Source: Flavobacteriales bacterium (GTDB lineage: Bacteria > Bacteroidota > Bacteroidia > Flavobacteriales_F > PHOS-HE28). Taken from it: a stretch of 64,000 nucleotides of DNA. Every line of letters starts with the position of its first letter. The first letter of the stretch is position 1. Below are positions 1 through 64,000 of this stretch, piece after piece. The stretch covers positions 1,187,964 through 1,251,963 of the forward strand of contig JAHCIA010000001.1 of the NCBI GenBank assembly GCA_026129465.1, written 5' to 3'. The notes under the pieces were generated by a model. The model ran no database searches. It was not told where the DNA came from and worked only from the letters and a program-made list of their open reading frames with translations. The translations under genes were made by a program, and so were the position numbers.

Positions 1-192
1 GAACAGCACCTCGGCACGATCGGGATCGGCCTCCAGCGCGGCTTTCAATTTCTGGTGTCGCGTGCCCGCATCCTTGGCCTTGGCCGCTTCGTCCAGCAGC
101 TTCAGCACCTTTTTGTCGGTGGGCGGGTCACAGGGGCCGGGGTCGTCCTGGGCATGGGCGAAGCTGATACAGCACACCACCATCGGCACCAT
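1..192 (-). CDS. Secreted TPR-like protein, N-terminal part only
   Basis: This coding region runs off the left edge of the window; only about 64 N-terminal residues are visible. It opens with a short hydrophobic stretch ending in FAHA-Q, which fits a signal peptide with cleavage before the Gln. A Cys-Asp-Pro-Pro segment and a charged helical stretch (KKVLKLLDEAAKAK) follow, ending in AALEADPDRAEVLF. That pattern resembles the N-terminus of Bacteroidota periplasmic proteins with tetratricopeptide repeats, often followed by PD40/OmpA domains; the rest cannot be seen, so this is inference from style. The ATG at 192 was chosen because it directly precedes the hydrophobic segment. An in-frame extension upstream exists but looks less like a signal peptide. 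Confidence 0.55.
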   Translation of the reverse strand, partial: MVPMVVCCISFAHAQDDPGPCDPPTDKKVLKLLDEAAKAKDAGTRHQKLKAALEADPDRAEVLF

Positions 193-301
193 GATCCAAT
201 GCTGCCATTGGCATTTGGCCCCTGGCCTCCTGCCCAAGCGACACTTGGACAAGAGGCCAGTGGCCATCAGCAGGAAGCGGTGGCTATGCATCCAGGCGGA
301 C

Positions 302-3133
302 CTATTTGACCGACGCGTCCTTCTCCTCCGCCTTGCGCACCAGTTCATCGCCCTGCTTGCGCGCCGCGTCCACGATGCCATCGGCACGCTTGTCGGCTTC
401 GGCCACGGCCTGTTGCTCCTTCCTGTCCGCCTCCTGCTTGGCCTTGTCGGCCACCAGCTTGGCGGCGGCCTTGGCCAGGGGATTGGACACCTTGGCCAGT
501 TCGTCGTCGGCGGCCTTGTAGGCCTGCGCTTTCATGTTGGCGGCTTCGCGGCGGGCGTCGGCCTTGAGCTTGTCGGACTGTGCCTGCGCCTCCGCGATGA
601 GCCTGTCCCGCTCGGCCTTCGCGTTCGCGATAAGCTCCTCCTTGGCCTTGTCGATCTGGATGTTGATCTGCTCCTTGATCTCCTCCTTGATCACCTCCTT
701 CACGCTGGTGGTTCCACCTGCGAAAACGGGCTTCACCACGGGCTTGTCGATGGTGCCGGTCATCTTGATGGTCACATCCAGGTTGTCGGGCACCTTCATG
801 CCTGTGCCCAGGAAGCGGTTCGCTTCGCCCAGCAGGCCGCCCACGGTCTGGGCCGCCGCCGCTCCGAACATGGCGGTGGGCACCTTGGCGGTCATGTCGT
901 AGTCGATGGTGTGGTCCACGAAGGCGGTGCTGCCGCCCACCCGCGCGGCGATGCGGTCGATCTTCACGTCGAAGGGGTCGGTGATCATCTTGCCGTCGCG
1001 GAACTCGTAGGTGAAGAGCACGTCCTGCAAGGTGGTGTTCTGGATCTCCTGGATCTTCAACGCCTTGGCGATGTCCACCAGCGGCTGGAATCCGTCCACC
1101 TGAACGTTGCGGGTGCGCAGGGTGCCCTTGCCCGTGAGCGTGTGGAGGTCCGGCTCCATGTGCTCGTTCAAGGTGGCCTTCATGTTCAGGTCGGTGCTGA
1201 ACCTGCCCTTGCAGGTCTTGGCGATGGGCGCCATCTTCTGCACCATGTCCACGTACTTGACGGTCTTCTCGATGTCGAGGTCCTTCACGTCGTAGCGCAG
1301 GTCGATCCGCGGCGCCTTGGGGTCTTTCGTCTCGTAGCCACCGGCCATGGCCACGCTGCCATCGAAGAGGTTGAAGAAGACGTCCTTCAGGTCCACGCGC
1401 TGATCGTGCACGCGCAACGCACCGCGCACATTGGTGAGATCGAGGTTGTCGTAGATCACTTCACCGATGCGCGTGGTGAGTGTGAAGTCGATGTTGCCGG
1501 GCACTTCGATCACGGACATTTTGCTGGTATCCGCTTCGGCGGCGGTGGTGCTCTCCGGCGACGAAGGGCCCATCAACTCATTCAGGTCGAACTTGTTGGC
1601 GGCGAGGTCGAAATTGCCGGTGAGGATGCTGTCGCGCAGCCACCATTGCAGGTAGTTGTCCAGCCGGCCCTTGGCCTGGATGGCGCTGCTGGCCACGCTG
1701 CCGTTGAAGTTGCTCATCGCGAGGAAGCGCGGGCTGAAGTCGAAGCGCAGGTCGTTGACGCCCACATCGTAGGGCAGCGAGTCGCTCTTGTACACCAGGT
1801 CCTGCAGGCGCATGAAGCCCTCGGCGGTGAACTTCTCGTAACGCTGCGCCTCCACGTCACTGATGCGTCCCTTCATGCGAACGTCGGCGTTGAAGCGCCC
1901 CTTGAGGTCCTCCTCCATGGGCACCACCTGCTTCAAGCTGGCGAGGTCCAGGGCGGCCTTCAGTTCGGCGTCCACGTTGGGGTCGCTGATGGGTGTGGTC
2001 AGATGCATCCGGGCTTCCACCGGATTGCCGGCCATGGTCATGGCGAAGCGCTTCAGGTCCACCACCAGGCCGTCCATGTCGGCACCGCCGGGGCTGTTGA
2101 GCTTCAGGTCCACGAAGATGTTCTCCACGGCGGCGGGCAGGTCAGGATACTTGAAACGCGCGTTGTCCACGTCCATCAGCAGGCCGAAGCCGGGCAGGCT
2201 GTTCTCGTTGTAGGTGCCCTTCACGTGACCGCTGAAGGCCGCCTTGCCGCTCATGCTCACACCGCTGAGATCACTGGTGAACTCGGCGGGCACCAGGGAA
2301 AGCAGCGTGGCGAAGTCGGTCTTCTTCGCGCTCCAGGTCAGGTCCATGTCGATGTCGTCCGCCGGCATGGCCAGCCAGCCATCGAAGCCGAGCACCAGCT
2401 GGTTGATGGTGGCCTCGTTGTCCTGGAAGGTGAACTTCATGTTGGCGAGGTCCATCTCCAGGTCGGCCTTGATGTCGGCCTTGGCCCGCTTCAGATAGGT
2501 GATGCCGTCGAAGACCACATTCACGGTGTCGGCCGTGGTGGTGGTGCGCAGCGTGAAGAGGTCCTGCGTGAAATCGCCGCTGCCCTGGTGCTGCAGCCCG
2601 CCGAGTTCCAGCAGGAAGGGCAGCGTGGCATCATCGTAGATCACGTGGCCGTTGGTGATGGTGTACTCCTGCAGGGCGATGTCGAAGGCGGTGGCCGAGG
2701 TGTCCACCTCGGCCGTGGCGGCTGTGTCCGGCAGGGCGATGTCGTAGTTGGCGCCGCCATCGGCCAGGACCTTCACGTGCACATACGGCCGGTCGATAGC
2801 GATGCGCTTGAGCTTGAGCTTCTCACCGAAGAGGACCCAGAAGTTCACCGTGGCGCTGAAGGTGCCGATACGGGCCAGGTCGACCCCCTCGAAAGGCGCC
2901 TTGTTGCTCACCCGGATGTCGTTCACCTCCACACTGATGTTGGGGAAGCTGCGCAACAGGCTGATGTCCCATGGGCCCCAGTCGACCTCGGCGTTGACGT
3001 TCTTGTTCACCTGCTCCTTCACCGCCGCCTCGATCTTGTCCTTGTAGATGATCGGCAGGATCACCGCCGCGGCCAGCAGCAGCACAAAGAGGATGACCAG
3101 GGTGAGCAGGATGCGTTTGATCCACTTCTTCAT
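302..3133 (-). CDS. AsmA-like inner-membrane protein with coiled-coil tail
   Basis: A 943-residue protein with one N-terminal membrane segment (about residues 6-30, after MKKWIKR). A long beta-rich periplasmic region follows, typical of AsmA / AsmA-like C-terminal (TamB-related) proteins, which are thought to work in lipid transport or outer-membrane homeostasis. The last roughly 140 residues are very rich in Ala, Lys and Glu with heptad-like spacing (EEIKEQ, AKAERDRLIAEAQAQ), so a coiled coil is likely. An upstream in-frame start at 3199 is possible. I prefer 3133 because it places the membrane helix at the N-terminus and lies downstream of a plausible -7 promoter element. It is followed on the same strand by the left-edge secreted protein. 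The specific substrate is unknown. Confidence 0.85.
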   Translation of the reverse strand: MKKWIKRILLTLVILFVLLLAAAVILPIIYKDKIEAAVKEQVNKNVNAEVDWGPWDISLLRSFPNISVEVNDIRVSNKAPFEGVDLARIGTFSATVNFWVLFGEKLKLKRIAIDRPYVHVKVLADGGANYDIALPDTAATAEVDTSATAFDIALQEYTITNGHVIYDDATLPFLLELGGLQHQGSGDFTQDLFTLRTTTTADTVNVVFDGITYLKRAKADIKADLEMDLANMKFTFQDNEATINQLVLGFDGWLAMPADDIDMDLTWSAKKTDFATLLSLVPAEFTSDLSGVSMSGKAAFSGHVKGTYNENSLPGFGLLMDVDNARFKYPDLPAAVENIFVDLKLNSPGGADMDGLVVDLKRFAMTMAGNPVEARMHLTTPISDPNVDAELKAALDLASLKQVVPMEEDLKGRFNADVRMKGRISDVEAQRYEKFTAEGFMRLQDLVYKSDSLPYDVGVNDLRFDFSPRFLAMSNFNGSVASSAIQAKGRLDNYLQWWLRDSILTGNFDLAANKFDLNELMGPSSPESTTAAEADTSKMSVIEVPGNIDFTLTTRIGEVIYDNLDLTNVRGALRVHDQRVDLKDVFFNLFDGSVAMAGGYETKDPKAPRIDLRYDVKDLDIEKTVKYVDMVQKMAPIAKTCKGRFSTDLNMKATLNEHMEPDLHTLTGKGTLRTRNVQVDGFQPLVDIAKALKIQEIQNTTLQDVLFTYEFRDGKMITDPFDVKIDRIAARVGGSTAFVDHTIDYDMTAKVPTAMFGAAAAQTVGGLLGEANRFLGTGMKVPDNLDVTIKMTGTIDKPVVKPVFAGGTTSVKEVIKEEIKEQINIQIDKAKEELIANAKAERDRLIAEAQAQSDKLKADARREAANMKAQAYKAADDELAKVSNPLAKAAAKLVADKAKQEADRKEQQAVAEADKRADGIVDAARKQGDELVRKAEEKDASVK

Positions 3134-3196
3134 GGGTGGTTGAGGTGGTTGGATGTTGGACTTTGAAGGTCGTCCCTGCGGAACGCGATCGGTGTA

Positions 3197-3204
3197 CAAA
3201 GATC
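3197..3204 (-). promoter_or_regulatory. Candidate -7 element for the AsmA-like gene
   Basis: On the minus strand the sequence reads GATCTTTG, one mismatch from the Bacteroidota -7 consensus TAnnTTTG. It would start transcription near 3190, upstream of the chosen ATG at 3133 but downstream of the longer start, which supports the shorter protein. Confidence 0.4.
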
Positions 3205-3229
3205 GTTCCCTGTACCAAGCTCCACCCGT

Positions 3230-4636
3230 TCAACCTTCACCGAACAGCCGTTCACCTTCGGCATGCGCCACCACGCTGGCCACAGTGGCGTCACCGGTGA
3301 CATTCACCACGGTGCGGAACATGTCCAGCGGGCGGTCCACGGTGAAGACGATGGCCACCCAGGCGGGATCGAGGCCCAGGCTGGAGAGCACCACCACCAG
3401 CAGCATGAGGCCCGCGCTGGGGATGGCCGCCGCGCCGATGCTGGCGAGGGTGGCGGTGAGCACGATGGTGAGCTGCTGCCCCAGGGTGAGGTCCACCATG
3501 TGCAACTGGGCCAGGAAGACCACGGCCACGGCCTGCAGCAGGCTGGTGCCATCCATGTTCACCGTGGCACCGATGGGCAGCACGAAGCTGGCGGTGGGCT
3601 TGCTCACCCCGATGTTCTCCTCCACGCATTTGAGGGTGGCCGGCAGGGTGGCGGCGCTGCTGCTGGTGCTGAAGGCGAGCAACTGGGCGGGGCTCATGGC
3701 TCTTAGGAAGCGGCGGAAGACGTTGCGGCGCATGAGGGCGGTCATCAAGGTGGGATAGACCACGAAGACCACCAGCGCCAGGCCGATCACCACGGTGAGC
3801 ATGTAGCCCGCCAGTCCTTTGAACAGTTCCGCCACGGCACCGGGATCGTCGCCGGCCATCTTCGCCACCACGCCGGTCATGAGGCAGAACACGAAGAAGG
3901 GCGCGGCCTTCATCACCAGTTCCACCATCTTCATGAACACCTCGTTGCAGCCGTCCATGAAGGCGGCCACCGGCGCGGCCTTGTCGCGTGGCACCAGCAG
4001 CAGGGTGATGCCGAAGAAGATAGCGAAGAAGATCACCTGCAGCATGAGCATGCCGCTGATGGAGAGGATGATGTTGCTGGGCACGATGTCCACCAGGAAT
4101 TGCAGCGGCCCCTGTGTCTTCGTCTTCACCGCTTCGCCTGCCTTGGCCCAGTCGTTCGGCTCCATGTTGCCACGCGCCGTGGCGATGCTGTCGCGCAAGG
4201 CGAAGTGCCTGGGGTCACAACTCAGGCACTTGCCGTCGAGGGGCTTGGGCACATCCGGCGTTTCCTGCACCCACAACTCGTAGCTGATGCGGTTGGCCAC
4301 ACGTTTCCCATCATCGCCCCAGGTGCCGGGCTTCAACAGGTTCACGGCCACCAGACCGATGGCCACGGCGATGACCGTGGTGGCGAGGTAGATGGCCAGC
4401 GTGCGCACGCCCAACCGGCCCAGTTTGGCCACCTCGCCCATGCCGGCCACGCCGCTGATGATGCTGAAGAGCACCAGCGGCACGGCGATCAGCTTCAGCA
4501 GGTTGATGAAGATGGTGCCGAAGGGATCGATCCACGCCAGGTTGAAGGCGCTCCAGCCCAGGAAGCTGCTGAGGATGGCATAGCCCACACCGGCGAAGAG
4601 GCCGATGAGGATGCGGGTGTGGAGGGGAAGCTTCAT
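3230..4636 (-). CDS. Dicarboxylate/amino acid:cation symporter (DAACS family)
   Basis: A 468-residue membrane protein of the DAACS (GltP/DctA) family, which couples uptake of glutamate, aspartate or C4-dicarboxylates to H+ or Na+. The family signatures are visible: the serine-rich turn SSSAATLPATL and the substrate/cation motif NMDGTSLLQA, with several hydrophobic helices before them. A periplasmic loop at about residues 130-170 is longer than in the Escherichia proteins and carries a Cys pair (KCLSC). Substrate choice cannot be read from sequence alone. The gene is transcribed like its neighbours aroC and the AsmA gene, but the 215-bp gap to aroC suggests separate transcription. Confidence 0.93.
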   Translation of the reverse strand: MKLPLHTRILIGLFAGVGYAILSSFLGWSAFNLAWIDPFGTIFINLLKLIAVPLVLFSIISGVAGMGEVAKLGRLGVRTLAIYLATTVIAVAIGLVAVNLLKPGTWGDDGKRVANRISYELWVQETPDVPKPLDGKCLSCDPRHFALRDSIATARGNMEPNDWAKAGEAVKTKTQGPLQFLVDIVPSNIILSISGMLMLQVIFFAIFFGITLLLVPRDKAAPVAAFMDGCNEVFMKMVELVMKAAPFFVFCLMTGVVAKMAGDDPGAVAELFKGLAGYMLTVVIGLALVVFVVYPTLMTALMRRNVFRRFLRAMSPAQLLAFSTSSSAATLPATLKCVEENIGVSKPTASFVLPIGATVNMDGTSLLQAVAVVFLAQLHMVDLTLGQQLTIVLTATLASIGAAAIPSAGLMLLVVVLSSLGLDPAWVAIVFTVDRPLDMFRTVVNVTGDATVASVVAHAEGERLFGEG

Positions 4637-4690
4637 GGCGGCGGTGCAAGTTGCGGAAGGGAGCGGGAACCGCGAAGGAGAAATGCAGGA

Positions 4691-4826
4691 ACCACAGATG
4701 CACAGAGAACACAGAGCCCCCGTTCACAAGCCTTTCAACATCCCGCGATGCTCACAACGAAACGCTTTGGAGCCCCGTCCGGTGCGGCATGGCCATTCCT
4801 CTCCGTGCCCGCTGTGCCTCTGTGGT
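4691..4826. repeat. Imperfect inverted repeat in the symporter-aroC gap
   Basis: The left arm (4691-4716, ACCACAGATGCACAGAG...) and the reverse complement of the right arm (about 4800-4826, ACCACAGAGGCACAG...) agree at about 21 of 26 positions, with roughly 80 bp between them. The wording resembles a short dispersed intergenic repeat rather than a gene. Nothing else is seen in this gap. Confidence 0.5.
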
Positions 4827-4851
4827 GAAAAACCCAGCGGCCCCGTTCCCC

Positions 4852-5892
4852 CTAAACCCGCGCCACGCGCTGCCGCAGCAGGTGGTCCGCCAGCACCAGG
4901 CAGGCCATGGCCTCCACGATGGGCACGGCGCGGGGCACCACGCAGGGATCGTGGCGGCCCTTGGCTTCCAAAGTCACTTCCTCCCCTGCTGTGTTCACGG
5001 TGCGCTGGGGTCGGGCGATGGTGGCCGTGGGCTTGAAGGCGACCTCGAAGGTGATGGGCGTTCCGTCGCTGATGCCGCCCAGGGTGCCGCCGGACGACAA
5101 CGTATTGTGCAGCGAGGCCCGCATCGCCGCCGCCCCGAAGCCACTGCCCAACTGGAATCCCTTGGTGGCGTTGATCGAGAGCATGGCCCTGGCCAGATCG
5201 GCGTCCAGCTTGTCGAAGACCGGTTCACCGAGGCCCGTGGGCACACCGGTGATGATGCAGGCCACCACACCGCCGACGGAATCCCCTTTGGCCCGTACCT
5301 GCTCGATGAGCTCGGCCATGCGCCGTGCTGTGGCGGGATCGGGACAGCGAACGGAATCGTTCCAAAGCGCATCGAACGACAACTTCTCCGCCGGAATATC
5401 CAACACCACCTCCCCCACCTGGCCCACATAGGCCCGCACCTGCACGCCCTGCCGCGCCAGCAGTTGCCGGGCGATGGCGCCGCCCACCACACAGGCCGCC
5501 GTGGTGCGCGCGCTGCTGCGGCCGCCACCGCGGTGGTCACGGATCCCGTACTTCTCCTGCCAGGTCCGGTCGGCATGGCCGGGGCGGTACACGCTCTTGA
5601 GGTGGTCGTAATCGCCGCTCCGCGCGTCGCCGTTGCGGATGAAGAAGCCGATGGGCGTACCGAGGGTGGTGCCCCCCAGGATGCCACTGAGGAACTCCAC
5701 CACATCCCCCTCGTTCCGCGCGGTGCCCAGCGGTGTACTGCCCGGGCGGCGGCGGTCCAGTTCCTGCTGGATGGCGGCCAGATCCAACGCCAGCCCGGCG
5801 GGGCAGCCATCCACCACCCCACCGATGGCGGCCCCGTGGCTTTCACCGAAGGTGGTGAGGCGGAAAAGCTGGCCGAAGGTGTTGCCGGGCAT
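4852..5892 (-). CDS. aroC: Chorismate synthase
   Basis: Catalyses the last shikimate-pathway step, 5-enolpyruvylshikimate-3-phosphate to chorismate, using reduced FMN. The 346-residue protein starts MPGNTFGQLFRLTTFGESHG, the conserved N-terminus including the GESHG signature. It also carries GDARSGDYDH and the RGGGRSSARTTA segment that forms the active site. The length is normal for the family. It is monocistronic here, divergent from the glycosyltransferase cluster, with a TACTTTCG promoter-like element just upstream. Confidence 0.97.
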   Translation of the reverse strand: MPGNTFGQLFRLTTFGESHGAAIGGVVDGCPAGLALDLAAIQQELDRRRPGSTPLGTARNEGDVVEFLSGILGGTTLGTPIGFFIRNGDARSGDYDHLKSVYRPGHADRTWQEKYGIRDHRGGGRSSARTTAACVVGGAIARQLLARQGVQVRAYVGQVGEVVLDIPAEKLSFDALWNDSVRCPDPATARRMAELIEQVRAKGDSVGGVVACIITGVPTGLGEPVFDKLDADLARAMLSINATKGFQLGSGFGAAAMRASLHNTLSSGGTLGGISDGTPITFEVAFKPTATIARPQRTVNTAGEEVTLEAKGRHDPCVVPRAVPIVEAMACLVLADHLLRQRVARV

Positions 5893-5910
5893 GGTGCGTG
5901 GATGGGCGCA

Positions 5911-5918
5911 CGAAAGTA
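5911..5918 (-). promoter_or_regulatory. Candidate -7 element for aroC
   Basis: The minus strand reads TACTTTCG, one mismatch from TAnnTTTG, about 19 nt upstream of the aroC ATG. This fits a short 5' leader. Confidence 0.45.
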
Positions 5919-6098
5919 GCCCTGGCCCATGGAGCTTCTCCCTTGAAAAATACCCGGAACCGGGTATGGTGAGGACGGCGTGGCCACCTCAGCTTTGACC
6001 CGCTGGTCGAGGTCGTACCGGACCATCACCTACAAAACGACCCTACGGGAGCAGCGGAAGGTCTACCCGAGACCGCCGTGTAGGGAGTCTACAAGGGA

Positions 6099-6128
6099 AA
6101 GCCCGCGTGCCGATCGGCATGCGGGCTT
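6099..6128. terminator. GC-rich hairpin between aroC and the GT2 gene
   Basis: AAGCCCGC-GTGCCGA pairs with TCGGCATGCGGGCTT: a near-perfect 15-bp stem with one G-T pair and almost no loop, flanked by A and T runs only 2-3 long. It lies in the 321-bp divergent gap 5893-6213, which shows no other gene. It could be a terminator-type hairpin or an intergenic palindrome. Confidence 0.45.
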
Positions 6129-6213
6129 CGTAGTTCCAAGGCCGGTCAGACCCCGGCCGCCGCAGCCTGGGCCACCAAGTGCGGGACCGGGCAGGCCCAT
6201 AGCTTCGCGGCAC

Positions 6214-7224
6214 ATGGCCGAGGCTTCCCCCATCACCCTGTCCATCGTGGTGCCCGTGTTCGACCGGCCCGATGAAGTGGACGAACTGCTGGCCAGCCTT
6301 TGCGCCCAGACCGAAGCACCGCACGAGGTGATCATCGTGGAGGACGGTTCGCAACGCCCGGCGGATGAAGTGGTGGCCCGCTACCGCGATCGCCTGCCCT
6401 TGATCTACCACAGCAAGCCCAACAGCGGCCCAGGCCCCAGCCGCAACGATGGCTTCGCGCGCAGCACCGGCAGCCATGTGCTCTTCCTCGATTCGGACTG
6501 CGTGCTGCCGCCGGGCTACATCGCCGCCATGCGCACCTCCATCGCCGCGGACCCCGCTGACGCCTTCGGCGGACCCGACCGCGCCGACGAAGCGTCCACG
6601 CCATTGCAGAAGGCCATCGACCATGCGATGACCTCCTTCCTCACCACCGGCGGCATCCGGGGCGGGCGTCGCAGCATGGAGCAGTTCCATCCGCGCAGCT
6701 TCAACATGGGTGTCAAGCGCGAGGTTTTCAGCGAACTGCGGGGCTTTTCGCCCATGCGCTTCGGCGAGGACATCGATCTGAGCATCCGCATCCTGAGGGC
6801 GGGCCTGCGCACGTCCCTCTACCCGGATGCGTACGTGTACCACCGCCGCCGAACAGATCTGCGCCGCTTCTTCAAGCAGGTGCACAACTCGGGCATCGCG
6901 CGCATCAACCTCCACAAGCGGCACCCGGGATCCCTGAAGGCCGTGCACACCTTGCCGGCCTTGTTCACCCTGGGATCCCTGGCGATGGCCACGTGGGCGA
7001 TCCGTTGTTCACCGTGGTGGCTGCTGCCGAACGCGCTCTTCGCCCTGGCGCTCCTGATCGATGCCAGCCTGCGGACAAGGAACGTTCTGGTGGGTATGCT
7101 GGCGATGGTCGCCGGGCATGTGCAGCTCTTCGGCTACGGCACCGGCTTCCTGCGCGGCGTGTGGCGCAGGATCATCCTGGGCCGGCCCGAGTTCCACGCC
7201 TACGCGAAGAATTTCTACCGCTGA
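6214..7224 (+). CDS. Family 2 glycosyltransferase, membrane associated
   Basis: A 336-residue GT2 (GT-A fold) enzyme that transfers a sugar from a nucleotide-sugar donor. The opening TLSIVVPVFDRPDEV is the classic GT2 start. LFLDSDCVLPPGY holds the DXD-type metal/donor site (near residue 90), and GEDIDLSIRI is the acceptor/base motif (near residue 190). Two hydrophobic helices near the C-terminus suggest membrane attachment. The ATG at 6214 was chosen because it sits just before the GT2 strand; the upstream in-frame extension is not GT2-like. Its stop overlaps the start of the deacetylase gene (TGATG), so the two are translationally coupled. The cluster probably makes or modifies a surface glycan. 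Confidence 0.9.
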   Translation: MAEASPITLSIVVPVFDRPDEVDELLASLCAQTEAPHEVIIVEDGSQRPADEVVARYRDRLPLIYHSKPNSGPGPSRNDGFARSTGSHVLFLDSDCVLPPGYIAAMRTSIAADPADAFGGPDRADEASTPLQKAIDHAMTSFLTTGGIRGGRRSMEQFHPRSFNMGVKREVFSELRGFSPMRFGEDIDLSIRILRAGLRTSLYPDAYVYHRRRTDLRRFFKQVHNSGIARINLHKRHPGSLKAVHTLPALFTLGSLAMATWAIRCSPWWLLPNALFALALLIDASLRTRNVLVGMLAMVAGHVQLFGYGTGFLRGVWRRIILGRPEFHAYAKNFYR

Positions 7225-8162
7225 TGGCCATGGCACCGCTTCGCCGGATAGGCCATTGGGCCACCGAGGTCCACGCCAAGGTCTTTCGTGAACGGCCCCT
7301 GGTGCTGCCCTGGCTGTTGCACAAGCTCTACCCATCGCGCGCCGACGTGCTGCCCATGAACGGCACGGTGAACGAAGGCATCACCGTGGCCCAATTCGAG
7401 GAATTCCTGCGCTGGCACCAGGCGCGCGGCATGGCCTTCATCGATGCGGACGATCTGGTGCGCGGCGACCTCGACCCGGGACGTGTACACGTGATGATCA
7501 CCTTCGACGATGGCTACCGCAACAACCTGCTGGCCGTCGATGCGTTGGCGAAGTACCGCGCCAAGGCCACCTTCCACATCAGCACGGACCATGTGAAGCT
7601 TCAGCAAGCGTTCTGGTGGGACGCTGTCTATCGCGAGCTGCGCGCGAAGCATGTGTCGCACGAGCCGGCCATGCGGCGCATCCGCGCTTGGAAGGCCTTG
7701 CGGCATGAGGAACAGGAGCGTCAGATCGCGGAGGAGTTCGGCGCCGCGGCGCTCACACCCATGGGCGACCAGGACCGGCCCATGACGGTGGACGAGTTGC
7801 GCGCTTTCGCCCAGGCGCCGGAGGTGCACATCGGATCGCACACGCATCATCATCTTGCGCTGCCGATGTACAGCGATGAGGAGATCCGCGGATCGTTGCG
7901 CCAGGCTTGGGGCGACCTCACCGCGATCACCGGCCGTAAGCCTGTTTCGCTCGCCTATCCCTATGGCCATTGGGACGAACGCGTGGCCCTGCTGGCGCAT
8001 GAAGTGGGGCACCGTGTGGGCCACACCTATGAGCAAGGCCGCGTGATGCCGGGCGGGTCCAATGAAGTCGCCGCCATGCGCATGCCCCGCAACAACCTCA
8101 GCGGCTACTTCGATATCGACGCGCAATGCCGGCAACTGCTGATCGGACGGTCCACGCGATGA
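7224..8162 (+). CDS. Polysaccharide deacetylase family protein
   Basis: A 312-residue NodB-homology (carbohydrate esterase 4-like) protein, expected to remove N- or O-acetyl groups from a glycan. The metal site is readable: the Asp-Asp of MITFDDGYRNN, and the His pair of HIGSHTHHHLAL. LAYPYGHWDE is the later conserved NodB segment. No signal peptide is evident, so it may act in the cytoplasm on lipid-linked intermediates, as in several capsule and exopolysaccharide clusters. Its ATG overlaps the GT2 stop, and its own stop overlaps the start of the GNAT gene (ATGA), so all three form one coupled unit. Confidence 0.9.
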   Translation: MAMAPLRRIGHWATEVHAKVFRERPLVLPWLLHKLYPSRADVLPMNGTVNEGITVAQFEEFLRWHQARGMAFIDADDLVRGDLDPGRVHVMITFDDGYRNNLLAVDALAKYRAKATFHISTDHVKLQQAFWWDAVYRELRAKHVSHEPAMRRIRAWKALRHEEQERQIAEEFGAAALTPMGDQDRPMTVDELRAFAQAPEVHIGSHTHHHLALPMYSDEEIRGSLRQAWGDLTAITGRKPVSLAYPYGHWDERVALLAHEVGHRVGHTYEQGRVMPGGSNEVAAMRMPRNNLSGYFDIDAQCRQLLIGRSTR

Positions 8163-9121
8163 AGCACGCCTCCTACGACATCCGGCCCTGCGGCATCGGC
8201 GATCTGGAAGCCTTCCGCCAGGTGTTCCAAGCGGCCTATGACAAGCCCGCGGATGCGGAATACTTCAGGCGGAAGTGGAACACCGGACACACCGGACAGG
8301 CCACGGTGGCCCACCTGGCGGTCACGGAAGATGGGCGGCCCGTGGCCTGGTACGGCATCTATCCGCAGTGGCTCCGAAAGGGTGACACCCGATCGCTCGC
8401 CGCGCAGGCCGGTGATGCCGCCACACTGCCGGAGACCCGCCGCTCAGGACTATTCCGCGCACTGGCCATGGCCGCTGAAGCGAAATGTGAGGCCCATGGC
8501 ATCCGGACCCTGATCGGTTTCGCGCAGCAGCAGCGCGGCAGCTTCATCGGCCTGGTGGACATGGGCTGGACCCACGTGGCCGACCTGACGATCCACCGCT
8601 GGCTCACGCAGGTGCCCATGACCATGCGCCTGTGCAGGAAGCTCTCACGAAAGACTTTCGCGCGGAGCATGGCCACCCGGTGGAACGCGGTGACCGTACC
8701 GCATGACGCTCATGGTGCGGTCGCCCTGGACCAGTCGCTCGTGGCACGCACTGAGGGCTGGCACAGCGAACGGGCTCCAGAATACCTGCGGTACAAATGC
8801 ACGCTTGGATCGCGGGTGGTCCGGCTCCCTTCGGGGCATGCCTGGATCGCCGTGCAGGGCAACACCGCGCGCATCGGCGACCTCTTCGGCCGGGACCATG
8901 TGGCGCTGCTGCACGAGCTGATCGCCCTGTGCAGAACGCTCGGCGTGGATGTGCTGGAGATCACCACCACGGCGGATGCGATCGCGGCTCCCCTGTTGTC
9001 CGCGATACCTGCTGACCAAAGTGTGCAGGCAGGCGGTCTCATCGTGAAACCGCTGCCCGGGTCGCCCTGCCACGTGGATGAGCCGCTCCTGTTCACAGGC
9101 GGCGACATCGACACCTTCTAA
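8159..9121 (+). CDS. GNAT-like N-acyltransferase of the glycan cluster
   Basis: A 320-residue protein with a GNAT-like N-terminal half (IRPCGIGDLEAFRQVF at the start). The acyl-CoA-binding turn lies around ETRRSGLFRALAMAAEA (residues about 90-105), followed by GIRTLIGFAQQQRGSFIGLVDMGW. The second half has a repeated GNAT-like character, so a tandem fold as in exopolysaccharide acetyltransferases is possible. It overlaps the deacetylase by ATGA. Acetyl transfer to a sugar amine in the same glycan pathway is an inference from context. Confidence 0.75.
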   Translation: MKHASYDIRPCGIGDLEAFRQVFQAAYDKPADAEYFRRKWNTGHTGQATVAHLAVTEDGRPVAWYGIYPQWLRKGDTRSLAAQAGDAATLPETRRSGLFRALAMAAEAKCEAHGIRTLIGFAQQQRGSFIGLVDMGWTHVADLTIHRWLTQVPMTMRLCRKLSRKTFARSMATRWNAVTVPHDAHGAVALDQSLVARTEGWHSERAPEYLRYKCTLGSRVVRLPSGHAWIAVQGNTARIGDLFGRDHVALLHELIALCRTLGVDVLEITTTADAIAAPLLSAIPADQSVQAGGLIVKPLPGSPCHVDEPLLFTGGDIDTF

Positions 9122-9149
9122 GGCCGTTGCGGCCATCGCATCCGCGTTC

Positions 9150-9157
9150 TACCTTCG
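9150..9157 (+). promoter_or_regulatory. Candidate -7 element for the SGNH hydrolase gene
   Basis: TACCTTCG, one mismatch from TAnnTTTG, 13 nt before the ATG at 9171. It suggests the SGNH gene has its own short-leader transcript. Confidence 0.45.
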
Positions 9158-9170
9158 GCTGCATCATCCC

Positions 9171-10805
9171 ATGCGGCCGCTGATCCTCGTCCTCCTGGTC
9201 CTGCACGGCTTCCACACGCATGCGCAATGCGTGGAGTCCACCCGCACACGCGTGCTGCTGGTGGGCGATAGCTGGGCCTTTTTCATGGGCGTGGACCAGA
9301 CGATCAACGAGGTGCTGAACAAGTGGGGTCATTCCAACTACCGCTACTACACCAACCTTACCCTGGCCGAGAACGGCGCCGAGACGGACGACTTCCTCCA
9401 ACCCGGCAAACTCGCCGAGATCCAGGCGCGGCTGGATGCCGACCCCGACCTGCGCGTGGTGCACCTGAGCCTCGGCGGCAACGATGTGCTCGGCGACTGG
9501 CACACGAGCTTCACGCCGGCCCAGACCGATTCACTCAAAGCCGCCGTGTACGACCGTCTGCTCACCGTGATCACGCTGATCAAGGACATGCGGCCGGACA
9601 TCCACATCCTGTGGAGCGGCTACATGTACCCGAACTTCCAGGAAGTGATCGAGGACCTCGGTTTCCTGCAGACGCTGCACCCCTTCTATGGGCTGTGGTC
9701 CGGCATGGGCTTCCCCACCTTCGAGCAACTCAACGTCATCCTCAATGAATTCACCGCCGAGGTGATCGCCTATTGCGCCACCGACCCGCGCGTGGACCAT
9801 GTGGACGCCACCGGGCTGATGCAATACGCTTACGGACAGAACGCGCCGCTGGGCGTGCCGCCGGGTGGCAGCTATCCACCCCTCACCGCGCCGCTGCCGC
9901 ATGGCTTCGTGGACTACCCCTCACCGAAGAGCAGCATGCGCAACTACGGTCTCACGCTGGACTGCTTCCACCTTTCGGCCACGGGCTACCGCCACATGAT
10001 CGAGCAACACGCCCGGAAATTCTACCAGAAGTTCCTGATGAACGACCAGGTATCCGTGGCCATGCCGGGCAATGTGGGCGGAACGGTGTCGAACATGGGG
10101 ACGGTGTTGCCCGATTTCAAAGTGGGTTCACAGAGCGGCGAGCACTTCGCCACGCTCCTCAGCTTCCCGGTGGGTGCGGCGCTGGGCCAGCCCCTACAGG
10201 GCGCGAGCATCTTCCTGCGGCGCGAGGCGCTCAGCGGAAGCGACCCCTTGGCGGTGACCTTGAACGTGAAGGTGCGCAGCGGCCATTTCGGTGGCTCGGC
10301 GGCGGTGGAGCCGGTGGACTATTGGGCCACGGCCGACGCCAGCGGTGCCCCCTGCCGCTTCGGCAGCAATGCGGGCAACGGCCACTGGACAAGGCTTGAG
10401 CTGCCGCAGAGCCTGCTCCCACACATCACCAACGGCACCACGGTGCAGTTCCTGATCCAAGCGCCCGGTGCGCCCAATGGCCTCATCACCTTCACCGGCG
10501 CCGACGATCCCGAGCTCGCGCCCGTACTGGACCTCACCTACGGCGATCTGAGCACGGCGATCGAGGCCGTGGAGGCGGGCAACGCGGCCGCGCCCTTCCC
10601 CAACCCCACGGCTGGTCAGCTGCATGTACCCGCCCAGGAGGAGGTCATCACCGGCATCGTGGTGCACGACCTGACCGGCCGCACCGTGTGGGAGCGCATG
10701 GGTCCGGTGAACGTGGTGGACCTCTCCCACCTGCCCGCCGGGGTGTACCTGGTGGACCTGATCAAGGGTATTGCGAAGGAGACCCATCGCGTTGTGAAAT
10801 GGTAA
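9171..10805 (+). CDS. T9SS-exported SGNH/GDSL-type hydrolase
   Basis: A 544-residue secreted protein. The signal peptide is MRPLILVLLVLHGFHTHA-Q. The SGNH blocks follow: block I VGDSW (nucleophile Ser), block III GGNDV, and block V DCFHLS with the catalytic Asp-x-x-His. These indicate esterase or lipase-like chemistry, often deacetylation of polysaccharides. The middle looks like a beta-sandwich. The last roughly 80 residues (FPNPTAGQLHV..., AGVYLVDL, HRVVKW end) are a type A T9SS sorting domain, so the enzyme is probably exported and attached to the cell surface. It follows the glycan trio, so a surface glycan is a reasonable but unproven substrate. Confidence 0.88.
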   Translation: MRPLILVLLVLHGFHTHAQCVESTRTRVLLVGDSWAFFMGVDQTINEVLNKWGHSNYRYYTNLTLAENGAETDDFLQPGKLAEIQARLDADPDLRVVHLSLGGNDVLGDWHTSFTPAQTDSLKAAVYDRLLTVITLIKDMRPDIHILWSGYMYPNFQEVIEDLGFLQTLHPFYGLWSGMGFPTFEQLNVILNEFTAEVIAYCATDPRVDHVDATGLMQYAYGQNAPLGVPPGGSYPPLTAPLPHGFVDYPSPKSSMRNYGLTLDCFHLSATGYRHMIEQHARKFYQKFLMNDQVSVAMPGNVGGTVSNMGTVLPDFKVGSQSGEHFATLLSFPVGAALGQPLQGASIFLRREALSGSDPLAVTLNVKVRSGHFGGSAAVEPVDYWATADASGAPCRFGSNAGNGHWTRLELPQSLLPHITNGTTVQFLIQAPGAPNGLITFTGADDPELAPVLDLTYGDLSTAIEAVEAGNAAAPFPNPTAGQLHVPAQEEVITGIVVHDLTGRTVWERMGPVNVVDLSHLPAGVYLVDLIKGIAKETHRVVKW

Positions 10806-10810
10806 GCGGC

Positions 10811-11227
10811 ATGTGCATCACGAAACCTTCGCTGCTCCTGATGGCGGTCGTCGTATTGATCGCCTGCCGCTATGACAAGCCAGGTGATTGCCCCAAGGAC
10901 ATCATCTGCACCATGGACTTCCGCTCCGTGGGTGTGCAAGTGACCGACACCGCAGGCGCCCCCGTGGTCCTGGACAGCACGCGCACCATCCACCTCGCGC
11001 ACGGCGCCGTGGTCCTGCGTTCCAGCGGCCCCGAACCCTTCCCAGCCGGCAGTTGGTACGCCGTGCTCACCGACAACCACATGTCCTTCACCGACACCAA
11101 AGGCCGCGACTTCCGCTTCGAGGGATTCCTGGGCGGCGCGCGCAAGGCCCAGGCGCTCTTCCGCATCCGTCACGACTGCTGCCACGTGGACAAAGTGAGC
11201 GGGCCGGAAGTGATCGTGGTGGAGTGA
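10811..11227 (+). CDS. Small predicted lipoprotein, unknown function
   Basis: A 138-residue protein starting MCITKPSLLLMAVVVLIAC-R, which looks like a lipoprotein signal with lipidated Cys. The mature part has several Cys residues (GDCPKDIICTMD, RHDCCHVDK) and beta-rich segments. It starts 5 nt after the SGNH stop, so it is probably co-transcribed. I do not recognise a family. An in-frame ATG at 10799 is an alternative start. Confidence 0.7.
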   Translation: MCITKPSLLLMAVVVLIACRYDKPGDCPKDIICTMDFRSVGVQVTDTAGAPVVLDSTRTIHLAHGAVVLRSSGPEPFPAGSWYAVLTDNHMSFTDTKGRDFRFEGFLGGARKAQALFRIRHDCCHVDKVSGPEVIVVE

Positions 11228-11311
11228 GGTAGCACGATGGTTGGCCACAAGTGCTCGGTGGGCTACATGCCCGGATCACGCCGATCCGTATTTTGTAGCT
11301 CCGCGATCGAC

Positions 11312-12421
11312 ATGGAAACCGACAACCGCAAGCGCAACGTGGTCCTGGAGGCCATCGTCCATGAAAAGGAACGCCGCATCGCCTTGCGCTTTCCTTACGA
11401 TGTGGAGTTGATCACCGTGGCCAAGGAGCTGGGCGCCCGTTGGAGCAACACCAGGAAGGTCTGGCATGTTCCCAATGGCAGCGATACGCTCAAGACCGTC
11501 TTCGCCGCTTACAAGGGCCGAGCCTGGGTGGACTACAGCGCGTTGAGGAACAATTCCCATCAAGCGAAGCCCAAGCCCATACCGGCCGCCCCGCCGCCCA
11601 TGGTACCGGAGGCCTTCCTGCGGAAGTTGGAGCGCATGCGCTACAGCCCCAACACCATCCGGGTCTACACCGATCACCTTCGGCAATTCATGGCTTTCCA
11701 TTCCGGCAGGGACCTGGAACAGATGGGCCAGGCGGAGATCCATGCCTACATGGACCACCTGGCGGCCCGGAAGGTGAGCGTGAGCCACCAGAACCAGGCG
11801 GTGAACGCCATCAAGTTCCACTACGAGAAGGTGCTGGGGGGATCGCGGCGCAGCTATCGGATCGACCGGCCTCGCGGCGAAAAGCGGCTGCCCAATGTGA
11901 TGAGTGAAGCCGAGGTGAAAAGGCTGCTGGATGTGCCCATGAACATCAAGCACAAGGCCATGCTGCTGCTCATCTATTCGGCCGGACTGCGCAGCGGCGA
12001 ACTCCTTGCGCTGCGGCCGCACGACCTGGACCGGGACCGCATGCTGCTGCGCGTCCACCAAAGCAAAGGGAACAAGGACCGCTACACGCTTTTGTCGCCC
12101 AAGGCTCTGGCGGCCGTTGATGCCTACCTGGTCCAATGGCAGCCCAGGCGCATGTTGTTCGAGGGGCAGGATGGCGGGCCCTACACGGCGGAAAGTCTGC
12201 GGCAGGTATTCCGGACCGCATTGGCCAAGGCCGGCATCGCGCGCAAGCTCACCCTGCACTGCCTGCGCCACAGCTTTGCCACGCATCTTTTGGAACACGG
12301 CACCGACATCCGCTACATTGGAGCGTTGCTGGGCCACAGCAGTGTAAAGACCACCGAAGTGTACACCCACGTCACCCCCCGCACCCTGGGCCGCATCACC
12401 AGCCCATTGGACCGGCTATGA
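11312..12421 (+). CDS. Tyrosine recombinase/integrase, catalytically intact
   Basis: A 369-residue site-specific recombinase. Residues about 5-75 form a small extra N-terminal domain (ELGARWSNTRKVWHVPN) found in some Bacteroidota integrases. A SAM-like core-binding domain (about 95-185) and the catalytic domain follow. All catalytic residues are present: Arg227 (SAGLRSGEL), Lys252 (QSKGNKDR), His316 and Arg319 (HCLRHSFATH), His342 (LLGHSSVKTT) and Tyr351 (VYTHV). Only about 60 residues separate the Lys hairpin from HCLRH. The extra roughly 35-residue helix domain that marks integron IntI proteins is therefore absent, and the enzyme is XerCD-like in layout. It reads toward an attC-like cassette array and shares its fold with the inactive paralog at 17766. 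Confidence 0.93.
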   Translation: METDNRKRNVVLEAIVHEKERRIALRFPYDVELITVAKELGARWSNTRKVWHVPNGSDTLKTVFAAYKGRAWVDYSALRNNSHQAKPKPIPAAPPPMVPEAFLRKLERMRYSPNTIRVYTDHLRQFMAFHSGRDLEQMGQAEIHAYMDHLAARKVSVSHQNQAVNAIKFHYEKVLGGSRRSYRIDRPRGEKRLPNVMSEAEVKRLLDVPMNIKHKAMLLLIYSAGLRSGELLALRPHDLDRDRMLLRVHQSKGNKDRYTLLSPKALAAVDAYLVQWQPRRMLFEGQDGGPYTAESLRQVFRTALAKAGIARKLTLHCLRHSFATHLLEHGTDIRYIGALLGHSSVKTTEVYTHVTPRTLGRITSPLDRL

Positions 12422-12510
12422 ACCCAGGCCAGCAAATATCACAAGATCGGGCCGGTGGCGCATTTACATGCCCTTGGTCCACAGCCACTTCCCAAGCCCA
12501 AGCACCACAC

Positions 12511-12558
12511 TGCGATAAGGCTGATAACACAAGATCTTGCGATAGCAACTAGTTGGGT
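12511..12558 (+). other. Candidate attI-like core site
   Basis: A GTTGGGT heptamer (12552-12558) matches the integron core-site consensus GTTRRRY. It is preceded by two TGCGATA direct repeats 27 bp apart and the palindrome AACTAGTT. No long hairpin partner lies upstream, unlike the attC-like sites, so it would be a simple attI-type site if real. Evidence is pattern only. Confidence 0.3.
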
Positions 12559-12572
12559 GCCATCGCGAAAAA

Positions 12573-12626
12573 GCCAACGCGCAAAGCCCACGCACGAAAA
12601 TACGCCAACGCTACCAAGGCCCACGC
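12573..12626 (+). repeat. Two-copy direct repeat next to the recombinase
   Basis: GCCAACGC-n5-GCCCACGC (12573-12593) recurs as GCCAACGC-n7-GCCCACGC (12604-12626). Such spaced pairs are compatible with recombinase-binding arms. Confidence 0.45.
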
Positions 12627-12638
12627 TCGACTGAAAGA

Positions 12639-12656
12639 CAGAACCCGGCCCGGCTG
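12639..12656 (+). repeat. Left arm of an 18-bp perfect inverted repeat
   Basis: CAGAACCCGGCCCGGCTG here is the exact reverse complement of 16306-16323. The pair brackets the two small genes and the restriction-modification genes. Confidence 0.6.
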
Positions 12657-12669
12657 AGAACCCAAAAAA

Positions 12670-12690
12670 GGGCGGCAGCCAATGCCGCCC
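12670..12690 (-). terminator. Intrinsic terminator read on the minus strand
   Basis: The stem GGGCGGCA / TGCCGCCC (8 bp, loop GCCAA) is followed, reading minus, by six T residues (AAAAAA at 12664-12669 on plus). It would stop minus-strand transcription from the island before it enters the recombinase gene. Confidence 0.6.
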
Positions 12691-12832
12691 GGAGAACTTC
12701 GGAGGACTGCAGAAGAAGAACCGGCTCCGCCGGAAAGGACTTGAAGAAGGCGGCTGAAGGCCGACCAATAACGACGATTACCTCTCCGTTGACACCGAAC
12801 AGCCCAGCGGCTCAGACCATTGAACTGACCCA

Positions 12833-12840
12833 TATCTTTG
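12833..12840 (+). promoter_or_regulatory. -7 element for the two-gene plus-strand unit
   Basis: TATCTTTG is an exact match to TAnnTTTG, 24 nt before the ATG at 12865. Confidence 0.55.
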
Positions 12841-12864
12841 CACCGTGAGCAACCCACTACGACC

Positions 12865-13152
12865 ATGAGCGAAACGACCATCCACGCAACCATCGGGAAG
12901 CGGGTCGATCCCGCTACCAACGAGGTGACCCTTTTCATTGAGGATCAGCCTTGGGGGCCTATTGTAACGGGTGCAACCTTTAAAGAGGCCAAGGCAAAGT
13001 TCTTGAAGGTGCTGCCTGCCATCATGGTGGCCAATTCTTACTGCGAGATCAAGCATAATCCTGTTGACATGGAGGCCATCAAGGAACGCATCGCTGCGGC
13101 CCGAATCGAAATGGAGCGCCTGTCCAACAAGCTCGAAGAATGCGCTGCCTGA
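12865..13152 (+). CDS. Small protein of unknown function, island gene 1
   Basis: A 95-residue protein beginning MSETTIHATIGKRVDP. The first half is beta-rich (EVTLFIEDQPWGPIVTG). The C-terminal third is a charged helix (IKERIAAARIEMERLSNKLEE) that may form a coiled coil. No family is recognised. It has an exact -7 promoter element and is followed after one base by the next gene, so the two are almost certainly an operon. The position between the recombinase and the restriction-modification module suggests accessory cargo, possibly an interacting pair, but no toxin-antitoxin signature is visible. Confidence 0.7.
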   Translation: MSETTIHATIGKRVDPATNEVTLFIEDQPWGPIVTGATFKEAKAKFLKVLPAIMVANSYCEIKHNPVDMEAIKERIAAARIEMERLSNKLEECAA

Positions 13153-13153
13153 C

Positions 13154-13600
13154 ATGCTGCGACAAGAATCACTCGACGCGGTGTTGACCCGCCATGGCTA
13201 CTACCAACGTTCCTTGAAGGGGTTGCGCGAGGCGCACCCCTTCGAGTACGTGGCCTTTCAACGCATCTACATCCAGGTGGAGGCGTATGCTGAACTCGAT
13301 GTCATGGTACATAAGGAAAGCATCATTGACCGGGACTTCCAGATTTGGATTAAGCCCGGGCACTATGCATATGCCATCGAAAAGAAAAAGGTCTACAACA
13401 GGACCGAGACCGAAATATTCGCACAGAAATTTTCCATTCCATTTTCCGAGTTCGAGGAAATCGCCGTATCCACTGGCACTATGTTGCCGCCTAATCCTGT
13501 GGTTGACTTGTCGGCTGCTATTCAAGGCCCGGTTTCTCAGCAACGGACCATTCCTGTTGGCTCAGTAACTGTGACCCGCACTGACGGGAAAGTACAATAA
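13154..13600 (+). CDS. Protein of unknown function, island gene 2
   Basis: A 148-residue protein starting MLRQESLDAVLTRHGY, one base after the stop of island gene 1. It contains helix- and strand-forming segments (FEYVAFQRIYIQVEAYAEL; YAYAIEKKKVYNRTETEIF). The tail looks flexible (VTVTRTDGKVQ). There is no signal peptide, membrane segment or recognised catalytic motif. Its codon use is less GC-extreme than the core genes, consistent with acquired DNA. It ends just before the convergent mini-ORF and restriction gene. Confidence 0.65.
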   Translation: MLRQESLDAVLTRHGYYQRSLKGLREAHPFEYVAFQRIYIQVEAYAELDVMVHKESIIDRDFQIWIKPGHYAYAIEKKKVYNRTETEIFAQKFSIPFSEFEEIAVSTGTMLPPNPVVDLSAAIQGPVSQQRTIPVGSVTVTRTDGKVQ

Positions 13601-13603
13601 GGG

Positions 13604-13717
13604 TTAGTACTTGGTGCGCCAGCGTTGGCGGTTGCGCCACCACTTGCCGGACACCAGCCACCAAAGACCTTTGAGCAGGTCAAGAAGCATCCGGTGGCGT
13701 GGGTGCATGTAGCTCAT
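13604..13717 (-). CDS. Possible 37-residue Trp-rich peptide coupled to the restriction gene
   Basis: The ATG overlaps the stop of the restriction endonuclease gene (ATATGA), so ribosomes leaving that gene could restart here. The product is basic and Trp-rich, with segments MLLDLLKGLWWLV and KWWRNRQRW. It ends 4 bp from the convergent unknown gene. It is too short for confident calling; the precise stop-start overlap is the main support. Confidence 0.35.
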   Translation of the reverse strand: MSYMHPRHRMLLDLLKGLWWLVSGKWWRNRQRWRTKY

Positions 13718-14799
13718 ATGCCCTCGTCGAAGAATGCGGTCATCGCGGTTGCGAACCAGAATAATTGCTCCTGTGTGAAGTCCTCGCGTATCCAATCGGG
13801 TAGGGCATGGCGAGGGAACCGCAATCCTGCAAGGGCAGTAGCTAACTGTTGGAGCTTGATATTGATCTGCGTCTCCATGTCAGCCTCTTCGATGCTGTCC
13901 GCAAGCGCCTTGGCCAAGGCAAGCAGTATCTCCAAGTAGACGAAGTGCGCGGCACTTGGATTATCGGGCCTTCCGATGAAAGACCAGAAGTCCATACCAA
14001 CGCGCCGGTATATTCGTACGCTTCGGGTAGCGCTGTCGATTAATACTCCGGGCCGCTCAGCCCTGTTTTCTTCCTCGAACCCAGCGCTGAGCAACTTGAC
14101 GAGTATCTGGTTGTCCTTGTTGTTGGTCGTCTTGTCGGTTCCATAGGTCAGACCGACAACAACATCAATCCCGTTGACGCCTGGGTAATTGTTGCGTGTT
14201 TGTGCAAGCCATTGCGGGTGGTTGTCAACGATGGCGCGGGTCATGCCTTGCACCTGTGTGTCGTTGATGGTATTGGGGCCGCTCTTGATGGTCGTCAGAT
14301 AGCGCCGATCGCCGACAACGCAAGCCTTGTCTATTTCGCGCCAGACAGAATCCAGCCTTTGCTGGGCTCGTTCATCTCTCGACAATCCTGCATAGGAAGC
14401 GAACTCGGCAGTCTTCTCCGGGGCCTCAGCCCATCGGCTCTTTGAGCCAATCGGGTACTGCCCAACAAACGTTGCCTCAATCGACTTCCCGAAGGAAGTT
14501 TCCAACGCCATGTATGTCTTGCTGTTGAATAGGAACTCCGCGAACTTGGCCGGATCGCCCAGTTTCATGACACTTGCAGAGGTCAGCAACACGTATGGGT
14601 TGGTCCGATAGTCGGCCACGCCATTCCTTCTATTGAAGGCGGCTGGCATGTTCGTGACAATGTAGCTTGCCAACCCCTTCGCCAAGGCCAGCACTCGGTC
14701 CTCGTCCACCAGCTTGAAGCCCTCGACGATGCGCTTCGCATCAAACCTGTGCCTGCGCGATTTGAGCAGCGCAGAAAGCTCGTTGTTACGCTTCGCCAT
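13714..14799 (-). CDS. Probable type II restriction endonuclease
   Basis: A 361-residue protein directly after, and overlapping by TAATG, a C5-cytosine DNA methyltransferase; this is the classic arrangement of a type II restriction-modification pair. In the middle, RRYLTTIKSGPNTIND resembles the Lys-containing part of PD-(D/E)XK-type active sites in PmeII-like restriction enzymes. Several Asp residues upstream (DSVWREIDKACVVGDRR) could complete the metal site. The recognition sequence cannot be read. The family name is a judgement by eye; the role rests mainly on the methyltransferase neighbour and the motif. The pair lies on the minus strand, opposite to the cassette polarity of the array. 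Confidence 0.75.
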   Translation of the reverse strand: MAKRNNELSALLKSRRHRFDAKRIVEGFKLVDEDRVLALAKGLASYIVTNMPAAFNRRNGVADYRTNPYVLLTSASVMKLGDPAKFAEFLFNSKTYMALETSFGKSIEATFVGQYPIGSKSRWAEAPEKTAEFASYAGLSRDERAQQRLDSVWREIDKACVVGDRRYLTTIKSGPNTINDTQVQGMTRAIVDNHPQWLAQTRNNYPGVNGIDVVVGLTYGTDKTTNNKDNQILVKLLSAGFEEENRAERPGVLIDSATRSVRIYRRVGMDFWSFIGRPDNPSAAHFVYLEILLALAKALADSIEEADMETQINIKLQQLATALAGLRFPRHALPDWIREDFTQEQLFWFATAMTAFFDEGI

Positions 14800-16184
14800 T
14801 ACGCTACAAGCTCTTTCACCTTTCTCAAGGTCTGTGGTGGTTCATAGGTGCAGTCTCCATTCGTGTCTCCGTCTTCCCAGACCATGATCTTGCCGTCCTT
14901 GTACCACTGCCTTGTGCGCACATGGGACTGCACGTAGATGACCCGATAACCCTCTGGCTTTTTGTCTAGCGGTTTCCAATTGCGCCCAGCCAATTCATCA
15001 AGCTGTTTGGCGATAACACCACCAGCAACAAATCCCAATCGGGTTGGCACTGCGTTTCCAACTTGCTTGTACTGTTGGCTCGGGGTACCCGCGATCTTCC
15101 AATCTTCAGGAAACTCTTGGACGAGTACGTATTCCTTGATGGAGAGCGCCCTTGTTTCAACCGGGTGGCACAGAGAGGTTCCGGCGTGGTTTGGCATGGT
15201 CAAGAGCGTGGGGCATGGTAGGTCGAATGTCAGTCTTCTCCACCAACCTGAACGACCGCCCTTCGCAAACCAAGTTCGGCCCATGCTTTCCTTCTGCAAC
15301 TCTTCCGGTAGGCTTCGCCAGTTCGACCCTTCCGGCACCATTGAAAGGATTTGCTTCTTGCGCGGGCTGAAGTCCATGCCAACGGGGCCTGGTTCGGCAA
15401 GGTGTCCAATCGCATCTCGAAGTGTGCGCCAGGGTAGCAGGGGGTTGGGCTCTTCATCGAACAACCCCAATGGCCTCTTCTTCTGTTCGGCTACCGGCCC
15501 ATGCGTTGGGTCCGGGAAGTCAACGACCGCGTTGTACCTATTGCCGATGAACAGAGCGCGTTCCCGTATTTGCGGTGCGCCGTAGTTGACGGAGTTGACC
15601 TCGAATATGTCCATGTGATACCCAGCGGCAATGCGCTGCATGTCCTCGGCAAAGAGTCTTACGACCGAGCCGGGCATTTCGTCAATATCCAGCGGTGGAC
15701 CGCCCTTGTCCGGGCGCTGTGCTATTGGTCGATGCTTCAGTGCTGCCGACAACAAACCCCTGACGTTCTCCATCAGGAACATCTTGGGCTGCATCGCCTC
15801 GACAAAGCGAAGGAACTGCCAGATCAACGTTCCTCGCGCATCTTGCACAGACTGCCGTTTTCCCGCCGTACTGAACGCTTGGCATGGAGGTCCGCCCACA
15901 AGCACGTCGAGTTCACCCGGCTTGATTCCGCAATCCTTCATCACTTGGTACGGGTCAAGGTTCGTAATGTCACCTTCATAGACCCGCAAGTGGTCAGCAA
16001 GCCGCCCCTCTGCTTGGTTCAGGCGTATGGTATCACAAAAAGCCTTCTCCAGTTCGACACATGCCAACAGGTCGTAACGCCCTGTCTGTTCCATCCCAAG
16101 GTCCAAGCCCATGGCACCGCTGAAGAGCGAGATAGCCTTGTACTTCTTAGGAGCATTGCCCTTGGTCGTCTTAGTCTTTTTCAT
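14799..16184 (-). CDS. DNA (cytosine-5) methyltransferase
   Basis: A 461-residue m5C methyltransferase with the ordered family motifs. Motif I is ISLFSGAMGLDLG (SAM binding). Motif IV is GGPPCQAFS with the catalytic Cys. Motif VI is MENVRGL, and motif VIII is PQIRERALFIGN. A target-recognition region follows, and motifs IX/X include QVGNAVP. It protects host DNA from the downstream restriction enzyme, whose start it overlaps (TAATG). Upstream lies 213 bp of non-coding sequence and then attC-like site 1. The C-terminal 70 residues are an extension of unclear role. Confidence 0.95.
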   Translation of the reverse strand: MKKTKTTKGNAPKKYKAISLFSGAMGLDLGMEQTGRYDLLACVELEKAFCDTIRLNQAEGRLADHLRVYEGDITNLDPYQVMKDCGIKPGELDVLVGGPPCQAFSTAGKRQSVQDARGTLIWQFLRFVEAMQPKMFLMENVRGLLSAALKHRPIAQRPDKGGPPLDIDEMPGSVVRLFAEDMQRIAAGYHMDIFEVNSVNYGAPQIRERALFIGNRYNAVVDFPDPTHGPVAEQKKRPLGLFDEEPNPLLPWRTLRDAIGHLAEPGPVGMDFSPRKKQILSMVPEGSNWRSLPEELQKESMGRTWFAKGGRSGWWRRLTFDLPCPTLLTMPNHAGTSLCHPVETRALSIKEYVLVQEFPEDWKIAGTPSQQYKQVGNAVPTRLGFVAGGVIAKQLDELAGRNWKPLDKKPEGYRVIYVQSHVRTRQWYKDGKIMVWEDGDTNGDCTYEPPQTLRKVKELVA

Positions 16185-16305
16185 GGCTTACGGCGTTGCA
16201 AGTTACCGACCTACCTTCGACCGTCATTCACGATCGACCTGAGTTGCCAACAAACCCCTGAGCGCAATGGTGCCCACTGCGCTTAACATGGAGTGCCAAT
16301 GCGAA

Positions 16306-16323
16306 CAGCCGGGCCGGGTTCTG
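16306..16323 (+). repeat. Right arm of the 18-bp perfect inverted repeat
   Basis: CAGCCGGGCCGGGTTCTG, the reverse complement of 12639-12656. It sits in the non-coding stretch between the methyltransferase start and attC-like site 1. A smaller hairpin (AGCGCA...TGCGCT) lies just before it. Confidence 0.6.
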
Positions 16324-16397
16324 AGTCCCGCTTGTCCACTGACAGCAAGCCACTACCTTGCAGCAATGGGCGGGACGAATACGGAAGACGCGACGGC

Positions 16398-16460
16398 ACC
16401 CAACATCGGCTTGCCGCAATGCTCGTTCCTCGCACATGCGGCAAGCCTCATCCGTTGGTG
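16398..16460 (+). other. attC-like recombination site 1
   Basis: A 63-bp element. ACCCAAC (16398-16404) matches the R'' consensus RYYYAAC. A perfect 11-bp stem GGCTTGCCGCA (16408-16418) / TGCGGCAAGCC (16437-16447) follows, then GTTGGTG (16454-16460) as R'. Order, size and AAC...GTT polarity fit short integron attC sites. A terminator is less likely because no T run follows. Confidence 0.65.
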
Positions 16461-16488
16461 GCAAGTGTAATGACAACAGATACAAATA

Positions 16489-17598
16489 ATGATTAAGTAT
16501 CAATATGCAAAAGACGAGAATGAAAAGCTGATTGACATTGACAGCTTAAACGAAGAGAACAGAGTAAATTCTAAGTTCTTCTGCATAGGTTGTGGGAATG
16601 AGTTAATTGCTAGACTTGGAAAAATTAAGGTTCACCATTTTGCACATAAAAAAGTTGTAACCTGTTCAGGAGAAACATATCTGCATTTACTTGGAAAACA
16701 ACTGTTTTTTGATAATTATACCGATTGTTTGAATACAAATAGACCATTCACAATTGAGATATACCAAAAAAGAACTTGTAATCACTATGAAAAAGAACTT
16801 GGCTGAAAATGTAAACTACCAAAGGCTACGACTAAATTTGACCTAACGCAGTTCTTTGACAAGATTTCAGTAGAAACAAGAGAAGGTTCATTTATTGCAG
16901 ATATAATGCTCACAAGCAAAAACGGCAAGGAGAAAGTATTTGTAGAAATTGCTGTTACACACCTATCAACTGAACAAAAATTAAACTCTAATTATAGAAT
17001 TATTGAGTTAGAAATTGAAAACGAAGAAGACTTTGAACCAATAAAAAGAAAGTATTTAAGCGTAAACGACTCAAAAGTTAAATTCAAAAATTTCAAGACA
17101 AATGAAATAAATGCTTCGCTTTGCAATGGGAATTGCCAAATAGATTACAACTTTTTTACTCTTGACAAAGACGGAAGATGTTTATTAAAACAAAGAAACC
17201 TTAGGCAGATAAAAAATCAGTTAGTGACAGAGAAAGACAGGATTTTGAAGTATGAAATATCAAATGACATTGGACACAATTATCCAGATATTTTCAAAAA
17301 AGGAGTAGCAACTTTTTCACAACAGAATTTAAAGGTTAAAAACTGTTTTGTTTGTCGGTATCACGCAGAAAATAACTCTTGGCAATATTATGAAGATACG
17401 ATTGGTGTTCCAATTTTTTGTAAGTTTCTCAAAATAAAATGTAATTCAAACCAAGCAGTAAGTTGTGAATATTTCAAATTAGAGAAAAATTACGTTCAGA
17501 AAATCATAACGACAATTCAAGAATATGATTCAGAAATGGAACAATATTATAAGGAAATTGATGAAGCGGGAACTGTTGACGAAAATTGGGACGAATAA
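16489..17598 (+). pseudogene. CoiA-like nuclease family gene with one in-frame TGA
   Basis: One continuous reading frame of about 370 codons is interrupted only by TGA at 16804-16806; the frame resumes with KCKLPKATTKFDL and runs to the end without a shift. The N-terminal part has a zinc-finger-like FFCIGCGNEL and the KVHHFAHKK motif of competence protein CoiA-like proteins. After the stop come IADIMLTS and VFVEIAVTHLS, matching the nuclease-like core with acidic residues. A further Cys cluster (CFVCRYH) follows. CoiA-like proteins occur in competence and in mobile or defence islands. The gene is strikingly AT-rich, is bounded by attC-like sites 1 and 2, and looks like a cassette gene inactivated by a nonsense mutation; an internal restart at 16906 would give only the C-terminal 230 residues. 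Confidence 0.75.
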
Positions 17599-17610
17599 TA
17601 GAACACCAGC

Positions 17611-17742
17611 CACCAACAAGGGTTTTGCGTCAGGCGGGGTGACGTGTAAACTTGAAGTTTTGTGCTTCTATTCAAGTGCAGTGCTGGTTGACAGTTTTGT
17701 GCTCCGAAACCCGCCCGAACGCAAAGCCCGAAAACGTTGTCG
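17611..17742 (+). other. attC-like recombination site 2
   Basis: A 132-bp element starting 12 bp after the CoiA-like gene. CACCAAC (17611-17617) precedes a long imperfect stem: GGGTTTTGCGT-CAGGCGGG (17620-17638) pairs with CCCGCC-CGAACGCAAAGCCC (17710-17729). The R'-like heptamer GTTGTCG is at 17736-17742. The loop contains its own stem ACTTGAA/TTCAAGT. Same polarity as site 1. Confidence 0.65.
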
Positions 17743-17765
17743 CAAATTCCTATACCTGGCATTGA

Positions 17766-19073
17766 ATGAAGAGTAAACAGGAACTTAAGCGATATCTATC
17801 ATCAGAGATGGAGAGACTCGACTTCGCTAAGAAGTCAATAGAGGCCTATCAAATTTGGTTAGTAAAGCTGCAAGAACATTATCCCAGAAAGGACCTGAAG
17901 AAACTGTCATTCGAAGAGATCAAGGCCTTCATTGAACATCACATCAAAAAAGGGCGTGCATCGGCATCTGGAATTAACATAGCATGCCATGCAGTAGTAC
18001 TTCTTTATAACAGACTATGGGGGCATGACTATGATTTCACCGGTATAAACCGACCACAGTGTAAACGATTGCGAATCGAATCTCTTTCACAAGATGAGAT
18101 TATCAAGCTCATTGATTCGACAACAAATAGCAAACAAAAAGCTGTAATCGCCTTGACGTACTCATCCGGTCTTGACTTGGCTGAAGTAACTCATCTTAGA
18201 CTAACAGACGTTGACCTTATCAGAGACAATCTAAAAATTAGAGACAAGAACGGCAAACTGAAGAGGGTTTCTATACTTTCAAATCAAGCCAAAAATATCC
18301 TTAATGTTCATATCGAAGAGAATGAGCCGAGCAGGTATTTATTTGAAGGATATAAGCAAGGCTTCAAATACTCCGATCGGTCAGTTCAACGCATGTTCAA
18401 TCAAACGGCTGCACGCGCAGGTATAAAGAGAAAGCTAACATTCAAGGTTCTGAAGTACTCCTACATTGTACACCTCGAAGAGTTGGGGGTGCCACTTAGA
18501 ACAACACTTCACGAATTAGGCTTGAAGAGCTCCAACACATTAGACTTTTTCAGCGAAGCCATTGCCAAAGGGAATAACAAGGTATCCTTTAGCCCTCTTG
18601 ACAAGATTCTTCACGAACCCAAGCTTGAGTACCCCGTTAACTTGGCACATCTCGAAGAATCAATCCAGTTGGTGAATAGCAAAGATGAACGAGAATATCT
18701 GCAAGAATCATTGATTTGCATTAAATCAAATTCGCTACGGGCTGGAATCATATTCGCTTGGAATGCCGCAGTCGTGAACATCCGTAAAAAGTGCTTCTCA
18801 CACGGCAAAGTGACATTGACTCAAGCCATTCAGAAGCACTATGAAAAGGCACCAACCATTTCTAATCTTGATGACTTGGCCAACATAAAGGATAGTACTC
18901 TTATATTGGCATTCCAGGGTCTTGGTCATGTGGATAAAGGGGAAAAGGATGCACTCGTCGAGTGTTTAAACCTCAGAAACAAGTGTGGTCATCCAAGTCA
19001 ATATCGGCCGAAATCTTTCAAGGCGATGTCGTTCCTAGAAGAGTTGCTAACGATAGTATTCAATAAACAGTGA
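17766..19073 (+). CDS. Inactivated tyrosine recombinase fused to a HEPN-like RNase domain
   Basis: A 435-residue protein. Residues about 1-95 resemble the core-binding domain of tyrosine recombinases and about 105-265 the catalytic domain. It aligns by eye with the active recombinase at 11312 (shared YSxGL, LFEG, AxAGIxRKLT). The catalytic positions are lost: Arg becomes Asp137 (SSGLDLAEV), the His-x-x-Arg pair becomes Lys227/Lys230 (FKVLKYS), His becomes Leu253 (ELGLKSS) and Tyr becomes Phe262. Only the hairpin Lys seems kept. Residues about 295-435 are helical. They end in LRNKCGHPS, an Rx4H motif (Arg404, His409) typical of HEPN RNases, preceded by RAGIIFAWNAAVVNIRKK. I infer a DNA-binding dead recombinase joined to an RNase effector, sitting as a single-gene AT-rich cassette between attC-like sites 2 and 3. 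Confidence 0.8.
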   Translation: MKSKQELKRYLSSEMERLDFAKKSIEAYQIWLVKLQEHYPRKDLKKLSFEEIKAFIEHHIKKGRASASGINIACHAVVLLYNRLWGHDYDFTGINRPQCKRLRIESLSQDEIIKLIDSTTNSKQKAVIALTYSSGLDLAEVTHLRLTDVDLIRDNLKIRDKNGKLKRVSILSNQAKNILNVHIEENEPSRYLFEGYKQGFKYSDRSVQRMFNQTAARAGIKRKLTFKVLKYSYIVHLEELGVPLRTTLHELGLKSSNTLDFFSEAIAKGNNKVSFSPLDKILHEPKLEYPVNLAHLEESIQLVNSKDEREYLQESLICIKSNSLRAGIIFAWNAAVVNIRKKCFSHGKVTLTQAIQKHYEKAPTISNLDDLANIKDSTLILAFQGLGHVDKGEKDALVECLNLRNKCGHPSQYRPKSFKAMSFLEELLTIVFNKQ

Positions 19074-19082
19074 CGGAACTTG

Positions 19083-19204
19083 CGACAACATGCGCTTGCC
19101 GCAAGCCGCCCTCGTCCCGGTGCAAACTCCCGTTGAAGGATGATAACTTCGTCCAGGAACAAGATCACGAAAGGCGGCCTGCGGCAAGCGCAGGGCCGTT
19201 GCCG
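19083..19204 (+). other. attC-like recombination site 3
   Basis: A 122-bp element 9 bp after the HEPN-fusion gene. CGACAAC (19083-19089) nearly mirrors GTTGCCG (19198-19204). A 20-bp stem with a single mismatch is formed by TGCGCTTGCCGCAAGCCGCC (19091-19110) and its partner at 19173-19192. The stem shares CTTGCCGCAA with site 1, indicating a site family. This is the clearest of the four. Confidence 0.7.
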
Positions 19205-19260
19205 GCAATGTGCAAAATGAGCAACGACAAAAGAGTTGATATTATATTTTGACAACACGA

Positions 19261-19983
19261 ATGACTGGACAGACAAATAATCACAAGACTAAATTCTTTT
19301 TAGTTATTGGTGTCATTGGACTCTTTGCCGTATTGACAGGCTTTTCAACAACATTTCTAATTCCATTAGGCAAAGGAACATTTGAGGCACCTCTGATTAT
19401 CTATATACATGGAGCTTTTGCGTTCAGTTGGATTTGCCTTTTCACGACACAGTCATTATTGGTTCGAAATAATAGCGTTAGACAACACAGACTTTTAGGC
19501 TTTTTAGGACTTGTAATTGCAACTGGAGTCACTCTAACCTTAATACCCGTTGGACTATATCAGGTTGAAAAGGAATTAGCTCAAGGCCTTGGACAGATAG
19601 CCATTTCATCAATAATTGGGACAATAATCTCTGCAATAATATTTATATCACTTGTTTTAACTGGAATTCTAAAAAGGCATAAACCTTCAACTCATAAACG
19701 ACTGATGTTGCTTGCGACAATATTGTTATTGTGGCCAGCATGGTTCCGTTTTAGGCATATATTTCCATCTGTACCCAATCCTGAGATTTGGTTTGCAATA
19801 GTTTTAGCAGACAGTTTGATAATCATAAGTTTCATATGGGACAAAATTACGTACGGAAAAGTGAACCCGACTCTATTATATACTGGAGTGTTTATTATTA
19901 TTGAGCATGCAGTTGAGGCGTACATGTTCGACACGACTTTATGGAGAGAATTAGCAAATAGAATTTACGGACTATTGACATGA
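19261..19983 (+). CDS. Seven-helix membrane protein of unknown function
   Basis: A 240-residue, very hydrophobic protein with about seven transmembrane helices. Its conserved-looking residues (IYIHGAFAFSWICLFTTQSLL, then RQHRLLGFLG) recall DUF2306-like or heme-binding membrane proteins in which the His residues sit in helices; this is a weak assignment. ATG 19261 was chosen over an upstream TTG at 19249. AT-rich, unlike the chromosome. It is the only gene between attC-like sites 3 and 4, so it is read as a mobile cassette. A TATATTTTG promoter-like sequence lies about 10 nt upstream. Confidence 0.75.
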   Translation: MTGQTNNHKTKFFLVIGVIGLFAVLTGFSTTFLIPLGKGTFEAPLIIYIHGAFAFSWICLFTTQSLLVRNNSVRQHRLLGFLGLVIATGVTLTLIPVGLYQVEKELAQGLGQIAISSIIGTIISAIIFISLVLTGILKRHKPSTHKRLMLLATILLLWPAWFRFRHIFPSVPNPEIWFAIVLADSLIIISFIWDKITYGKVNPTLLYTGVFIIIEHAVEAYMFDTTLWRELANRIYGLLT

Positions 19984-19993
19984 AGCACACAGC

Positions 19994-20167
19994 CGGCAAG
20001 ACCGTGTTTATTTAATTGCGGGGTTCGGTATTGGCTATCAAGTTTTGGTTTCTTAATTTAGTCCGCTGTAGGCGGACAGTTGCGGAGCAAGTCGGTCTTA
20101 ACATTCCGCTGCGCTTCATTTTTAAGCCCTCCTACTCCCGCAACTAAATAAACACAAAACGTTAGCC
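19994..20167 (+). other. attC-like recombination site 4
   Basis: A 174-bp element. CGGCAAG (19994-20000) is an imperfect R''. The 19-bp stem GTGTTTATTTAATTGCGGG (20004-20022) pairs with 20137-20155 with one mismatch. GTTAGCC (20161-20167) is an R' close to the common integron GTTAGGC. The long loop contains further short hairpins (GTCCGC...GCGGAC). The AAC of R'' is altered to AAG, so the site may be degenerate. Confidence 0.6.
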
Positions 20168-20198
20168 GCAAGCCTCCTATCGTCGGCCTGCGGCTAAC
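20161..20198. repeat. Terminal hairpin at the end of the cassette array
   Basis: GTTAGCCGCAAGCC (20161-20174) pairs with GGCCTGCGGCTAAC (20185-20198) with one mismatch around a 10-nt loop. It overlaps the R' of site 4 and reuses the CCGCAAGCC/GGCCTGCGG wording of site 3, so it may be a site remnant at the array border, just before hutI. Confidence 0.5.
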
Positions 20199-20272
20199 GG
20201 GGACCACGCATCAAGGGTGCGGTCCCAGCCCCATCCTCGTTCCTTCGGTCGGCCACCCTTTCTTTGTGGCCC

Positions 20273-21589
20273 ATGCGCCGCCTGCTCATCACCAACGCCA
20301 AAGCCCTGGTGGGCACGCACCCGCCGGGCACAGGGCTGCTGAGCGGTGTGGCCATGGCACGACTGCCGCTAATAGAGAACGGCTGGCTGCTGGCCGAGGA
20401 TGGCATCATCAGCGCCATGGGCCCCATGCGCGAGGCGCCCGAGGTGGAGAACAGCCACACCAAGGTGATCGATGCGCGTGGTCGCTTTGTGCTCCCCGGC
20501 TGGTGCGACCCCCATACCCACACCGTCTTCGCCGCCCCACGCGAGGAGGAGTTCGTGGACAAGATCCGCGGCCTCAGCTACCAGGAGATCGCCGACAAGG
20601 GCGGCGGCATCCTCAACAGCGCCCGCAAGCTGCGCGCGATGGATGAGGAGATGCTCTTCGCGCAGAGCAAGGCCAGGCTGGAAGAGATGATGCGCCAGGG
20701 CACCACCGCCGTGGAGATCAAGAGCGGCTATGGACTCTCCCTGGAAAGCGAACTGAAGATGCTGCGCGTGGTGCAGCGCCTGAAGGAGACACTTCCCCTG
20801 CCCATCAAGGCCACATTGCTGGCGGCCCACGCGCTGCCGCCCGAATACCGGGATGATCGCGCGGGCTATATCCAGCTGATCACCGATACGCTCATTCCGC
20901 AGGTGGCGGCCGAGGGCCTGGCCGACTTCGTGGACGTGTTCTGCGAGACGAACTACTTCACCGTGGCCGAAATGGAGGCCGTGCTGGAGGCTGGCGCCAG
21001 GCATGGCCTGCGCGGCAAGGTGCATGTGAACCAGTTCACCAGCATCGGCGGCGTCCAGGCGGCCATCCGCCACGGCGCCCGCAGTGTGGACCACCTGGAG
21101 GTGATGGAGGAGGCGGACATCGATGCGCTGGCAGGGGTCTGGGGGCGGATGGACTGGTCGGCCAAAAGGGTCGACGCTTCAATGCCCATGCTTCCCATCC
21201 CGACCTTGTTGCCGTCTTGTTCCTTCTTCCTGCGGATCCCTTATGCTCCGGCGCGCGACCTGCTGGACCGCGGGCTGCCCGTGGCACTGGCCACCGACCA
21301 CAACCCCGGCAGCACGCCCAGCGGCAACATGAACCTGGTGCTCTCGCTGGCCTGCATCCAATTGCGCATGCTGCCCGAGGAGGCCATCAACGCCATGACG
21401 CTGAACGCCGCGGCCGCCATGGACCTGGCCGATCAGGTGGGGAGCATCGCCGTGGGCAAGCGCGCGAACCTGATCATCACCCGGCCGGTACCTTCGCTGG
21501 CCTATCTGCCCTACGCCTTCGGCAACGACCACATCGACACCGTGCTCATCGATGGAGAACCCTTCCGCTCCGGGGACGCCCTCGCCTGA
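20273..21589 (+). CDS. hutI: Imidazolonepropionase
   Basis: Hydrolyses 4-imidazolone-5-propionate to N-formimino-L-glutamate, the third step of histidine degradation. The 438-residue amidohydrolase shows the metal ligands of CDPHTHTVF, LLAAHALPPEY, KVHVNQFTSIGG and ALATDHNPGSTPSGNMN. The ATG at 20273 is preferred over an upstream TTG at 20264. Between DALAG and IPTLLPSCSFF there is an extra segment of about 15-20 residues (GVWGRMDWSAKRVD...) compared with what I expect for the family. ftcD two genes downstream would act on the product. Core-like GC content resumes here, marking the right border of the accessory island. Confidence 0.93.
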   Translation: MRRLLITNAKALVGTHPPGTGLLSGVAMARLPLIENGWLLAEDGIISAMGPMREAPEVENSHTKVIDARGRFVLPGWCDPHTHTVFAAPREEEFVDKIRGLSYQEIADKGGGILNSARKLRAMDEEMLFAQSKARLEEMMRQGTTAVEIKSGYGLSLESELKMLRVVQRLKETLPLPIKATLLAAHALPPEYRDDRAGYIQLITDTLIPQVAAEGLADFVDVFCETNYFTVAEMEAVLEAGARHGLRGKVHVNQFTSIGGVQAAIRHGARSVDHLEVMEEADIDALAGVWGRMDWSAKRVDASMPMLPIPTLLPSCSFFLRIPYAPARDLLDRGLPVALATDHNPGSTPSGNMNLVLSLACIQLRMLPEEAINAMTLNAAAAMDLADQVGSIAVGKRANLIITRPVPSLAYLPYAFGNDHIDTVLIDGEPFRSGDALA

Positions 21590-22340
21590 TCCCACCTCCT
21601 CGCCACTGCGCCCGCCCGGCCTCGAGTTCGCCATGGGCGTGGCGCTCTTCGCCATCACCATCATGGGCTTCATGGTGGTGCAGACGGCGGTCTTCATCCA
21701 GGGGGTGCTCCGCCTCTCGCCCGATATCGCCCCCGATGGTTTCTCCACGAGCTTGATCCAGGACGCCGCCTTCCGCGCCCGCATGGACGAACTGATCCAC
21801 CATGGCGATCTGGTGGCCGAGCAAGCGATCTGGAGCGGACTGGCCGGGCTGCTCTTCATCCTCGGCACCGTGTACCTGTGGAAGCGCGCCCGCACCGCGG
21901 ACTTCCTGGGCCTGCGCGCACCGCGCCTGCGCCAGATCGGCCTCTGGCTCGGCATGTTCATATTGCTGGGCCTGCTGATCGAGGGGCTCTCCTACCTCAG
22001 CCCGGCCTTCGACACGGACTTCATGGAGCGCGTCATCGCCACCAACAGCGATCGTATGCTGCTGCTTCTGGGCGTGGGCCTGCTGGCGCCGCTCTTCGAG
22101 GAATTCCTGCTGCGCGGCCTGTTGCTCGGCTCGCTGCGCCACATCACCGAGGAGCACGCCGCCGTGGCCCTCAGTGCCGGGGTCTTCACGCTGATGCACC
22201 TGCAATACAGCTGGACGGTGATGCTGCTGATCCTGCCCATGGGCGTGGTGCTCGGCTATGCACGCACCCGCAGCGGCAGCATCTGGGTGCCCGTGCTGCT
22301 GCATGTGGCCAACAACACGGTGAGCGTGTTCTGGCCATAG
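21552..22340 (+). CDS. CPBP (Abi/Rce1-like) intramembrane metalloprotease
   Basis: A 262-residue membrane protein with the glutamate-zinc motifs of the CPBP family: EEFLLRG (EExxxR), FTLMHLQY (FxxxH) and HVANNT (HxxxN). It has about 6-7 hydrophobic helices. Members cleave prenylated or hydrophobic substrates, or act in bacteriocin self-immunity; the substrate here is unknown. Its start overlaps the end of hutI by 38 bp, so it is co-transcribed with histidine-degradation genes, although no functional link is obvious. Confidence 0.88.
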   Translation: MENPSAPGTPSPDPTSSPLRPPGLEFAMGVALFAITIMGFMVVQTAVFIQGVLRLSPDIAPDGFSTSLIQDAAFRARMDELIHHGDLVAEQAIWSGLAGLLFILGTVYLWKRARTADFLGLRAPRLRQIGLWLGMFILLGLLIEGLSYLSPAFDTDFMERVIATNSDRMLLLLGVGLLAPLFEEFLLRGLLLGSLRHITEEHAAVALSAGVFTLMHLQYSWTVMLLILPMGVVLGYARTRSGSIWVPVLLHVANNTVSVFWP

Positions 22341-22430
22341 GGCCGGTAAGGCATCGCAGGCGTGGCCCCATGGCTCGGCGTGGGCAACATCCACAACCCG
22401 GCCTGCGACTTCCAACCGCCCCCGCCCACC

Positions 22431-22438
22431 TAGCTTTG
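22431..22438 (+). promoter_or_regulatory. -7 element for ftcD
   Basis: TAGCTTTG, an exact TAnnTTTG match, 18 nt before the ftcD ATG. Confidence 0.55.
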
Positions 22439-22456
22439 CCGCCCAATTCCAAAGAC

Positions 22457-24151
22457 ATGCAACGCCGCCTGATCGAATGTGTGCCCAACATCAGCGAGGG
22501 CCGCGACCGTGCCAAGATCGACGCCATCGCCAACGTGGTCACCACCGTGGAAGGGGTCCGTCTCTTGGACATCGATCCCGGAAAGGCCACCAACCGAACG
22601 GTGATCACCTTCGTGGGCGGGCCCGAGGCGGTGTGCGAGGCGGCCTTCCTGCTGGTGAAGAAGGCGCAGGAACTCATCGACATGCGCGGCCACACCGGCG
22701 AGCACCCGCGCTTCGGCGCCACCGATGTCTGTCCCCTGGTGCCGATCAGCGGGGTGACGATGGCCGAATGCGCGGAATACGCGCGCGCACTGGGGAAGCG
22801 CGTGGGCGATGAACTGGGGATACCGGTCTACCTTTACGAGAACGCCGCGCGCGAGGAGAAGCGACGCAACCTGGCCAACAACCGCAGCGGCGAATACGAG
22901 GGCCTGAAGAAGAAGCTCGGCGATACCGCCTGGAAGCCCGACCATGGCCCGGCGGAATGGAACGAACGTGTGGCCCGCAGCGGCGCCATCGCCATCGGGG
23001 CGCGCAACTTCCTGGTGGCCTACAACATCAACCTGAACAGTACCAGCACGCGCCGCGCGAACGCCATCGCCTTCGACATCCGCGAGGCCGGACGCGTGAA
23101 ACGCGAGGGCGATCCCCTCACGGGCAAGGTCGTCAACGATGCCAATGGCGAACCGGTGAAGATCCCCGGCAAGCTCAAGGCCGTGAAGGGCATCGGCTGG
23201 TACATCGAGGAGTACGGCATAGCACAGCTCTCGCTCAATCTCACCGACATCACGGTGACACCGGTGCATGTGGCCTTCGACGAGGCCTGCAAGAGCGCGG
23301 CGGAGCGTGGCATCCGGGTCACCGGCAGCGAACTGGTGGGCCTGATCCCCAAGCAGGCGCTGTTGGACGCGGCGGACTTCTTCCTCACCCGCCAGGAACG
23401 CAGCCTGGGCATCCCTGAACGGGAGAAGATCAAGATCGCCGTGAAGTCCTTGGGGCTGGACGATCTGGCGCCCTTCGATCCGGAGAAGAAGGTGATCGAA
23501 TACATGCTGGCCGAACCGGGACAGGAGCGGCTGGTGCGCATGGACCTGAAGCGCTTCAGCGAGGAGGCCGCCAGCGAGAGCCCGGCCCCCGGCGGCGGCA
23601 GTGTGGCGGCTTACGTGGGCGCGTTGGGCGCGGCGCTCGGCACCATGGTGGCCAACCTCAGCGCGCACAAACGCGGCTGGGACGACCGCTGGGCGGCATA
23701 CAGCGCTTGGGCCGTGCAAGGCGAGGCGCTCCGCAACGAACTGCTCTTCCTGGTGGACGAGGACACCCGGGCCTATGACCGGATCATCGCCTGCTTCGGC
23801 ATGCCCAAGGGCAACGACGCCGAAAAAGCCGCGCGCAAATCCGCGATCGACGAGGCCACCAAGGGCGCGATCAACACCCCGCTGCGCACCATGGAGGTGT
23901 GCGTGGAAAGCATGGCGCTGATGAAGGCCATGGCCGGGACCGGCCTGGAAGCCAGCGTGAGCGATGCCGGTGTGGGCGCCCTGTGCGCGCGCACCGGGGC
24001 GATCGGCGGCTACCTCAACGTTCGCATCAACTGCGCCGGATTGGGCGATGAGGCCTTCAAGAAGCAGGTGCTCGCACGGGCGGAGGAACTCAAGGCACAG
24101 GCCGAGGCGCTGGAAGCCGAGGTGATGGCGATCACGCTGCGAAAGGTGTAG
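22457..24151 (+). CDS. ftcD: Bifunctional glutamate formimidoyltransferase / formimidoyl-THF cyclodeaminase
   Basis: A 564-residue fusion. Residues about 1-300 are the formimidoyltransferase (start RRLIECVPNISEGRD, then HTGEHPRFGATDVCPLVP), which moves the formimino group from formiminoglutamate to tetrahydrofolate. Residues about 350-564 are the cyclodeaminase (FSEEAASESPAPGGGSVAAY), giving 5,10-methenyl-THF and ammonia. Many bacteria encode the two as separate proteins or use another route; the fused layout matches the animal-type enzyme and is common in Bacteroidota. It works with HutI upstream; hutH and hutU are not in the window. Confidence 0.95.
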   Translation: MQRRLIECVPNISEGRDRAKIDAIANVVTTVEGVRLLDIDPGKATNRTVITFVGGPEAVCEAAFLLVKKAQELIDMRGHTGEHPRFGATDVCPLVPISGVTMAECAEYARALGKRVGDELGIPVYLYENAAREEKRRNLANNRSGEYEGLKKKLGDTAWKPDHGPAEWNERVARSGAIAIGARNFLVAYNINLNSTSTRRANAIAFDIREAGRVKREGDPLTGKVVNDANGEPVKIPGKLKAVKGIGWYIEEYGIAQLSLNLTDITVTPVHVAFDEACKSAAERGIRVTGSELVGLIPKQALLDAADFFLTRQERSLGIPEREKIKIAVKSLGLDDLAPFDPEKKVIEYMLAEPGQERLVRMDLKRFSEEAASESPAPGGGSVAAYVGALGAALGTMVANLSAHKRGWDDRWAAYSAWAVQGEALRNELLFLVDEDTRAYDRIIACFGMPKGNDAEKAARKSAIDEATKGAINTPLRTMEVCVESMALMKAMAGTGLEASVSDAGVGALCARTGAIGGYLNVRINCAGLGDEAFKKQVLARAEELKAQAEALEAEVMAITLRKV

Positions 24152-24248
24152 GCGGCATCCACCCCCGGCTGTCGATGAAGCATGACGTCCGGCACAACAC
24201 GCCGCGTCATGCGGCCGTATCATTGATGCGGTCCCGTTCCGCACAGCG

Positions 24249-26630
24249 ATGCACGCCCGACAGTCCTTCCGCCAGCGCATCCGGCGCGTGCAGTACTTCT
24301 TTCCGCTGCAGTTGCTGTTGCTGCATCTGAAGAAGAACCACCTCCTGCTGCTCTTCTGGCTACTGCTCTTCGGCTACATCACCGAGGGCATCGGCGTGAA
24401 GTACGGTATCCCCTACCTCTTCCTGTTCCCGGAATACTTCGGGCGCACGGGCTTCTTCGCCTTCGCCATCACGGGCTTCGCGCTGGGCGGCTTCATCACG
24501 GCCTTCAACCTGTATAGCTACACGATGCACGGCTACCGCTTCCCGTTCATCTCCACGCTGGCAAGGCCCTTCCTGAAGTTCAACGTGAACAACGCGGCGA
24601 TCCCCGTGCTTTTCATCCTCACCTATCTATGGTGCAGCGCGGTTTTCCAGCACGAGAAGGAGTTGATGCCGCCCTGGCGGATCGCCCTGCACCTGGCGGG
24701 CTTCGTCTGCGGGGTGCTCGCCTTCCTGGGCCTGGCCCTGCTCTATTTCACGCGCACCAATACGGACATCATCAAGCTGCTGGGCGGCGAACCCGAGGAG
24801 TACCGCCCCGCCGAACCCTTGGTGGACATCATCGGTCCGGCGCATGACGCTCCGCCGCGCGACCGCCAGGAGAAACGCAAGGCCAACCGCTGGCTGCGGC
24901 TGGCGCAGCGCACGGAGAAATGGCGTGTGGAGACCTACCTCACGCCCCGGCTGCGCATCAAGCTGGCGCGCAGCAGCGCCCACTACGACCGGGAGCTGCT
25001 CCGTGGCGTGCTGTGGCAGAACCACGTGAACGGCTCCATCTTCGAGGTGGTGCTGGTGCTGAGCTTCCTGCTGCTGGGCGCCTTCAGCGACCTGCGTTTC
25101 TTCGCCATCCCCGCCGGGGCCAGCGCCTTCCTCTTCTTCACCATGCTGCTGATGATCTTCAGCGCGCTGTACAGCTGGTTGCAGGGCTGGACCGTCACGC
25201 TCTTCCTGCTCGGCGCCATCGCGCTCCACGCGTTGAGCCATCGAACGGTCTTCTTCTTCCACGACAGCCACGCCTTCGGACTCGACTACACGGTGCCGCC
25301 CGCGCGCTACGACCGCGCCAACATCGCCGCGCTTTGCTCGGATGCGGACGCGGCGCAACAGGACGCCGAGGAGATGCTGGAGACCTTGGAACGCTGGCGC
25401 GTGAAGAATGAGGCCCATGCTCCAGCAGACGGCAAGCCCTTGATGCTGCTGGTGAACACCAGCGGTGGCGGACAGCGTGCGCTCCTGTGGACCTTCCGCT
25501 GCCTGCAGGTGGCGGACAGTCTGGCGGGTGGCACCCTGATGGACCGGACCGCCCTGCTGACGGGATCATCGGGCGGATTGATCGGCGCGGCCTACTACCG
25601 CCAACTGGCCCTGGCCGATGCGGAGCAGGGCACCATGCGCCGATACAGCCCCACCCTGCTGGATGAACTCAGCGCGGACCTGCTCAACCCCGTGGCCTTC
25701 AACTTCGTCACCAACGACATGTTCGTGCGCTACCGCAAGCTGCGCGATGGCGACCTGCGCTACACCTTCGACCGCGGCCATGCCTTCGACCGCCGGCTGG
25801 ACCTGATGACACACGGGCTGCTGGATGTGCGGCTGGATGACATGGCCCAGGCCGAGCGGGAGGCACGCACCCCCGCACTGGTGATCAGCCCCGCTTCCAT
25901 CAACGATGGCCGCCGCCTGGTGATCGCCTCCCGGCCCATGGCCTTCCTGACGCACATGGTGCCCGAAAGTCAGCTGATGCGCAGTGGACAGCCGGAGGCG
26001 ATCGAATTCCAACGCTTCTACAAGGACCAGCGCGCCGGCCGCCTCAAGCTTGTCACGGCGCTGCGCATGAACGCCACCTTCCCCTACATCACCCCGTTGG
26101 TGACCCTGCCCAGTGAGCCTCCCATGCGCGTGATGGACGCCGGCCTGCGCGACAACTACGGCTACCGCGTCACCCTGGCCTTCCTGCACACCTTCCGGGA
26201 TTGGATCGCGGAGAACACCTCCGGCGTGGTGATGCTGCAATTGCGCGACACGCCGCGCGACATCGACGTGGAGGCCACGGCCAGCACGCTCTTCGGCCGG
26301 GTCGTCGATCCCCTGGGCAACGTGTACGACAACGTGGTGCGCATCCAGGACCAGGACTACGACCTGATGATGCGGCAGGCCAGCGCCTGGATGGGCTTCC
26401 CCATGGAAGTGGTGGACGTGGAATTGCGGCGCGACGAGGAGGAGCGCATCTCCCTGAGCTGGCACCTGACCGCGCTGGAACGCAAGCGGGTGTTGCGCGG
26501 CCTGGGCAGCGCGCACAACACGGCGGCCATGGCACGGCTGGGCGAACTGCTTGGCGGCTCAGCAGGGTCTATGGCGCCTGCCGGTACCAGCGCACCAGGC
26601 CTGGCAGCGGATCGGGCTCCGCGGCCATGA
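24249..26630 (+). CDS. Membrane-anchored patatin-like phospholipase
   Basis: A 793-residue protein. The N-terminal third has several transmembrane helices (LLLLFWLLLFGYITEGI and others). A second hydrophobic group lies near residues 260-340. The C-terminal half carries patatin motifs: SGGGQRALLW (oxyanion-type glycine stretch with Arg), the nucleophile elbow GSSGG, and MDAGLRDNYG with the catalytic Asp. That predicts Ser-Asp lipid acyl hydrolase activity at the membrane. The last roughly 20 codons overlap the convergent kinase gene (26569-26630), an unusually long antisense overlap. Confidence 0.82.
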   Translation: MHARQSFRQRIRRVQYFFPLQLLLLHLKKNHLLLLFWLLLFGYITEGIGVKYGIPYLFLFPEYFGRTGFFAFAITGFALGGFITAFNLYSYTMHGYRFPFISTLARPFLKFNVNNAAIPVLFILTYLWCSAVFQHEKELMPPWRIALHLAGFVCGVLAFLGLALLYFTRTNTDIIKLLGGEPEEYRPAEPLVDIIGPAHDAPPRDRQEKRKANRWLRLAQRTEKWRVETYLTPRLRIKLARSSAHYDRELLRGVLWQNHVNGSIFEVVLVLSFLLLGAFSDLRFFAIPAGASAFLFFTMLLMIFSALYSWLQGWTVTLFLLGAIALHALSHRTVFFFHDSHAFGLDYTVPPARYDRANIAALCSDADAAQQDAEEMLETLERWRVKNEAHAPADGKPLMLLVNTSGGGQRALLWTFRCLQVADSLAGGTLMDRTALLTGSSGGLIGAAYYRQLALADAEQGTMRRYSPTLLDELSADLLNPVAFNFVTNDMFVRYRKLRDGDLRYTFDRGHAFDRRLDLMTHGLLDVRLDDMAQAEREARTPALVISPASINDGRRLVIASRPMAFLTHMVPESQLMRSGQPEAIEFQRFYKDQRAGRLKLVTALRMNATFPYITPLVTLPSEPPMRVMDAGLRDNYGYRVTLAFLHTFRDWIAENTSGVVMLQLRDTPRDIDVEATASTLFGRVVDPLGNVYDNVVRIQDQDYDLMMRQASAWMGFPMEVVDVELRRDEEERISLSWHLTALERKRVLRGLGSAHNTAAMARLGELLGGSAGSMAPAGTSAPGLAADRAPRP

Positions 26631-27441
26631 GCGTCATACCACGGTCCAGCAGGCATTCGGCGAGTATCTCCCGGAAGCCGTGGGCCACCGACCCCGTGGC
26701 ATGCACTTCCATCCTGCGCTCCGGGCCGAAGAAGGTGGCGAGCAATTCCGCCAGCGCATGGAAGCGGCCGGTGAGCAACTCGCGCACGTAGGGCTCGTGG
26801 ATGTGTGGCACCAGCAGGGCCGTGTAGCCCGCGAGCGCACGCGCCGGAAAGGGTGAGCGGTGGATATCCGCGAGTGTGGCGGCGAGGTCGGGACCATCAG
26901 GTCCGAAGAGCGCCGTGCGCACGGCCTGCGGCATGCGGCCGTAAAAGGCATCCTGCAACAGGGTCCTACCGATGTCAGCGCCGCTGCCCTCATCGCCCAA
27001 GGCCCAGCCCAGCGAAGGCATCGGTGTGAAAAGGTGCCTGCCATCGTACCAGCCGGCATTCATGCCGGTACCGAGGATGAGCACCAGGCCCGGCCGATCC
27101 CCGCACAAGCCCAGCGCCGCGCCCATCAGGTCGGTGTCCACCTGGATCGCGGCCTGTGGCCAGATGCCCTTGAGCGCGGCATGCATGGCCTCGCGGCGAT
27201 CGGGCGAAGAACAACCGGCGGCGAAGACCACCACCCTTGGCGACCGAAGCAGGTCCGGCAGGTCCTCTTTGAAACGCTCCAACAGGTTGGCGGTGAAGAC
27301 CTGGGCATCGCCACTCAGCGGGTTGTATCCCAGCAGTGGCCGGCCTTTGAGCGGCAGCACCCGCCCATCGCCCGTATCGGGCAGCCAGGCCCAGCGGGAG
27401 GAACTGCCGCCCACCTCGCCGATGACCAGTTCGCCGGACAT
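26569..27441 (-). CDS. N-acetylglucosamine kinase-like protein (BadF/BcrA ATPase family)
   Basis: A 290-residue ASKHA-fold kinase. The first phosphate loop is IGEVGGSSSRWAWL, the second is LILGTGMNAGWYDG, and GWALGDEGSGADIGR is the sugar-kinase signature. Proteins like this phosphorylate N-acetylglucosamine from cell-wall recycling or chitin. The overlap with the convergent patatin gene covers its last 20 codons. The next gene on this strand lies 27 bp upstream (response regulator), so co-transcription is possible. Confidence 0.85.
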   Translation of the reverse strand: MSGELVIGEVGGSSSRWAWLPDTGDGRVLPLKGRPLLGYNPLSGDAQVFTANLLERFKEDLPDLLRSPRVVVFAAGCSSPDRREAMHAALKGIWPQAAIQVDTDLMGAALGLCGDRPGLVLILGTGMNAGWYDGRHLFTPMPSLGWALGDEGSGADIGRTLLQDAFYGRMPQAVRTALFGPDGPDLAATLADIHRSPFPARALAGYTALLVPHIHEPYVRELLTGRFHALAELLATFFGPERRMEVHATGSVAHGFREILAECLLDRGMTLMAAEPDPLPGLVRWYRQAP

Positions 27442-27468
27442 GGCGGAAAGGTACCGGCCCGGCCGTGC

Positions 27469-28149
27469 TCAACGCACGGGGTCGAAGAGGAACTTGTTCG
27501 GACTCACCAGCCCGTTGCGCATGGCATACATCACCACGGCGGCGGTGTTGTTCACCCCCAGCTTCTGCATGATGTTGCGCCGGTGGGTGTTCACCGTATG
27601 CGCGCTGAGGTTGAGATGCTCGGCGATGCGTGTGTAGGAGCGGCCCTCGGCGATCAAGGCCAGTACTTCGCATTCGCGCTCGGTGAGGGACACGGGATCG
27701 CAGGTGAGCGGTTCGGCCAGGAACTTCGCGCTGTCCACCCCGGTGCGTTCCAGCGCAGCGAGCACCTTGCCGCAGTAGAACTTCTCCCCTTCCGCCGTGC
27801 GCAACACGGCCTCGATGATCTCCTCCACACCGCAATCCTTCCGGATGTAGCCCGTGACCCCGGCGCGTATGGCGCTGCGCAGGGTGGCGGGGGATGGATC
27901 GGGCGTAATGGCCACGAAGCGGGCGCGTTTGGCCCGGCGCATACCATCGCGGATGGCCGAGGCGCCGAAGCCCTCGGAGGTATGGTCGATCAGCACCACA
28001 TCCGGGCGCAGCCGCACCAGTTGGGCCTGGAGCTCGATCGCGTCGCGTGCGGCACCCACCAGCTCCACCCGGTCCACTTTGGCCAGGATGGCGCGCAGCC
28101 CGATGAGGGCGAGTTCGCCTTGGTCGGCCAGGAGCGTGCGGATGCGCAT
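27469..28149 (-). CDS. LuxR/NarL-family DNA-binding response regulator
   Basis: A 226-residue protein with a receiver-like domain (residues 1-120; VVLIDH as the Asp region). The C-terminal helix-turn-helix (LTERECEVLALIAEGRS, AHTVNTHRRNIMQKLGV) is typical of NarL/FixJ. The usual acidic pair at the start of the receiver is weak (LLADQG), so phosphorylation may be atypical. No sensor kinase is adjacent. Two TAGCTTTG/TCTCTTTG promoter-like elements lie directly upstream. Confidence 0.88.
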   Translation of the reverse strand: MRIRTLLADQGELALIGLRAILAKVDRVELVGAARDAIELQAQLVRLRPDVVLIDHTSEGFGASAIRDGMRRAKRARFVAITPDPSPATLRSAIRAGVTGYIRKDCGVEEIIEAVLRTAEGEKFYCGKVLAALERTGVDSAKFLAEPLTCDPVSLTERECEVLALIAEGRSYTRIAEHLNLSAHTVNTHRRNIMQKLGVNNTAAVVMYAMRNGLVSPNKFLFDPVR

Positions 28150-28179
28150 GGGTTATTTAGGATCGTTCCAAAGAGAGCG

Positions 28180-28187
28180 CAAAGCTA
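28180..28187 (-). promoter_or_regulatory. -7 element for the response-regulator gene
   Basis: The minus strand reads TAGCTTTG, an exact consensus match about 30 nt upstream of the ATG. Confidence 0.5.
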
Positions 28188-28220
28188 TCACAGCAGGGGC
28201 TCGGCCGGATGGGAAGTTCT

Positions 28221-29153
28221 TCACGCCTGTTCGTTGGCGCCAGGGGTGTACGACACGCCCTCCTGGGCGGGCAGCGTGGCCGGAAAGATGGCTCGGGCCT
28301 CAGCCAGCAGCGGCTCCACCGTCTTGTAGCGCGAACTGAAGTGGCCCAGCAGCAGCCTGCCCACGCCGGCATCGCGCGCCAGGGTGGCGGCCTGCGCGGC
28401 GGTGGTGTGGTAGGTCTCCTTGGCGCGGGCCGCCAGTTGCTCGGTGAAGGTGGCCTCGTGGTAGAGCAGGTCCACTCCTCGGAGATGGGGGATCAGCGCG
28501 GTCTCATAGGCGGTGTCGGAACAATAGGCGTAGCTGCGCACCGGCGGTGGCTCCAAGGTCAGCTCCGCATTGGGCATCGTGCTGCCATCGGCCAGGACGA
28601 GATCATCGCCGAGCTTCACCGCATCGCGGCGGAAGTGCGGCACCAGATGCAGGCGATCAAGGCGCAGTGGACGCGGCGCTGGCTTCTCGCGGAAGACGAA
28701 GCCTGTGCAGGGGATGCGGTGGCGCAGGGCGAGCAGGCGTACCTCCACGCGTTCATCCTGCCAGGCCAGGATGCCGTTCGCAGGCGTTAGCGCACGATGC
28801 TCCACCGGAAATCGCAACCAGGTCTCCGAGGCGCGCAACTGCACATCGACCACTTCGCGCAACGCGGGCGGCCCGTGCACATGCAGCGGTGTCTTGCGCC
28901 CCAGCAGATGCATGGTGCTGAGCAGGCCCATCAAGCCCAGGTAGTGGTCGCCGTGCATGTGGCTGATGAAGACATGGCCCACACGCATGAAGTTGATCCC
29001 CAGTTCGCGCAACCGTTCCTGGGTGCCTTCTCCGCAATCGATCAGATACAGCGCCTCGTGCACGTTGAGCAGCTGCGCCGAGGGGTGCCTGCCCCGGGCG
29101 GGCAAGGCCGCACCAGTGCCGAGGGGGATCACATCGAATCTGCGGAGCGCCAT
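28221..29153 (-). CDS. rnz: Ribonuclease Z
   Basis: A 310-residue metallo-beta-lactamase-fold endonuclease that trims tRNA 3' ends. It has the zinc motif ISHMHGDHYLGLMG, CSDTAYE and YHEATF in the middle, and LLLGHFSSRY near the end, in the order of short-form RNase Z. Start MALRRFDVIPLGTGAALP is typical. The gene is bounded downstream by the response regulator and upstream by a terminator hairpin of the next T9SS gene. Confidence 0.95.
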   Translation of the reverse strand: MALRRFDVIPLGTGAALPARGRHPSAQLLNVHEALYLIDCGEGTQERLRELGINFMRVGHVFISHMHGDHYLGLMGLLSTMHLLGRKTPLHVHGPPALREVVDVQLRASETWLRFPVEHRALTPANGILAWQDERVEVRLLALRHRIPCTGFVFREKPAPRPLRLDRLHLVPHFRRDAVKLGDDLVLADGSTMPNAELTLEPPPVRSYAYCSDTAYETALIPHLRGVDLLYHEATFTEQLAARAKETYHTTAAQAATLARDAGVGRLLLGHFSSRYKTVEPLLAEARAIFPATLPAQEGVSYTPGANEQA

Positions 29154-29164
29154 GCTTGCAAAGC

Positions 29165-29201
29165 GAAGGCCCCGGTCCTGTCGTGCGGGATCGGGGCCTT
29201 C
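29165..29201 (-). terminator. Terminator-type hairpin downstream of the T9SS gene at 29223
   Basis: GAAGGCCCCG (29165-29174) pairs with CGGGGCCTTC (29192-29201), a perfect 10-bp stem with a 17-nt loop. It lies just past the stop of the minus-strand gene at 29223. Confidence 0.5.
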
Positions 29202-29222
29202 GGGGCTTGGGTCGGAAGGGGA

Positions 29223-29981
29223 TCAGCGTTGCAGCACCATGCGGCCGGTGAAGGCCTCCTTGCCGCTTTCCACCTTGTAGAGATAAACACCCTCCTGCAG
29301 GTCGCGGTTCTCGAAGGGGATGCGGTTGATGCCCGCCTTGCCGTGGAGCGTCTGCTTCCACAACTCTTCGCCCAGCAGGTTGAAGACCCGCACGCGCACC
29401 TCGCCGGCACGGGCCATCTGGAACTCGATCTGGGTGCGCACGCTGAAGGGGTTGGGCACGTTGCGCACATGGCCCAGGCCGGGCACCATGGCCACCTCCT
29501 GCACGCTCACGCTCTGCGAGATGAAGATCTTGTAGCCGGTGAAGCTGTACGGGATGGGGATGACGTTGCCGAACAGGTTGGTGTAGGCCAGCACGTTCAG
29601 CACCAGCGGAAAATCACCATGCTCCGTGGGGGTGCCCTGGATCACGCCGCAACCCAGCTGGCCCGTGATGTAGGAGCAGGGCGCGCCGGTCTGCGAGTTG
29701 CAGAGCACGGCCAGTCCATTGGGCAGGCCGCTGATGCCGGTAAAGGCCACCGAATCGATCATCTGGCCCTCGAAGGCGGGATTGATCACCCCGGCGTTCT
29801 GCGGCACGATCAGATTCAGGTCCTGGAAGTAGGGCTGGCCCATGGTGCCCCAGGTGAAATTGGTGGTGGTGTCGGGCCACACGCCGAAGAGGCTGTCCGC
29901 GTAAAGCGGGTTGGGCGTGCACGGCTGTGCCAGGGCACGGGTGGCGATGACCAGCAGGATCGGGAGTAGGGTTTTCCTCAT
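29223..29981 (-). CDS. Secreted protein with T9SS sorting domain
   Basis: A 252-residue protein with signal peptide MRKTLLPILLVIATRALA-Q. A beta-rich body (about 130 residues) holds three Cys (CNSQTGAPC, LGCGV). The C-terminal region (VPNPFSVRTQIEF, EGVYLYKVESG, FTGRMVLQR) is a type A sorting domain for the type IX secretion system. The body is not recognised. The ATG at 29981 starts exactly at the signal peptide. Confidence 0.82.
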   Translation of the reverse strand: MRKTLLPILLVIATRALAQPCTPNPLYADSLFGVWPDTTTNFTWGTMGQPYFQDLNLIVPQNAGVINPAFEGQMIDSVAFTGISGLPNGLAVLCNSQTGAPCSYITGQLGCGVIQGTPTEHGDFPLVLNVLAYTNLFGNVIPIPYSFTGYKIFISQSVSVQEVAMVPGLGHVRNVPNPFSVRTQIEFQMARAGEVRVRVFNLLGEELWKQTLHGKAGINRIPFENRDLQEGVYLYKVESGKEAFTGRMVLQR

Positions 29982-29992
29982 GGGAAGGTGGG

Positions 29993-30367
29993 TCACGGTT
30001 CCTTGTTGATGTCTTTCTCGATCTCCTCCATGTAGAGCAGGTCGACGGCCTCGGCGGCCGTGGGGGTGATGGAGAGCACGCTCTCCAACTGGGATATCTG
30101 CACCAGTTTCTGCACGGGTTCCTGCAGGCCGCACACGACCAACGAGCCGTTCACGCTCTTGCACAGGCGGTTGGCCACGAGCAGGGCGCTCAGCCCGCTG
30201 GAATCGCAGTAGCGCGTGGCGGCCAGATCGATGATCACGTTCCGCACGTTGGTCTTGTTCAGGTAGACCAGTTCGCTCTTCAATTCAGGCGCGCAGGTGG
30301 TATCCAGCTTCTCCACGTTGCTGGTCACCAAGGTGTAGCGGCCTTTGTCTTCGATGGTGAAGTTCAT
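29993..30367 (-). CDS. STAS-domain protein, anti-sigma-factor antagonist type
   Basis: A 124-residue single STAS domain. The hallmark phosphorylatable segment is present: YCDSSGLSALL with the DSSG serine, after VRNVIIDLAAT. Such proteins sequester anti-sigma kinases or act in partner-switching regulation. No anti-sigma kinase or phosphatase is adjacent. The exact promoter element TATCTTTG sits 16 nt upstream. Confidence 0.9.
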   Translation of the reverse strand: MNFTIEDKGRYTLVTSNVEKLDTTCAPELKSELVYLNKTNVRNVIIDLAATRYCDSSGLSALLVANRLCKSVNGSLVVCGLQEPVQKLVQISQLESVLSITPTAAEAVDLLYMEEIEKDINKEP

Positions 30368-30383
30368 GGTCCGGTGTTCCGGT

Positions 30384-30391
30384 CAAAGATA
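30384..30391 (-). promoter_or_regulatory. -7 element for the STAS gene
   Basis: The minus strand reads TATCTTTG, an exact TAnnTTTG match, with about 10 nt of predicted leader. Confidence 0.55.
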
Positions 30392-30435
30392 ATCAGGGCC
30401 GGGATCCGAAAGGGCAAGGCGCGGCGGGCGCGGTC

Positions 30436-31419
30436 TCACACATGGCCGCGTGGGATCCGGGCGGCCAGCAGATAGAGCACCGCCATGCGGATGGCCACAC
30501 CGTTCTCCACCTGGTCCAGGATGATGCTGTTGGCGTGGTCGGCCACCTCGCTGGTGACCTCCACCCCGCGGTTGATGGGCCCCGGATGCATGATGGTGAT
30601 GTCGCGGCCCACACGCTGGTATCGGGCCAGGTCCAGCCCATAGAGCATGGCGTACTCGCGCAGGCTGGGGAAGTTGGCCAGGCCATCGCCCCCCTGCCGT
30701 TCCATCTGGATGCGCAGCATGTTGGCCACATCGCACCAGGCCAGCGCCTTGTCCAGGTCGTGCTCCACGGTCACGCCCAGGCTTTCCACGTGCCGGGGCA
30801 TCAGCGTGGCCGGGCCACAGAGCATCACTTCGGCGCCGAGCTTCTTCAGGCAGAGGATGTTGCTGAGGGCCACCCGGCTGTGGAGGATGTCGCCCGCGAT
30901 GAGCACCTTCACGCCCTTCACCCTTCCGAGCTTTTCGCGGATGCTGTAGGCGTCCAGCAGGGCCTGGGTGGGATGCTCGTGGGTGCCGTCACCGGCATTC
31001 ACGATGCGGGCGTCCACGTGGCGGCTCAGGAAGATGGCGGCGCCGGGGTCGGGATGGCGCATCACCACCATGTCCACCTTCATCGCCAGGATGTTGTTCA
31101 CCGTATCCACCAACGTCTCGCCCTTGCTCACGCTGGAGCCGCTGGCGCTGAAGTTCACCACGTCGGCGCTGAGGCGCTTCTCGGCCAGCTCGAAGCTGAC
31201 GCGGGTGCGGGTGCTGCTCTCGAAGAAGAGGTTGGCGATGGTGATGTCGCGCAGCGAAGGCACCTTCTTGATGTGACGGCCCAGCACTTCCTTGAAACCG
31301 TCGGCGGTGCGGAAGATGAGCTGGATGTCTTCGGCACTGAGGTCCTGGATGCCCAGCAGATGCTCGGTGCTGAGCTGGCCGCTGGGGCTGTCCAGGGAGG
31401 TGTCGGGTGCCGGGCTCAT
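30436..31419 (-). CDS. pyrB: Aspartate carbamoyltransferase catalytic subunit
   Basis: Condenses carbamoyl phosphate and aspartate in pyrimidine synthesis. The 327-residue protein shows the carbamoyl-phosphate motif SSTRTRVSFE, the SGSSVSKGET segment, HEHPTQALLD and HPGPINRG. It follows pyrR by 19 bp on the same strand. No regulatory pyrI lies nearby, which fits a PyrR-controlled class. ATG 31419 was preferred over an in-frame start at 31494 that would run into pyrR. Confidence 0.96.
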   Translation of the reverse strand: MSPAPDTSLDSPSGQLSTEHLLGIQDLSAEDIQLIFRTADGFKEVLGRHIKKVPSLRDITIANLFFESSTRTRVSFELAEKRLSADVVNFSASGSSVSKGETLVDTVNNILAMKVDMVVMRHPDPGAAIFLSRHVDARIVNAGDGTHEHPTQALLDAYSIREKLGRVKGVKVLIAGDILHSRVALSNILCLKKLGAEVMLCGPATLMPRHVESLGVTVEHDLDKALAWCDVANMLRIQMERQGGDGLANFPSLREYAMLYGLDLARYQRVGRDITIMHPGPINRGVEVTSEVADHANSIILDQVENGVAIRMAVLYLLAARIPRGHV

Positions 31420-31438
31420 GGGTGTGCTTGGCGCTTGG

Positions 31439-32026
31439 TCATTGTCCCACACCTTGGGCGATGCTGGCCGCGTCGGTGGCGTCCACGTCGGCACCGTGGA
31501 GCAGCACGCGGTCCTGGCCGTCGGTCTCGCGCCACTCCACGGTCACATGCTGCCCGGCGATGCTGTCCACCCAGCGGCCCACGTGGTCGGGTTGGATGGG
31601 CAGTTCTCGGCTGAAGCGTCTGTCGATGAGCACCAGGAGTTGCACGGTGGCGGGTCGTCCGAAGGCGAGCAGGGCGTCGAGGCCGGCGCGGATGGTGCGG
31701 CCGGTGAAGAGCACATCGTCCACCAGCACCACCTTGCGGCCGTCGAGGGAAAAATCCAGTTGTGTGGCGCTGGGCGTGGGCGGCGTGGTGCGCAGGCGGA
31801 AGTCGTCGCGGTGGAAGGTGATGTCGAGCTCGCCGTACTGGAGTTGCTCACCACCGAGGATGCGGGCCAGCACGGCGCGCAGGCGGCGGGCCAGCAGAAT
31901 GCCGCGGGGCTGCAGACCGATGAGCGCTACGCCGGTGAGGTCGCCGTGGTCCTCGATCAATTGGTGGCACAGCCGCTCCACGGTCAGCTCCAAGGCTTTG
32001 CCCGAGAGGATGGTCACCGGCCGCAT
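31439..32026 (-). CDS. pyrR: Bifunctional pyr operon regulator / uracil phosphoribosyltransferase
   Basis: A 195-residue type I phosphoribosyltransferase-fold protein. VVLVDDVLFTGRTIR is the PRPP-binding loop, and GLQPRGILLARRL and ELDITFHRDDF are PyrR-type segments. PyrR binds pyr mRNA and/or makes UMP from uracil. It is the first gene of a pyrR-pyrB unit. A TAACTTCG element directly before the ATG leaves almost no leader, so classical PyrR attenuation upstream of pyrR itself seems impossible here. Confidence 0.93.
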   Translation of the reverse strand: MRPVTILSGKALELTVERLCHQLIEDHGDLTGVALIGLQPRGILLARRLRAVLARILGGEQLQYGELDITFHRDDFRLRTTPPTPSATQLDFSLDGRKVVLVDDVLFTGRTIRAGLDALLAFGRPATVQLLVLIDRRFSRELPIQPDHVGRWVDSIAGQHVTVEWRETDGQDRVLLHGADVDATDAASIAQGVGQ

Positions 32027-32031
32027 GGCGG

Positions 32032-32039
32032 CGAAGTTA
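32032..32039 (-). promoter_or_regulatory. -7 element for pyrRB
   Basis: The minus strand reads TAACTTCG, one mismatch from TAnnTTTG, 5 nt before the pyrR ATG, predicting a leaderless or near-leaderless transcript. Confidence 0.45.
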
Positions 32040-32165
32040 ACCGGCGGCGAAAAGGGACGATGCTGGCTTTGGAAAACTGTTGTCGCGGAGGAGGGGTGAG
32101 AGGGTGCGCAAGATGGATCCCACCACCCGCGCACCCTCCCACCTTTGCGCTCTGCTCTCGCTGCA

Positions 32166-34277
32166 CTACCGCACCTTCACCGCCCGCTTCACCAGCGGCT
32201 CGCCATCCAGCAACAGCGTCACGTAGTACACGCCCGGTGCCAGCTGCGCGGTGTGCCAGTCGTAATGGTGATCGCCTGCGGAGGCCAGGCTCTCATGCAA
32301 GACCTGGAGTTGCTTGCCGTCGCCGCTGTTCACCAGCAGTTGCATGCGGCCCGTGCGTTCCAGCGTGTATCGCACGGTGGTGGCGTCGGTGAAGGGGTTG
32401 GGGTCGATGCGCAGCAGGCGCTCCAAGGTGGGGTCCTTCTTCACCTCGCCGTGGCCGTCCATCGGCCCGGGCTGGTAGGCCTTGTCCGTGTCCTGGGCGC
32501 AGCAGGCGGCCACTTGCTCTTGCATGGCGGCCATCTGTTCCTGTAGCTGGGCGATGACCTGCTGTTGCGCTTGCACGGCGCCCACCAGCACGGGGATCAG
32601 CCCATCATAGTTCATGGCCTTGAAGGTCAGTGCCGGCTCGGTCTCCGTGCCCGTGCTGTCGATCGCCGCAGGGCGTTCCACGTCCATGACCAGTTCCGGC
32701 AGGATGGCTTCCACCTCTTGCGAGAGCAGACCGATCTGCCCGCCCGTGGGCAGGGAGAGGTAAGGCATCTCGGCAGCGGCGAAGGCGTAGCGCTTGGGCT
32801 TCAGTTGCAGCACCAGGTCCAGCGCCTCCTCCAAGGCCAGCTCCTCGATGCCGGTCTTCAGGTTCGCGTCGGAATAGGTCCATGCCGAGGCGCCCAGAAA
32901 ACCGCGGCCCTCGAAGTAGCCGCCCCACCAGTTGGCCATGGAAGTGTCGGGGACAATGGCCTGGCCATACACGCTTGCAACTAACCCAGTGCCCAAATTG
33001 AAGGACTTCACTGCCACGCCATGCACACCATAGACTGACCCACCCAAAGCCGCTTGCGTGGTGGTCAACTCTCCACGGCCGGATACGCCGTATGTACCGC
33101 GGCCATTGCGGGACAGGCCGCGCACACCGTAGCTGTTCAGGCCCACTGCTGCGCCGGTGGGTAGGCAGAACCCATACATCCCGAAATGATCCTGTTGGAC
33201 ATTCGGCACCACTGTGCCGCGGATCGCGATACGGTCCAACTCGGAGAAGACCTCATGATGCACGTCCAACTTGGCCTTGGGCAACTGCAGGCCGATGCCC
33301 ACGCCCTGCGGCATCTGCGGGCAGCCGGGATTGGCCGGGTAGGCCGTGGAGATGGAACTGTTGGAACCCGGCGGGCCTTGCAGCGTCCAGGTGCAGTCGG
33401 AACCGTTGAAGTTGTCGATCGGCCGCCAATAGACCCGTCCATCGGTGGAGTCGGCCACCAGAACACGGTACAGCGAATCATTCCGGTAGAGCGTAGGATG
33501 CACGAAATCCCGCAGGCGGATGGTACGGTCCAGGATGTCGAGGCGCTCCTCAGGCTGAATGTCCACCCCTTGCACAAAGCTTTCCGCCTGGTAATCACCA
33601 ATTCCCACGAGTATGCTGTGGTGGCTTTCCGGGAACAGCCGCATGCCTTCCAGTCCTTCATAGCTGCGCGCTCCGGTGTTCGTTCCTGCCAGCGGCGATG
33701 TGGTGAACCGGAAGGTGAGGATGTCTGGCCCGAACGAACCATCCAGGTCATTGCTCCACTGCACCACCATGTCCGTGCGGTCGTTGATCAGTCCGCCTCC
33801 GCTGTTGAAGTGGTACTTCTGGCCCACGTATCCATGGTCCCCATTGCCGGTGAAGGTGACACCATTGCGCTGCCAGGGCCGGAAGCCGCGCTGCTGCGCA
33901 TAGACACCCGGTGAATTGGTGGTGCTATCGGCCAGATGCAACCTGGTGAATGGCCCCTGGGTATTGGTGAAGAACAGGGGCTGGTTGCTGATGCCCAAAT
34001 AGCCGTTCTGCGGAATGCCAGGGTAGGTGTTCACATTGATGGTTCCGGTGGGATAAAGCCGCATCCGTTGCAGGCCATGTGTGTAGAACTCGATCGGCTG
34101 GTTCGCATCGTGCCGGATCATCAGCGGGTCGTTCGTCACCGTATTGTCCCAGCCGACGAAATCGGTCGCTGAATTGAGGCTGTTATTTCCCTCAAATGTC
34201 ACCTGTGAATGCCCAACCCCAAGGGCCAGCATGCATACGGCCATCACGGATGACCGCAAGAAATTCTTCGCTTTCAT
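32166..34277 (-). CDS. T9SS-exported protein with intramolecular chaperone (peptidase S74) domain
   Basis: A 703-residue secreted protein. The signal peptide lies within the first 25 residues (SSVMAVCMLALGVGHS-Q). A long beta-rich repeat-like body follows. Near residue 475, SDANLKTGIEEL begins a peptidase S74/endosialidase-chaperone domain, with LKPKRYAF and GLLSQEVEAILPELV. A coiled coil follows (VQAQQQVIAQLQEQMAAMQEQVAACC). The end (IDPNPFTDATTVRYTLERTG, VKRAVKVR) is a T9SS sorting domain. The S74 domain usually trimerises phage tail spikes and then self-cleaves, so here it may assemble a trimeric surface fibre. Confidence 0.85.
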   Translation of the reverse strand: MKAKNFLRSSVMAVCMLALGVGHSQVTFEGNNSLNSATDFVGWDNTVTNDPLMIRHDANQPIEFYTHGLQRMRLYPTGTINVNTYPGIPQNGYLGISNQPLFFTNTQGPFTRLHLADSTTNSPGVYAQQRGFRPWQRNGVTFTGNGDHGYVGQKYHFNSGGGLINDRTDMVVQWSNDLDGSFGPDILTFRFTTSPLAGTNTGARSYEGLEGMRLFPESHHSILVGIGDYQAESFVQGVDIQPEERLDILDRTIRLRDFVHPTLYRNDSLYRVLVADSTDGRVYWRPIDNFNGSDCTWTLQGPPGSNSSISTAYPANPGCPQMPQGVGIGLQLPKAKLDVHHEVFSELDRIAIRGTVVPNVQQDHFGMYGFCLPTGAAVGLNSYGVRGLSRNGRGTYGVSGRGELTTTQAALGGSVYGVHGVAVKSFNLGTGLVASVYGQAIVPDTSMANWWGGYFEGRGFLGASAWTYSDANLKTGIEELALEEALDLVLQLKPKRYAFAAAEMPYLSLPTGGQIGLLSQEVEAILPELVMDVERPAAIDSTGTETEPALTFKAMNYDGLIPVLVGAVQAQQQVIAQLQEQMAAMQEQVAACCAQDTDKAYQPGPMDGHGEVKKDPTLERLLRIDPNPFTDATTVRYTLERTGRMQLLVNSGDGKQLQVLHESLASAGDHHYDWHTAQLAPGVYYVTLLLDGEPLVKRAVKVR

Positions 34278-34318
34278 GGTTCGTTGTGCTTGTTGTTACC
34301 AACAAGACCAGACCGATG

Positions 34319-35350
34319 CTATTCGGCCAACACGAACTTGAACGAACGTTGTCTCCCGCCTTGCTCCATGCACAACAGATAAGCACCCCGCGCCCATGCG
34401 CCCACATCCATGCGCCATGTTCCAGCTACTGCATTCCCTGTCCATAGCTGCCGCCCCAAAGAGTCGTATATCGCCACCTGTGTACACTGCGACAAACCGC
34501 TCATGCACACTACGCCGAAAGCCGGGTTCGGGAAAAGCACCACACCGTCCTGCACCGTTTCAGGAACCCCAAGCGCCATCGGGCAGCCATCCGGGTCCGG
34601 CGAAACGCACACTTTGTCGATCACCGTATACCCGCGGCCTTGGATCGTAAGGTGTTCCAAGTGCAGCGTGTCCGTATTGGCGTTGTCGAAGTGGTTGCCC
34701 AGCATCACGTACCGGTAAGCGCTGTCTGACACGAAATTTCCGCTCACCAAGGTCCATTCCGCAGTGTCCGCAAGTATGCCGGCGTGTTGGATATGAGCAT
34801 GGTTCACAGGCGTCGGCAAGGGATCCCCGGCTTCGTATTGACGTGGCTCCATGGTAAAGAGCATCCCCACTCCGCTTGATGCGACCCATGCCTGATTGCT
34901 TTGCCCATCATTGCGAAAGGCAGCGTTCGCATAGAAGCTCGCATAGTAGGTTTGCCCGACCACCAGCGGGGATGTCAATTCCACCATCCAATATTCACGC
35001 ACACCAAACTGCTCGTTGTACGTAATCATCCCGGCGTAGGCCTCGCCTTCGTATGGATACTGGAATGTCGCAGCGTTCAATGGCACGCCATTGAATGCAC
35101 CAAAGGGCAAACAGCTTTGGAAGTGATCTGTCGATCCGCCACCTGTGAACCAATGGAGCGGCCCTGTTTCCGGGTAGTAATACGTGTTCAAGATCAAGCA
35201 GGTATCCGCTTCTTCGAAGGAGGGGTTGGGCACCAGGTTCTGGGCCATACAGGGCAAAGCGGCCATGAACAAGAGGCAACCGAGCATGCAGCCGAGGCTA
35301 CTGCCCGGCCACCCACCGTTCATCGCGCAAGGAAGCATCGTCGTTCGCAT
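34319..35350 (-). CDS. Secreted protein with T9SS sorting domain
   Basis: A 343-residue protein. The signal segment is LGCMLGCLLFMAALPCMA-Q, followed by NLVPNPSFEEADTC. That opening is shared by many Bacteroidota surface proteins with a carbohydrate-binding-like jelly-roll fold. The C-terminus (LFPNPAFGVVCMSGL, GAYLLCMEQGGRQRSFKFVLAE) is a T9SS sorting domain. The start is uncertain: ATGs at 35350, 35338 and 35323 are all possible. A hairpin CCTGCC-TTC-GGCAGG lies just upstream of 35350. The function of the N-terminal domain is not known. Confidence 0.78.
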   Translation of the reverse strand: MRTTMLPCAMNGGWPGSSLGCMLGCLLFMAALPCMAQNLVPNPSFEEADTCLILNTYYYPETGPLHWFTGGGSTDHFQSCLPFGAFNGVPLNAATFQYPYEGEAYAGMITYNEQFGVREYWMVELTSPLVVGQTYYASFYANAAFRNDGQSNQAWVASSGVGMLFTMEPRQYEAGDPLPTPVNHAHIQHAGILADTAEWTLVSGNFVSDSAYRYVMLGNHFDNANTDTLHLEHLTIQGRGYTVIDKVCVSPDPDGCPMALGVPETVQDGVVLFPNPAFGVVCMSGLSQCTQVAIYDSLGRQLWTGNAVAGTWRMDVGAWARGAYLLCMEQGGRQRSFKFVLAE

Positions 35351-36037
35351 TGTTCGTGATGACCGGCAGCACCTGCCTTCGGCAGGCAAGTAGGCCCGGT
35401 CTTCTTCCGCTGGGGATAATGCTCCATCCGTCGCGGGTTGCGGTGGGGCATCCGAAGGTAAGACCGCCTTCGGTGGGCGTTGCGCTGCCTATTGCGCTTC
35501 ACCAGCGCGTGTCCGGTGTGTACCCCAGCCCTTCTGCCCTGCGGCTTTCGGGCCGGGGCCGTCGCAAGCGCTGTTTGGTGCGCAGCGCGGAGCGGTCATC
35601 AACAGCGGTGATCGTTACCGCACAGCGCGTGTGGAAAGACGGTGCGCCCTTGCTTAGGCGCGGAGGATGGTCGCCGCTACCTTGTGGTGTTGCAAGATCA
35701 GCGGTCCAGCGGTCCAGCGGTCCAGCGGTCCAGCGGTCCAGCGGTCCAGCGGTCCAGCGGCGCTGCGGCGCGAAGGATGCGTTGCTCAGGCCGGGCGTTC
35801 ATGATGGTGAATGTAGCAGAAGGATCCATTCCGTGTATGCCATGCGCATAATTCGATGGATCACGTGTTGACTACAGGCAATTCATGCGATCCGCGCCCC
35901 AAAGACTTGAATTGGAGTTGTCGCTCCGGTGGGTCACCGTGACGCTTGCACTGACAACCACATCTTGTCAGTCATTGCACACCACGGGATCTCCCTGCCG
36001 ACAGGGAACAAGGACGACCGAAGACATCTGAATGCAC
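35351..36037. other. Gene-free stretch between the T9SS gene and rpsA
   Basis: About 690 bp without a convincing gene on either strand. Frames that stay open are short and compositionally odd. It contains the 8-bp minisatellite at 35701-35760 and GC-rich wording such as GCAAGCGCTG and GTGCGCAGCGCGG. It could be a decayed gene or an intergenic repeat region. Confidence 0.5.
35701..35760 (+). repeat. 8-bp minisatellite, seven copies
   Basis: GCGGTCCA is repeated seven times in perfect tandem (35701-35756) plus a partial GCGG. The unit is not a multiple of three, so copy-number change would shift any reading frame through it. Spacing and unit length exclude CRISPR. Confidence 0.9.
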
Positions 36038-36065
36038 GAAGCCCGGCCGCTGGGGGCCGGGCTTC
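36038..36065 (-). terminator. Terminator hairpin downstream of rpsA
   Basis: GAAGCCCGGCC (36038-36048) pairs perfectly with GGCCGGGCTTC (36055-36065), loop GCTGGG. It lies 27 bp past the rpsA stop. Confidence 0.65.
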
Positions 36066-36091
36066 GCAGCTTGTTTGGCGCAGGGGTCGCC

Positions 36092-38032
36092 TTACTCGGC
36101 TTCGTCGCCGGCTTCCTCCTCCTTGGCTTTCTTGCCCTTGGTGGCGCGCTCCTTGGTCTCCATGGCGCTCTTCAGATCGCCCAGCACGCCCAGATCGCCC
36201 AGGGTGCTCTTCTCCACCTTGTCATTCACGCTCTTCAGGCTGGCACTGGCGGCGCCATCGCCTTCCTTGCGCGTGCGCTTGCCTTTGGCGGCAGGTGCCT
36301 CGATGGGCTCCTCGCCCTCCTCGAAGGTGCGCGTGTGGCTGAGGGTGATGCGGCGCGCCTCGCCATTGAACTCCAGCACCATGAAGGGGAGCTTCTCCTC
36401 CACTTCGGCCTTGGAGCCGTCGGCTTTCTTCAGGTGCTTGGCGGTGACGGTGCCTTCCACGCCATAGGGCAGGCTCACCACGAAGTTCTGACCGGCACGG
36501 CCGGTGATGGTGCCCTCATGCGTGCTGCCGGGCGTGAAGACGCCTGCGAACACTTCCCAGGGGTTCTCCTCCACCTGCTTGTGGCCGAGGCTGAGGCGGC
36601 GGTTGTCCTTGTCCACTTCCAGCACCACCACTTCGATCTCGTCGCCCACGTTGCAGAACTCGCTGGGGTGCTTGATGCGCTTGGTCCAGCTGAGGTCGCT
36701 GATGTGGATGAGGCCGTCCACGCCTTCCTCCAGTTCGGCGAAGATGCCGAAGTGGGTGAAGTTGCGCACCTTGGCGGTGTGCTTGCTCTTGAGCGGGTAC
36801 TTGAACTCGATGTCGGCCCAGGGGTCGGCGGCGAGTTGCTTCATGCCCAGGCTCATCTTGCGCTCTTCGCGGTCGATGTTGAGGATGACGCAATCGATCT
36901 CCTGCCCTTCCTTGAGGAAGTCCTTGGGGCTGCGCAGGTGCTGGCTCCAGCTCATCTCGCTCACGTGCAGCAGGCCTTCCACGCCGGGGGCCACTTCCAC
37001 GAAGGCGCCGTAGTCGGTGATCACCATCACCTTGCCCTTCACCTTGTCGCCGGCGTTCATGTCGGCGCTGAGGGCGTCCCAGGGGTGCGATTGCAGTTGC
37101 TTCAGACCAAGGGCGATGCGCTTCTTCTCGTCGTCGAAGTCGAGGATCACCACGTTGATCTTCTCGTCGAGCTTCACCACTTCCTCGGGGTGGCTCACGC
37201 GGCCATAGCTCAGGTCGGTGATGTGGATGAGGCCGTCGACACCGCCGAGGTCCACGAACACGCCGTAGCTGGTGATGTTCTTCACGGTGCCCTCGAGCAC
37301 CTGGCCTTTCTCCAGGCCGCCTATGATCTGCTTCTTCTGGGCTTCCAGTTCGGCTTCGATCAGCGCCTTGTGGGAGACCACCACGTTCTTGAATTCCTGG
37401 TTGATCTTCACCACCTTGAATTCCATGTTCTTGCCCACGTACTGGTCGTAGTCGCGGATGGGCTTCACATCGATCTGGCTGCCGGGCAGGAAGGCCTCGA
37501 TGCCGAACACGTCCACGATAAGGCCGCCCTTGGTGCGGCACTTCACGTAGCCGGTGATGATCTCGCTGGTCTCCATGGCGTGGTTCACCTTGCCCCACGC
37601 GTTGTGGACACGGGCGGTCTTGTGGCTGATCACCATCTGACCGGTCTTGTCCTCCTGCTTCTCGATGTAGACCTCCACCTGGTCGCCGATGGCGAGATCG
37701 GCCTTGTAGCGGAATTCGCTGATGGGGACCACGCCCTCGGACTTGTAGCCGATGTTGATCACCACCTCCTTCTTGTTCATGCCCACCACGGTGCCCATGA
37801 GCACCTGCTTCTCGGAGATGCTGCTGAGGGTGTCCTCATAGGCCTTCTCCATGGTGTCGCGGTCCACGGCACCCGGCAGGGCGTCGGCCTCCACCACGCC
37901 CCAGTCGAAATCGGCGGGGGGTTCGGCGAAGGTGATGGTGGTGCGGTTGCCCACCTTGGTGCTCACCGGCGTCCGGCGTTCGGCCTTGGCGGGCGGGGTG
38001 GCCTGTTCGGCCTGTTGTGTTTCTTCAGCCAT
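36092..38032 (-). CDS. rpsA: 30S ribosomal protein S1
   Basis: A 646-residue protein with six S1 (OB-fold) repeats in tandem; readable repeat cores include VEAFLPGSQIDVKP, GVDGLIHITDLSYG, GVEGLLHVSEMSW and GVDGLIHISDLSW. S1 helps bring mRNA to the ribosome, which matters in Bacteroidota where Shine-Dalgarno pairing is weak. The C-terminal roughly 80 residues are a low-complexity charged tail (KGKRTRKEGDG, KGKKAKEEEAGDEAE). The ATG at 38032 (MAEETQQAEQA) was chosen although the frame stays open far upstream, because that upstream part is antisense to ispH. Confidence 0.95.
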   Translation of the reverse strand: MAEETQQAEQATPPAKAERRTPVSTKVGNRTTITFAEPPADFDWGVVEADALPGAVDRDTMEKAYEDTLSSISEKQVLMGTVVGMNKKEVVINIGYKSEGVVPISEFRYKADLAIGDQVEVYIEKQEDKTGQMVISHKTARVHNAWGKVNHAMETSEIITGYVKCRTKGGLIVDVFGIEAFLPGSQIDVKPIRDYDQYVGKNMEFKVVKINQEFKNVVVSHKALIEAELEAQKKQIIGGLEKGQVLEGTVKNITSYGVFVDLGGVDGLIHITDLSYGRVSHPEEVVKLDEKINVVILDFDDEKKRIALGLKQLQSHPWDALSADMNAGDKVKGKVMVITDYGAFVEVAPGVEGLLHVSEMSWSQHLRSPKDFLKEGQEIDCVILNIDREERKMSLGMKQLAADPWADIEFKYPLKSKHTAKVRNFTHFGIFAELEEGVDGLIHISDLSWTKRIKHPSEFCNVGDEIEVVVLEVDKDNRRLSLGHKQVEENPWEVFAGVFTPGSTHEGTITGRAGQNFVVSLPYGVEGTVTAKHLKKADGSKAEVEEKLPFMVLEFNGEARRITLSHTRTFEEGEEPIEAPAAKGKRTRKEGDGAASASLKSVNDKVEKSTLGDLGVLGDLKSAMETKERATKGKKAKEEEAGDEAE

Positions 38033-38230
38033 AGGGCTGTTCAAGCTTGTATCCCGGTCCTGGGGGGCGCTGGCCGGAAGGGGTTGTTGGTTGGTCCGCT
38101 GCGTCCCTGCGCGAACATGTCCCCGAAAGGGGCCGCGAATGTAGGCAAACTTGCTGGGAATTAATGCCTCAGCGACCCTTCCGGCAGCAGATGATGGGCC
38201 GGATCCGGTCATGCCCATGAACCGGCCGGG

Positions 38231-38238
38231 TACCTTTG
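38231..38238 (+). promoter_or_regulatory. -7 element for ispH
   Basis: TACCTTTG, an exact TAnnTTTG match, 34 nt before the GTG start. Confidence 0.5.
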
Positions 38239-38272
38239 GCGTTCGGAACCCGTCCGCGATACCGATACCCCC

Positions 38273-39496
38273 GTGCGCACTTTCACCATTCCCACCCACT
38301 ACCGCAGCGAACTCATCGGGCGCCTGAAGGCCTGGCGCAAGACGCAAGACCCCAAGAAGAAGGACCTCTCGCCCACCCTGCTGGACCTGGGGGCGGTGCG
38401 CTTCGTTTTCGCCCGCCACTTCGGCTTCTGCTACGGCGTGGAGAACGCCATCGAGATCAGCTACCAGGCCATCGAACAGAACCCCGGCAAGCGGATCTTC
38501 CTGCTGAGCCAGATGATCCACAATCCGGCGGTGAACGAGGACCTTGAAAGCCACGGCCTGCGCTTCATCCAGGACACGCACGGCAACATGCTGATGGACT
38601 GGGACGAACTGGGGCCGGACGATATCGTGATCATACCCGCCTTCGGCACCACCTTGGAGACCGAGGCGAGGTTGAGGGCCATCGGCATCGACCCGCTGAA
38701 GCACAACACCACCTGCCCCTTCGTGGAAAAGGTGTGGAAGCGCAGCGACCAGCTCGGCGACCAGCGGTACACGGTGATCATCCACGGCAAGGCGAAGCAC
38801 GAGGAGACACGCGCCACCTTCAGCCACACGGTGCGGAAGGCGCCCGCCGTGGTGCTGCGCGATATGGCCGAGGCCGAGTTGCTGGGCCGCATCATCCTGG
38901 GTGAAGAGCCGCTGGAGACCTTCGAGCAGGTCTTCCGTGCGCGCGCCAGCGAAGGCTTCGATCCCGCGCGGGACTTCCAGCGCTTGGGCGTGGTGAACCA
39001 GACCACCATGCTGGCCACCGAAACGCAGGCCATCGCCGACCATTTCAAGCAGGTGATGGTGCGCAAATACGGCGATGCCTACCTCAAGGCCCACTTCGCC
39101 GACACGCGCGACACGCTCTGCTACGCCACCAACGACAACCAGGACGCCACCAACGAACTGCTGCGGGCCGAGGCCGACCTGGCCTTGGTGGTGGGCGGCT
39201 ACAACAGCAGCAACACCAGCCACCTGGTGGAGTTGCTGGAGCGGAGGTTCCCCACCTTCTTCATCAAGGATGAGGGCGAGATCCTCAGTGAGGAAGCGAT
39301 ACGGCACTTCAACTACCCGGCGCAAAAGCTGGAGACCACGAAGCATTGGCTTCCGGCGAAACGCCCCATCACCATCATCCTCACCAGCGGTGCCAGTTGT
39401 CCGGACTCCCTGTTGGACCGCGTGATGTTGAAGGTGCTGGGCATGGTGGAGGGCGCGAAGGACCCGGTGGAGGTGGTGGAGGGGCTGGTCGCCTGA
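38273..39496 (+). CDS. ispH: 4-hydroxy-3-methylbut-2-enyl diphosphate reductase
   Basis: The last enzyme of the MEP isoprenoid pathway, an iron-sulfur protein making IPP and DMAPP. The cluster Cys and active-site motifs are visible: FGFCYGVENAIE, HNTTCPFVEKVW and TSGASCPDSLLD, together with VVGGYNSSNTSHL. At 407 residues it is longer than the Escherichia enzyme (about 316), as is usual for the Bacteroidota/cyanobacteria type with an insert. The start is probably GTG at 38273; no in-frame ATG lies nearby before the conserved region. Confidence 0.95.
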   Translation: MRTFTIPTHYRSELIGRLKAWRKTQDPKKKDLSPTLLDLGAVRFVFARHFGFCYGVENAIEISYQAIEQNPGKRIFLLSQMIHNPAVNEDLESHGLRFIQDTHGNMLMDWDELGPDDIVIIPAFGTTLETEARLRAIGIDPLKHNTTCPFVEKVWKRSDQLGDQRYTVIIHGKAKHEETRATFSHTVRKAPAVVLRDMAEAELLGRIILGEEPLETFEQVFRARASEGFDPARDFQRLGVVNQTTMLATETQAIADHFKQVMVRKYGDAYLKAHFADTRDTLCYATNDNQDATNELLRAEADLALVVGGYNSSNTSHLVELLERRFPTFFIKDEGEILSEEAIRHFNYPAQKLETTKHWLPAKRPITIILTSGASCPDSLLDRVMLKVLGMVEGAKDPVEVVEGLVA

Positions 39497-39539
39497 ACGC
39501 CTGCCTCGATCTCCTTTGGACCGGCGGTCGTCCTTCGAG

Positions 39540-40232
39540 TCAGCCGATCGATCCAGCAAACCTCCGCCCCAAGGCCCAGCGCATGGCGGTGAACATCGCC
39601 AGGGCCATGAAGAGCACACAATAGACCTTGGCCGATTCCTCCAGTATCACGGAGGTGTGCGAGGGCGGCTCGGAGATGCTGTCGATCACAGTGTGCGCCA
39701 CGAAGGCCGCGAAACCCAAGGCGATCAATTCCGCGAAACGCGGTGGGCGCAGCACCTCGGGCAGGAACCACAGGCCGGCCAAAAGGGCCACCACGCCGTA
39801 GAGGATCACAATGATGTCGTTCCAGCCACGGAAGATGCCGAAGACCCTCTCCCCTGAGGTCTCCACACCTGGAGTGACATCCCCGATGGCCTCGTGGAAA
39901 CCGACGAGTTCGTCCACCGCCATGAAGGCCAGGCCAGCCGCAGCCAGGGACCAGAACAGCCGTGTGCGGAAGGGCTCGCGCCCCATCTGGAGCGCGGTGA
40001 CCAATGCGAAGGCGCCGCCCCAGGCCATGCAGAGCGCGGAAAGCGCCGTGACCGCTCCGCGCTCATCGTAGAAATGGTAGGAGGCACCCAAGCCTTCTGG
40101 AGCGGCCACAATACAAAGGGCCAGTAGCGACAAGGTGATGACGGAGGCGATGATGACGAGGATGATGATCTTGCCTGGTGCGGATCCGTGGCGGTTCTTC
40201 AGGGCTTCCTGGATCCTTTGCTTGTAGGACAT
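39540..40232 (-). CDS. Multi-pass membrane protein of unknown function
   Basis: A 230-residue protein with about six hydrophobic helices (IIILVIIASVITLSLLALCIV; ALCMAWGGAFALVTAL; LFWSLAAAGLAFMAV; and three more). Acidic and His residues at helix ends (VDELVGFHEAIGD) might be functional. No family is recognised. It converges with ispH, leaving 43 bp between the stops. The 250 bp upstream show no gene. Confidence 0.75.
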   Translation of the reverse strand: MSYKQRIQEALKNRHGSAPGKIIILVIIASVITLSLLALCIVAAPEGLGASYHFYDERGAVTALSALCMAWGGAFALVTALQMGREPFRTRLFWSLAAAGLAFMAVDELVGFHEAIGDVTPGVETSGERVFGIFRGWNDIIVILYGVVALLAGLWFLPEVLRPPRFAELIALGFAAFVAHTVIDSISEPPSHTSVILEESAKVYCVLFMALAMFTAMRWALGRRFAGSIG

Positions 40233-40485
40233 GCTTGCGATGGATACGATCGGAAAATGAGGGAGAGTGTGCAGCCAATGTTAAGGAAATGAGCTGTGAT
40301 GGACGGCGTATGCCCGTCATACAGACATATCGAACCGACGCGATAATGAGCCATGTACCGCATCCCCAGAAAGCGATCCAGGGCGAGGCGAGCAAACTGT
40401 ATCCGTTGCTGATCCTTGACCCCGCCAATTTGAGAACGCTCTGCTCTTGGAAGCTCAGCACGAGACCTCCCGAAGTCAACAAGTG

Positions 40486-41154
40486 TCAGCCATGCGGATC
40501 ATCCTTCAACTTCTCAATGACCTTCTTCCTTGAACCCCACTTGACGACTTTGTGCAGCATGTAGGCGAAGGTGCTGTTCGTTCCGATGGTCACGGTAGAC
40601 TTCACCGTGGAGGACTTCCCCGCCTTGATCTTGATGTCGAAACCTTGCTGCGAGGCCGCGAATTCCACACGGCCTTCGGTCGTGACCTCCGTTGCGAATC
40701 GTCCTTCCATGGCCACCCAGATGGCACTTACCAAGCGGCCATCAGATCCGCTGGCCAACGAGGACAAGGCCTTGGGCGCATGGTCATTCACCGCATCCCG
40801 CAATTGATCGCGGTAGATGATGAACTTCATCAATACCAAATTGGCCATCGCGGCCGATGAATGACTCAGGTCCGCTTTGGCTCCATCTCCTTTGATATAC
40901 TTGACTGTACCGCTCAAAGCCAGATCCCCTTTGGCCACTTTGCTCCAATCAATGGCGATCGGTCCGTAAGTATGGATCTGCACGTTGTCCATCGCGGTCA
41001 CTGGAAGTTTGTTGCCTACATCGAGATAGGTGCCGTTGTTCATGCTTGATCGCTTGCTGCCATAGCAACCGAGCATGATATCCTCGGCCTTGCCGCGGTA
41101 GTAACCGACCCGGTTGTATTTGAAGGCATTGCCCTTGAACTTGTAATTGGACAT
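40486..41154 (-). CDS. Protein of unknown function, partner candidate of the KAP gene
   Basis: A 222-residue protein starting MSNYKFKGNAFKYNRVGYYRG. It is Lys/Ser-rich and beta-prone (TVKSTVTIGTNSTFAYM), with no signal peptide or membrane helix. A start at 41217 would add 21 poorly structured residues. It lies 145 bp downstream of the large KAP NTPase gene on the same strand and may be co-expressed with it. Its GC content is lower than that of the core genes around it. No homology is recognised. The two form an isolated accessory locus between ordinary genes. Confidence 0.65.
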   Translation of the reverse strand: MSNYKFKGNAFKYNRVGYYRGKAEDIMLGCYGSKRSSMNNGTYLDVGNKLPVTAMDNVQIHTYGPIAIDWSKVAKGDLALSGTVKYIKGDGAKADLSHSSAAMANLVLMKFIIYRDQLRDAVNDHAPKALSSLASGSDGRLVSAIWVAMEGRFATEVTTEGRVEFAASQQGFDIKIKAGKSSTVKSTVTIGTNSTFAYMLHKVVKWGSRKKVIEKLKDDPHG

Positions 41155-41299
41155 GGTCTGGTGGATTGGTGGTTGATGGCTGTTGTCAAGGATCGCATCG
41201 ATATGATCCTTGGTCATACACGAACGTCATGCGCTTGGCCTGATGAAGTGGCGAACCATTCTGATCCCGGCCCTCGGTCAATCCGTCACTCCTGCATGT

Positions 41300-44146
41300 T
41301 CATCCCAGTAGCTTTCTGACCGACTCCACGGTCAGACCACCCGGAGGGTCGTCCTCCTCACGTATGGCACCTGCCACACGTTTCACCTCATCGTCCTCCA
41401 AAAGCGGCGCCATCCTCTCCGGCAGCTTGATGCCTGTAGCACCATGGAGCAGGTTCGTGGCTTCCGGCTCCTTGGTGATGTGCTCGGCCAGGGTCGGCCA
41501 GCGCAACTCGAGGATGGTCCATCGTGCAAGATCGTCAAGATCGCTGAAATTCTGCTGCAGGTCGCGCACAGCGAGATTCATGGCGAAAGCGTTCACCAGG
41601 CGTTTCATGGCACGGGGATTATGTTCCAGCAGATCGGCGAAGCGCATGAGGCGATGCTCCAATGCTTTCGCCTGGTCCGATTCGGTGGATCGCTCCACGA
41701 TCTTTTCAGCGATCACCTGCCGTTTGGCAGGATCGTCGGTGCGCTTGCCCAACTCACGCAACTCCTCATTTGACGGAAGCTTGGCGATCTCTTCCAACAC
41801 CTCGGACCGTGCGGTCTGAGTGTTCAATGGTGTTCTTTCATCGGGCCGCTCGCTGCTATCCAACAGTTGTCTCAAGAACCGATCGCGTGCCGCACCCGGC
41901 ACTCTCGGCAACTCCGCGGAGATCTGGAACATCTTCTCCAGGAAGAGGTGTCCCAAGGGCCTACCGGGTACGCCGATGACCGGGCCGAAGGTGGTGTAGT
42001 GCTGCTCGAAGCTGGTACAGATCCACTGCTTGTCCGCTGCCACTAGGAAAGTGACGGGCGTATCCCGGAAAAGGGTCTGAACCCCTTCGAGCAGTTCCAC
42101 CACATAGGGTTGGTCGCAGCGGTCCAGGTCATCGATGTAGATGATGACCGGCCGACGCATGAAGTGGATGATCCGATCGAAGAGCTTGACCACGGGACGC
42201 ATCACATCGGACCGCATGTCAGCAAGATGCTGCGCCGAGCGGGCATCCAGAAAGAAGGTACGACTCCATGCCACGAAACCGAGCAGGATCGTCAACACAC
42301 CGGAAATCGCCGCCCACCAATCCTTGTAGCCCTTGAACTTCCCCTCTGTAACGGACCCCATTGCGACCGAGGTGTCCTGCGCCCCCCCATTGGCTGTGCT
42401 CAAGAACAGTGCGATGGACAACGCCAGGAACACAATGGCCAGTCCCCAAGCCAGCAGGTCGGCCCGAAAACGGCGCAGGAACCAAGTGACCCCAAAGCGC
42501 TGACGTTCCGCCCAGGTAAGCTGTTTGCGGCCTTGCGAGGCGATCACATGGATCAACGACCACCAGGGTGGCTTCACCCGTTGATGCCGCCAGGCATTGA
42601 AGTCTACCACTACCCAGGCCCGACGGCGCATTGCACGCAATCGGTCTATGGCCGAGGCCCGCGAGAACATGTACCGTACTGCGCCATGCACACGCCATTT
42701 CCATCGCTGCCAACGAGACAGGTCATGGAGCACCACCCTTCGCCGTCTACGGTCCGCCTTCCACCCCCAATGGGTCAATTCGTCTTTCAAGAAGTTGAGC
42801 ACGGACGATTTTCCAGAACCCCATGGGCCGTGCAGATGCACCATGAAAGCGTAGCTGTCGCCGGCGCCTTCAATATCGTCGGTACCTTGTATCAGCCCAC
42901 GCGCCTGCCGGATGCGCTGGGCCAGCAGCTGGGCGAAGGCTTTCCGGCCCAGGTGGTCCACCTTGGCGGCATCGTCGTGGTGGGTGCGGGTGGTTTCGCG
43001 GAGGGTCTTCTCTTGGACACCCTCTGTTCCCATATGCGGAAATTCACGCGGATCGCTCAAGTCGATATCACCCCGATGGTCTTCGAACAACTCGAATGAG
43101 CCGACTACGGCGGCTTCATTTCCTACCATGTGCAATAACCCTGATGCGGTCAGGGGTCCAGGGTTTCGCTCCGTCCAATTCAAGCCCTTGATGACAGCCT
43201 TGACGAACGCACTCGGGCCATTGGCTTCAGAATTTCTCTCATCCGGAGGAGCTGAAACCCCAGCGATTATCGACCATGGAACCTCGCGCGGAGACAGGTA
43301 CACATCGTCCTTGATATCATAAGACACACTTTGAGTTGACACAAGGTCCAGGATACATGTGACCGACAACACCGAAGCGAACAGGGATACTTGGGATACC
43401 AGGACATGGGGAGCAACACCAAGCGGTTCATCAGTCAACAAGCGCGCTACAAAACGCCCCGATTGGTTCTCGATCCCGTAACCAGAATAGAACAGGATCA
43501 CATGCACACCTTGGCCGTCCTTCAAGGGTGCGCTATTCGGGAAAAGAACTTCCCTCCTGAATCGATCCATACTGAACCCATCTGCTTCATCGATCCGTGA
43601 AATGACCGTCTCGATGTTCAGTAATGCTCCGGCCAGCGCTTCACGAAACGCCATGGCACCTGCACTGGCCGTTCTCAGCACAGGATGCCCCCGGTGTCTT
43701 GTGGATCCGATCACGATCGCGATCCGCTTGGACGCGACGTCTTCGGTGGCCGACCCTTGACCACCTTCACCCCGTGTTGCTCGCGCCCCATCGAGTGCAG
43801 CAGCCTCTGATAGGCCAGCTGCATCCGCAGCCTTGGATCGCACCCGTTTCTTGGCCCTGACCTCCATTGTCCTATCAACTTCCTCAACCTTCTCCACCGT
43901 CAAATACCTCCCATCCACCCAACCATTGAGGGTGTTCTTCCCGTCATGGGCCGCGATCAAGGCCCAATCGCCGTCTTTGGACCGCTCAAGCACACTGACC
44001 ACTGCACCGTTATCTAGTTTCCCAATGACCGGATGCTTGGGTCCAGGCCCTTCGCGCATGTTCAGGACACTCGCGGTAACACGATATGCTTTGTCGCGAT
44101 CTGGAACGGACCTGCTAGTTTCCCCCATCTCGGGCGCGTTGGCCAT
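41300..44146 (-). CDS. SH3 / inactivated caspase-like / KAP P-loop NTPase protein
   Basis: A 948-residue multidomain protein. Residues about 20-84 form a bacterial SH3 domain (VLNMREGPGPKHPVIGKL, GWVDGRYL). About 140-325 is a caspase-like (C14) fold beginning KRIAIVIGSTRHRG. Its His position is Tyr223 (FYSGYG instead of YSGHG) and its Cys position is Val269 (CILDLVS instead of ILDxC), so protease activity is not expected. From about 420 comes a KAP NTPase: Walker A GPWGSGKSS (440-448), two membrane helices inserted near 567-584 and 610-629, Walker B IIYIDDLDRCD (668-678), then NPRAMKRLVNAF. KAP proteins include the phage-exclusion protein PifA, so defence is plausible but inferred. ATG 44146 was chosen over 44194. 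Confidence 0.85.
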   Translation of the reverse strand: MANAPEMGETSRSVPDRDKAYRVTASVLNMREGPGPKHPVIGKLDNGAVVSVLERSKDGDWALIAAHDGKNTLNGWVDGRYLTVEKVEEVDRTMEVRAKKRVRSKAADAAGLSEAAALDGARATRGEGGQGSATEDVASKRIAIVIGSTRHRGHPVLRTASAGAMAFREALAGALLNIETVISRIDEADGFSMDRFRREVLFPNSAPLKDGQGVHVILFYSGYGIENQSGRFVARLLTDEPLGVAPHVLVSQVSLFASVLSVTCILDLVSTQSVSYDIKDDVYLSPREVPWSIIAGVSAPPDERNSEANGPSAFVKAVIKGLNWTERNPGPLTASGLLHMVGNEAAVVGSFELFEDHRGDIDLSDPREFPHMGTEGVQEKTLRETTRTHHDDAAKVDHLGRKAFAQLLAQRIRQARGLIQGTDDIEGAGDSYAFMVHLHGPWGSGKSSVLNFLKDELTHWGWKADRRRRRVVLHDLSRWQRWKWRVHGAVRYMFSRASAIDRLRAMRRRAWVVVDFNAWRHQRVKPPWWSLIHVIASQGRKQLTWAERQRFGVTWFLRRFRADLLAWGLAIVFLALSIALFLSTANGGAQDTSVAMGSVTEGKFKGYKDWWAAISGVLTILLGFVAWSRTFFLDARSAQHLADMRSDVMRPVVKLFDRIIHFMRRPVIIYIDDLDRCDQPYVVELLEGVQTLFRDTPVTFLVAADKQWICTSFEQHYTTFGPVIGVPGRPLGHLFLEKMFQISAELPRVPGAARDRFLRQLLDSSERPDERTPLNTQTARSEVLEEIAKLPSNEELRELGKRTDDPAKRQVIAEKIVERSTESDQAKALEHRLMRFADLLEHNPRAMKRLVNAFAMNLAVRDLQQNFSDLDDLARWTILELRWPTLAEHITKEPEATNLLHGATGIKLPERMAPLLEDDEVKRVAGAIREEDDPPGGLTVESVRKLLG

Positions 44147-44314
44147 GCGATCTGTGGCGCATTGTAGCGCCACCACGAATCTCCGCCGACGCAATCATAT
44201 CCGCAAGGCCCCGCACACTGTGAAAAACCCCCATTGCGGATCCCCTCACGCACGGGTTGCTTTGTGGCGCGGCGGTGACGAAACGCTCACTGGTCCCTTC
44301 GTGCCCGACGCTGC

Positions 44315-45046
44315 ATGCTCCTATCCGCTCCACTGCTGCTGACCGCGCTGACGCTGGGCCTGGCCTTGCTGGCCGCCCTGGCATGGCGGCTGCGCCACTG
44401 GCGGCGGCGCGCGGCACAGGCCGATGCCGGATCGCAGCTGTTGCGCCTGATGCTCCACACCGAGCGGGAGGACCGCCAGGCGGAGATGCGTGGCCTGTGC
44501 CATGCATTGCGCAATGACCTGGGCCAACTGCTGGCCGCCGCCCAACTGGATGTGCGGCGGACCGTGACCGCGTCAGGGGATCGCGGCCTGCTGGCCGTGG
44601 CGCGCGAGGCCCTGGCCGGCGGTGTGGAAGAGGTGCGCGCACTGGGGCGATGGGCCGAAGGCGCCGCGGAGGGCCGCGTATCCCTGGCAGCGGAACTCAG
44701 GCGCCTGGCACGTGCGATGCCCGGCGTCGCGCTGGAGCTGTTGGAGACCGGCCGTGCAGACCCCCTGGAGCGCGACACCTGCACCGTGCTGCGCGCAGCG
44801 ATCGCCGAGGTGCTCATGCGGTCGGCGCGCAACGGCGACCAAACTGCCTTCGCCTGCTACATCAAGCACCGTGCGGATGGTGCGCACATCACCCTCCGTC
44901 ATGGCGCGCACCACATGACGAACGACATGGACCGGGACGGACTTCCTTCCTTGCTTGCCTGTCACTGCGCGCTGGTGGGCTATGCGTTGGAGCACCACTG
45001 CGGCAGTGCCACCATGACCTGGACCCTGCGACCCCTGCGGACATGA
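44315..45046 (+). CDS. Atypical sensor histidine kinase-like protein
   Basis: A 243-residue protein with one N-terminal membrane helix (LLLTALTLGLALLAALAW). A dimerisation/phosphoacceptor helix follows, containing CHALRNDLGQLLAAAQLDV with its His. A candidate N-box (AIAEVLMRSARNG) is present, but the glycine-rich G1/G2 ATP-binding boxes of HATPase domains are missing; the C-terminus reads instead HHMTNDMDRDGLPSLLAC. It may bind ATP poorly or act as a scaffold. The stop overlaps the start of the response regulator (ATGA), so the two function together. Confidence 0.7.
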   Translation: MLLSAPLLLTALTLGLALLAALAWRLRHWRRRAAQADAGSQLLRLMLHTEREDRQAEMRGLCHALRNDLGQLLAAAQLDVRRTVTASGDRGLLAVAREALAGGVEEVRALGRWAEGAAEGRVSLAAELRRLARAMPGVALELLETGRADPLERDTCTVLRAAIAEVLMRSARNGDQTAFACYIKHRADGAHITLRHGAHHMTNDMDRDGLPSLLACHCALVGYALEHHCGSATMTWTLRPLRT

Positions 45047-45684
45047 AGCACCACGTGGCCTTGGTGGACGACCACCACCTGTTGCGCGGCGGACTGGGTT
45101 CCGTGGTGAACCGGCTGGGCGGCTATCAGGTGACCCTGGAGGCCGGGCACGGCAAGGAGTTCATCGAACTGCTGCGCGACGCGGAACCGCCTGCGATCGC
45201 CATTGTGGACCTGAACATGCCGGTGATGGACGGCTACGCCACGCTGCATTGGCTGCGCGCCAACCGGCCGGAGATCCGCCCGCTGGTGCTCACCTTCGAC
45301 GCCGACGACGATGCCATGGCGCGCGCGGTACGTGCCGGCGCCCGCGGCTTCCTCCTGAAGGATGTGAGTCCCGCCATGCTGAAGGCCGCGCTGGACGGCA
45401 TCATGCGCGACGGCTACCACCTGCCGGAGGAGGCGCTGCTGGCCGCCGATGGCCACGGCGGCCGTCGGCACGGGGATCTGATGGCGCGCATCAGTAAGCG
45501 CGAACTGGAGTTCCTGTTGCACATCTGTTCCGATGAGGAGCCGACCTACGAGCAGGTGGCCAAGGCCATGGGCGTGAGCCGCAGCACGGTGGACAAGTTC
45601 CGCGAGCACCTCTTCGAGAAGCTCGGCGTGAAGAGCAAGACCGGCCTGGTGATGCTGGCCATGCGCATGGGGCTGGTGCGCTGA
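45043..45684 (+). CDS. Response regulator, receiver plus HTH
   Basis: A 213-residue protein with a complete receiver: acidic VDDHH near residue 8, phosphoacceptor Asp in IVDLNMPVMDGY, and the Lys of FLLKDVSP. The C-terminal helix-turn-helix (ISKRELEFLLHICSDEEPTYEQVAKAMGVSRSTVDKFREH is the region) is a LuxR variant in which GVSRSTVDKFRE is the recognition helix. It overlaps the kinase-like gene upstream. The MacB-type export operon follows after 88 bp with its own promoter and could be a target. Confidence 0.9.
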   Translation: MKHHVALVDDHHLLRGGLGSVVNRLGGYQVTLEAGHGKEFIELLRDAEPPAIAIVDLNMPVMDGYATLHWLRANRPEIRPLVLTFDADDDAMARAVRAGARGFLLKDVSPAMLKAALDGIMRDGYHLPEEALLAADGHGGRRHGDLMARISKRELEFLLHICSDEEPTYEQVAKAMGVSRSTVDKFREHLFEKLGVKSKTGLVMLAMRMGLVR

Positions 45685-45757
45685 TCCGCCCCGCCCACCG
45701 CTCCTCCCCCATGGGCACCGCTCGTGTAAGCCGCCCGGGCTGCCCGCATGCACCGGG

Positions 45758-45765
45758 TACTTTCG
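45758..45765 (+). promoter_or_regulatory. Candidate -7 element for the ABC exporter operon
   Basis: TACTTTCG, one mismatch from TAnnTTTG, 7 nt before the ATG at 45773, implying a very short leader. Confidence 0.45.
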
Positions 45766-45772
45766 CACGGTC

Positions 45773-46477
45773 ATGATCCGACTCACGGGAATCCGCAAGA
45801 GCTATCGCATGGGCAGCAACACGCTGCAGGTGCTCAAGGGCATCGACCTGCACATCGCCCCCGGCGAACTGGTGAGCATCATGGGCAGCTCCGGCTCTGG
45901 CAAGAGCACCCTGCTGAACATCATCGGCATCCTGGACATCCCCGACAGCGGCGAATATCTGCTGGACGGCATGCCGATCAAGGACCTGAGCGAAACGCGG
46001 TCCGCGGGACTGCGCTCGAAATACATCGGCTTCGTGTTCCAGAGCTTCAACCTCATCAGCTTCAAGAACGCGCTGGAGAATGTGGCCCTACCGCTCTACT
46101 ACCAGGGCGTGCGGCGGAAGAAGCGGCACGAGCAGGCGATGGCCATGCTGGAACAGGTGGGCCTTCGCGAGTGGGCGCACCACCTGCCCAACGAACTCAG
46201 CGGCGGCCAGAAGCAGCGCGTGGCCATCGCCCGCGCGCTGATCGCCGACCCCAAAGTGATCCTGGCCGACGAACCCACCGGCGCATTGGACACCACCACC
46301 AGCGAGGAAGTGATGGAACTGCTGCTGCGCGTGAACCGCGAACTGGGCATCACGGTGGTAATCGTGACCCACGAGCACGACATCGCGGCCATGACCCAGC
46401 GTGTCATCCGTCTGAAGGATGGCCTGATCGAGAACGCGCATGTGGATCCCGCTTCCCTCCTCGAGCACGCCCGCTGA
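45773..46477 (+). CDS. ABC transporter ATP-binding protein, MacB/LolD type
   Basis: A 234-residue ABC ATPase with Walker A GSSGSGKSTLL, Q-loop FQSFNL, signature LSGGQKQR, Walker B VILADEPTGALD and H-loop THEHD. The LolD/MacB subclass powers mechanotransmission exporters rather than substrate translocation through the membrane domain. It heads an operon with two FtsX-like permeases and a periplasmic adaptor, as expected for a MacAB-type efflux or lipoprotein export complex. The cargo is unknown. Confidence 0.95.
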   Translation: MIRLTGIRKSYRMGSNTLQVLKGIDLHIAPGELVSIMGSSGSGKSTLLNIIGILDIPDSGEYLLDGMPIKDLSETRSAGLRSKYIGFVFQSFNLISFKNALENVALPLYYQGVRRKKRHEQAMAMLEQVGLREWAHHLPNELSGGQKQRVAIARALIADPKVILADEPTGALDTTTSEEVMELLLRVNRELGITVVIVTHEHDIAAMTQRVIRLKDGLIENAHVDPASLLEHAR

Positions 46478-46530
46478 CCGCAGTGCATCCACCAAACCCC
46501 CGGCCTTCAACCCCCAACCCTCCCCCGGCA

Positions 46531-47775
46531 ATGTTCGACCGCGAGAAATGGGGTGAGGTGTTCGAGAGCATCGGCAAGAACAAGCTGCGGGCGGTGCTCA
46601 CGGGCTTCGCCGTGTTCTGGGGCATCTTCATGCTGATCATCCTGCTCGGGGCCGGTGCGGGGCTGCGCAACGGCTTTGAGTACAACTTCCGCAACACCGC
46701 CACCAACAGCATCCGCATCTGGGGCAACGAAACGAGCAAGCCCTGGAAGGGTCTGCCGCCGAACCGCTCCATAGACCTCACCGAGGAGGACATCGAGGCG
46801 CTGCGGCACGCCATCCCGGGCATCGAGCACATCAGCGGGCAGTACCGCGTTTGGCGCGGCAACAGCCAGCTGCGCTACGGCATGAACACGGGCAGCTACA
46901 ACATCCGTGGCATACAGCCGGAATTCCGCCACCTGCAACACCACGAGATCATCGCCGGCCGCTTCATCAATGAGGTGGACCAGGTGCAGAACCGCAAGGT
47001 GATCGTGATCGCCGAGGACTGCCGCACGGAGCTCTTCAAGCAGGAGGACCCCTTGCACCAATGGGTGCAGGTGAACGGCATTCCCTTCGAGGTGGTGGGC
47101 CTCTACCGCTATGAGACCGGCGGGCCGGAACGCGGGCAGCGCAGCCCGGTGTACATCCCACTGGCCGCCGCACAGCGTGTGTTCAATGCCAAAGGCCTGG
47201 TGGACGACATCACCTTCAGCTTCGCCGATGCCAGCATCGCCGGCGCCAAGCAGGCCCAGCAGCGGGCGGTGCATACCCTGGCGCGCCGCCACGATTTCGA
47301 CCCCACCGACGAGCGGGCGCTGTGGGTGAACAACAACGTGGAGAACGTGGGCACGGTGGGCATGATCTTCACCGGCATCACCACCTTCCTCTGGTTCGTG
47401 GGCATCGGCTCGCTCATCGCCGGCATCGTGGGCGTGAGCAACATCATGCTCATCGTGGTGAAGGAGCGCACACGGGAGATCGGCATCCGCAAGGCGCTGG
47501 GCGCCACGCCCGCCAACGTGGTGGGGCAGGTGCTGCTGGAGGCCGTCACCATCACGGCCATGGCCGGATGGACGGGCCTGGTGCTGGGGGTCTTCCTCAT
47601 GGAGGGCATCGCCAGCGTGGTGCCCGGCAGCGAATTCTTCCGCGATCCCACGATCCAGATCAACGTGGCCCTGTGGGCCCTTGCCGCGCTGATCCTGGCA
47701 GGGGCCATGGCGGGATTCATTCCCGCTCGGCGCGCGGCGGCCATACGTCCCATTGAAGCTTTACGCGACGAATAA
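46531..47775 (+). CDS. MacB-like ABC permease, first of two
   Basis: A 414-residue permease. It has one N-terminal transmembrane helix (LTGFAVFWGIFMLIILLGAGAG), a large periplasmic MacB_PCD-like domain, and three C-terminal helices of the FtsX domain (SNIMLIVVKERTREIGIRKALGA). It pairs with the next gene, a diverged paralog, so the transporter is probably a heterodimer. It starts 53 bp after the ATPase. Confidence 0.93.
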   Translation: MFDREKWGEVFESIGKNKLRAVLTGFAVFWGIFMLIILLGAGAGLRNGFEYNFRNTATNSIRIWGNETSKPWKGLPPNRSIDLTEEDIEALRHAIPGIEHISGQYRVWRGNSQLRYGMNTGSYNIRGIQPEFRHLQHHEIIAGRFINEVDQVQNRKVIVIAEDCRTELFKQEDPLHQWVQVNGIPFEVVGLYRYETGGPERGQRSPVYIPLAAAQRVFNAKGLVDDITFSFADASIAGAKQAQQRAVHTLARRHDFDPTDERALWVNNNVENVGTVGMIFTGITTFLWFVGIGSLIAGIVGVSNIMLIVVKERTREIGIRKALGATPANVVGQVLLEAVTITAMAGWTGLVLGVFLMEGIASVVPGSEFFRDPTIQINVALWALAALILAGAMAGFIPARRAAAIRPIEALRDE

Positions 47776-47779
47776 GACC

Positions 47780-49027
47780 ATGTTCGACAGCGACCGCTGG
47801 GGAGAGATCTGGAACACGCTGAGCCGCAACAAGCTCCGCAGCTTCCTCACCATGTTCGGTGTGGGCTGGGGCATCTTCATGCTGGTGGTGATGCTGGGCA
47901 TGGGCAACGGTCTGAAGAACGCCGTGATGGGCGGTTTCGAGGGCTTCGCCACCAACAGCGCCTTCATCTGGACGATGCCCACCACCAAACCTTTTGCGGG
48001 TTTCCAGAAGGGACGGCGCTTCTTTTTCGACAATGAGGACATCGACCTCATCCGCCGCAACGTGGAAGGCATCGAGATCTGTTCACCGCAGTTGCAGCTC
48101 GGCGGCTGGCAGGGTGGCAACAACGTGAGCCGGGGCAGCAAGGTGGGCTCCTTCTCCATCTACGGCAGCGAACCCGAGGTGCTCCAGGTGGAGGGCGTGG
48201 CCATTGCACAGGGCCGTTTCCTCAACCGCATGGACCTGGCGCAGGAACGCAAGGTGGCGGTGGTCGGCGTGGAGGTGGTGAAGCAACTCTTCGGGGCGGA
48301 GGATCCGCTGGGCGGCCACATCAAGATCAACGGTGTCTACTTCCAGGTGGTGGGCGTGAGCAAGAAGAAGAGCAGCGCGCAGATGGGCGACAACCCCGAC
48401 GCGAAGATCTACGTGCCCTTCACCACCTTCCAGAAGGCCTTCAACAGCCTGAACCAGGTGCATTGGTTCACCATCGTGGCCGAACCGGGCGTGGACGTGG
48501 CACGCGTGGAAAAGGACATCCGTCTGCTGATGGCGCGGAAACACCGCGTGGACCCCACCGACGAGAGCGCCTTCGGCAGCTGGAACCTGCAGGAGTTCTA
48601 TGGCAAGATGAACGGCCTCTTCATCGGCATCGGCGGCCTCAGTTGGTTCGTGGGCATCTGCACCCTGCTCGCCGGGGTGATCGGCATAGGCAACATCATG
48701 CTCGTGAGCATCCAGGAACGCACCAAGGAGATCGGCATCCGCCGCAGCATGGGCGCCACACCGCGCAACATCACCGGACAGATCGTGCAGGAGGCCCTCA
48801 CCCTCACCTTCGTCGCCGGCTACTTCGGTCTGCTCGCCGGCGTGGGCGTGCTGGAAGCCGTGCGCAACCTGGCGGGCGATGCCGACTTCTTCAAGAACCC
48901 CGGCGTGGACCTCTTCGTGGCGCTGGTGGCCTTCGCCGTCCTCATCGCCAGCGGCCTGCTTGCCGGACTGTTGCCCGCGCGCCGCGCACTCGCCATCAAT
49001 GCCGTGGACGCCCTGCGCGCCGAATAG
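47780..49027 (+). CDS. MacB-like ABC permease, second of two
   Basis: A 415-residue paralog of the preceding permease. The layout is the same: N-terminal helix (FGVGWGIFMLVVMLGMGNGL), periplasmic domain, and FtsX C-terminus (GNIMLVSIQERTKEIGIRRSMGA). It starts 4 bp after the first permease stop, so it is in the same transcript. An upstream in-frame ATG at 47753 overlaps the first permease and is less likely. Confidence 0.93.
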   Translation: MFDSDRWGEIWNTLSRNKLRSFLTMFGVGWGIFMLVVMLGMGNGLKNAVMGGFEGFATNSAFIWTMPTTKPFAGFQKGRRFFFDNEDIDLIRRNVEGIEICSPQLQLGGWQGGNNVSRGSKVGSFSIYGSEPEVLQVEGVAIAQGRFLNRMDLAQERKVAVVGVEVVKQLFGAEDPLGGHIKINGVYFQVVGVSKKKSSAQMGDNPDAKIYVPFTTFQKAFNSLNQVHWFTIVAEPGVDVARVEKDIRLLMARKHRVDPTDESAFGSWNLQEFYGKMNGLFIGIGGLSWFVGICTLLAGVIGIGNIMLVSIQERTKEIGIRRSMGATPRNITGQIVQEALTLTFVAGYFGLLAGVGVLEAVRNLAGDADFFKNPGVDLFVALVAFAVLIASGLLAGLLPARRALAINAVDALRAE

Positions 49028-49094
49028 AGAACATCAACAGCATCAAGACCCATCGCGATGCCGGCCCGCCCCCGGCATGACAACCAGAACAAGC

Positions 49095-50210
49095 ATGAAA
49101 CGCATCCTCAAATACCTCCTCCTCGCCCTGCTGGTCATCCTCTTCCTCTGGACCATGGTCTTCCTCTACCAGAAGAGCGCCAGCAAGCCCGATGAGTTCA
49201 ACATCGAGAAGCCCAAGCGCGAGAACCTGGTGAAGAAGACGGTGGCCAACGGCAAGATCGTGCCGCGCAAGGAGATCCTCATCAAGCCCGTGGTCAGCGG
49301 CATCATCGCCGAGCTCTACGTGGAGGCCGGCGATCTGGTGAAGAAGGACCAGCCCCTGGCCAAGATCCGCATCGTGCCCGACATGCTCAGCCTGAGCAAC
49401 GCCGAGAACCGCGTGCGCGCCGCCGAGATCAACGTGCAGAACGCGCAGCTGAACCACGACCGCAACAAACCGCTGGCGGACAAGGGCGTGATCAGCGCCG
49501 CGGAGATGCAGACCTTCGACATGGCCCTGCGCAACGCGAAGCAGGAACTGGAAGCCGCGCGTGAAGCCCTGCAAGTGGTACGCGATGGCATCAGCCGAAG
49601 CAGCGCCGGCAACACCATCGTGCGCAGCACCATCGACGGCATGGTGCTGGACGTGCCCGTGAAGGAGGGCAACAGCGTGATCGAGCGCAACAACTTCAAC
49701 GAGGGCACCACCGTGGCGGCCATCGCCGACATGACCGACCTGATCTTCCAGGGCAAGGTGGACGAGAGTGAAGTGGGCAAGGTGAAACTGGGAATGCCCG
49801 TGGTGCTCACGGTGGGCGCCATCGACAATGCCAGCTGGGACGCCGAACTGGAGTACATCGCGCCCAAGGGCATGGAGGAGGCCGGCGCCATCCAGTTCGA
49901 GATCCGCGCCGCGGTGAAGGCCAAGGCGGACCAGCATCTGCGCAGCGGTTACAGCGCCAACGCCGACATCGTGCTGGACCAGCGCGACAGCGTGTACACC
50001 GTGCCCGAGAGCATCGTGGAATTCAACACGAAGGGCGACAGCGCCTTCGTGAACGTGAAGGACGGCCAGGGCTGGAAGCGCACGTACATCCGCACCGGTC
50101 TCAGCGATGGCATCAACATCGAGGTGGTGGACGGCATCGGCCCGGACACGGAGTTGAAGGGTGCCAAGAAGGTGGCCCAACCGAAGGAAGTGGGTGCAAC
50201 GGTGGAATAG
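49095..50210 (+). CDS. Periplasmic adaptor (HlyD/MacA-like membrane fusion protein)
   Basis: A 371-residue adaptor with an N-terminal membrane anchor (YLLLALLVILFLWTMVFLY). The biotinyl-lipoyl-like half-motifs are GIIAELYVEAGDLVKKDQPLA and STIDGMVLDVPVKEGNSV, on either side of a coiled-coil hairpin (residues about 110-180). A beta-barrel domain follows. It would bridge the MacB-like permeases to an outer-membrane exit duct, which is not encoded nearby. It is 67 bp after the second permease, in the same operon. Confidence 0.93.
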   Translation: MKRILKYLLLALLVILFLWTMVFLYQKSASKPDEFNIEKPKRENLVKKTVANGKIVPRKEILIKPVVSGIIAELYVEAGDLVKKDQPLAKIRIVPDMLSLSNAENRVRAAEINVQNAQLNHDRNKPLADKGVISAAEMQTFDMALRNAKQELEAAREALQVVRDGISRSSAGNTIVRSTIDGMVLDVPVKEGNSVIERNNFNEGTTVAAIADMTDLIFQGKVDESEVGKVKLGMPVVLTVGAIDNASWDAELEYIAPKGMEEAGAIQFEIRAAVKAKADQHLRSGYSANADIVLDQRDSVYTVPESIVEFNTKGDSAFVNVKDGQGWKRTYIRTGLSDGINIEVVDGIGPDTELKGAKKVAQPKEVGATVE

Positions 50211-50270
50211 GGGGTTGGTAGTTGGAGATTGAGGGGTTGGACCCTGACGACCGTTCCCGATCTTCGGCGC

Positions 50271-51785
50271 ATGATCACGCACCGCCTCCCCGCCCTGCTG
50301 CTGCCGCTGCTCTACGTAGCGGCCGCCGCCACCGCCCAGAAACAGCCCGACCTCCGAAAGCTCGACGCGTACATCGCCGACGCGGTGGTGAAGTTCGATC
50401 AGCCCGGTCTGGCCGTGGGCATCGTGCAGGACGGCAAGCTGGTGTGGAGCAAGGGCTACGGCAAACTCGATCTGGCCAGGCCCGAGCCGGTGACGCCCAA
50501 CAGCATCTTCTACACCGCCAGCCTCAGCAAGGCCTTCACCGCCGCCGCCATTGGCCTGCTGGTGGAGGATGGCAAGCTGGGCTGGGACGATCCGGTGCGC
50601 ACGCACCTGTCGGAGTTCAATACGCCCAACCCCTACGTGACGACGAACATGACGGTGACCGACCTGCTCTGCCACCGCAGCGGTTGGATCACCTTCGACG
50701 GCGACCTGCTGTGGTATGGCACCGACTACACCCAGGAGGAGATCCTGCGGCGCCACGCGGGTGAACCATTCAGCTTGGGCTTCCGCACGGACTTCGGCTA
50801 CAGCAACCTCATGTACATCACCGCCGCGCAGCTGATCGAACGCGTGAGCGGCCAGGGCTGGGGCGAATTCGTGACCGAACGCATGCTGAAGCCCCTGGGC
50901 ATGACGCGCACCACCACGGCCACCGCCGACCTCGCGCGCTTCACCGATGTGGCCCTGCCGCACGTGCGCAAGGGGCAGGACCACAGCGCCCCGCAGAAGA
51001 GCATGGCCTATCAGCCACTGGCAGGCGCCACGGGAGCCGTGGGCATAAACAGCTGTGTGACCGATCTGGCGAAGTGGGACGCCATGTGGGCCGCTAAGGG
51101 CCAGGTGGACGGCAAGCCCTTCCTGAAGCCCGCCACCTTCAACAAGCTCACCGCCGCGCACCTCCCCATGGGTGGCCGGCGCGATGGTGCGGCGCTGGGC
51201 TGGTTCCTGGAAACGCAGTACAACCAGCAGGTCATCACCCACAGCGGGGGCATGCCGGGATTCATCCTCAACCACGCGGTGGTGCCGGGCAAGGGCCTGG
51301 CGGTGATCGCCCTGGGCAATGGCGAGAGCTATTGCGTCTTCGCCATCACCAGCAAGATCCTGGACCTCTATCTCGGCGAAGGCAAGGCCGATCCGGTGAA
51401 GAACATCCTGCCCGCGCATGAGGACAGCCACAAGCGCGACGCTGAACGCCGCCAGGCCCGCCAGGATGCGCGCGTTCAGGGCACCTCGCCCACCATTTCC
51501 GCGCAGGACCTCACCGGCACCTGGACGGACAAGGTCTACGGCCAGGCCGAGATCACCGAGGTGGACGGCAAACTGCGGTTGTCCCTGCTACCGGCCAGGG
51601 ATCTCCTCACCGGCACACTGGACCACTGGCACCACGACACGTGGCTGTGGGACCACGCCGACCCCTTCCTCGAAGCCGGGTATGTCACCTTCCACTTCAA
51701 CGCGGACCACCGGCCCACCCACTTCACCATCGACCTGCACAGCCCGGATTTCCACTTCTACAAGCTGGAATTCCGCAAGCGCTGA
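50271..51785 (+). CDS. Secreted serine hydrolase, beta-lactamase family, with DUF3471-like tail
   Basis: A 504-residue protein. The signal peptide is LPALLLPLLYVAAAATA-Q. The penicillin-binding/class C beta-lactamase fold shows TASLSKAFT (SxxK nucleophile Ser), GYSN (YxN) and HSGGMPG (HxG). The last roughly 100 residues (LTGTWTDKVYGQAEI...) match the beta-barrel DUF3471-type tail often attached to such enzymes. It is likely a D-amino-acid peptidase or esterase rather than an antibiotic-resistance enzyme; specificity is not visible. A GATCTTCG element precedes the ATG. Confidence 0.9.
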   Translation: MITHRLPALLLPLLYVAAAATAQKQPDLRKLDAYIADAVVKFDQPGLAVGIVQDGKLVWSKGYGKLDLARPEPVTPNSIFYTASLSKAFTAAAIGLLVEDGKLGWDDPVRTHLSEFNTPNPYVTTNMTVTDLLCHRSGWITFDGDLLWYGTDYTQEEILRRHAGEPFSLGFRTDFGYSNLMYITAAQLIERVSGQGWGEFVTERMLKPLGMTRTTTATADLARFTDVALPHVRKGQDHSAPQKSMAYQPLAGATGAVGINSCVTDLAKWDAMWAAKGQVDGKPFLKPATFNKLTAAHLPMGGRRDGAALGWFLETQYNQQVITHSGGMPGFILNHAVVPGKGLAVIALGNGESYCVFAITSKILDLYLGEGKADPVKNILPAHEDSHKRDAERRQARQDARVQGTSPTISAQDLTGTWTDKVYGQAEITEVDGKLRLSLLPARDLLTGTLDHWHHDTWLWDHADPFLEAGYVTFHFNADHRPTHFTIDLHSPDFHFYKLEFRKR

Positions 51786-51976
51786 ATGCCCCGGGTTCCG
51801 GCGATCGCGGCCCCGAGTTATCATTGTCTTAACATGGTGGTGACGATCACACAACGGGGCGGCGGGACCTTTGAGCGCCATCCTTCCATGCCCTTGCGAG
51901 TGCGATCAGCCCGTCCAATTGGACATGGGAGCCATGCCGGCCCTTGCTCCAACGCTTGTCATACAACCTGGGTCTG

Positions 51977-53104
51977 ATGGCGAAGTGGAAGCGCACAGAG
52001 CGTGACCGGCCGTACCTGAACGTACTGGAATACCTCGTCAAGGAGCGCGTGTTCCTGGCGATCATCATCGTGGGCGTGATCCTGGCCCAGGTGCTGGTGG
52101 GTTATGGCCAGGCCGCCATGTGGCTGGGCTTCATGTTCGCCGCCTACTCGGCCGTGGCCAACGACAGCATCCAGTCGCTGGGCACCTTCATCGAAAGCAA
52201 CAAGGCGCGGAAATGGTGGGTGCTCTGGCTCTTCACCGGTGCCATCTTCCTGGCCACGGTCACCTTCAGCTGGGTCTATTATGATGGCGACGTGACCTAC
52301 CAGCGCCTGCTGAAACCTGACGGTAGTTCGCCCTACCCGCACCCCACCCAGTTCAGCTTCTTCCAGATCATCGCCCCGCTGGTGCTGCTGATCCTCACCC
52401 GCCTGCGCATGCCGGTGAGCACCACCTTCCTGTTGCTGAGCGTGTTCAGCGCGGACACCTCGGGCATCACCTCCATGGTGGGCAAGAGCATGACGGGCTA
52501 CGGCCTGGCCTTCGTGCTCTCCTTCCTCATCTGGTACTTCAGCTACAGCACCATCCGCAAATTCTTCAAGGGCCGCAAGACGCATGTGGGCTGGATGGTG
52601 GTGCAATGGGCCGTGAGCGGATCGCTCTGGGCCGTGTGGTTGATGCAGGATGGTGCCAACATCGCCGTATTCCTGCCACGCCAGCAGACGGGCCTCCAGT
52701 TCACCATATTCGCCGGCACCATCTTCCTGGGCCTGGGCATCCTCTTCTACCTGCGCGGCGACAAGATCCAGGAGATCGTGAGCGAAAAGGTGCGCATCAG
52801 CGATGTGCGCGCCGCCACCCTGGTGGACTTCAGCTATGTGCTGCTGCTGATCTACAAACTCTTCATCAGCACGGTGCCCATGAGCACCACCTGGGTCTTC
52901 CTCGGGGTCATCGGCGGAAGAGAGATCGCTGTGAACCTGGCGCGGCTGAAGCGCGGCAAGACGCACAAGATGAAAGCCACGCGCATGGTGCTACGCGACC
53001 TGAGCTACGCACTCATCGGCCTGGCGGTGTCCATGCTGTTGGCCATCGGGGCCATGCCTTCCGTGCGCGCCGCGGCGATGGAATGGTGGAACGGGCTTTT
53101 CTGA
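51977..53104 (+). CDS. PiT-like inorganic phosphate permease homologue
   Basis: A 375-residue membrane protein with about ten helices. Two internally related motifs, AVANDSIQSLGTF near the N-terminus and PMSTTWVFLGVIGGRE near the C-terminus, plus MPVSTTFLLLSVFS, recall the PiT (PHO4) phosphate transporter repeats. The canonical GANDVANA motif is changed, so the substrate may differ. ATG 51977 is preferred over 51944. The roughly 190 bp upstream show no other gene. Confidence 0.7.
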   Translation: MAKWKRTERDRPYLNVLEYLVKERVFLAIIIVGVILAQVLVGYGQAAMWLGFMFAAYSAVANDSIQSLGTFIESNKARKWWVLWLFTGAIFLATVTFSWVYYDGDVTYQRLLKPDGSSPYPHPTQFSFFQIIAPLVLLILTRLRMPVSTTFLLLSVFSADTSGITSMVGKSMTGYGLAFVLSFLIWYFSYSTIRKFFKGRKTHVGWMVVQWAVSGSLWAVWLMQDGANIAVFLPRQQTGLQFTIFAGTIFLGLGILFYLRGDKIQEIVSEKVRISDVRAATLVDFSYVLLLIYKLFISTVPMSTTWVFLGVIGGREIAVNLARLKRGKTHKMKATRMVLRDLSYALIGLAVSMLLAIGAMPSVRAAAMEWWNGLF

Positions 53105-53148
53105 GCCGCTTTCCCAGCATTCCTGATCTTCGCGGCACCCCCTGCCGC

Positions 53149-53850
53149 ATGGACCTCTTCCATTGCCCCCACCTGCACGAACCCGAGGTACGCCTGCCCG
53201 ATGAGGAGGCCCACCACGCCGTGCATGTGTTGCGCCTGAAGCCCGGCGACCGCATCGGACTGCTCGATGGCCGGGGCACGCGCGCCACTGCGGAATTGAT
53301 CGTGGCCGACAAGCACGGTGCTCGGGCCACCATCCTCGATCGCGTGTTGGAAGGCCCGGAAAGAAAAGCGCGCATCCACCTCGCCGTGGCGCCCACCAAG
53401 CAGCAGGACCGGATCGAATGGCTGGTGGAGAAGGCCGTGGAGACCGGCGTGGACCGCATCACACCCCTGCTCACCAGGCGCACCGAACGCGATCGTCTGC
53501 GCACCGACCGGCTGCTGCGCGTGGCCATCGCCGCCATGAAACAGAGCCGGCGCGCATGGCTGCCCACGATCGATGCGCCCTTGGCCTTGGATGTTCTGCT
53601 TCGCGAAGAACTGCCCGCGCAGCGCTACTTCGGCCGGTGCGAAGGGGATCGCGCGACACTGATGGAACGCTACGACCCCGCTGCGGATGCGCTGGTGCTG
53701 ATCGGACCCGAGGGCGACTTCACCACTGAAGAAGCTGAGCTGATGGAACAGACGGGCTTCACCGCCATCAGCATCGGCAGTGCACGCCTGCGCACCGAAA
53801 CGGCCGCCCTCGCCGCCTGCGTGTGGATGGGCCTTGCGCAGCAACGGTAG
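53149..53850 (+). CDS. rsmE: 16S rRNA (uracil-1498-N3)-methyltransferase
   Basis: A 233-residue SPOUT-fold methyltransferase with an N-terminal PUA-like part (HHAVHVLRLKPGDRIGLLDG). The knot motifs are LIGPEGDFTTEEAEL and SIGSARLRTETAALAA, matching RsmE, which methylates U1498 in the decoding site of 16S rRNA. It starts 44 bp after the PiT-like gene. The stop codon TAG is at the same time the first part of the promoter element of the next gene. Confidence 0.93.
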   Translation: MDLFHCPHLHEPEVRLPDEEAHHAVHVLRLKPGDRIGLLDGRGTRATAELIVADKHGARATILDRVLEGPERKARIHLAVAPTKQQDRIEWLVEKAVETGVDRITPLLTRRTERDRLRTDRLLRVAIAAMKQSRRAWLPTIDAPLALDVLLREELPAQRYFGRCEGDRATLMERYDPAADALVLIGPEGDFTTEEAELMEQTGFTAISIGSARLRTETAALAACVWMGLAQQR

Positions 53851-53855
53851 CTTTG
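53848..53855 (+). promoter_or_regulatory. -7 element overlapping the rsmE stop codon
   Basis: TAGCTTTG, an exact TAnnTTTG match. Its first three bases are the rsmE stop codon, and the next gene's ATG follows only 5 nt later, predicting a leaderless mRNA. Confidence 0.5.
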
Positions 53856-53860
53856 TGCCC

Positions 53861-54535
53861 ATGCTGTTCCGCTCCATCGCGCTCCTCCTCCTGGGCACTT
53901 GCGCACATGCGCACATGAGCACTTGTGCCCAGGGCACGTACCAGCTGGCGGTGCTCAAGTACGGTGGGGGCGGCGACTGGTACGCCAACCCCACGGCGGT
54001 GCCCAACCTGGTGCGCTTCTGCAATGAACAGCTGGGCATGGGCATCCAGGCGGAGGTGCCCGTGGTGGAAGTGGGCAGCCCCGAACTCTTCAACTACCCC
54101 TGGGTGCACATGACCGGCCACGGCAACGTGGTCTTCAACCAGCAGGAGGCCGAGAACCTGCGCACCTACCTCATCAGCGGCGGCTTCCTGCACATCAGCG
54201 ACAACTACGGCATGGACCCCTTCATCCGGCCGATGTTGAAGCGCGTCTTTCCTGAACTGGACCTGCTGGAACTGCCCTTCGCGCATCCCATCTACCACCA
54301 GAAATTCGACTTCCCGCGCGGTCTGCCGAAGATCCATGAGCATGAGGGCCTGCCCGCGCGCGGCTACGGACTCATTTGGGAAGGGCGCCTGGTGCTCTTC
54401 TACGACTGGGAGAGCGACCTGGGCGACGGCTGGGAGGATCCCGATGTGCATGGCGACAGCCCGGAGACCCGCCTGAAGGCCCTGCGCATGGGCGCCAACA
54501 TCGTGAGTTACGCGTTCTCGGGCGGGGAGAATTGA
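53861..54535 (+). CDS. Secreted DUF4159-domain protein
   Basis: A 224-residue protein with signal peptide MLFRSIALLLLGTCAHAHMSTCA-Q. The DUF4159 domain follows, with recognisable HMTGHGNVVF and GGFLHISDNYGMD and a Rossmann-like glutamine-amidotransferase type layout. Function unknown. It lies directly downstream of rsmE; the gap is 10 bp. Confidence 0.88.
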   Translation: MLFRSIALLLLGTCAHAHMSTCAQGTYQLAVLKYGGGGDWYANPTAVPNLVRFCNEQLGMGIQAEVPVVEVGSPELFNYPWVHMTGHGNVVFNQQEAENLRTYLISGGFLHISDNYGMDPFIRPMLKRVFPELDLLELPFAHPIYHQKFDFPRGLPKIHEHEGLPARGYGLIWEGRLVLFYDWESDLGDGWEDPDVHGDSPETRLKALRMGANIVSYAFSGGEN

Positions 54536-54608
54536 GGACGAGGCAGCTGTGCAGCAGGTAGGCGGAAGTTGAAGATCGCCACGGCGCGATGGACAGCCGA
54601 CAATTCCC

Positions 54609-55010
54609 CTAGCGCTTCACCGCCACCTTCACCAGTTCTTCCATCACCTTCATGTCCACATCGCTCAGGCGTTTCACATAGAGGCAGCCCTGGCCGGTCT
54701 TGTGCTTGCCCAGTTGGTCCAACAACTGCTGGTGCCGCTTGATGTCCGATGAGAGGTAGAGGGTGAGCGCCGCCTTGCGCGGACTGAACGCCACCACGGG
54801 CCAATCGAGCTCGCGGCCACTGGCGTACTTGAGCGGGACGCTGCCAAAGCCTATGATGGACGGTCCCCACATCTTGGGCGGTGCCTTCGTGATGCGGCCC
54901 ATGAGCTTGACCAAGGTGCGGCTGTCATCGCGCTGTTGCTCCAGGGGCAGCGCATCGATGAAGGCGTCCACGCTGGCGTCGGTCTGGCGGGTCTTGGGGG
55001 TGTGGGCCAT
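54609..55010 (-). CDS. DUF1801 (YdhG-like) protein
   Basis: A 133-residue cytoplasmic protein. MWGPSIIGFGSVPLKYASGRELDWPVVAFSPRK is the recognisable DUF1801 core region, and VKRLSDVDMKVMEELV the typical end. The family is widespread and of unknown function, sometimes linked to iron-chaperone-like folds. It is flanked by a convergent gene (DUF4159) and the divergent E1 gene. Confidence 0.88.
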   Translation of the reverse strand: MAHTPKTRQTDASVDAFIDALPLEQQRDDSRTLVKLMGRITKAPPKMWGPSIIGFGSVPLKYASGRELDWPVVAFSPRKAALTLYLSSDIKRHQQLLDQLGKHKTGQGCLYVKRLSDVDMKVMEELVKVAVKR

Positions 55011-55066
55011 GGCGGGCGGATTGTGAAGCGAAGTTATCCCGGGCCTGCGGGAAATGCCATCGCGAC

Positions 55067-55074
55067 TACCTTTG
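55067..55074 (+). promoter_or_regulatory. -7 element for the E1 dehydrogenase gene
   Basis: TACCTTTG, an exact TAnnTTTG match, 22 nt before the ATG at 55097. Confidence 0.55.
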
Positions 55075-55096
55075 AAACCTTACGATCCGCAAGGCC

Positions 55097-57487
55097 ATGA
55101 GCATGAAGGAACAAGCCGACGCCGTGGAGGAAGGCATGACCCTGGAAGAGGTGCGCGAGGAGATACTCCGTGACTACCGCATCGTGAACGAAAGCCGTGA
55201 GGCCAGCCTGCTGGGCCGCAAGGAAGTGCTCACCGGCAAGGCCAAGTTCGGCATCTTCGGCGATGGCAAGGAACTGGCCCAGGTGGCCATGGCCAAGCAA
55301 TTCCGCCACGGCGATTGGCGCAGCGGTTACTACCGCGACATGACCTTCATGTTCGCCATCGGCGAACTCACCGTGCGGCAATGGTTCGCGCAGCTCTATG
55401 CCCACGCCGACCTGGCGCATGAGCCCGCCAGCGCCGGCCGCCAGATGAACGGGCACTTCGGCACGCGCAGCCTGGACGAGCACGGCGCGTGGAAGGACCT
55501 GATGGCGCAGTACAATTCCAGCCCGGACATCAGCCCCACCGCAGGCCAGATGCCACGCCTTCTTGGACTGGCGCAGGCCAGCAAGGTCTTCCGCCAGAAC
55601 TCCGCCCTGCACGGCCACACCCACCTGAGCGAACAAGGCCATGAAGTGGCCTTCGGCACCATCGGTGACGCCAGCACCAGCGAGGGCCACTTCTGGGAAA
55701 CGATGAACGCCGCCGGTGTGCTGCAAGTGCCGCTGGCCATGAGCGTGTGGGACGACGGATGGGGCATCAGCGTGAGCAAGGACCACCAGACCACCAAGGG
55801 CAGCATCAGCACGCTGCTGCAAGGATTCCAGAAGGAGGAGGGCACCAACGGCATCCGCCTCTACCGTGTGAAGGGCTGGGACTACGCGGGGTTGAACCGC
55901 GTGTACGAGGAGGCCATCGCCTTGTGCCGCGAGGAGCACGTGCCCTGCCTGATCCACGTGGAGGAGGTGACACAGCCGCAGGGCCACAGCACCAGCGGCA
56001 GCCACGAACGATACAAGAGCAAGGAGCTGTTGGAGTGGTACAAGGAGTTCGACTGCAACGCCAAGTTCCGCGAGTGGATACTCAACTTCAAACCCGGCGG
56101 TGGACCCATCGCCACGGCGGAGGAATTGGACGCCATTGAGAAGCAGGCCAAGGCCGATGTGCGCGCAGCGCAGAAAGCGGCCTGGGCGGCTTTCCTGGAA
56201 CCGCTGAAACAGGAGGTGAACGACGTGTTGGGCCTGGTCGAAGCGTTGGGCGGTGAGCGGGCCGCCGCACTCGCCAATGAATTGCGCAGCGCCATGGACC
56301 CCGGCCGCAAGGAGATCCTGGGCATCGCACGGCGAGCGCTCACGGCCACCTTGGGCGAGGACGGTCCTGCACGGCAGGCGCTGGAAGCCTGGATGCAGCA
56401 CCAGCAGGCACTGAACACCGACCGCTACGGCAGCCACCTCTACAGCGAAAGCCGGTACAGCTGCCTGAAGGTGGAGGAAGTGCCTGTGCGTTACGACAGC
56501 GATGAGCAGGTCGATGGCCGCATCATCATCCGCGACAACTTCGCCGCGCTCTTCGAGAAGGAGCCACTGGTGCTGATGTTCGGCGAGGACACCGGCAAGA
56601 TCGGCGATGTGAACCAGGGCATGGAGGGCATGCAGGCCCGCTTCGGGGAGGTGCGTGTGAGCGACACCGGCATCCGCGAGGCCACCATCCTGGGCCAGGG
56701 CATCGGCATGGCCTTGCGCGGACTCCGTCCCATCGCTGAGATCCAGTACCTCGATTACCTGCTCTATTGCCTGCAAGGCATGAGCGACGACCTGGCCACC
56801 GTGCAGTGGCGCACCAAGGGCGGGCAGAAAGCCCCGCTGATCGTGCGCACACGTGGACACCGCTTGGAAGGTGTCTGGCACAGCGGCAGCCCCATGGGCA
56901 TGATCGTGCATGCCCTGCGTGGGGTGGTGGTCTGTGTGCCACGCAACATGCAGCAGGCCGCAGGCATGTACAATACGCTGCTGCAGAGCGACGATGCCGC
57001 ATTGATCATCGAATGCCTCAACGGTTACCGCAGCAAGGAACGCCTGCCCGGCAACCTTGGCGAATACACCGTGCCCATCGGCAAGGCCGAAGTGGTGCGC
57101 GAAGGGCGTGACCTAACGCTGGTGAGCTACGGCAGCACCTTCAACATCTGTGCGCAGGCCGCCGATCGTCTGGCGGAACTGGGCATCAGTGTGGAACTGG
57201 TGGACGCCCGTACCCTCCTCCCCTTCGACCGCACGCACATTTGTGCGGAGAGCCTGAAAAAGACCAACCGCCTGCTGGTGGTGGACGAGGATGTGCCCGG
57301 CGGTGCCAGCGCCTACATCCTGCAACAGATCCTCGAAACCCAAGGCGGCTACCAGTACCTGGACGCTACGCCGAGCACCCTCACCAGCAAGGCACATCGC
57401 CCGGCATACGGCAGCGATGGCGACTATTTCAGCAAGCCCAGCGTGGAGGACGTGGTGGAGAAAGTGGTGGCGGTGATGGGCGAATAA
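55097..57487 (+). CDS. 2-oxo acid dehydrogenase E1 component, alpha-beta fusion
   Basis: A 796-residue thiamine-diphosphate enzyme. Residues about 30-400 are E1 alpha, with the ThDP motif IGDASTSEGHFWETMNAAG and YYRDMTFMFAIG. About 470-796 are E1 beta (LVLMFGEDTGKIGDVNQGM, ECLNGYRSKERLPG, VDARTLLPFD). In most bacteria alpha and beta are separate chains; the single-chain form is common in Bacteroidota and usually acts in the branched-chain 2-oxo acid dehydrogenase complex. A linker of about 70 residues rich in Ala and charged residues joins the halves. E2 and E3 are not in the window. Confidence 0.93.
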   Translation: MSMKEQADAVEEGMTLEEVREEILRDYRIVNESREASLLGRKEVLTGKAKFGIFGDGKELAQVAMAKQFRHGDWRSGYYRDMTFMFAIGELTVRQWFAQLYAHADLAHEPASAGRQMNGHFGTRSLDEHGAWKDLMAQYNSSPDISPTAGQMPRLLGLAQASKVFRQNSALHGHTHLSEQGHEVAFGTIGDASTSEGHFWETMNAAGVLQVPLAMSVWDDGWGISVSKDHQTTKGSISTLLQGFQKEEGTNGIRLYRVKGWDYAGLNRVYEEAIALCREEHVPCLIHVEEVTQPQGHSTSGSHERYKSKELLEWYKEFDCNAKFREWILNFKPGGGPIATAEELDAIEKQAKADVRAAQKAAWAAFLEPLKQEVNDVLGLVEALGGERAAALANELRSAMDPGRKEILGIARRALTATLGEDGPARQALEAWMQHQQALNTDRYGSHLYSESRYSCLKVEEVPVRYDSDEQVDGRIIIRDNFAALFEKEPLVLMFGEDTGKIGDVNQGMEGMQARFGEVRVSDTGIREATILGQGIGMALRGLRPIAEIQYLDYLLYCLQGMSDDLATVQWRTKGGQKAPLIVRTRGHRLEGVWHSGSPMGMIVHALRGVVVCVPRNMQQAAGMYNTLLQSDDAALIIECLNGYRSKERLPGNLGEYTVPIGKAEVVREGRDLTLVSYGSTFNICAQAADRLAELGISVELVDARTLLPFDRTHICAESLKKTNRLLVVDEDVPGGASAYILQQILETQGGYQYLDATPSTLTSKAHRPAYGSDGDYFSKPSVEDVVEKVVAVMGE

Positions 57488-57499
57488 CGGTCCGGTCCA

Positions 57500-58009
57500 A
57501 TGTTCGCATACGCCTTTCCGAAGCTGCGATCCATGACCTTCCCATGCTGCCTGATGCTCGTGTCCATCGGCTTTTCGCTCCACACACACGCCCAACAAGC
57601 TGTGCCGTCCTCCGGAGGTGATGCGGCCAGCACTGCCGGCAGCATCTCATGGAGCGTGGGCCAACCGGCCTACACGGCGCCAGAGAGCTCCGCAGGCCGT
57701 GTGTCGCAAGGCGTACAACAGGTCTACGACGTCACTACCGTGAGTACCACCGACCCGATGGACCCCGCGCTGGTGGCCACCGTGGGTCCGAACCCCACCA
57801 CAGATGGCGTGGTGCTTCGCCTGCAGGGCATGCCACCACCCGGCACCGGGTACCAACTGATGGATGCCACCGGCAAGCTGCTACGGACCGAGGTCGTCAC
57901 CTCGAACGAAACACCGATCACGCTCGCCCACCTGTCCAGCGGCAGCTACCTGATCAGCCTGCTGGAGGAGGGCCTGCCCATCCTCGTCGTACGCATCATC
58001 AAGCATTGA
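57500..58009 (+). CDS. Small secreted protein with T9SS sorting domain
   Basis: A 169-residue protein with a signal peptide ending HTHA-Q; starts at 57500 or 57533 are both possible, and the longer one supplies the basic n-region. The short mature part (GSISWSVGQPAYTAPESSAGRVSQGVQQ) is the N-terminal motif seen in many Bacteroidota T9SS proteins. VGPNPTTDGVVLRLQG begins the sorting domain. It is followed after 2 bp by another secreted protein, likely co-transcribed. Confidence 0.78.
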   Translation: MFAYAFPKLRSMTFPCCLMLVSIGFSLHTHAQQAVPSSGGDAASTAGSISWSVGQPAYTAPESSAGRVSQGVQQVYDVTTVSTTDPMDPALVATVGPNPTTDGVVLRLQGMPPPGTGYQLMDATGKLLRTEVVTSNETPITLAHLSSGSYLISLLEEGLPILVVRIIKH

Positions 58010-58011
58010 AC

Positions 58012-58965
58012 ATGATCCACAAGACCCTGCTCCTGCTTCTCATCGCGTCGGCCACAGGTCATGCCTTCGCGCAAACGCCGCAACGCATGGGTTTCCAGGC
58101 CGTGGTGCGCGATGGTGATGGGCTGCTTGTGACCGGCACCACCGTGGGCATGCGCATCAGCGTGCTGCAGGGGAGCGACACGGGCACTCCGGTGTTCGTG
58201 GAAACACATGCTCCGCAGACCAACGCGAATGGTCTGGCCACATTGGAGATCGGCGGAGGCAATGTGATCAGCGGCGTTTTCGCGGCCATCGACTGGGCGA
58301 ACGGCCCGTACTTCCTGAAGACCGAGACCGATCCCAACGGTGGCACCAACTACGGCATCGTGGGCACCAGTCCCCTGCTGAGCGTGCCTTACGCGCTGCA
58401 CGCCGCCAACAGCCAGCCGGGTCCACAGGGTCCGCAAGGCCCGCCGGGCACCAGTGATTGTCCCATCATCCGCACCGCCGACGGCCGGGCCGTGGTGTGG
58501 ACCGCCACCACCGCGCATGGCTGGGGACTGGCCGCCACCGGCGGTACGCAATGGTTCAGCACGAACATCAATGGCCCGATCCTCGGCAGCATCGCATCGG
58601 ACAGCAGCGTGGTGATCTGGACCGCGACCACCGCGTATGGCTTCTATCCGAGTTCGACCGGTGGCAGCATCTGGGGCAACACCTCGTTGAGCGGCCCGGT
58701 CATCGGGGCCGTCGCATCCAGCGGCCGCATCGCGGTATTCACGGAGACACAGGCCCACGGACTGGGCCGCGCTAGCACCAGCGGCATGCAGTGGTCCACC
58801 GTGAACCTCGCGGGCCCTGTCATTGACCATGTGGTGGCCGGCAACCGCATCGTGCTGCTCACATCCACCACTGCCGTGGGTTACGGACTGGCCTCCACCG
58901 GTGGAAGCATCTGGTCCACCACCAACCTGCCCAGTGTGCCGCTCGGCGTGGATGGTACCCGCTGA
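58012..58965 (+). CDS. Secreted protein with collagen-like hinge and four 40-residue repeats
   Basis: A 317-residue protein. The signal peptide is MIHKTLLLLLIASATGHAFA-Q. Residues 21-130 form a beta-rich domain starting TPQRMGFQAVVRD, which is common in Bacteroidota surface proteins. A short collagen-like hinge (GPQGPQGPPG, about 137-146) follows. Residues 151-313 hold four tandem repeats of about 40 residues, each with a TATTAxG...STGG...W...GP pattern, possibly a beta-propeller or beta-solenoid. No T9SS domain is seen at its end. It is 2 bp after the preceding T9SS gene. Confidence 0.78.
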   Translation: MIHKTLLLLLIASATGHAFAQTPQRMGFQAVVRDGDGLLVTGTTVGMRISVLQGSDTGTPVFVETHAPQTNANGLATLEIGGGNVISGVFAAIDWANGPYFLKTETDPNGGTNYGIVGTSPLLSVPYALHAANSQPGPQGPQGPPGTSDCPIIRTADGRAVVWTATTAHGWGLAATGGTQWFSTNINGPILGSIASDSSVVIWTATTAYGFYPSSTGGSIWGNTSLSGPVIGAVASSGRIAVFTETQAHGLGRASTSGMQWSTVNLAGPVIDHVVAGNRIVLLTSTTAVGYGLASTGGSIWSTTNLPSVPLGVDGTR

Positions 58966-58996
58966 GCGGACATGATCGTTGCCCATCCCCATCAGC

Positions 58997-59215
58997 ATGC
59001 CTATCGTCACCTTCCCACTTCGCGGGGACCACATCGAACTGAACCAGTTGCTGAAGCTGGCCGGCGCCTGCAACAGTGGTGGGGAAGGCAAGCACCTGGT
59101 GGCCGAAGGGCTGGTGCGGGTGGATGGCGCGGTCGAGCTACGAAAGACCTGCAAGATCCGGCCGGGGCAAGTGGTGCGTTATGAAGACCTGGAGATCCAT
59201 GTGGAGGCGGCCTAG
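58997..59215 (+). CDS. S4-domain RNA-binding protein (YbcJ-like)
   Basis: A 72-residue protein made of a single S4 domain: HIELNQLLKLAGACNSGGEGK, then AEGLVRVDGAVELRKTCKI and GQVVRYEDLEI. YbcJ-type proteins bind RNA; targets are unknown. An in-frame ATG at 58979 would add six residues. The next gene starts 1 bp after its stop. Confidence 0.85.
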   Translation: MPIVTFPLRGDHIELNQLLKLAGACNSGGEGKHLVAEGLVRVDGAVELRKTCKIRPGQVVRYEDLEIHVEAA

Positions 59216-59216
59216 C

Positions 59217-59675
59217 ATGGGCGTTCGGCCGCTGGTCGCCATCAGCGTGATCATCATGCTCGCAGGGTGTTCATGGACCCATCATGTACGGCTGTGGAAC
59301 CAGTCGGAGCAGGCGGTGGCGATCGTCTACAAACTCGCCTGCCCCGAAGGCGTGCGGTGTTTCTTCACGGACAGCGCGGTGGTGAAGCCTTCTGGTGAAC
59401 AGGATCCCGCGAATTGGACCGTCCATCGACTGGACCGGAGCGACAGCACCATGCGCTTCACGCTGCCACCCGGGCACACGGCCGACCTGGCCACCGGCTG
59501 GAACACCACCTACAAGTACATCCAGGAGAACCCCGGTCCAGGGCCTCCGCACGACAACCTGTTGTGGATGCAGGTCACGGGTCCAAGCGGCACCAGGCGA
59601 TACTCCGCCAAGGAATTCATCGCGGCCAGTGACACCCGCCGTTCGGGCGTCACCTTGCTCAAGGTCACGAAGTGA
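59217..59675 (+). CDS. Predicted lipoprotein of unknown function
   Basis: A 152-residue protein with a lipobox (VAISVIIMLAGC-S), so it is probably lipid-anchored. The mature part is beta-rich with two Cys in ACPEGVRCFF. No family recognised. It is coupled to the S4 gene (one-base gap) and its last 11 bp overlap the convergent CPBP gene. Confidence 0.7.
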   Translation: MGVRPLVAISVIIMLAGCSWTHHVRLWNQSEQAVAIVYKLACPEGVRCFFTDSAVVKPSGEQDPANWTVHRLDRSDSTMRFTLPPGHTADLATGWNTTYKYIQENPGPGPPHDNLLWMQVTGPSGTRRYSAKEFIAASDTRRSGVTLLKVTK

Positions 59676-60609
59676 CCGGTGACCTGGTCGCCAGAAGGCA
59701 GGAGCGGTAGTCGCGATCCAGCAGCAACAAGGCGCCACCCAGCAGGGCGAAAGCGATGAAGCCCGCCACGCCCACCGGAGTGGCCACCAGGGGGTGCCCA
59801 CCGCCGGCGAACAGCACGAAGCCACCGGCGCTGCCATTGATCAGGCCGTGCAGCAACACCGATGACCACACGCTGCCGCTGCGCGTCCGGCTCCAATCAA
59901 AGAACAGCGCGAAGAGCACGCACAGCACCACCATCATGCCCACACCGGACCAAGGCGCCGAGGGATAGTTGTGCCCCATGAGGATCAGCGGCGCATGCCA
60001 GAGACCCCAGGCCACACCGGTGAACAGTACGCGCCGCGATCCGGACCAATGCGCCGTGCGCTGCCACAGATAGCCGCGCCAACCGAGTTCCTCGCCCAGC
60101 ATGAAGGGTACGTTGAAGGTCAACGCGCCCAAGAGCGCCACCAACTGCAATATCACCAGCACCATGGCGGCCGGGACGCTGGTGAGCAGCTTCAACTGGC
60201 CCTCGGGGACCGGCACCCCCTGCGCGGCGGCGATGTCCTGGATGGATCGCACGAGTCGTTCCGATGTCATGCTCACGCGACCGATGGCGTCCCATCCCCC
60301 CATGTTCCCCAGGAGGTGTATCACCAGCAAGACCGTGGGGACGAGCAGCATGCCCAGCAAAGCTGTCCATGCCAGCATCTTCCAGCGTGTGTCGCGAAAA
60401 CGCGATCCCAAACCTTCCCAACTGTCGCGATCGATCAGCCGTTGCTGGATGATCGCCGCGATGGCCGGTCCGAACATGCAGACCGCCGCGACAACGCCAT
60501 AGAACGGGTGCCCCGCATGACGTGCGCCCAGGATCCAACCGACGCCCACCAAGGCCCAGGAGATGCCAAAGGCCAGCAACAGGAAGGAAGCGATGCGGTG
60601 GCGGCGCAT
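59665..60609 (-). CDS. CPBP intramembrane metalloprotease, second copy
   Basis: A 314-residue membrane protein with about eight helices and the CPBP motifs EELGWRG (EExxxR), WGLWHAPL (second His motif) and LLHGLINGS. The EELGWRGY form is the common Bacteroidota/Firmicutes type, distinct from the EEFLLRG copy at 21552. Substrate unknown. The gene is convergent with the lipoprotein gene (11-bp overlap). Confidence 0.9.
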   Translation of the reverse strand: MRRHRIASFLLLAFGISWALVGVGWILGARHAGHPFYGVVAAVCMFGPAIAAIIQQRLIDRDSWEGLGSRFRDTRWKMLAWTALLGMLLVPTVLLVIHLLGNMGGWDAIGRVSMTSERLVRSIQDIAAAQGVPVPEGQLKLLTSVPAAMVLVILQLVALLGALTFNVPFMLGEELGWRGYLWQRTAHWSGSRRVLFTGVAWGLWHAPLILMGHNYPSAPWSGVGMMVVLCVLFALFFDWSRTRSGSVWSSVLLHGLINGSAGGFVLFAGGGHPLVATPVGVAGFIAFALLGGALLLLDRDYRSCLLATRSPVTS

Positions 60610-60640
60610 GCGGCCAAGTTAGCCGGGCACCATCACCGAT

Positions 60641-60970
60641 CTACTGATCGATACGCCCGCCATGTTTCTCCTGGCACCACGCGCTCCACTGCCGGAACTG
60701 GTCCGGGCTGAGCACGGTGCGCAGCGTGGCCACATGGCGGTCGAGCACATTGGAGATGCTCGCACCGCGTTCCTTGGCGGCGACGCAATCCTGCAGGCAA
60801 TCGCTCTGGATCGCGTTCACGCGCAGGATCTGGTCGCCATCGATGCCGAGGCGCGCCCAATCCGCACCGGTGGCCATCAGGCAATGTTCTCGGGGGTCCG
60901 CCGGACGCTGGTCCTGGGCCATCAGGCCCGCAGCCGCCAGGCACATCACGAAGCTCATCATGCGTGTCAT
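60641..60970 (-). CDS. Small Spy/CpxP-like secreted protein, paralog of 63636
   Basis: A 109-residue protein with a short signal peptide (MTRMMSFVMCLAAAGLMA-Q). The mature part has HCLMATGADWARLGI, a Cys in SDCLQDC, the CpxP/Spy-like LSPDQF motif, and the end WSAWCQ. These features align one by one with the protein at 63636-63995, so the two are paralogs. CpxP/Spy-like proteins are periplasmic chaperones or metal sensors. A longer frame upstream was rejected because it lacks a signal peptide. Confidence 0.75.
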   Translation of the reverse strand: MTRMMSFVMCLAAAGLMAQDQRPADPREHCLMATGADWARLGIDGDQILRVNAIQSDCLQDCVAAKERGASISNVLDRHVATLRTVLSPDQFRQWSAWCQEKHGGRIDQ

Positions 60971-61097
60971 GGAATACAGGTATTGGTCCGGTGGAAGGAC
61001 ACACACATCATACCACCGTGCCGGACGCACGACAGTGGCCCATGCCAGGGAAACCCATCGTGGAGCGCACACCAAGTAAGGGGACACAACGCCCCGA

Positions 61098-62201
61098 TCA
61101 CCGGGAGGGCCGCATGACGCGCACATGCGACAGCGACAGCTTCTCGTTACCCGGCAGGGGATCGGCGAGTTCCAGAACACCCGCACGCGTGCTGCTGGCC
61201 TCCTTCTCATCGATGCGCAGCGCGCTGTGGCAGCGGTCCACGTTGATGCGCGGCGAGCTCACACGCGTCCGGATCCTGAACGCGCCACTGAACCAGCCGA
61301 TGTCGACCAGGTTGAGCTGGCCGCGCAGGTACTCGATCACCGGCGCCTCCATCTTGCCGTTCCAGTACACGTTGCTCAATGTCACACTGCTTTGCATGGG
61401 CATGTTCACATGGATGGAGGCTTTGCGCACACGGTGTTCCACATGGAAGTTCTCCAGCGTGAAGGACTTCACCACGGGGTTGTTCGCCGTACGGTCCTCT
61501 CCGCCACCCGCCGCCGAAAGGAAGAGATCGTGGTCGCAGGCCGATCCCTCCGAGATGCAGTCGCGCATGCGCACACCTCCGCTGTTCAGCACCGTGAAAG
61601 CCTGTGTGGTGGTGCTCGCGCAATACACGCGGCATTGTTCCAGCACCGTGCTGTTGCTCTGGCTGTTGGTGGCCGTGGCGCCAGGCCAATCGCCCGTGCG
61701 CAGCACGATGCCACGCTTCGCCGGGTTGGTCACCAATACGTTCTCCACCCGGCACATCAGGCAGAAGCTCAGGTCCACGGCCACTTCCGTCTGGGCCATG
61801 AAGCGGCAGTTGCGCACGATGCTCCCCAGGCTCGCTCGTAGGTCCACGCCCTTGCGGCCGCCTTCGATCGCGCCGAAGTCCTGGATCAAGTATCGGCTGG
61901 CCGTGCGCTTCATCGCTTCCTTCTGATCGCCGATGCGCACGGTGAATCCGTTGGAGTTGGGCCCAAGTACCAGCCGCGCGCCACGCCCATCGATCACCAG
62001 CAGACGCCGCGCCGGCAGAACGATGTCCGCGTCACAGCGATACTCGGCCGCTTCGCTGAAGATCACCGCCGTGGCATCTTCGGGAAGTGTGGCGAAGAAG
62101 CCCGCCACATCCTTCACAGGCACAACGTACTCCCTGGACCAAGCGGCCGCCGGAAGGGAGAACATGGTCGCCAACAAGAGCAGGGCTGGAACTGGTCGCA
62201 T
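61098..62201 (-). CDS. Secreted right-handed beta-helix protein
   Basis: A 367-residue protein with signal peptide MRPVPALLLLATMFSLPAAA-W. A parallel beta-helix pattern of short strands with recurring hydrophobic and Asn positions follows (LLVIDGRGARLVLGPNSNG, GSIVRNCRFMAQTEV, VVKSFTLENFHVEHR). Such folds serve as polysaccharide lyases, epimerases or surface binding proteins; no catalytic residues are recognisable. It is divergent from the alpha/beta hydrolase, whose start is 38 bp away. Confidence 0.8.
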   Translation of the reverse strand: MRPVPALLLLATMFSLPAAAWSREYVVPVKDVAGFFATLPEDATAVIFSEAAEYRCDADIVLPARRLLVIDGRGARLVLGPNSNGFTVRIGDQKEAMKRTASRYLIQDFGAIEGGRKGVDLRASLGSIVRNCRFMAQTEVAVDLSFCLMCRVENVLVTNPAKRGIVLRTGDWPGATATNSQSNSTVLEQCRVYCASTTTQAFTVLNSGGVRMRDCISEGSACDHDLFLSAAGGGEDRTANNPVVKSFTLENFHVEHRVRKASIHVNMPMQSSVTLSNVYWNGKMEAPVIEYLRGQLNLVDIGWFSGAFRIRTRVSSPRINVDRCHSALRIDEKEASSTRAGVLELADPLPGNEKLSLSHVRVMRPSR

Positions 62202-62239
62202 GGTGCGAAGGAAAGCAAGCCGGGCGCCATATTCGTGGC

Positions 62240-63001
62240 ATGGCACGCGAACGACCCACCCTGGTCCTGCTTCATGGATTCCCGCTGGACCACACCATGT
62301 GGCAAGGACAGGTCCAGGGCCTGGCCGATGTGGCCGACGTGTTCGCGCCCGATCTGCGCGGGTTTGGCGCCTGGAAGAAGAAGATCGACCACGTGCTGAC
62401 CATGGAGGACTTCGCGACCGGGTTGCGACAGGAGCTGGCCCTGCGCGCGGCCGATCGTGTGGTGTTGTGCGGCCTGAGCATGGGCGGCTATGTGGCGATG
62501 GACTTCGCCGCGCGCTGGCCCCATCGTGTACAGGGCATGGTGCTGGCCAACACGCGCGCCAACGCCGACGATGCGGAGGGTATGGCGGCACGTGAGGGCA
62601 TGGCGCAGGATGCCCTCACCAAGGGCATGGCGGTGATCGCGCGGGGCATGGTGCCCAAACTCATCGGGCGGCGCAGCCTGGCCTGGAAACCCGGGTTGCA
62701 GCAGACCCTCCGGGAGATCATCGTTCGGCAGAGACCTGAAGCCGTCGCTGCGGCTGCACGGGGCATGGCGCTGCGGCCCGACCGCTTCGCCGACCTGCGC
62801 CGTTGGACCTTCCCCACCCTGGTGATCACCGGCGATGACGACGATCTGATGCCCTTGCCCACCAGCCGGGCCATGGCCGATGCCGTGCCGGGTGCGCGGC
62901 TGGTGGTGGTCCCTGGCGCCGGACACCTGAGCCCCATGGAACAGCCAGACGCCTTCAACGCGGCGGTGCGCGGTTTCCTGCTCGGCATCGCCGATGCTTG
63001 A
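62240..63001 (+). CDS. Alpha/beta hydrolase
   Basis: A 253-residue alpha/beta-hydrolase fold protein. The oxyanion segment is LVLLHGFPLDHTMW, the nucleophile elbow is CGLSMGGYVA (Ser), the acid is probably in VITGDDDDLMP, and the His lies in VPGAGHLSPMEQP. It is close to 3-oxoadipate enol-lactonase-like and esterase subfamilies, but the substrate cannot be named. It ends at a strong bidirectional hairpin. Confidence 0.9.
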   Translation: MARERPTLVLLHGFPLDHTMWQGQVQGLADVADVFAPDLRGFGAWKKKIDHVLTMEDFATGLRQELALRAADRVVLCGLSMGGYVAMDFAARWPHRVQGMVLANTRANADDAEGMAAREGMAQDALTKGMAVIARGMVPKLIGRRSLAWKPGLQQTLREIIVRQRPEAVAAAARGMALRPDRFADLRRWTFPTLVITGDDDDLMPLPTSRAMADAVPGARLVVVPGAGHLSPMEQPDAFNAAVRGFLLGIADA

Positions 63002-63027
63002 TCGCATCGCGAGCACGCGACAAGGGA

Positions 63028-63057
63028 ACGCCCCTTCCGATCGCTCGGAAGGGGCGT
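63028..63057. terminator. Bidirectional terminator between hydrolase and YtxH genes
   Basis: ACGCCCCTTCCGA (63028-63040) pairs perfectly with TCGGAAGGGGCGT (63045-63057), loop TCGC. It sits between two convergent genes and can serve both. Confidence 0.7.
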
Positions 63058-63079
63058 CACCAACGAGCAGGCCGGGTCC

Positions 63080-63370
63080 CTAAGACCTTGCCGCCGCGGC
63101 CGCTTCACGGGCGGCTTTCGCGGTCTCGTTGGCACCATTGCGCAGGGCGGTCTTGGCTCGTTCGGCGCTCTCATCCGCCTCCTGCCGCATCTTGCCGAAG
63201 AGGGCCTTGCCTTCTTCCAGCAACTCGTTCAACTTCTCCCTGGCATCGCGTCCCCGCCTGGCGATCCGCTTGCGCGTCTTGCGGCCCGAGGCCGGTGCGA
63301 AGAGAATGCCCAGTGCGGCTCCCGTGGCCAAGGCGGCCACTGTCAGTCCTATCGCTCCTTTCTTGTTCAT
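63080..63370 (-). CDS. YtxH-domain protein
   Basis: A 96-residue protein: MNKKGAIGLTVAALATGAALGILFAPASGRKTRKRI is the YtxH start region, with one Ala/Gly-rich membrane helix ending LFAPxSG. A charged amphipathic helix follows (LNELLEEGKALFGKM). YtxH proteins are small general-stress proteins. An in-frame ATG at 63418 would add 16 residues. Confidence 0.88.
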   Translation of the reverse strand: MNKKGAIGLTVAALATGAALGILFAPASGRKTRKRIARRGRDAREKLNELLEEGKALFGKMRQEADESAERAKTALRNGANETAKAAREAAAAARS

Positions 63371-63552
63371 GATCCTATGGTGTTCGTGGTTCAACAATGA
63401 ATGGACGTCATCGATCATGCAGCCACCGTGCCATCACCGCCTGTCATACGCCCTGGCCCATTTGGCGCGGCATCCGGTGATCCCGGGCATCCGCGGGGCC
63501 GTCATGCCGCGCGTGATCGGGTCCACACTTCGTGGCGCACATGCCACACGAA

Positions 63553-63579
63553 AAGATCCCGGCACTTGGCCGGGATCTT
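63553..63579 (-). terminator. Terminator hairpin downstream of the 63636 gene
   Basis: AAGATCCCGGC (63553-63563) pairs perfectly with GCCGGGATCTT (63569-63579), loop ACTTG. It lies 56 bp past the stop of the minus-strand gene. The stretch from 63371 to 63552 shows nothing else. Confidence 0.65.
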
Positions 63580-63635
63580 CCTGGGGATCGATGCCATGGT
63601 CGGCCCATGGCTCGAGGGGGGGCGTGTCAACCCTG

Positions 63636-63995
63636 TCAGGGTGTCGGCTTCATGTGCGTGCCCTCGGGCTTCTGGGCCTTGCGCTCGCACCAACCTTTCC
63701 ACGTTTCATACTGCTCCGGCGTGAGCACCGTCTTGAGACGTGCTTCATGGGCGTCCACCGTCACGCTGGCATCGCGCCCCGCGTTGACGGCCGCGGTGTA
63801 CTCGCGCTCACAGCTCGCCTGGATCTCCGTCACGGAGGCACGCTGCTGCTCGGTGAGGCCGAGCTTCTGCCACTTCTCCGCACCGAACATGATGCACTTG
63901 TGCTTGCCCTCATGGTCGTGGGCCACGGGTTCCGTGGCGTTCGCGCCGGCGCCGATCAACAAGGTCGCCGCCAGCATCATCATCAACTTCTTCAT
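63636..63995 (-). CDS. Spy/CpxP-like secreted protein, paralog of 60641
   Basis: A 119-residue protein with signal peptide MKKLMMMLAATLLIGAGANA-T. The short His-rich stretch AHDHEGKHKC is a possible metal site. Then come IMFGAEKWQKLGLTEQQ, ASCEREY, the LTPEQYETW motif and GWCERK. LTxxQ motifs mark Spy/CpxP periplasmic proteins. The Cys and Trp positions match the paralog at 60641. The start is 5 bp from the right window edge but complete. Confidence 0.85.
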   Translation of the reverse strand: MKKLMMMLAATLLIGAGANATEPVAHDHEGKHKCIMFGAEKWQKLGLTEQQRASVTEIQASCEREYTAAVNAGRDASVTVDAHEARLKTVLTPEQYETWKGWCERKAQKPEGTHMKPTP

Positions 63996-64000
63996 GGTCT

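Follow-up and report, generated by a model that had tools for sequence, protein, structure and literature searches.

A KAP NTPase Joined to an SH3 Domain and a Caspase-Like Domain Lacking the His–Cys Pair in a Flavobacteriales Bacterium

A single gene in the window (the whole 64,000-nucleotide stretch of DNA analyzed here) encodes a protein that joins an SH3 domain, a caspase-like domain that has lost its protease chemistry, and a KAP NTPase domain interrupted by membrane helices (Table 1). Because the parts of this protein are mostly met in bacterial anti-virus systems, we consider it probably an anti-virus sensor or switch; in its specific form, to which we assign a probability of about 0.5, this reading describes a membrane-anchored, ATP-driven anti-invader NTPase switch that would use the dead caspase as a binding platform. 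The open reading frame runs from an ATG without an internal stop, and a whole-protein Pfam scan matches SH3_3 and KAP_NTPase and not the caspase; the same resource finds no EAD in the protein. A preliminary description of this DNA had proposed all three domains in a "giant protein"; the SH3 assignment holds, whereas 948 residues are too few for that label.

Table 1. Coordinates of the features of the locus in the window, with residue numbers of the encoded protein and the basis of each assignment
Feature	Residues	Position	Strand	Basis
SH3 / pseudo-caspase / KAP-TM protein (predicted)	948 aa	41300–44146	(-)	
SH3_3 domain	26–82	43901–44071	(-)	Pfam E 1.6e-13
Catalytically dead caspase domain	about 138–340	43127–43735	(-)	hhalign, direct caspase matches, MALT1/caspase fold match
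Tyr223 codon (catalytic His position)	223	43478–43480	(-)	Alignment to caspases
Val269 codon (catalytic Cys position)	269	43340–43342	(-)	Alignment to caspases
KAP NTPase domain	433–855	41582–42850	(-)	Pfam E 8.7e-32; invariant motifs in alignment
Walker A, GPWGSGKSS	440–448	42803–42829	(-)	Motif reading and alignment
Basic/aromatic insert	about 468–506	42629–42745	(-)	Alignment to relatives
Membrane helix 1	562–585	42392–42463	(-)	Hydropathy and AF2 helix
Membrane helix 2	606–631	42254–42331	(-)	AF2 helix
Walker B region (IDDLDRC, 671–677)	667–677	42116–42148	(-)	Motif reading and alignment
PRAMKR motif	844–849	41600–41617	(-)	Common to KAP relatives
Downstream orphan ORF, possible start at 41154	243 aa	40486–41217	(-)	82 bp after KAP gene, same strand
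Divergent neighbor, likely histidine kinase fragment		44315–45046	(+)	tblastn similarity to genes beside response regulators in congeners; no Pfam match
LuxR-type response regulator		45043–45684	(+)	Similar genes in 22/44 congeneric genomes

The KAP region scores 111 bits with KAP_NTPase (PF07693; gathering cut-off 20), and the Walker A, FNAW, DDLDRC, and PRAMKR motifs are conserved over the 15 relatives aligned, with G443, G445, K446, D672, and D673 invariant. Between FNAW and Walker B lie two inserted helices, in agreement with the intact, helix-bearing KAP ATPase proposed beforehand; membrane helices within the P-loop domain are a trait of a major subset of KAP NTPases. About 38 residues of basic and aromatic character, between 468 and 506, occur in no close aligned relative. 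By padloc the KAP part is QatA/PifA-like, with only parts of those models matched, and its 59.7 bits miss the QatA equivalog cut-off of 600. Among solved structures, RdrA of RADAR matches the full-length AF2 model best (Foldseek E 1.4e-4; global TM-score only 0.18), which, as far as the model indicates, is a distant NTPase resemblance only. This model was built with no N-terminal relatives in the alignment, has pLDDT values below 50 across the SH3 and caspase regions, and is uninformative there.

The caspase domain is flagged by none of the libraries. Scanned alone, the middle part of the protein reaches 13 bits with Peptidase_C14 (E 0.084), under the curated Pfam cut-off of 21.4, and the phmmer match to human MALT1 is weak (E 0.26–0.7). 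Scored with a nine-caspase profile, the protein outranks 1000 shuffles and about 1700 non-caspase ORFs, yet at an E of only 0.05. Weak as they are, these matches each lean toward a caspase. Profile–profile comparison carries the assignment. Aligned by hhalign to 34 bacterial caspase domains, which were picked by the Pfam model from genomes of the same class, the domain matches over 193 columns across p20 and p10 with a probability of 91.6% (P 8e-7) and a score of 46.7, as compared to a best of 21.4 among 200 shuffles and of 24.5 among 76 segments of unrelated real proteins; after two further relatives were added, the probability is 95.1% (P 3e-8). A CHAT profile does not match the middle domain. 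Because the hhalign score lies far above both sets of controls, we judge from these alignments that the caspase domain is real and more than chance. An AF2 model of residues 132 to 375 (pLDDT 67.5, pTM 0.70) resembles MALT1, metacaspases, and caspases, with a best Foldseek E of 7e-5 and Z up to 12.9 (MALT1); caspase rows in its alignment bias this model toward a caspase, and the fold match is support and not proof. The caspase-like fold anticipated for this region is borne out by the profile comparison together with the predicted structure.

The His–Cys pair of Peptidase C14 is absent from this domain. Tyr223, within FYSGYG (residues 219–224), falls in a column that is His in 36 of 36 caspases aligned, and Val269, within LDLVS (residues 266–270), falls in a column that is Cys in 33 of 35 caspases and Ala in the remaining two, which places the two substitutions named in the preliminary description exactly on the catalytic columns. 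Because both catalytic residues are replaced, the domain cannot, by established caspase chemistry, act as a protease, and we assign it by alignment as a pseudo-caspase that has lost its protease chemistry, a reading supported by the profile comparison and the fold. The dead domain still has Asp267, ahead of the Cys position, and, in p10, SAF...GL. On a tree of caspases, the domain is not firmly placed, and its branch is very long, at 3.82 changes per column; a position inside the immune-caspase clade is neither favored nor rejected (p-AU 0.18).

Residues 132 to 385 were searched alone against 395 genomes, which yielded three non-self matches, two of them intact caspases (L160, E 3.9e-4 per genome; L162, E 0.0098). 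The L160 operon harbors, by padloc and Pfam, a response regulator, the caspase, a CD-NTase (PDLC00791, E 1e-156), a SAVED effector, and a DruE-like helicase, and the L162 operon matches it in kind, SAVED effector included. The nearest detectable relatives of the domain are, by these searches, intact caspases of CBASS-like operons; this immune habitat is shown, as are the parts of the protein and its dead dyad. On the question of whether homologues keep the His–Cys pair, these nearest relatives do, but the full architecture itself is found in only one of 45 congeneric genomes. L160 and L162 form one clade with L026 and L118 (support 100/99), and the L026 and L118 caspases adjoin ThsB-TIR genes.

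Other caspases were encountered in the same material. Two operons (L163, 6808–16307; L164, 505–9151) contain a response regulator, an intact caspase, a SAVED effector, and a DruE-like helicase, and L163 has a CD-NTase besides; judged by gene content both are CBASS-like systems with a caspase, for which two-component control is possible. Intact small caspases lie beside ThsB-TIR genes at L165 (6346–8187) and L166 (4193–5987), an arrangement resembling type IV Thoeris, in which, as the account of Rousset 2025 given in PMC12847820 has it, the TIR makes a product that turns on a caspase-like protease. A TPR-caspase present in about 20 congeneric genomes (L027–L049) keeps GHG but carries Ala in place of the Cys (VSDAAG), and represents a second kind of dead caspase; it was not found in the genome of the window (G000) at the threshold used. 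This genome has no intact C14 caspase over the cut-off and does have a CHAT protease.

The window gene is surrounded by the orphan, the likely histidine kinase and response regulator, and ribosomal S1-like, ispH-like, and ABC transporter genes, names that, response regulator excepted, were read from sequence. A partner gene had been placed at 40486–41154; the ORF is confirmed, but it extends to 41217, and 41154 is only a possible later ATG. This orphan has no relative in 45 congeneric genomes, plasmids, viral contigs, Pfam, PHROGs, NCBIfam, or padloc. The histidine kinase fragment is probably outside the system, and the response regulator is not specific to the KAP locus because similar genes occur widely among congeners (Table 1). 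Third-position GC of the window gene is 0.66 versus mostly 0.8 to 0.9 nearby, which suggests acquisition. The proposal of an isolated insertion between core genes is only partly supported, by this low value and by a patchy distribution; an empty site is not demonstrable because the flanking genes lack synteny in 20 congeneric genomes and response-regulator neighborhoods vary. No defense gene adjoins the window gene, the nearest being a type II restriction-modification system (13.7–16.2 kb) about 25 kb off; the neighborhood evidence for defense comes from relatives, some of which lie in CBASS-like operons or beside restriction genes. The restriction-modification genes, an EcoO109I-like type II endonuclease and a C5 DNA methyltransferase, share a low-GC island (13714–19073) with a phage-type integrase (17766–19073), about 22 to 30 kb from the KAP gene.

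Within the genus, only one of 45 genomes, that of the window, has the complete SH3–pseudo-caspase–KAP architecture. The congeneric genome G015 has a KAP gene that is 38% identical over 574 residues and is preceded by a separate 344-residue gene with a weak SH3 match (E 0.003); the pair is probably a split version of the SH3 plus KAP architecture. The caspase score of this counterpart is 22.3, barely over the shuffle maximum of 20.0, and after the SH3 it reads FIYAAGP where caspases show YSGHG. The G015 operon (L014, 4210–11949) encodes a papain-family protease, the SH3-domain protein, the KAP NTPase, a patatin-like membrane protein (its patatin match is below the Pfam cut-off), and small exported proteins. 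Outside of the genus, in the phylum and in Acidobacteria, the KAP part alone is matched and the N-termini are others, including pentapeptide-type repeats in acidobacterial proteins L005–L007 EAD11 in L084, and unknown domains. The KAP relative L096 adjoins HsdS, HsdM, and HsdR of type I restriction. Family f25 KAPs (five genomes; L016–L020) have an unknown N-terminal domain and a conserved MBL-fold, nadA, nadC, and iscS-like neighborhood, and the G081 KAP gene is flanked by GAPDH and a methionine-synthase-like gene; neighbor names at these loci, GAPDH excepted, were assigned by reading the sequence. KAP homologues occur with EAD11 or beside restriction genes (L084, L096) as well as in metabolic surroundings (f25, G081), and not in housekeeping contexts only. 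The phages and viral contigs searched contain no copy of the main protein. Two further candidates were rejected: a pseudo-CHAT domain seen by eye in the KAP relative L086 (SGD..., NFPHSE) scores no better than shuffles with CHAT and caspase profiles, and the N-terminal domains of L016–L020 give no signal as caspases.

Several known systems share individual features with the window protein. Like the KAP NTPases PifA and QatA (PF07693), it has Walker A, FNAW, DDLDRC, PRxxKR, and inserted membrane helices; it differs in matching them only partially, in lacking qatBCD genes, its neighbors being the orphan and the histidine kinase and response regulator genes, and in its extra SH3 and caspase domains, and we do not class it as a Qat system. 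Pseudo-orthocaspases, with YS, YA, FS, HA, and other dyads (PMC6426788), likewise combine a p20-type domain with a Tyr in place of the His, whereas the window domain has Val at the Cys position, is fused to SH3 and KAP domains, and is far more diverged, under the Pfam cut-off. Immune caspases of type IV Thoeris, CBASS-like, and Canu systems, as far as the accounts in PMC12847820 (citing Rousset 2025) and PMC12799240 describe them, have the caspase fold in common with the window domain, and CanA of Canu has a reported MALT1-like fold (PMC12799240), like our model; the window domain is, however, without the catalytic pair, and its locus is without a TIR, cyclase, SAVED, or nuclease partner (no TIR or CD-NTase/SAVED gene was found there, and ORF 40486–41217 matches no family). 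EAD and STAND-KAP conflict systems (PMC7159879, PMC8195603) also combine an NTPase core with swappable, often inactive N-terminal modules; at the window locus, a search for a partner of the EAD, Death-like, vWA, or MoxR kind found none, and the protein itself has no EAD, whereas its relative L084 carries EAD11. Likewise, RADAR provides the top solved match of the full-length model, but no RdrB deaminase is nearby. In VMAP-type MoxR-vWA systems, about 70% of effector-position caspase domains are inactive (PMC7159879), and in EAD/bDLD3 systems KAP can take the place of a STAND NTPase (PMC8195603). We found no description of a KAP–caspase fusion in the open literature, which was the extent of that search. 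Since dead caspases and KAP-for-STAND replacement are already published (PMC7159879, PMC8195603), the protein is a new combination, in one chain, within a known kind.

For the NTPase switch we infer sensing, oligomerization, membrane action, and a defense role along the following lines. With no signal peptide seen, the N-terminal arm of SH3 and dead caspase would be cytosolic and may act as the sensor; the dead caspase may retain its cleft, and its ligand could be a peptide, a protease partner, or a phage factor targeting true caspases. Binding would free the KAP domain for ATP hydrolysis and oligomerization at the membrane, and the activated KAP could then perturb the membrane or recruit an effector, such that the infected cell is stopped. 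The orphan protein may, as a guess, be a target or modulator. An immune role is indirectly supported by the CBASS-like caspase kin, the EAD11 and restriction-associated KAP kin, and the papain/patatin operon of G015, and the intact KAP motifs and membrane helices, the caspase fold with its replaced catalytic pair in an unbroken ORF, the ThsB-TIR neighbors of the clade-mates L026 and L118, the QatA/PifA likeness, the RdrA match, and the literature on dead caspases and KAP-for-STAND swaps also count for the switch. Against it count the lack of an adjacent defense gene, the caspase-tree position that is not firm, the absence of papain and patatin genes from the window locus, and a nearly unique architecture, which precludes a conservation test of function. 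The metabolic surroundings of the f25 and G081 KAPs fit instead a cellular, nonimmune membrane protein, in which KAP organizes or remodels membrane complexes and the SH3 and dead caspase are protein-binding modules. The absence of an adjoining defense gene and the common TPR-caspase of the genus, a dead caspase outside obvious defense loci, point the same way, but the patchy occurrence (2 of 45 congeneric genomes, one split), the low third-position GC, and the relatives with EAD11 or beside restriction genes argue against it, and we regard this explanation as rather unlikely.

The very long branch, the padloc similarity to PifA and QatA, and the weaker still G015 counterpart would be consistent with a simple phage-exclusion KAP protein whose caspase remnant is a passive, decaying linker; that the domain still shows p20 and p10 elements, Asp267, and SAF...GL over 193 columns makes this improbable. 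Dead enzyme copies have been proposed as decoys in conflict systems (PMC7159879), and the kinship with caspases of CBASS-like operons would suit a guard in which the dead caspase mimics intact immune caspases, a phage inhibitor binds it, and the KAP module is triggered; with zero C14 matches over the cut-off and a CHAT protease present in its own genome, however, there is nothing obvious to guard, and we hold this to be the least likely of the explanations. Within the NTPase switch, a more specific and speculative version, itself doubtful, would have a formerly immune caspase act as receptor and regulator for a membrane KAP NTPase, with a second messenger or peptide in the old cleft leading to membrane attack by a c-FLIP-like logic. 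Should the domain be such a receptor, bacteria would have their own equivalent of c-FLIP-type pseudo-caspases, here linked to a membrane NTPase, and the locus offers a compact two-gene construct for asking whether protease-dead caspase domains sense infection.
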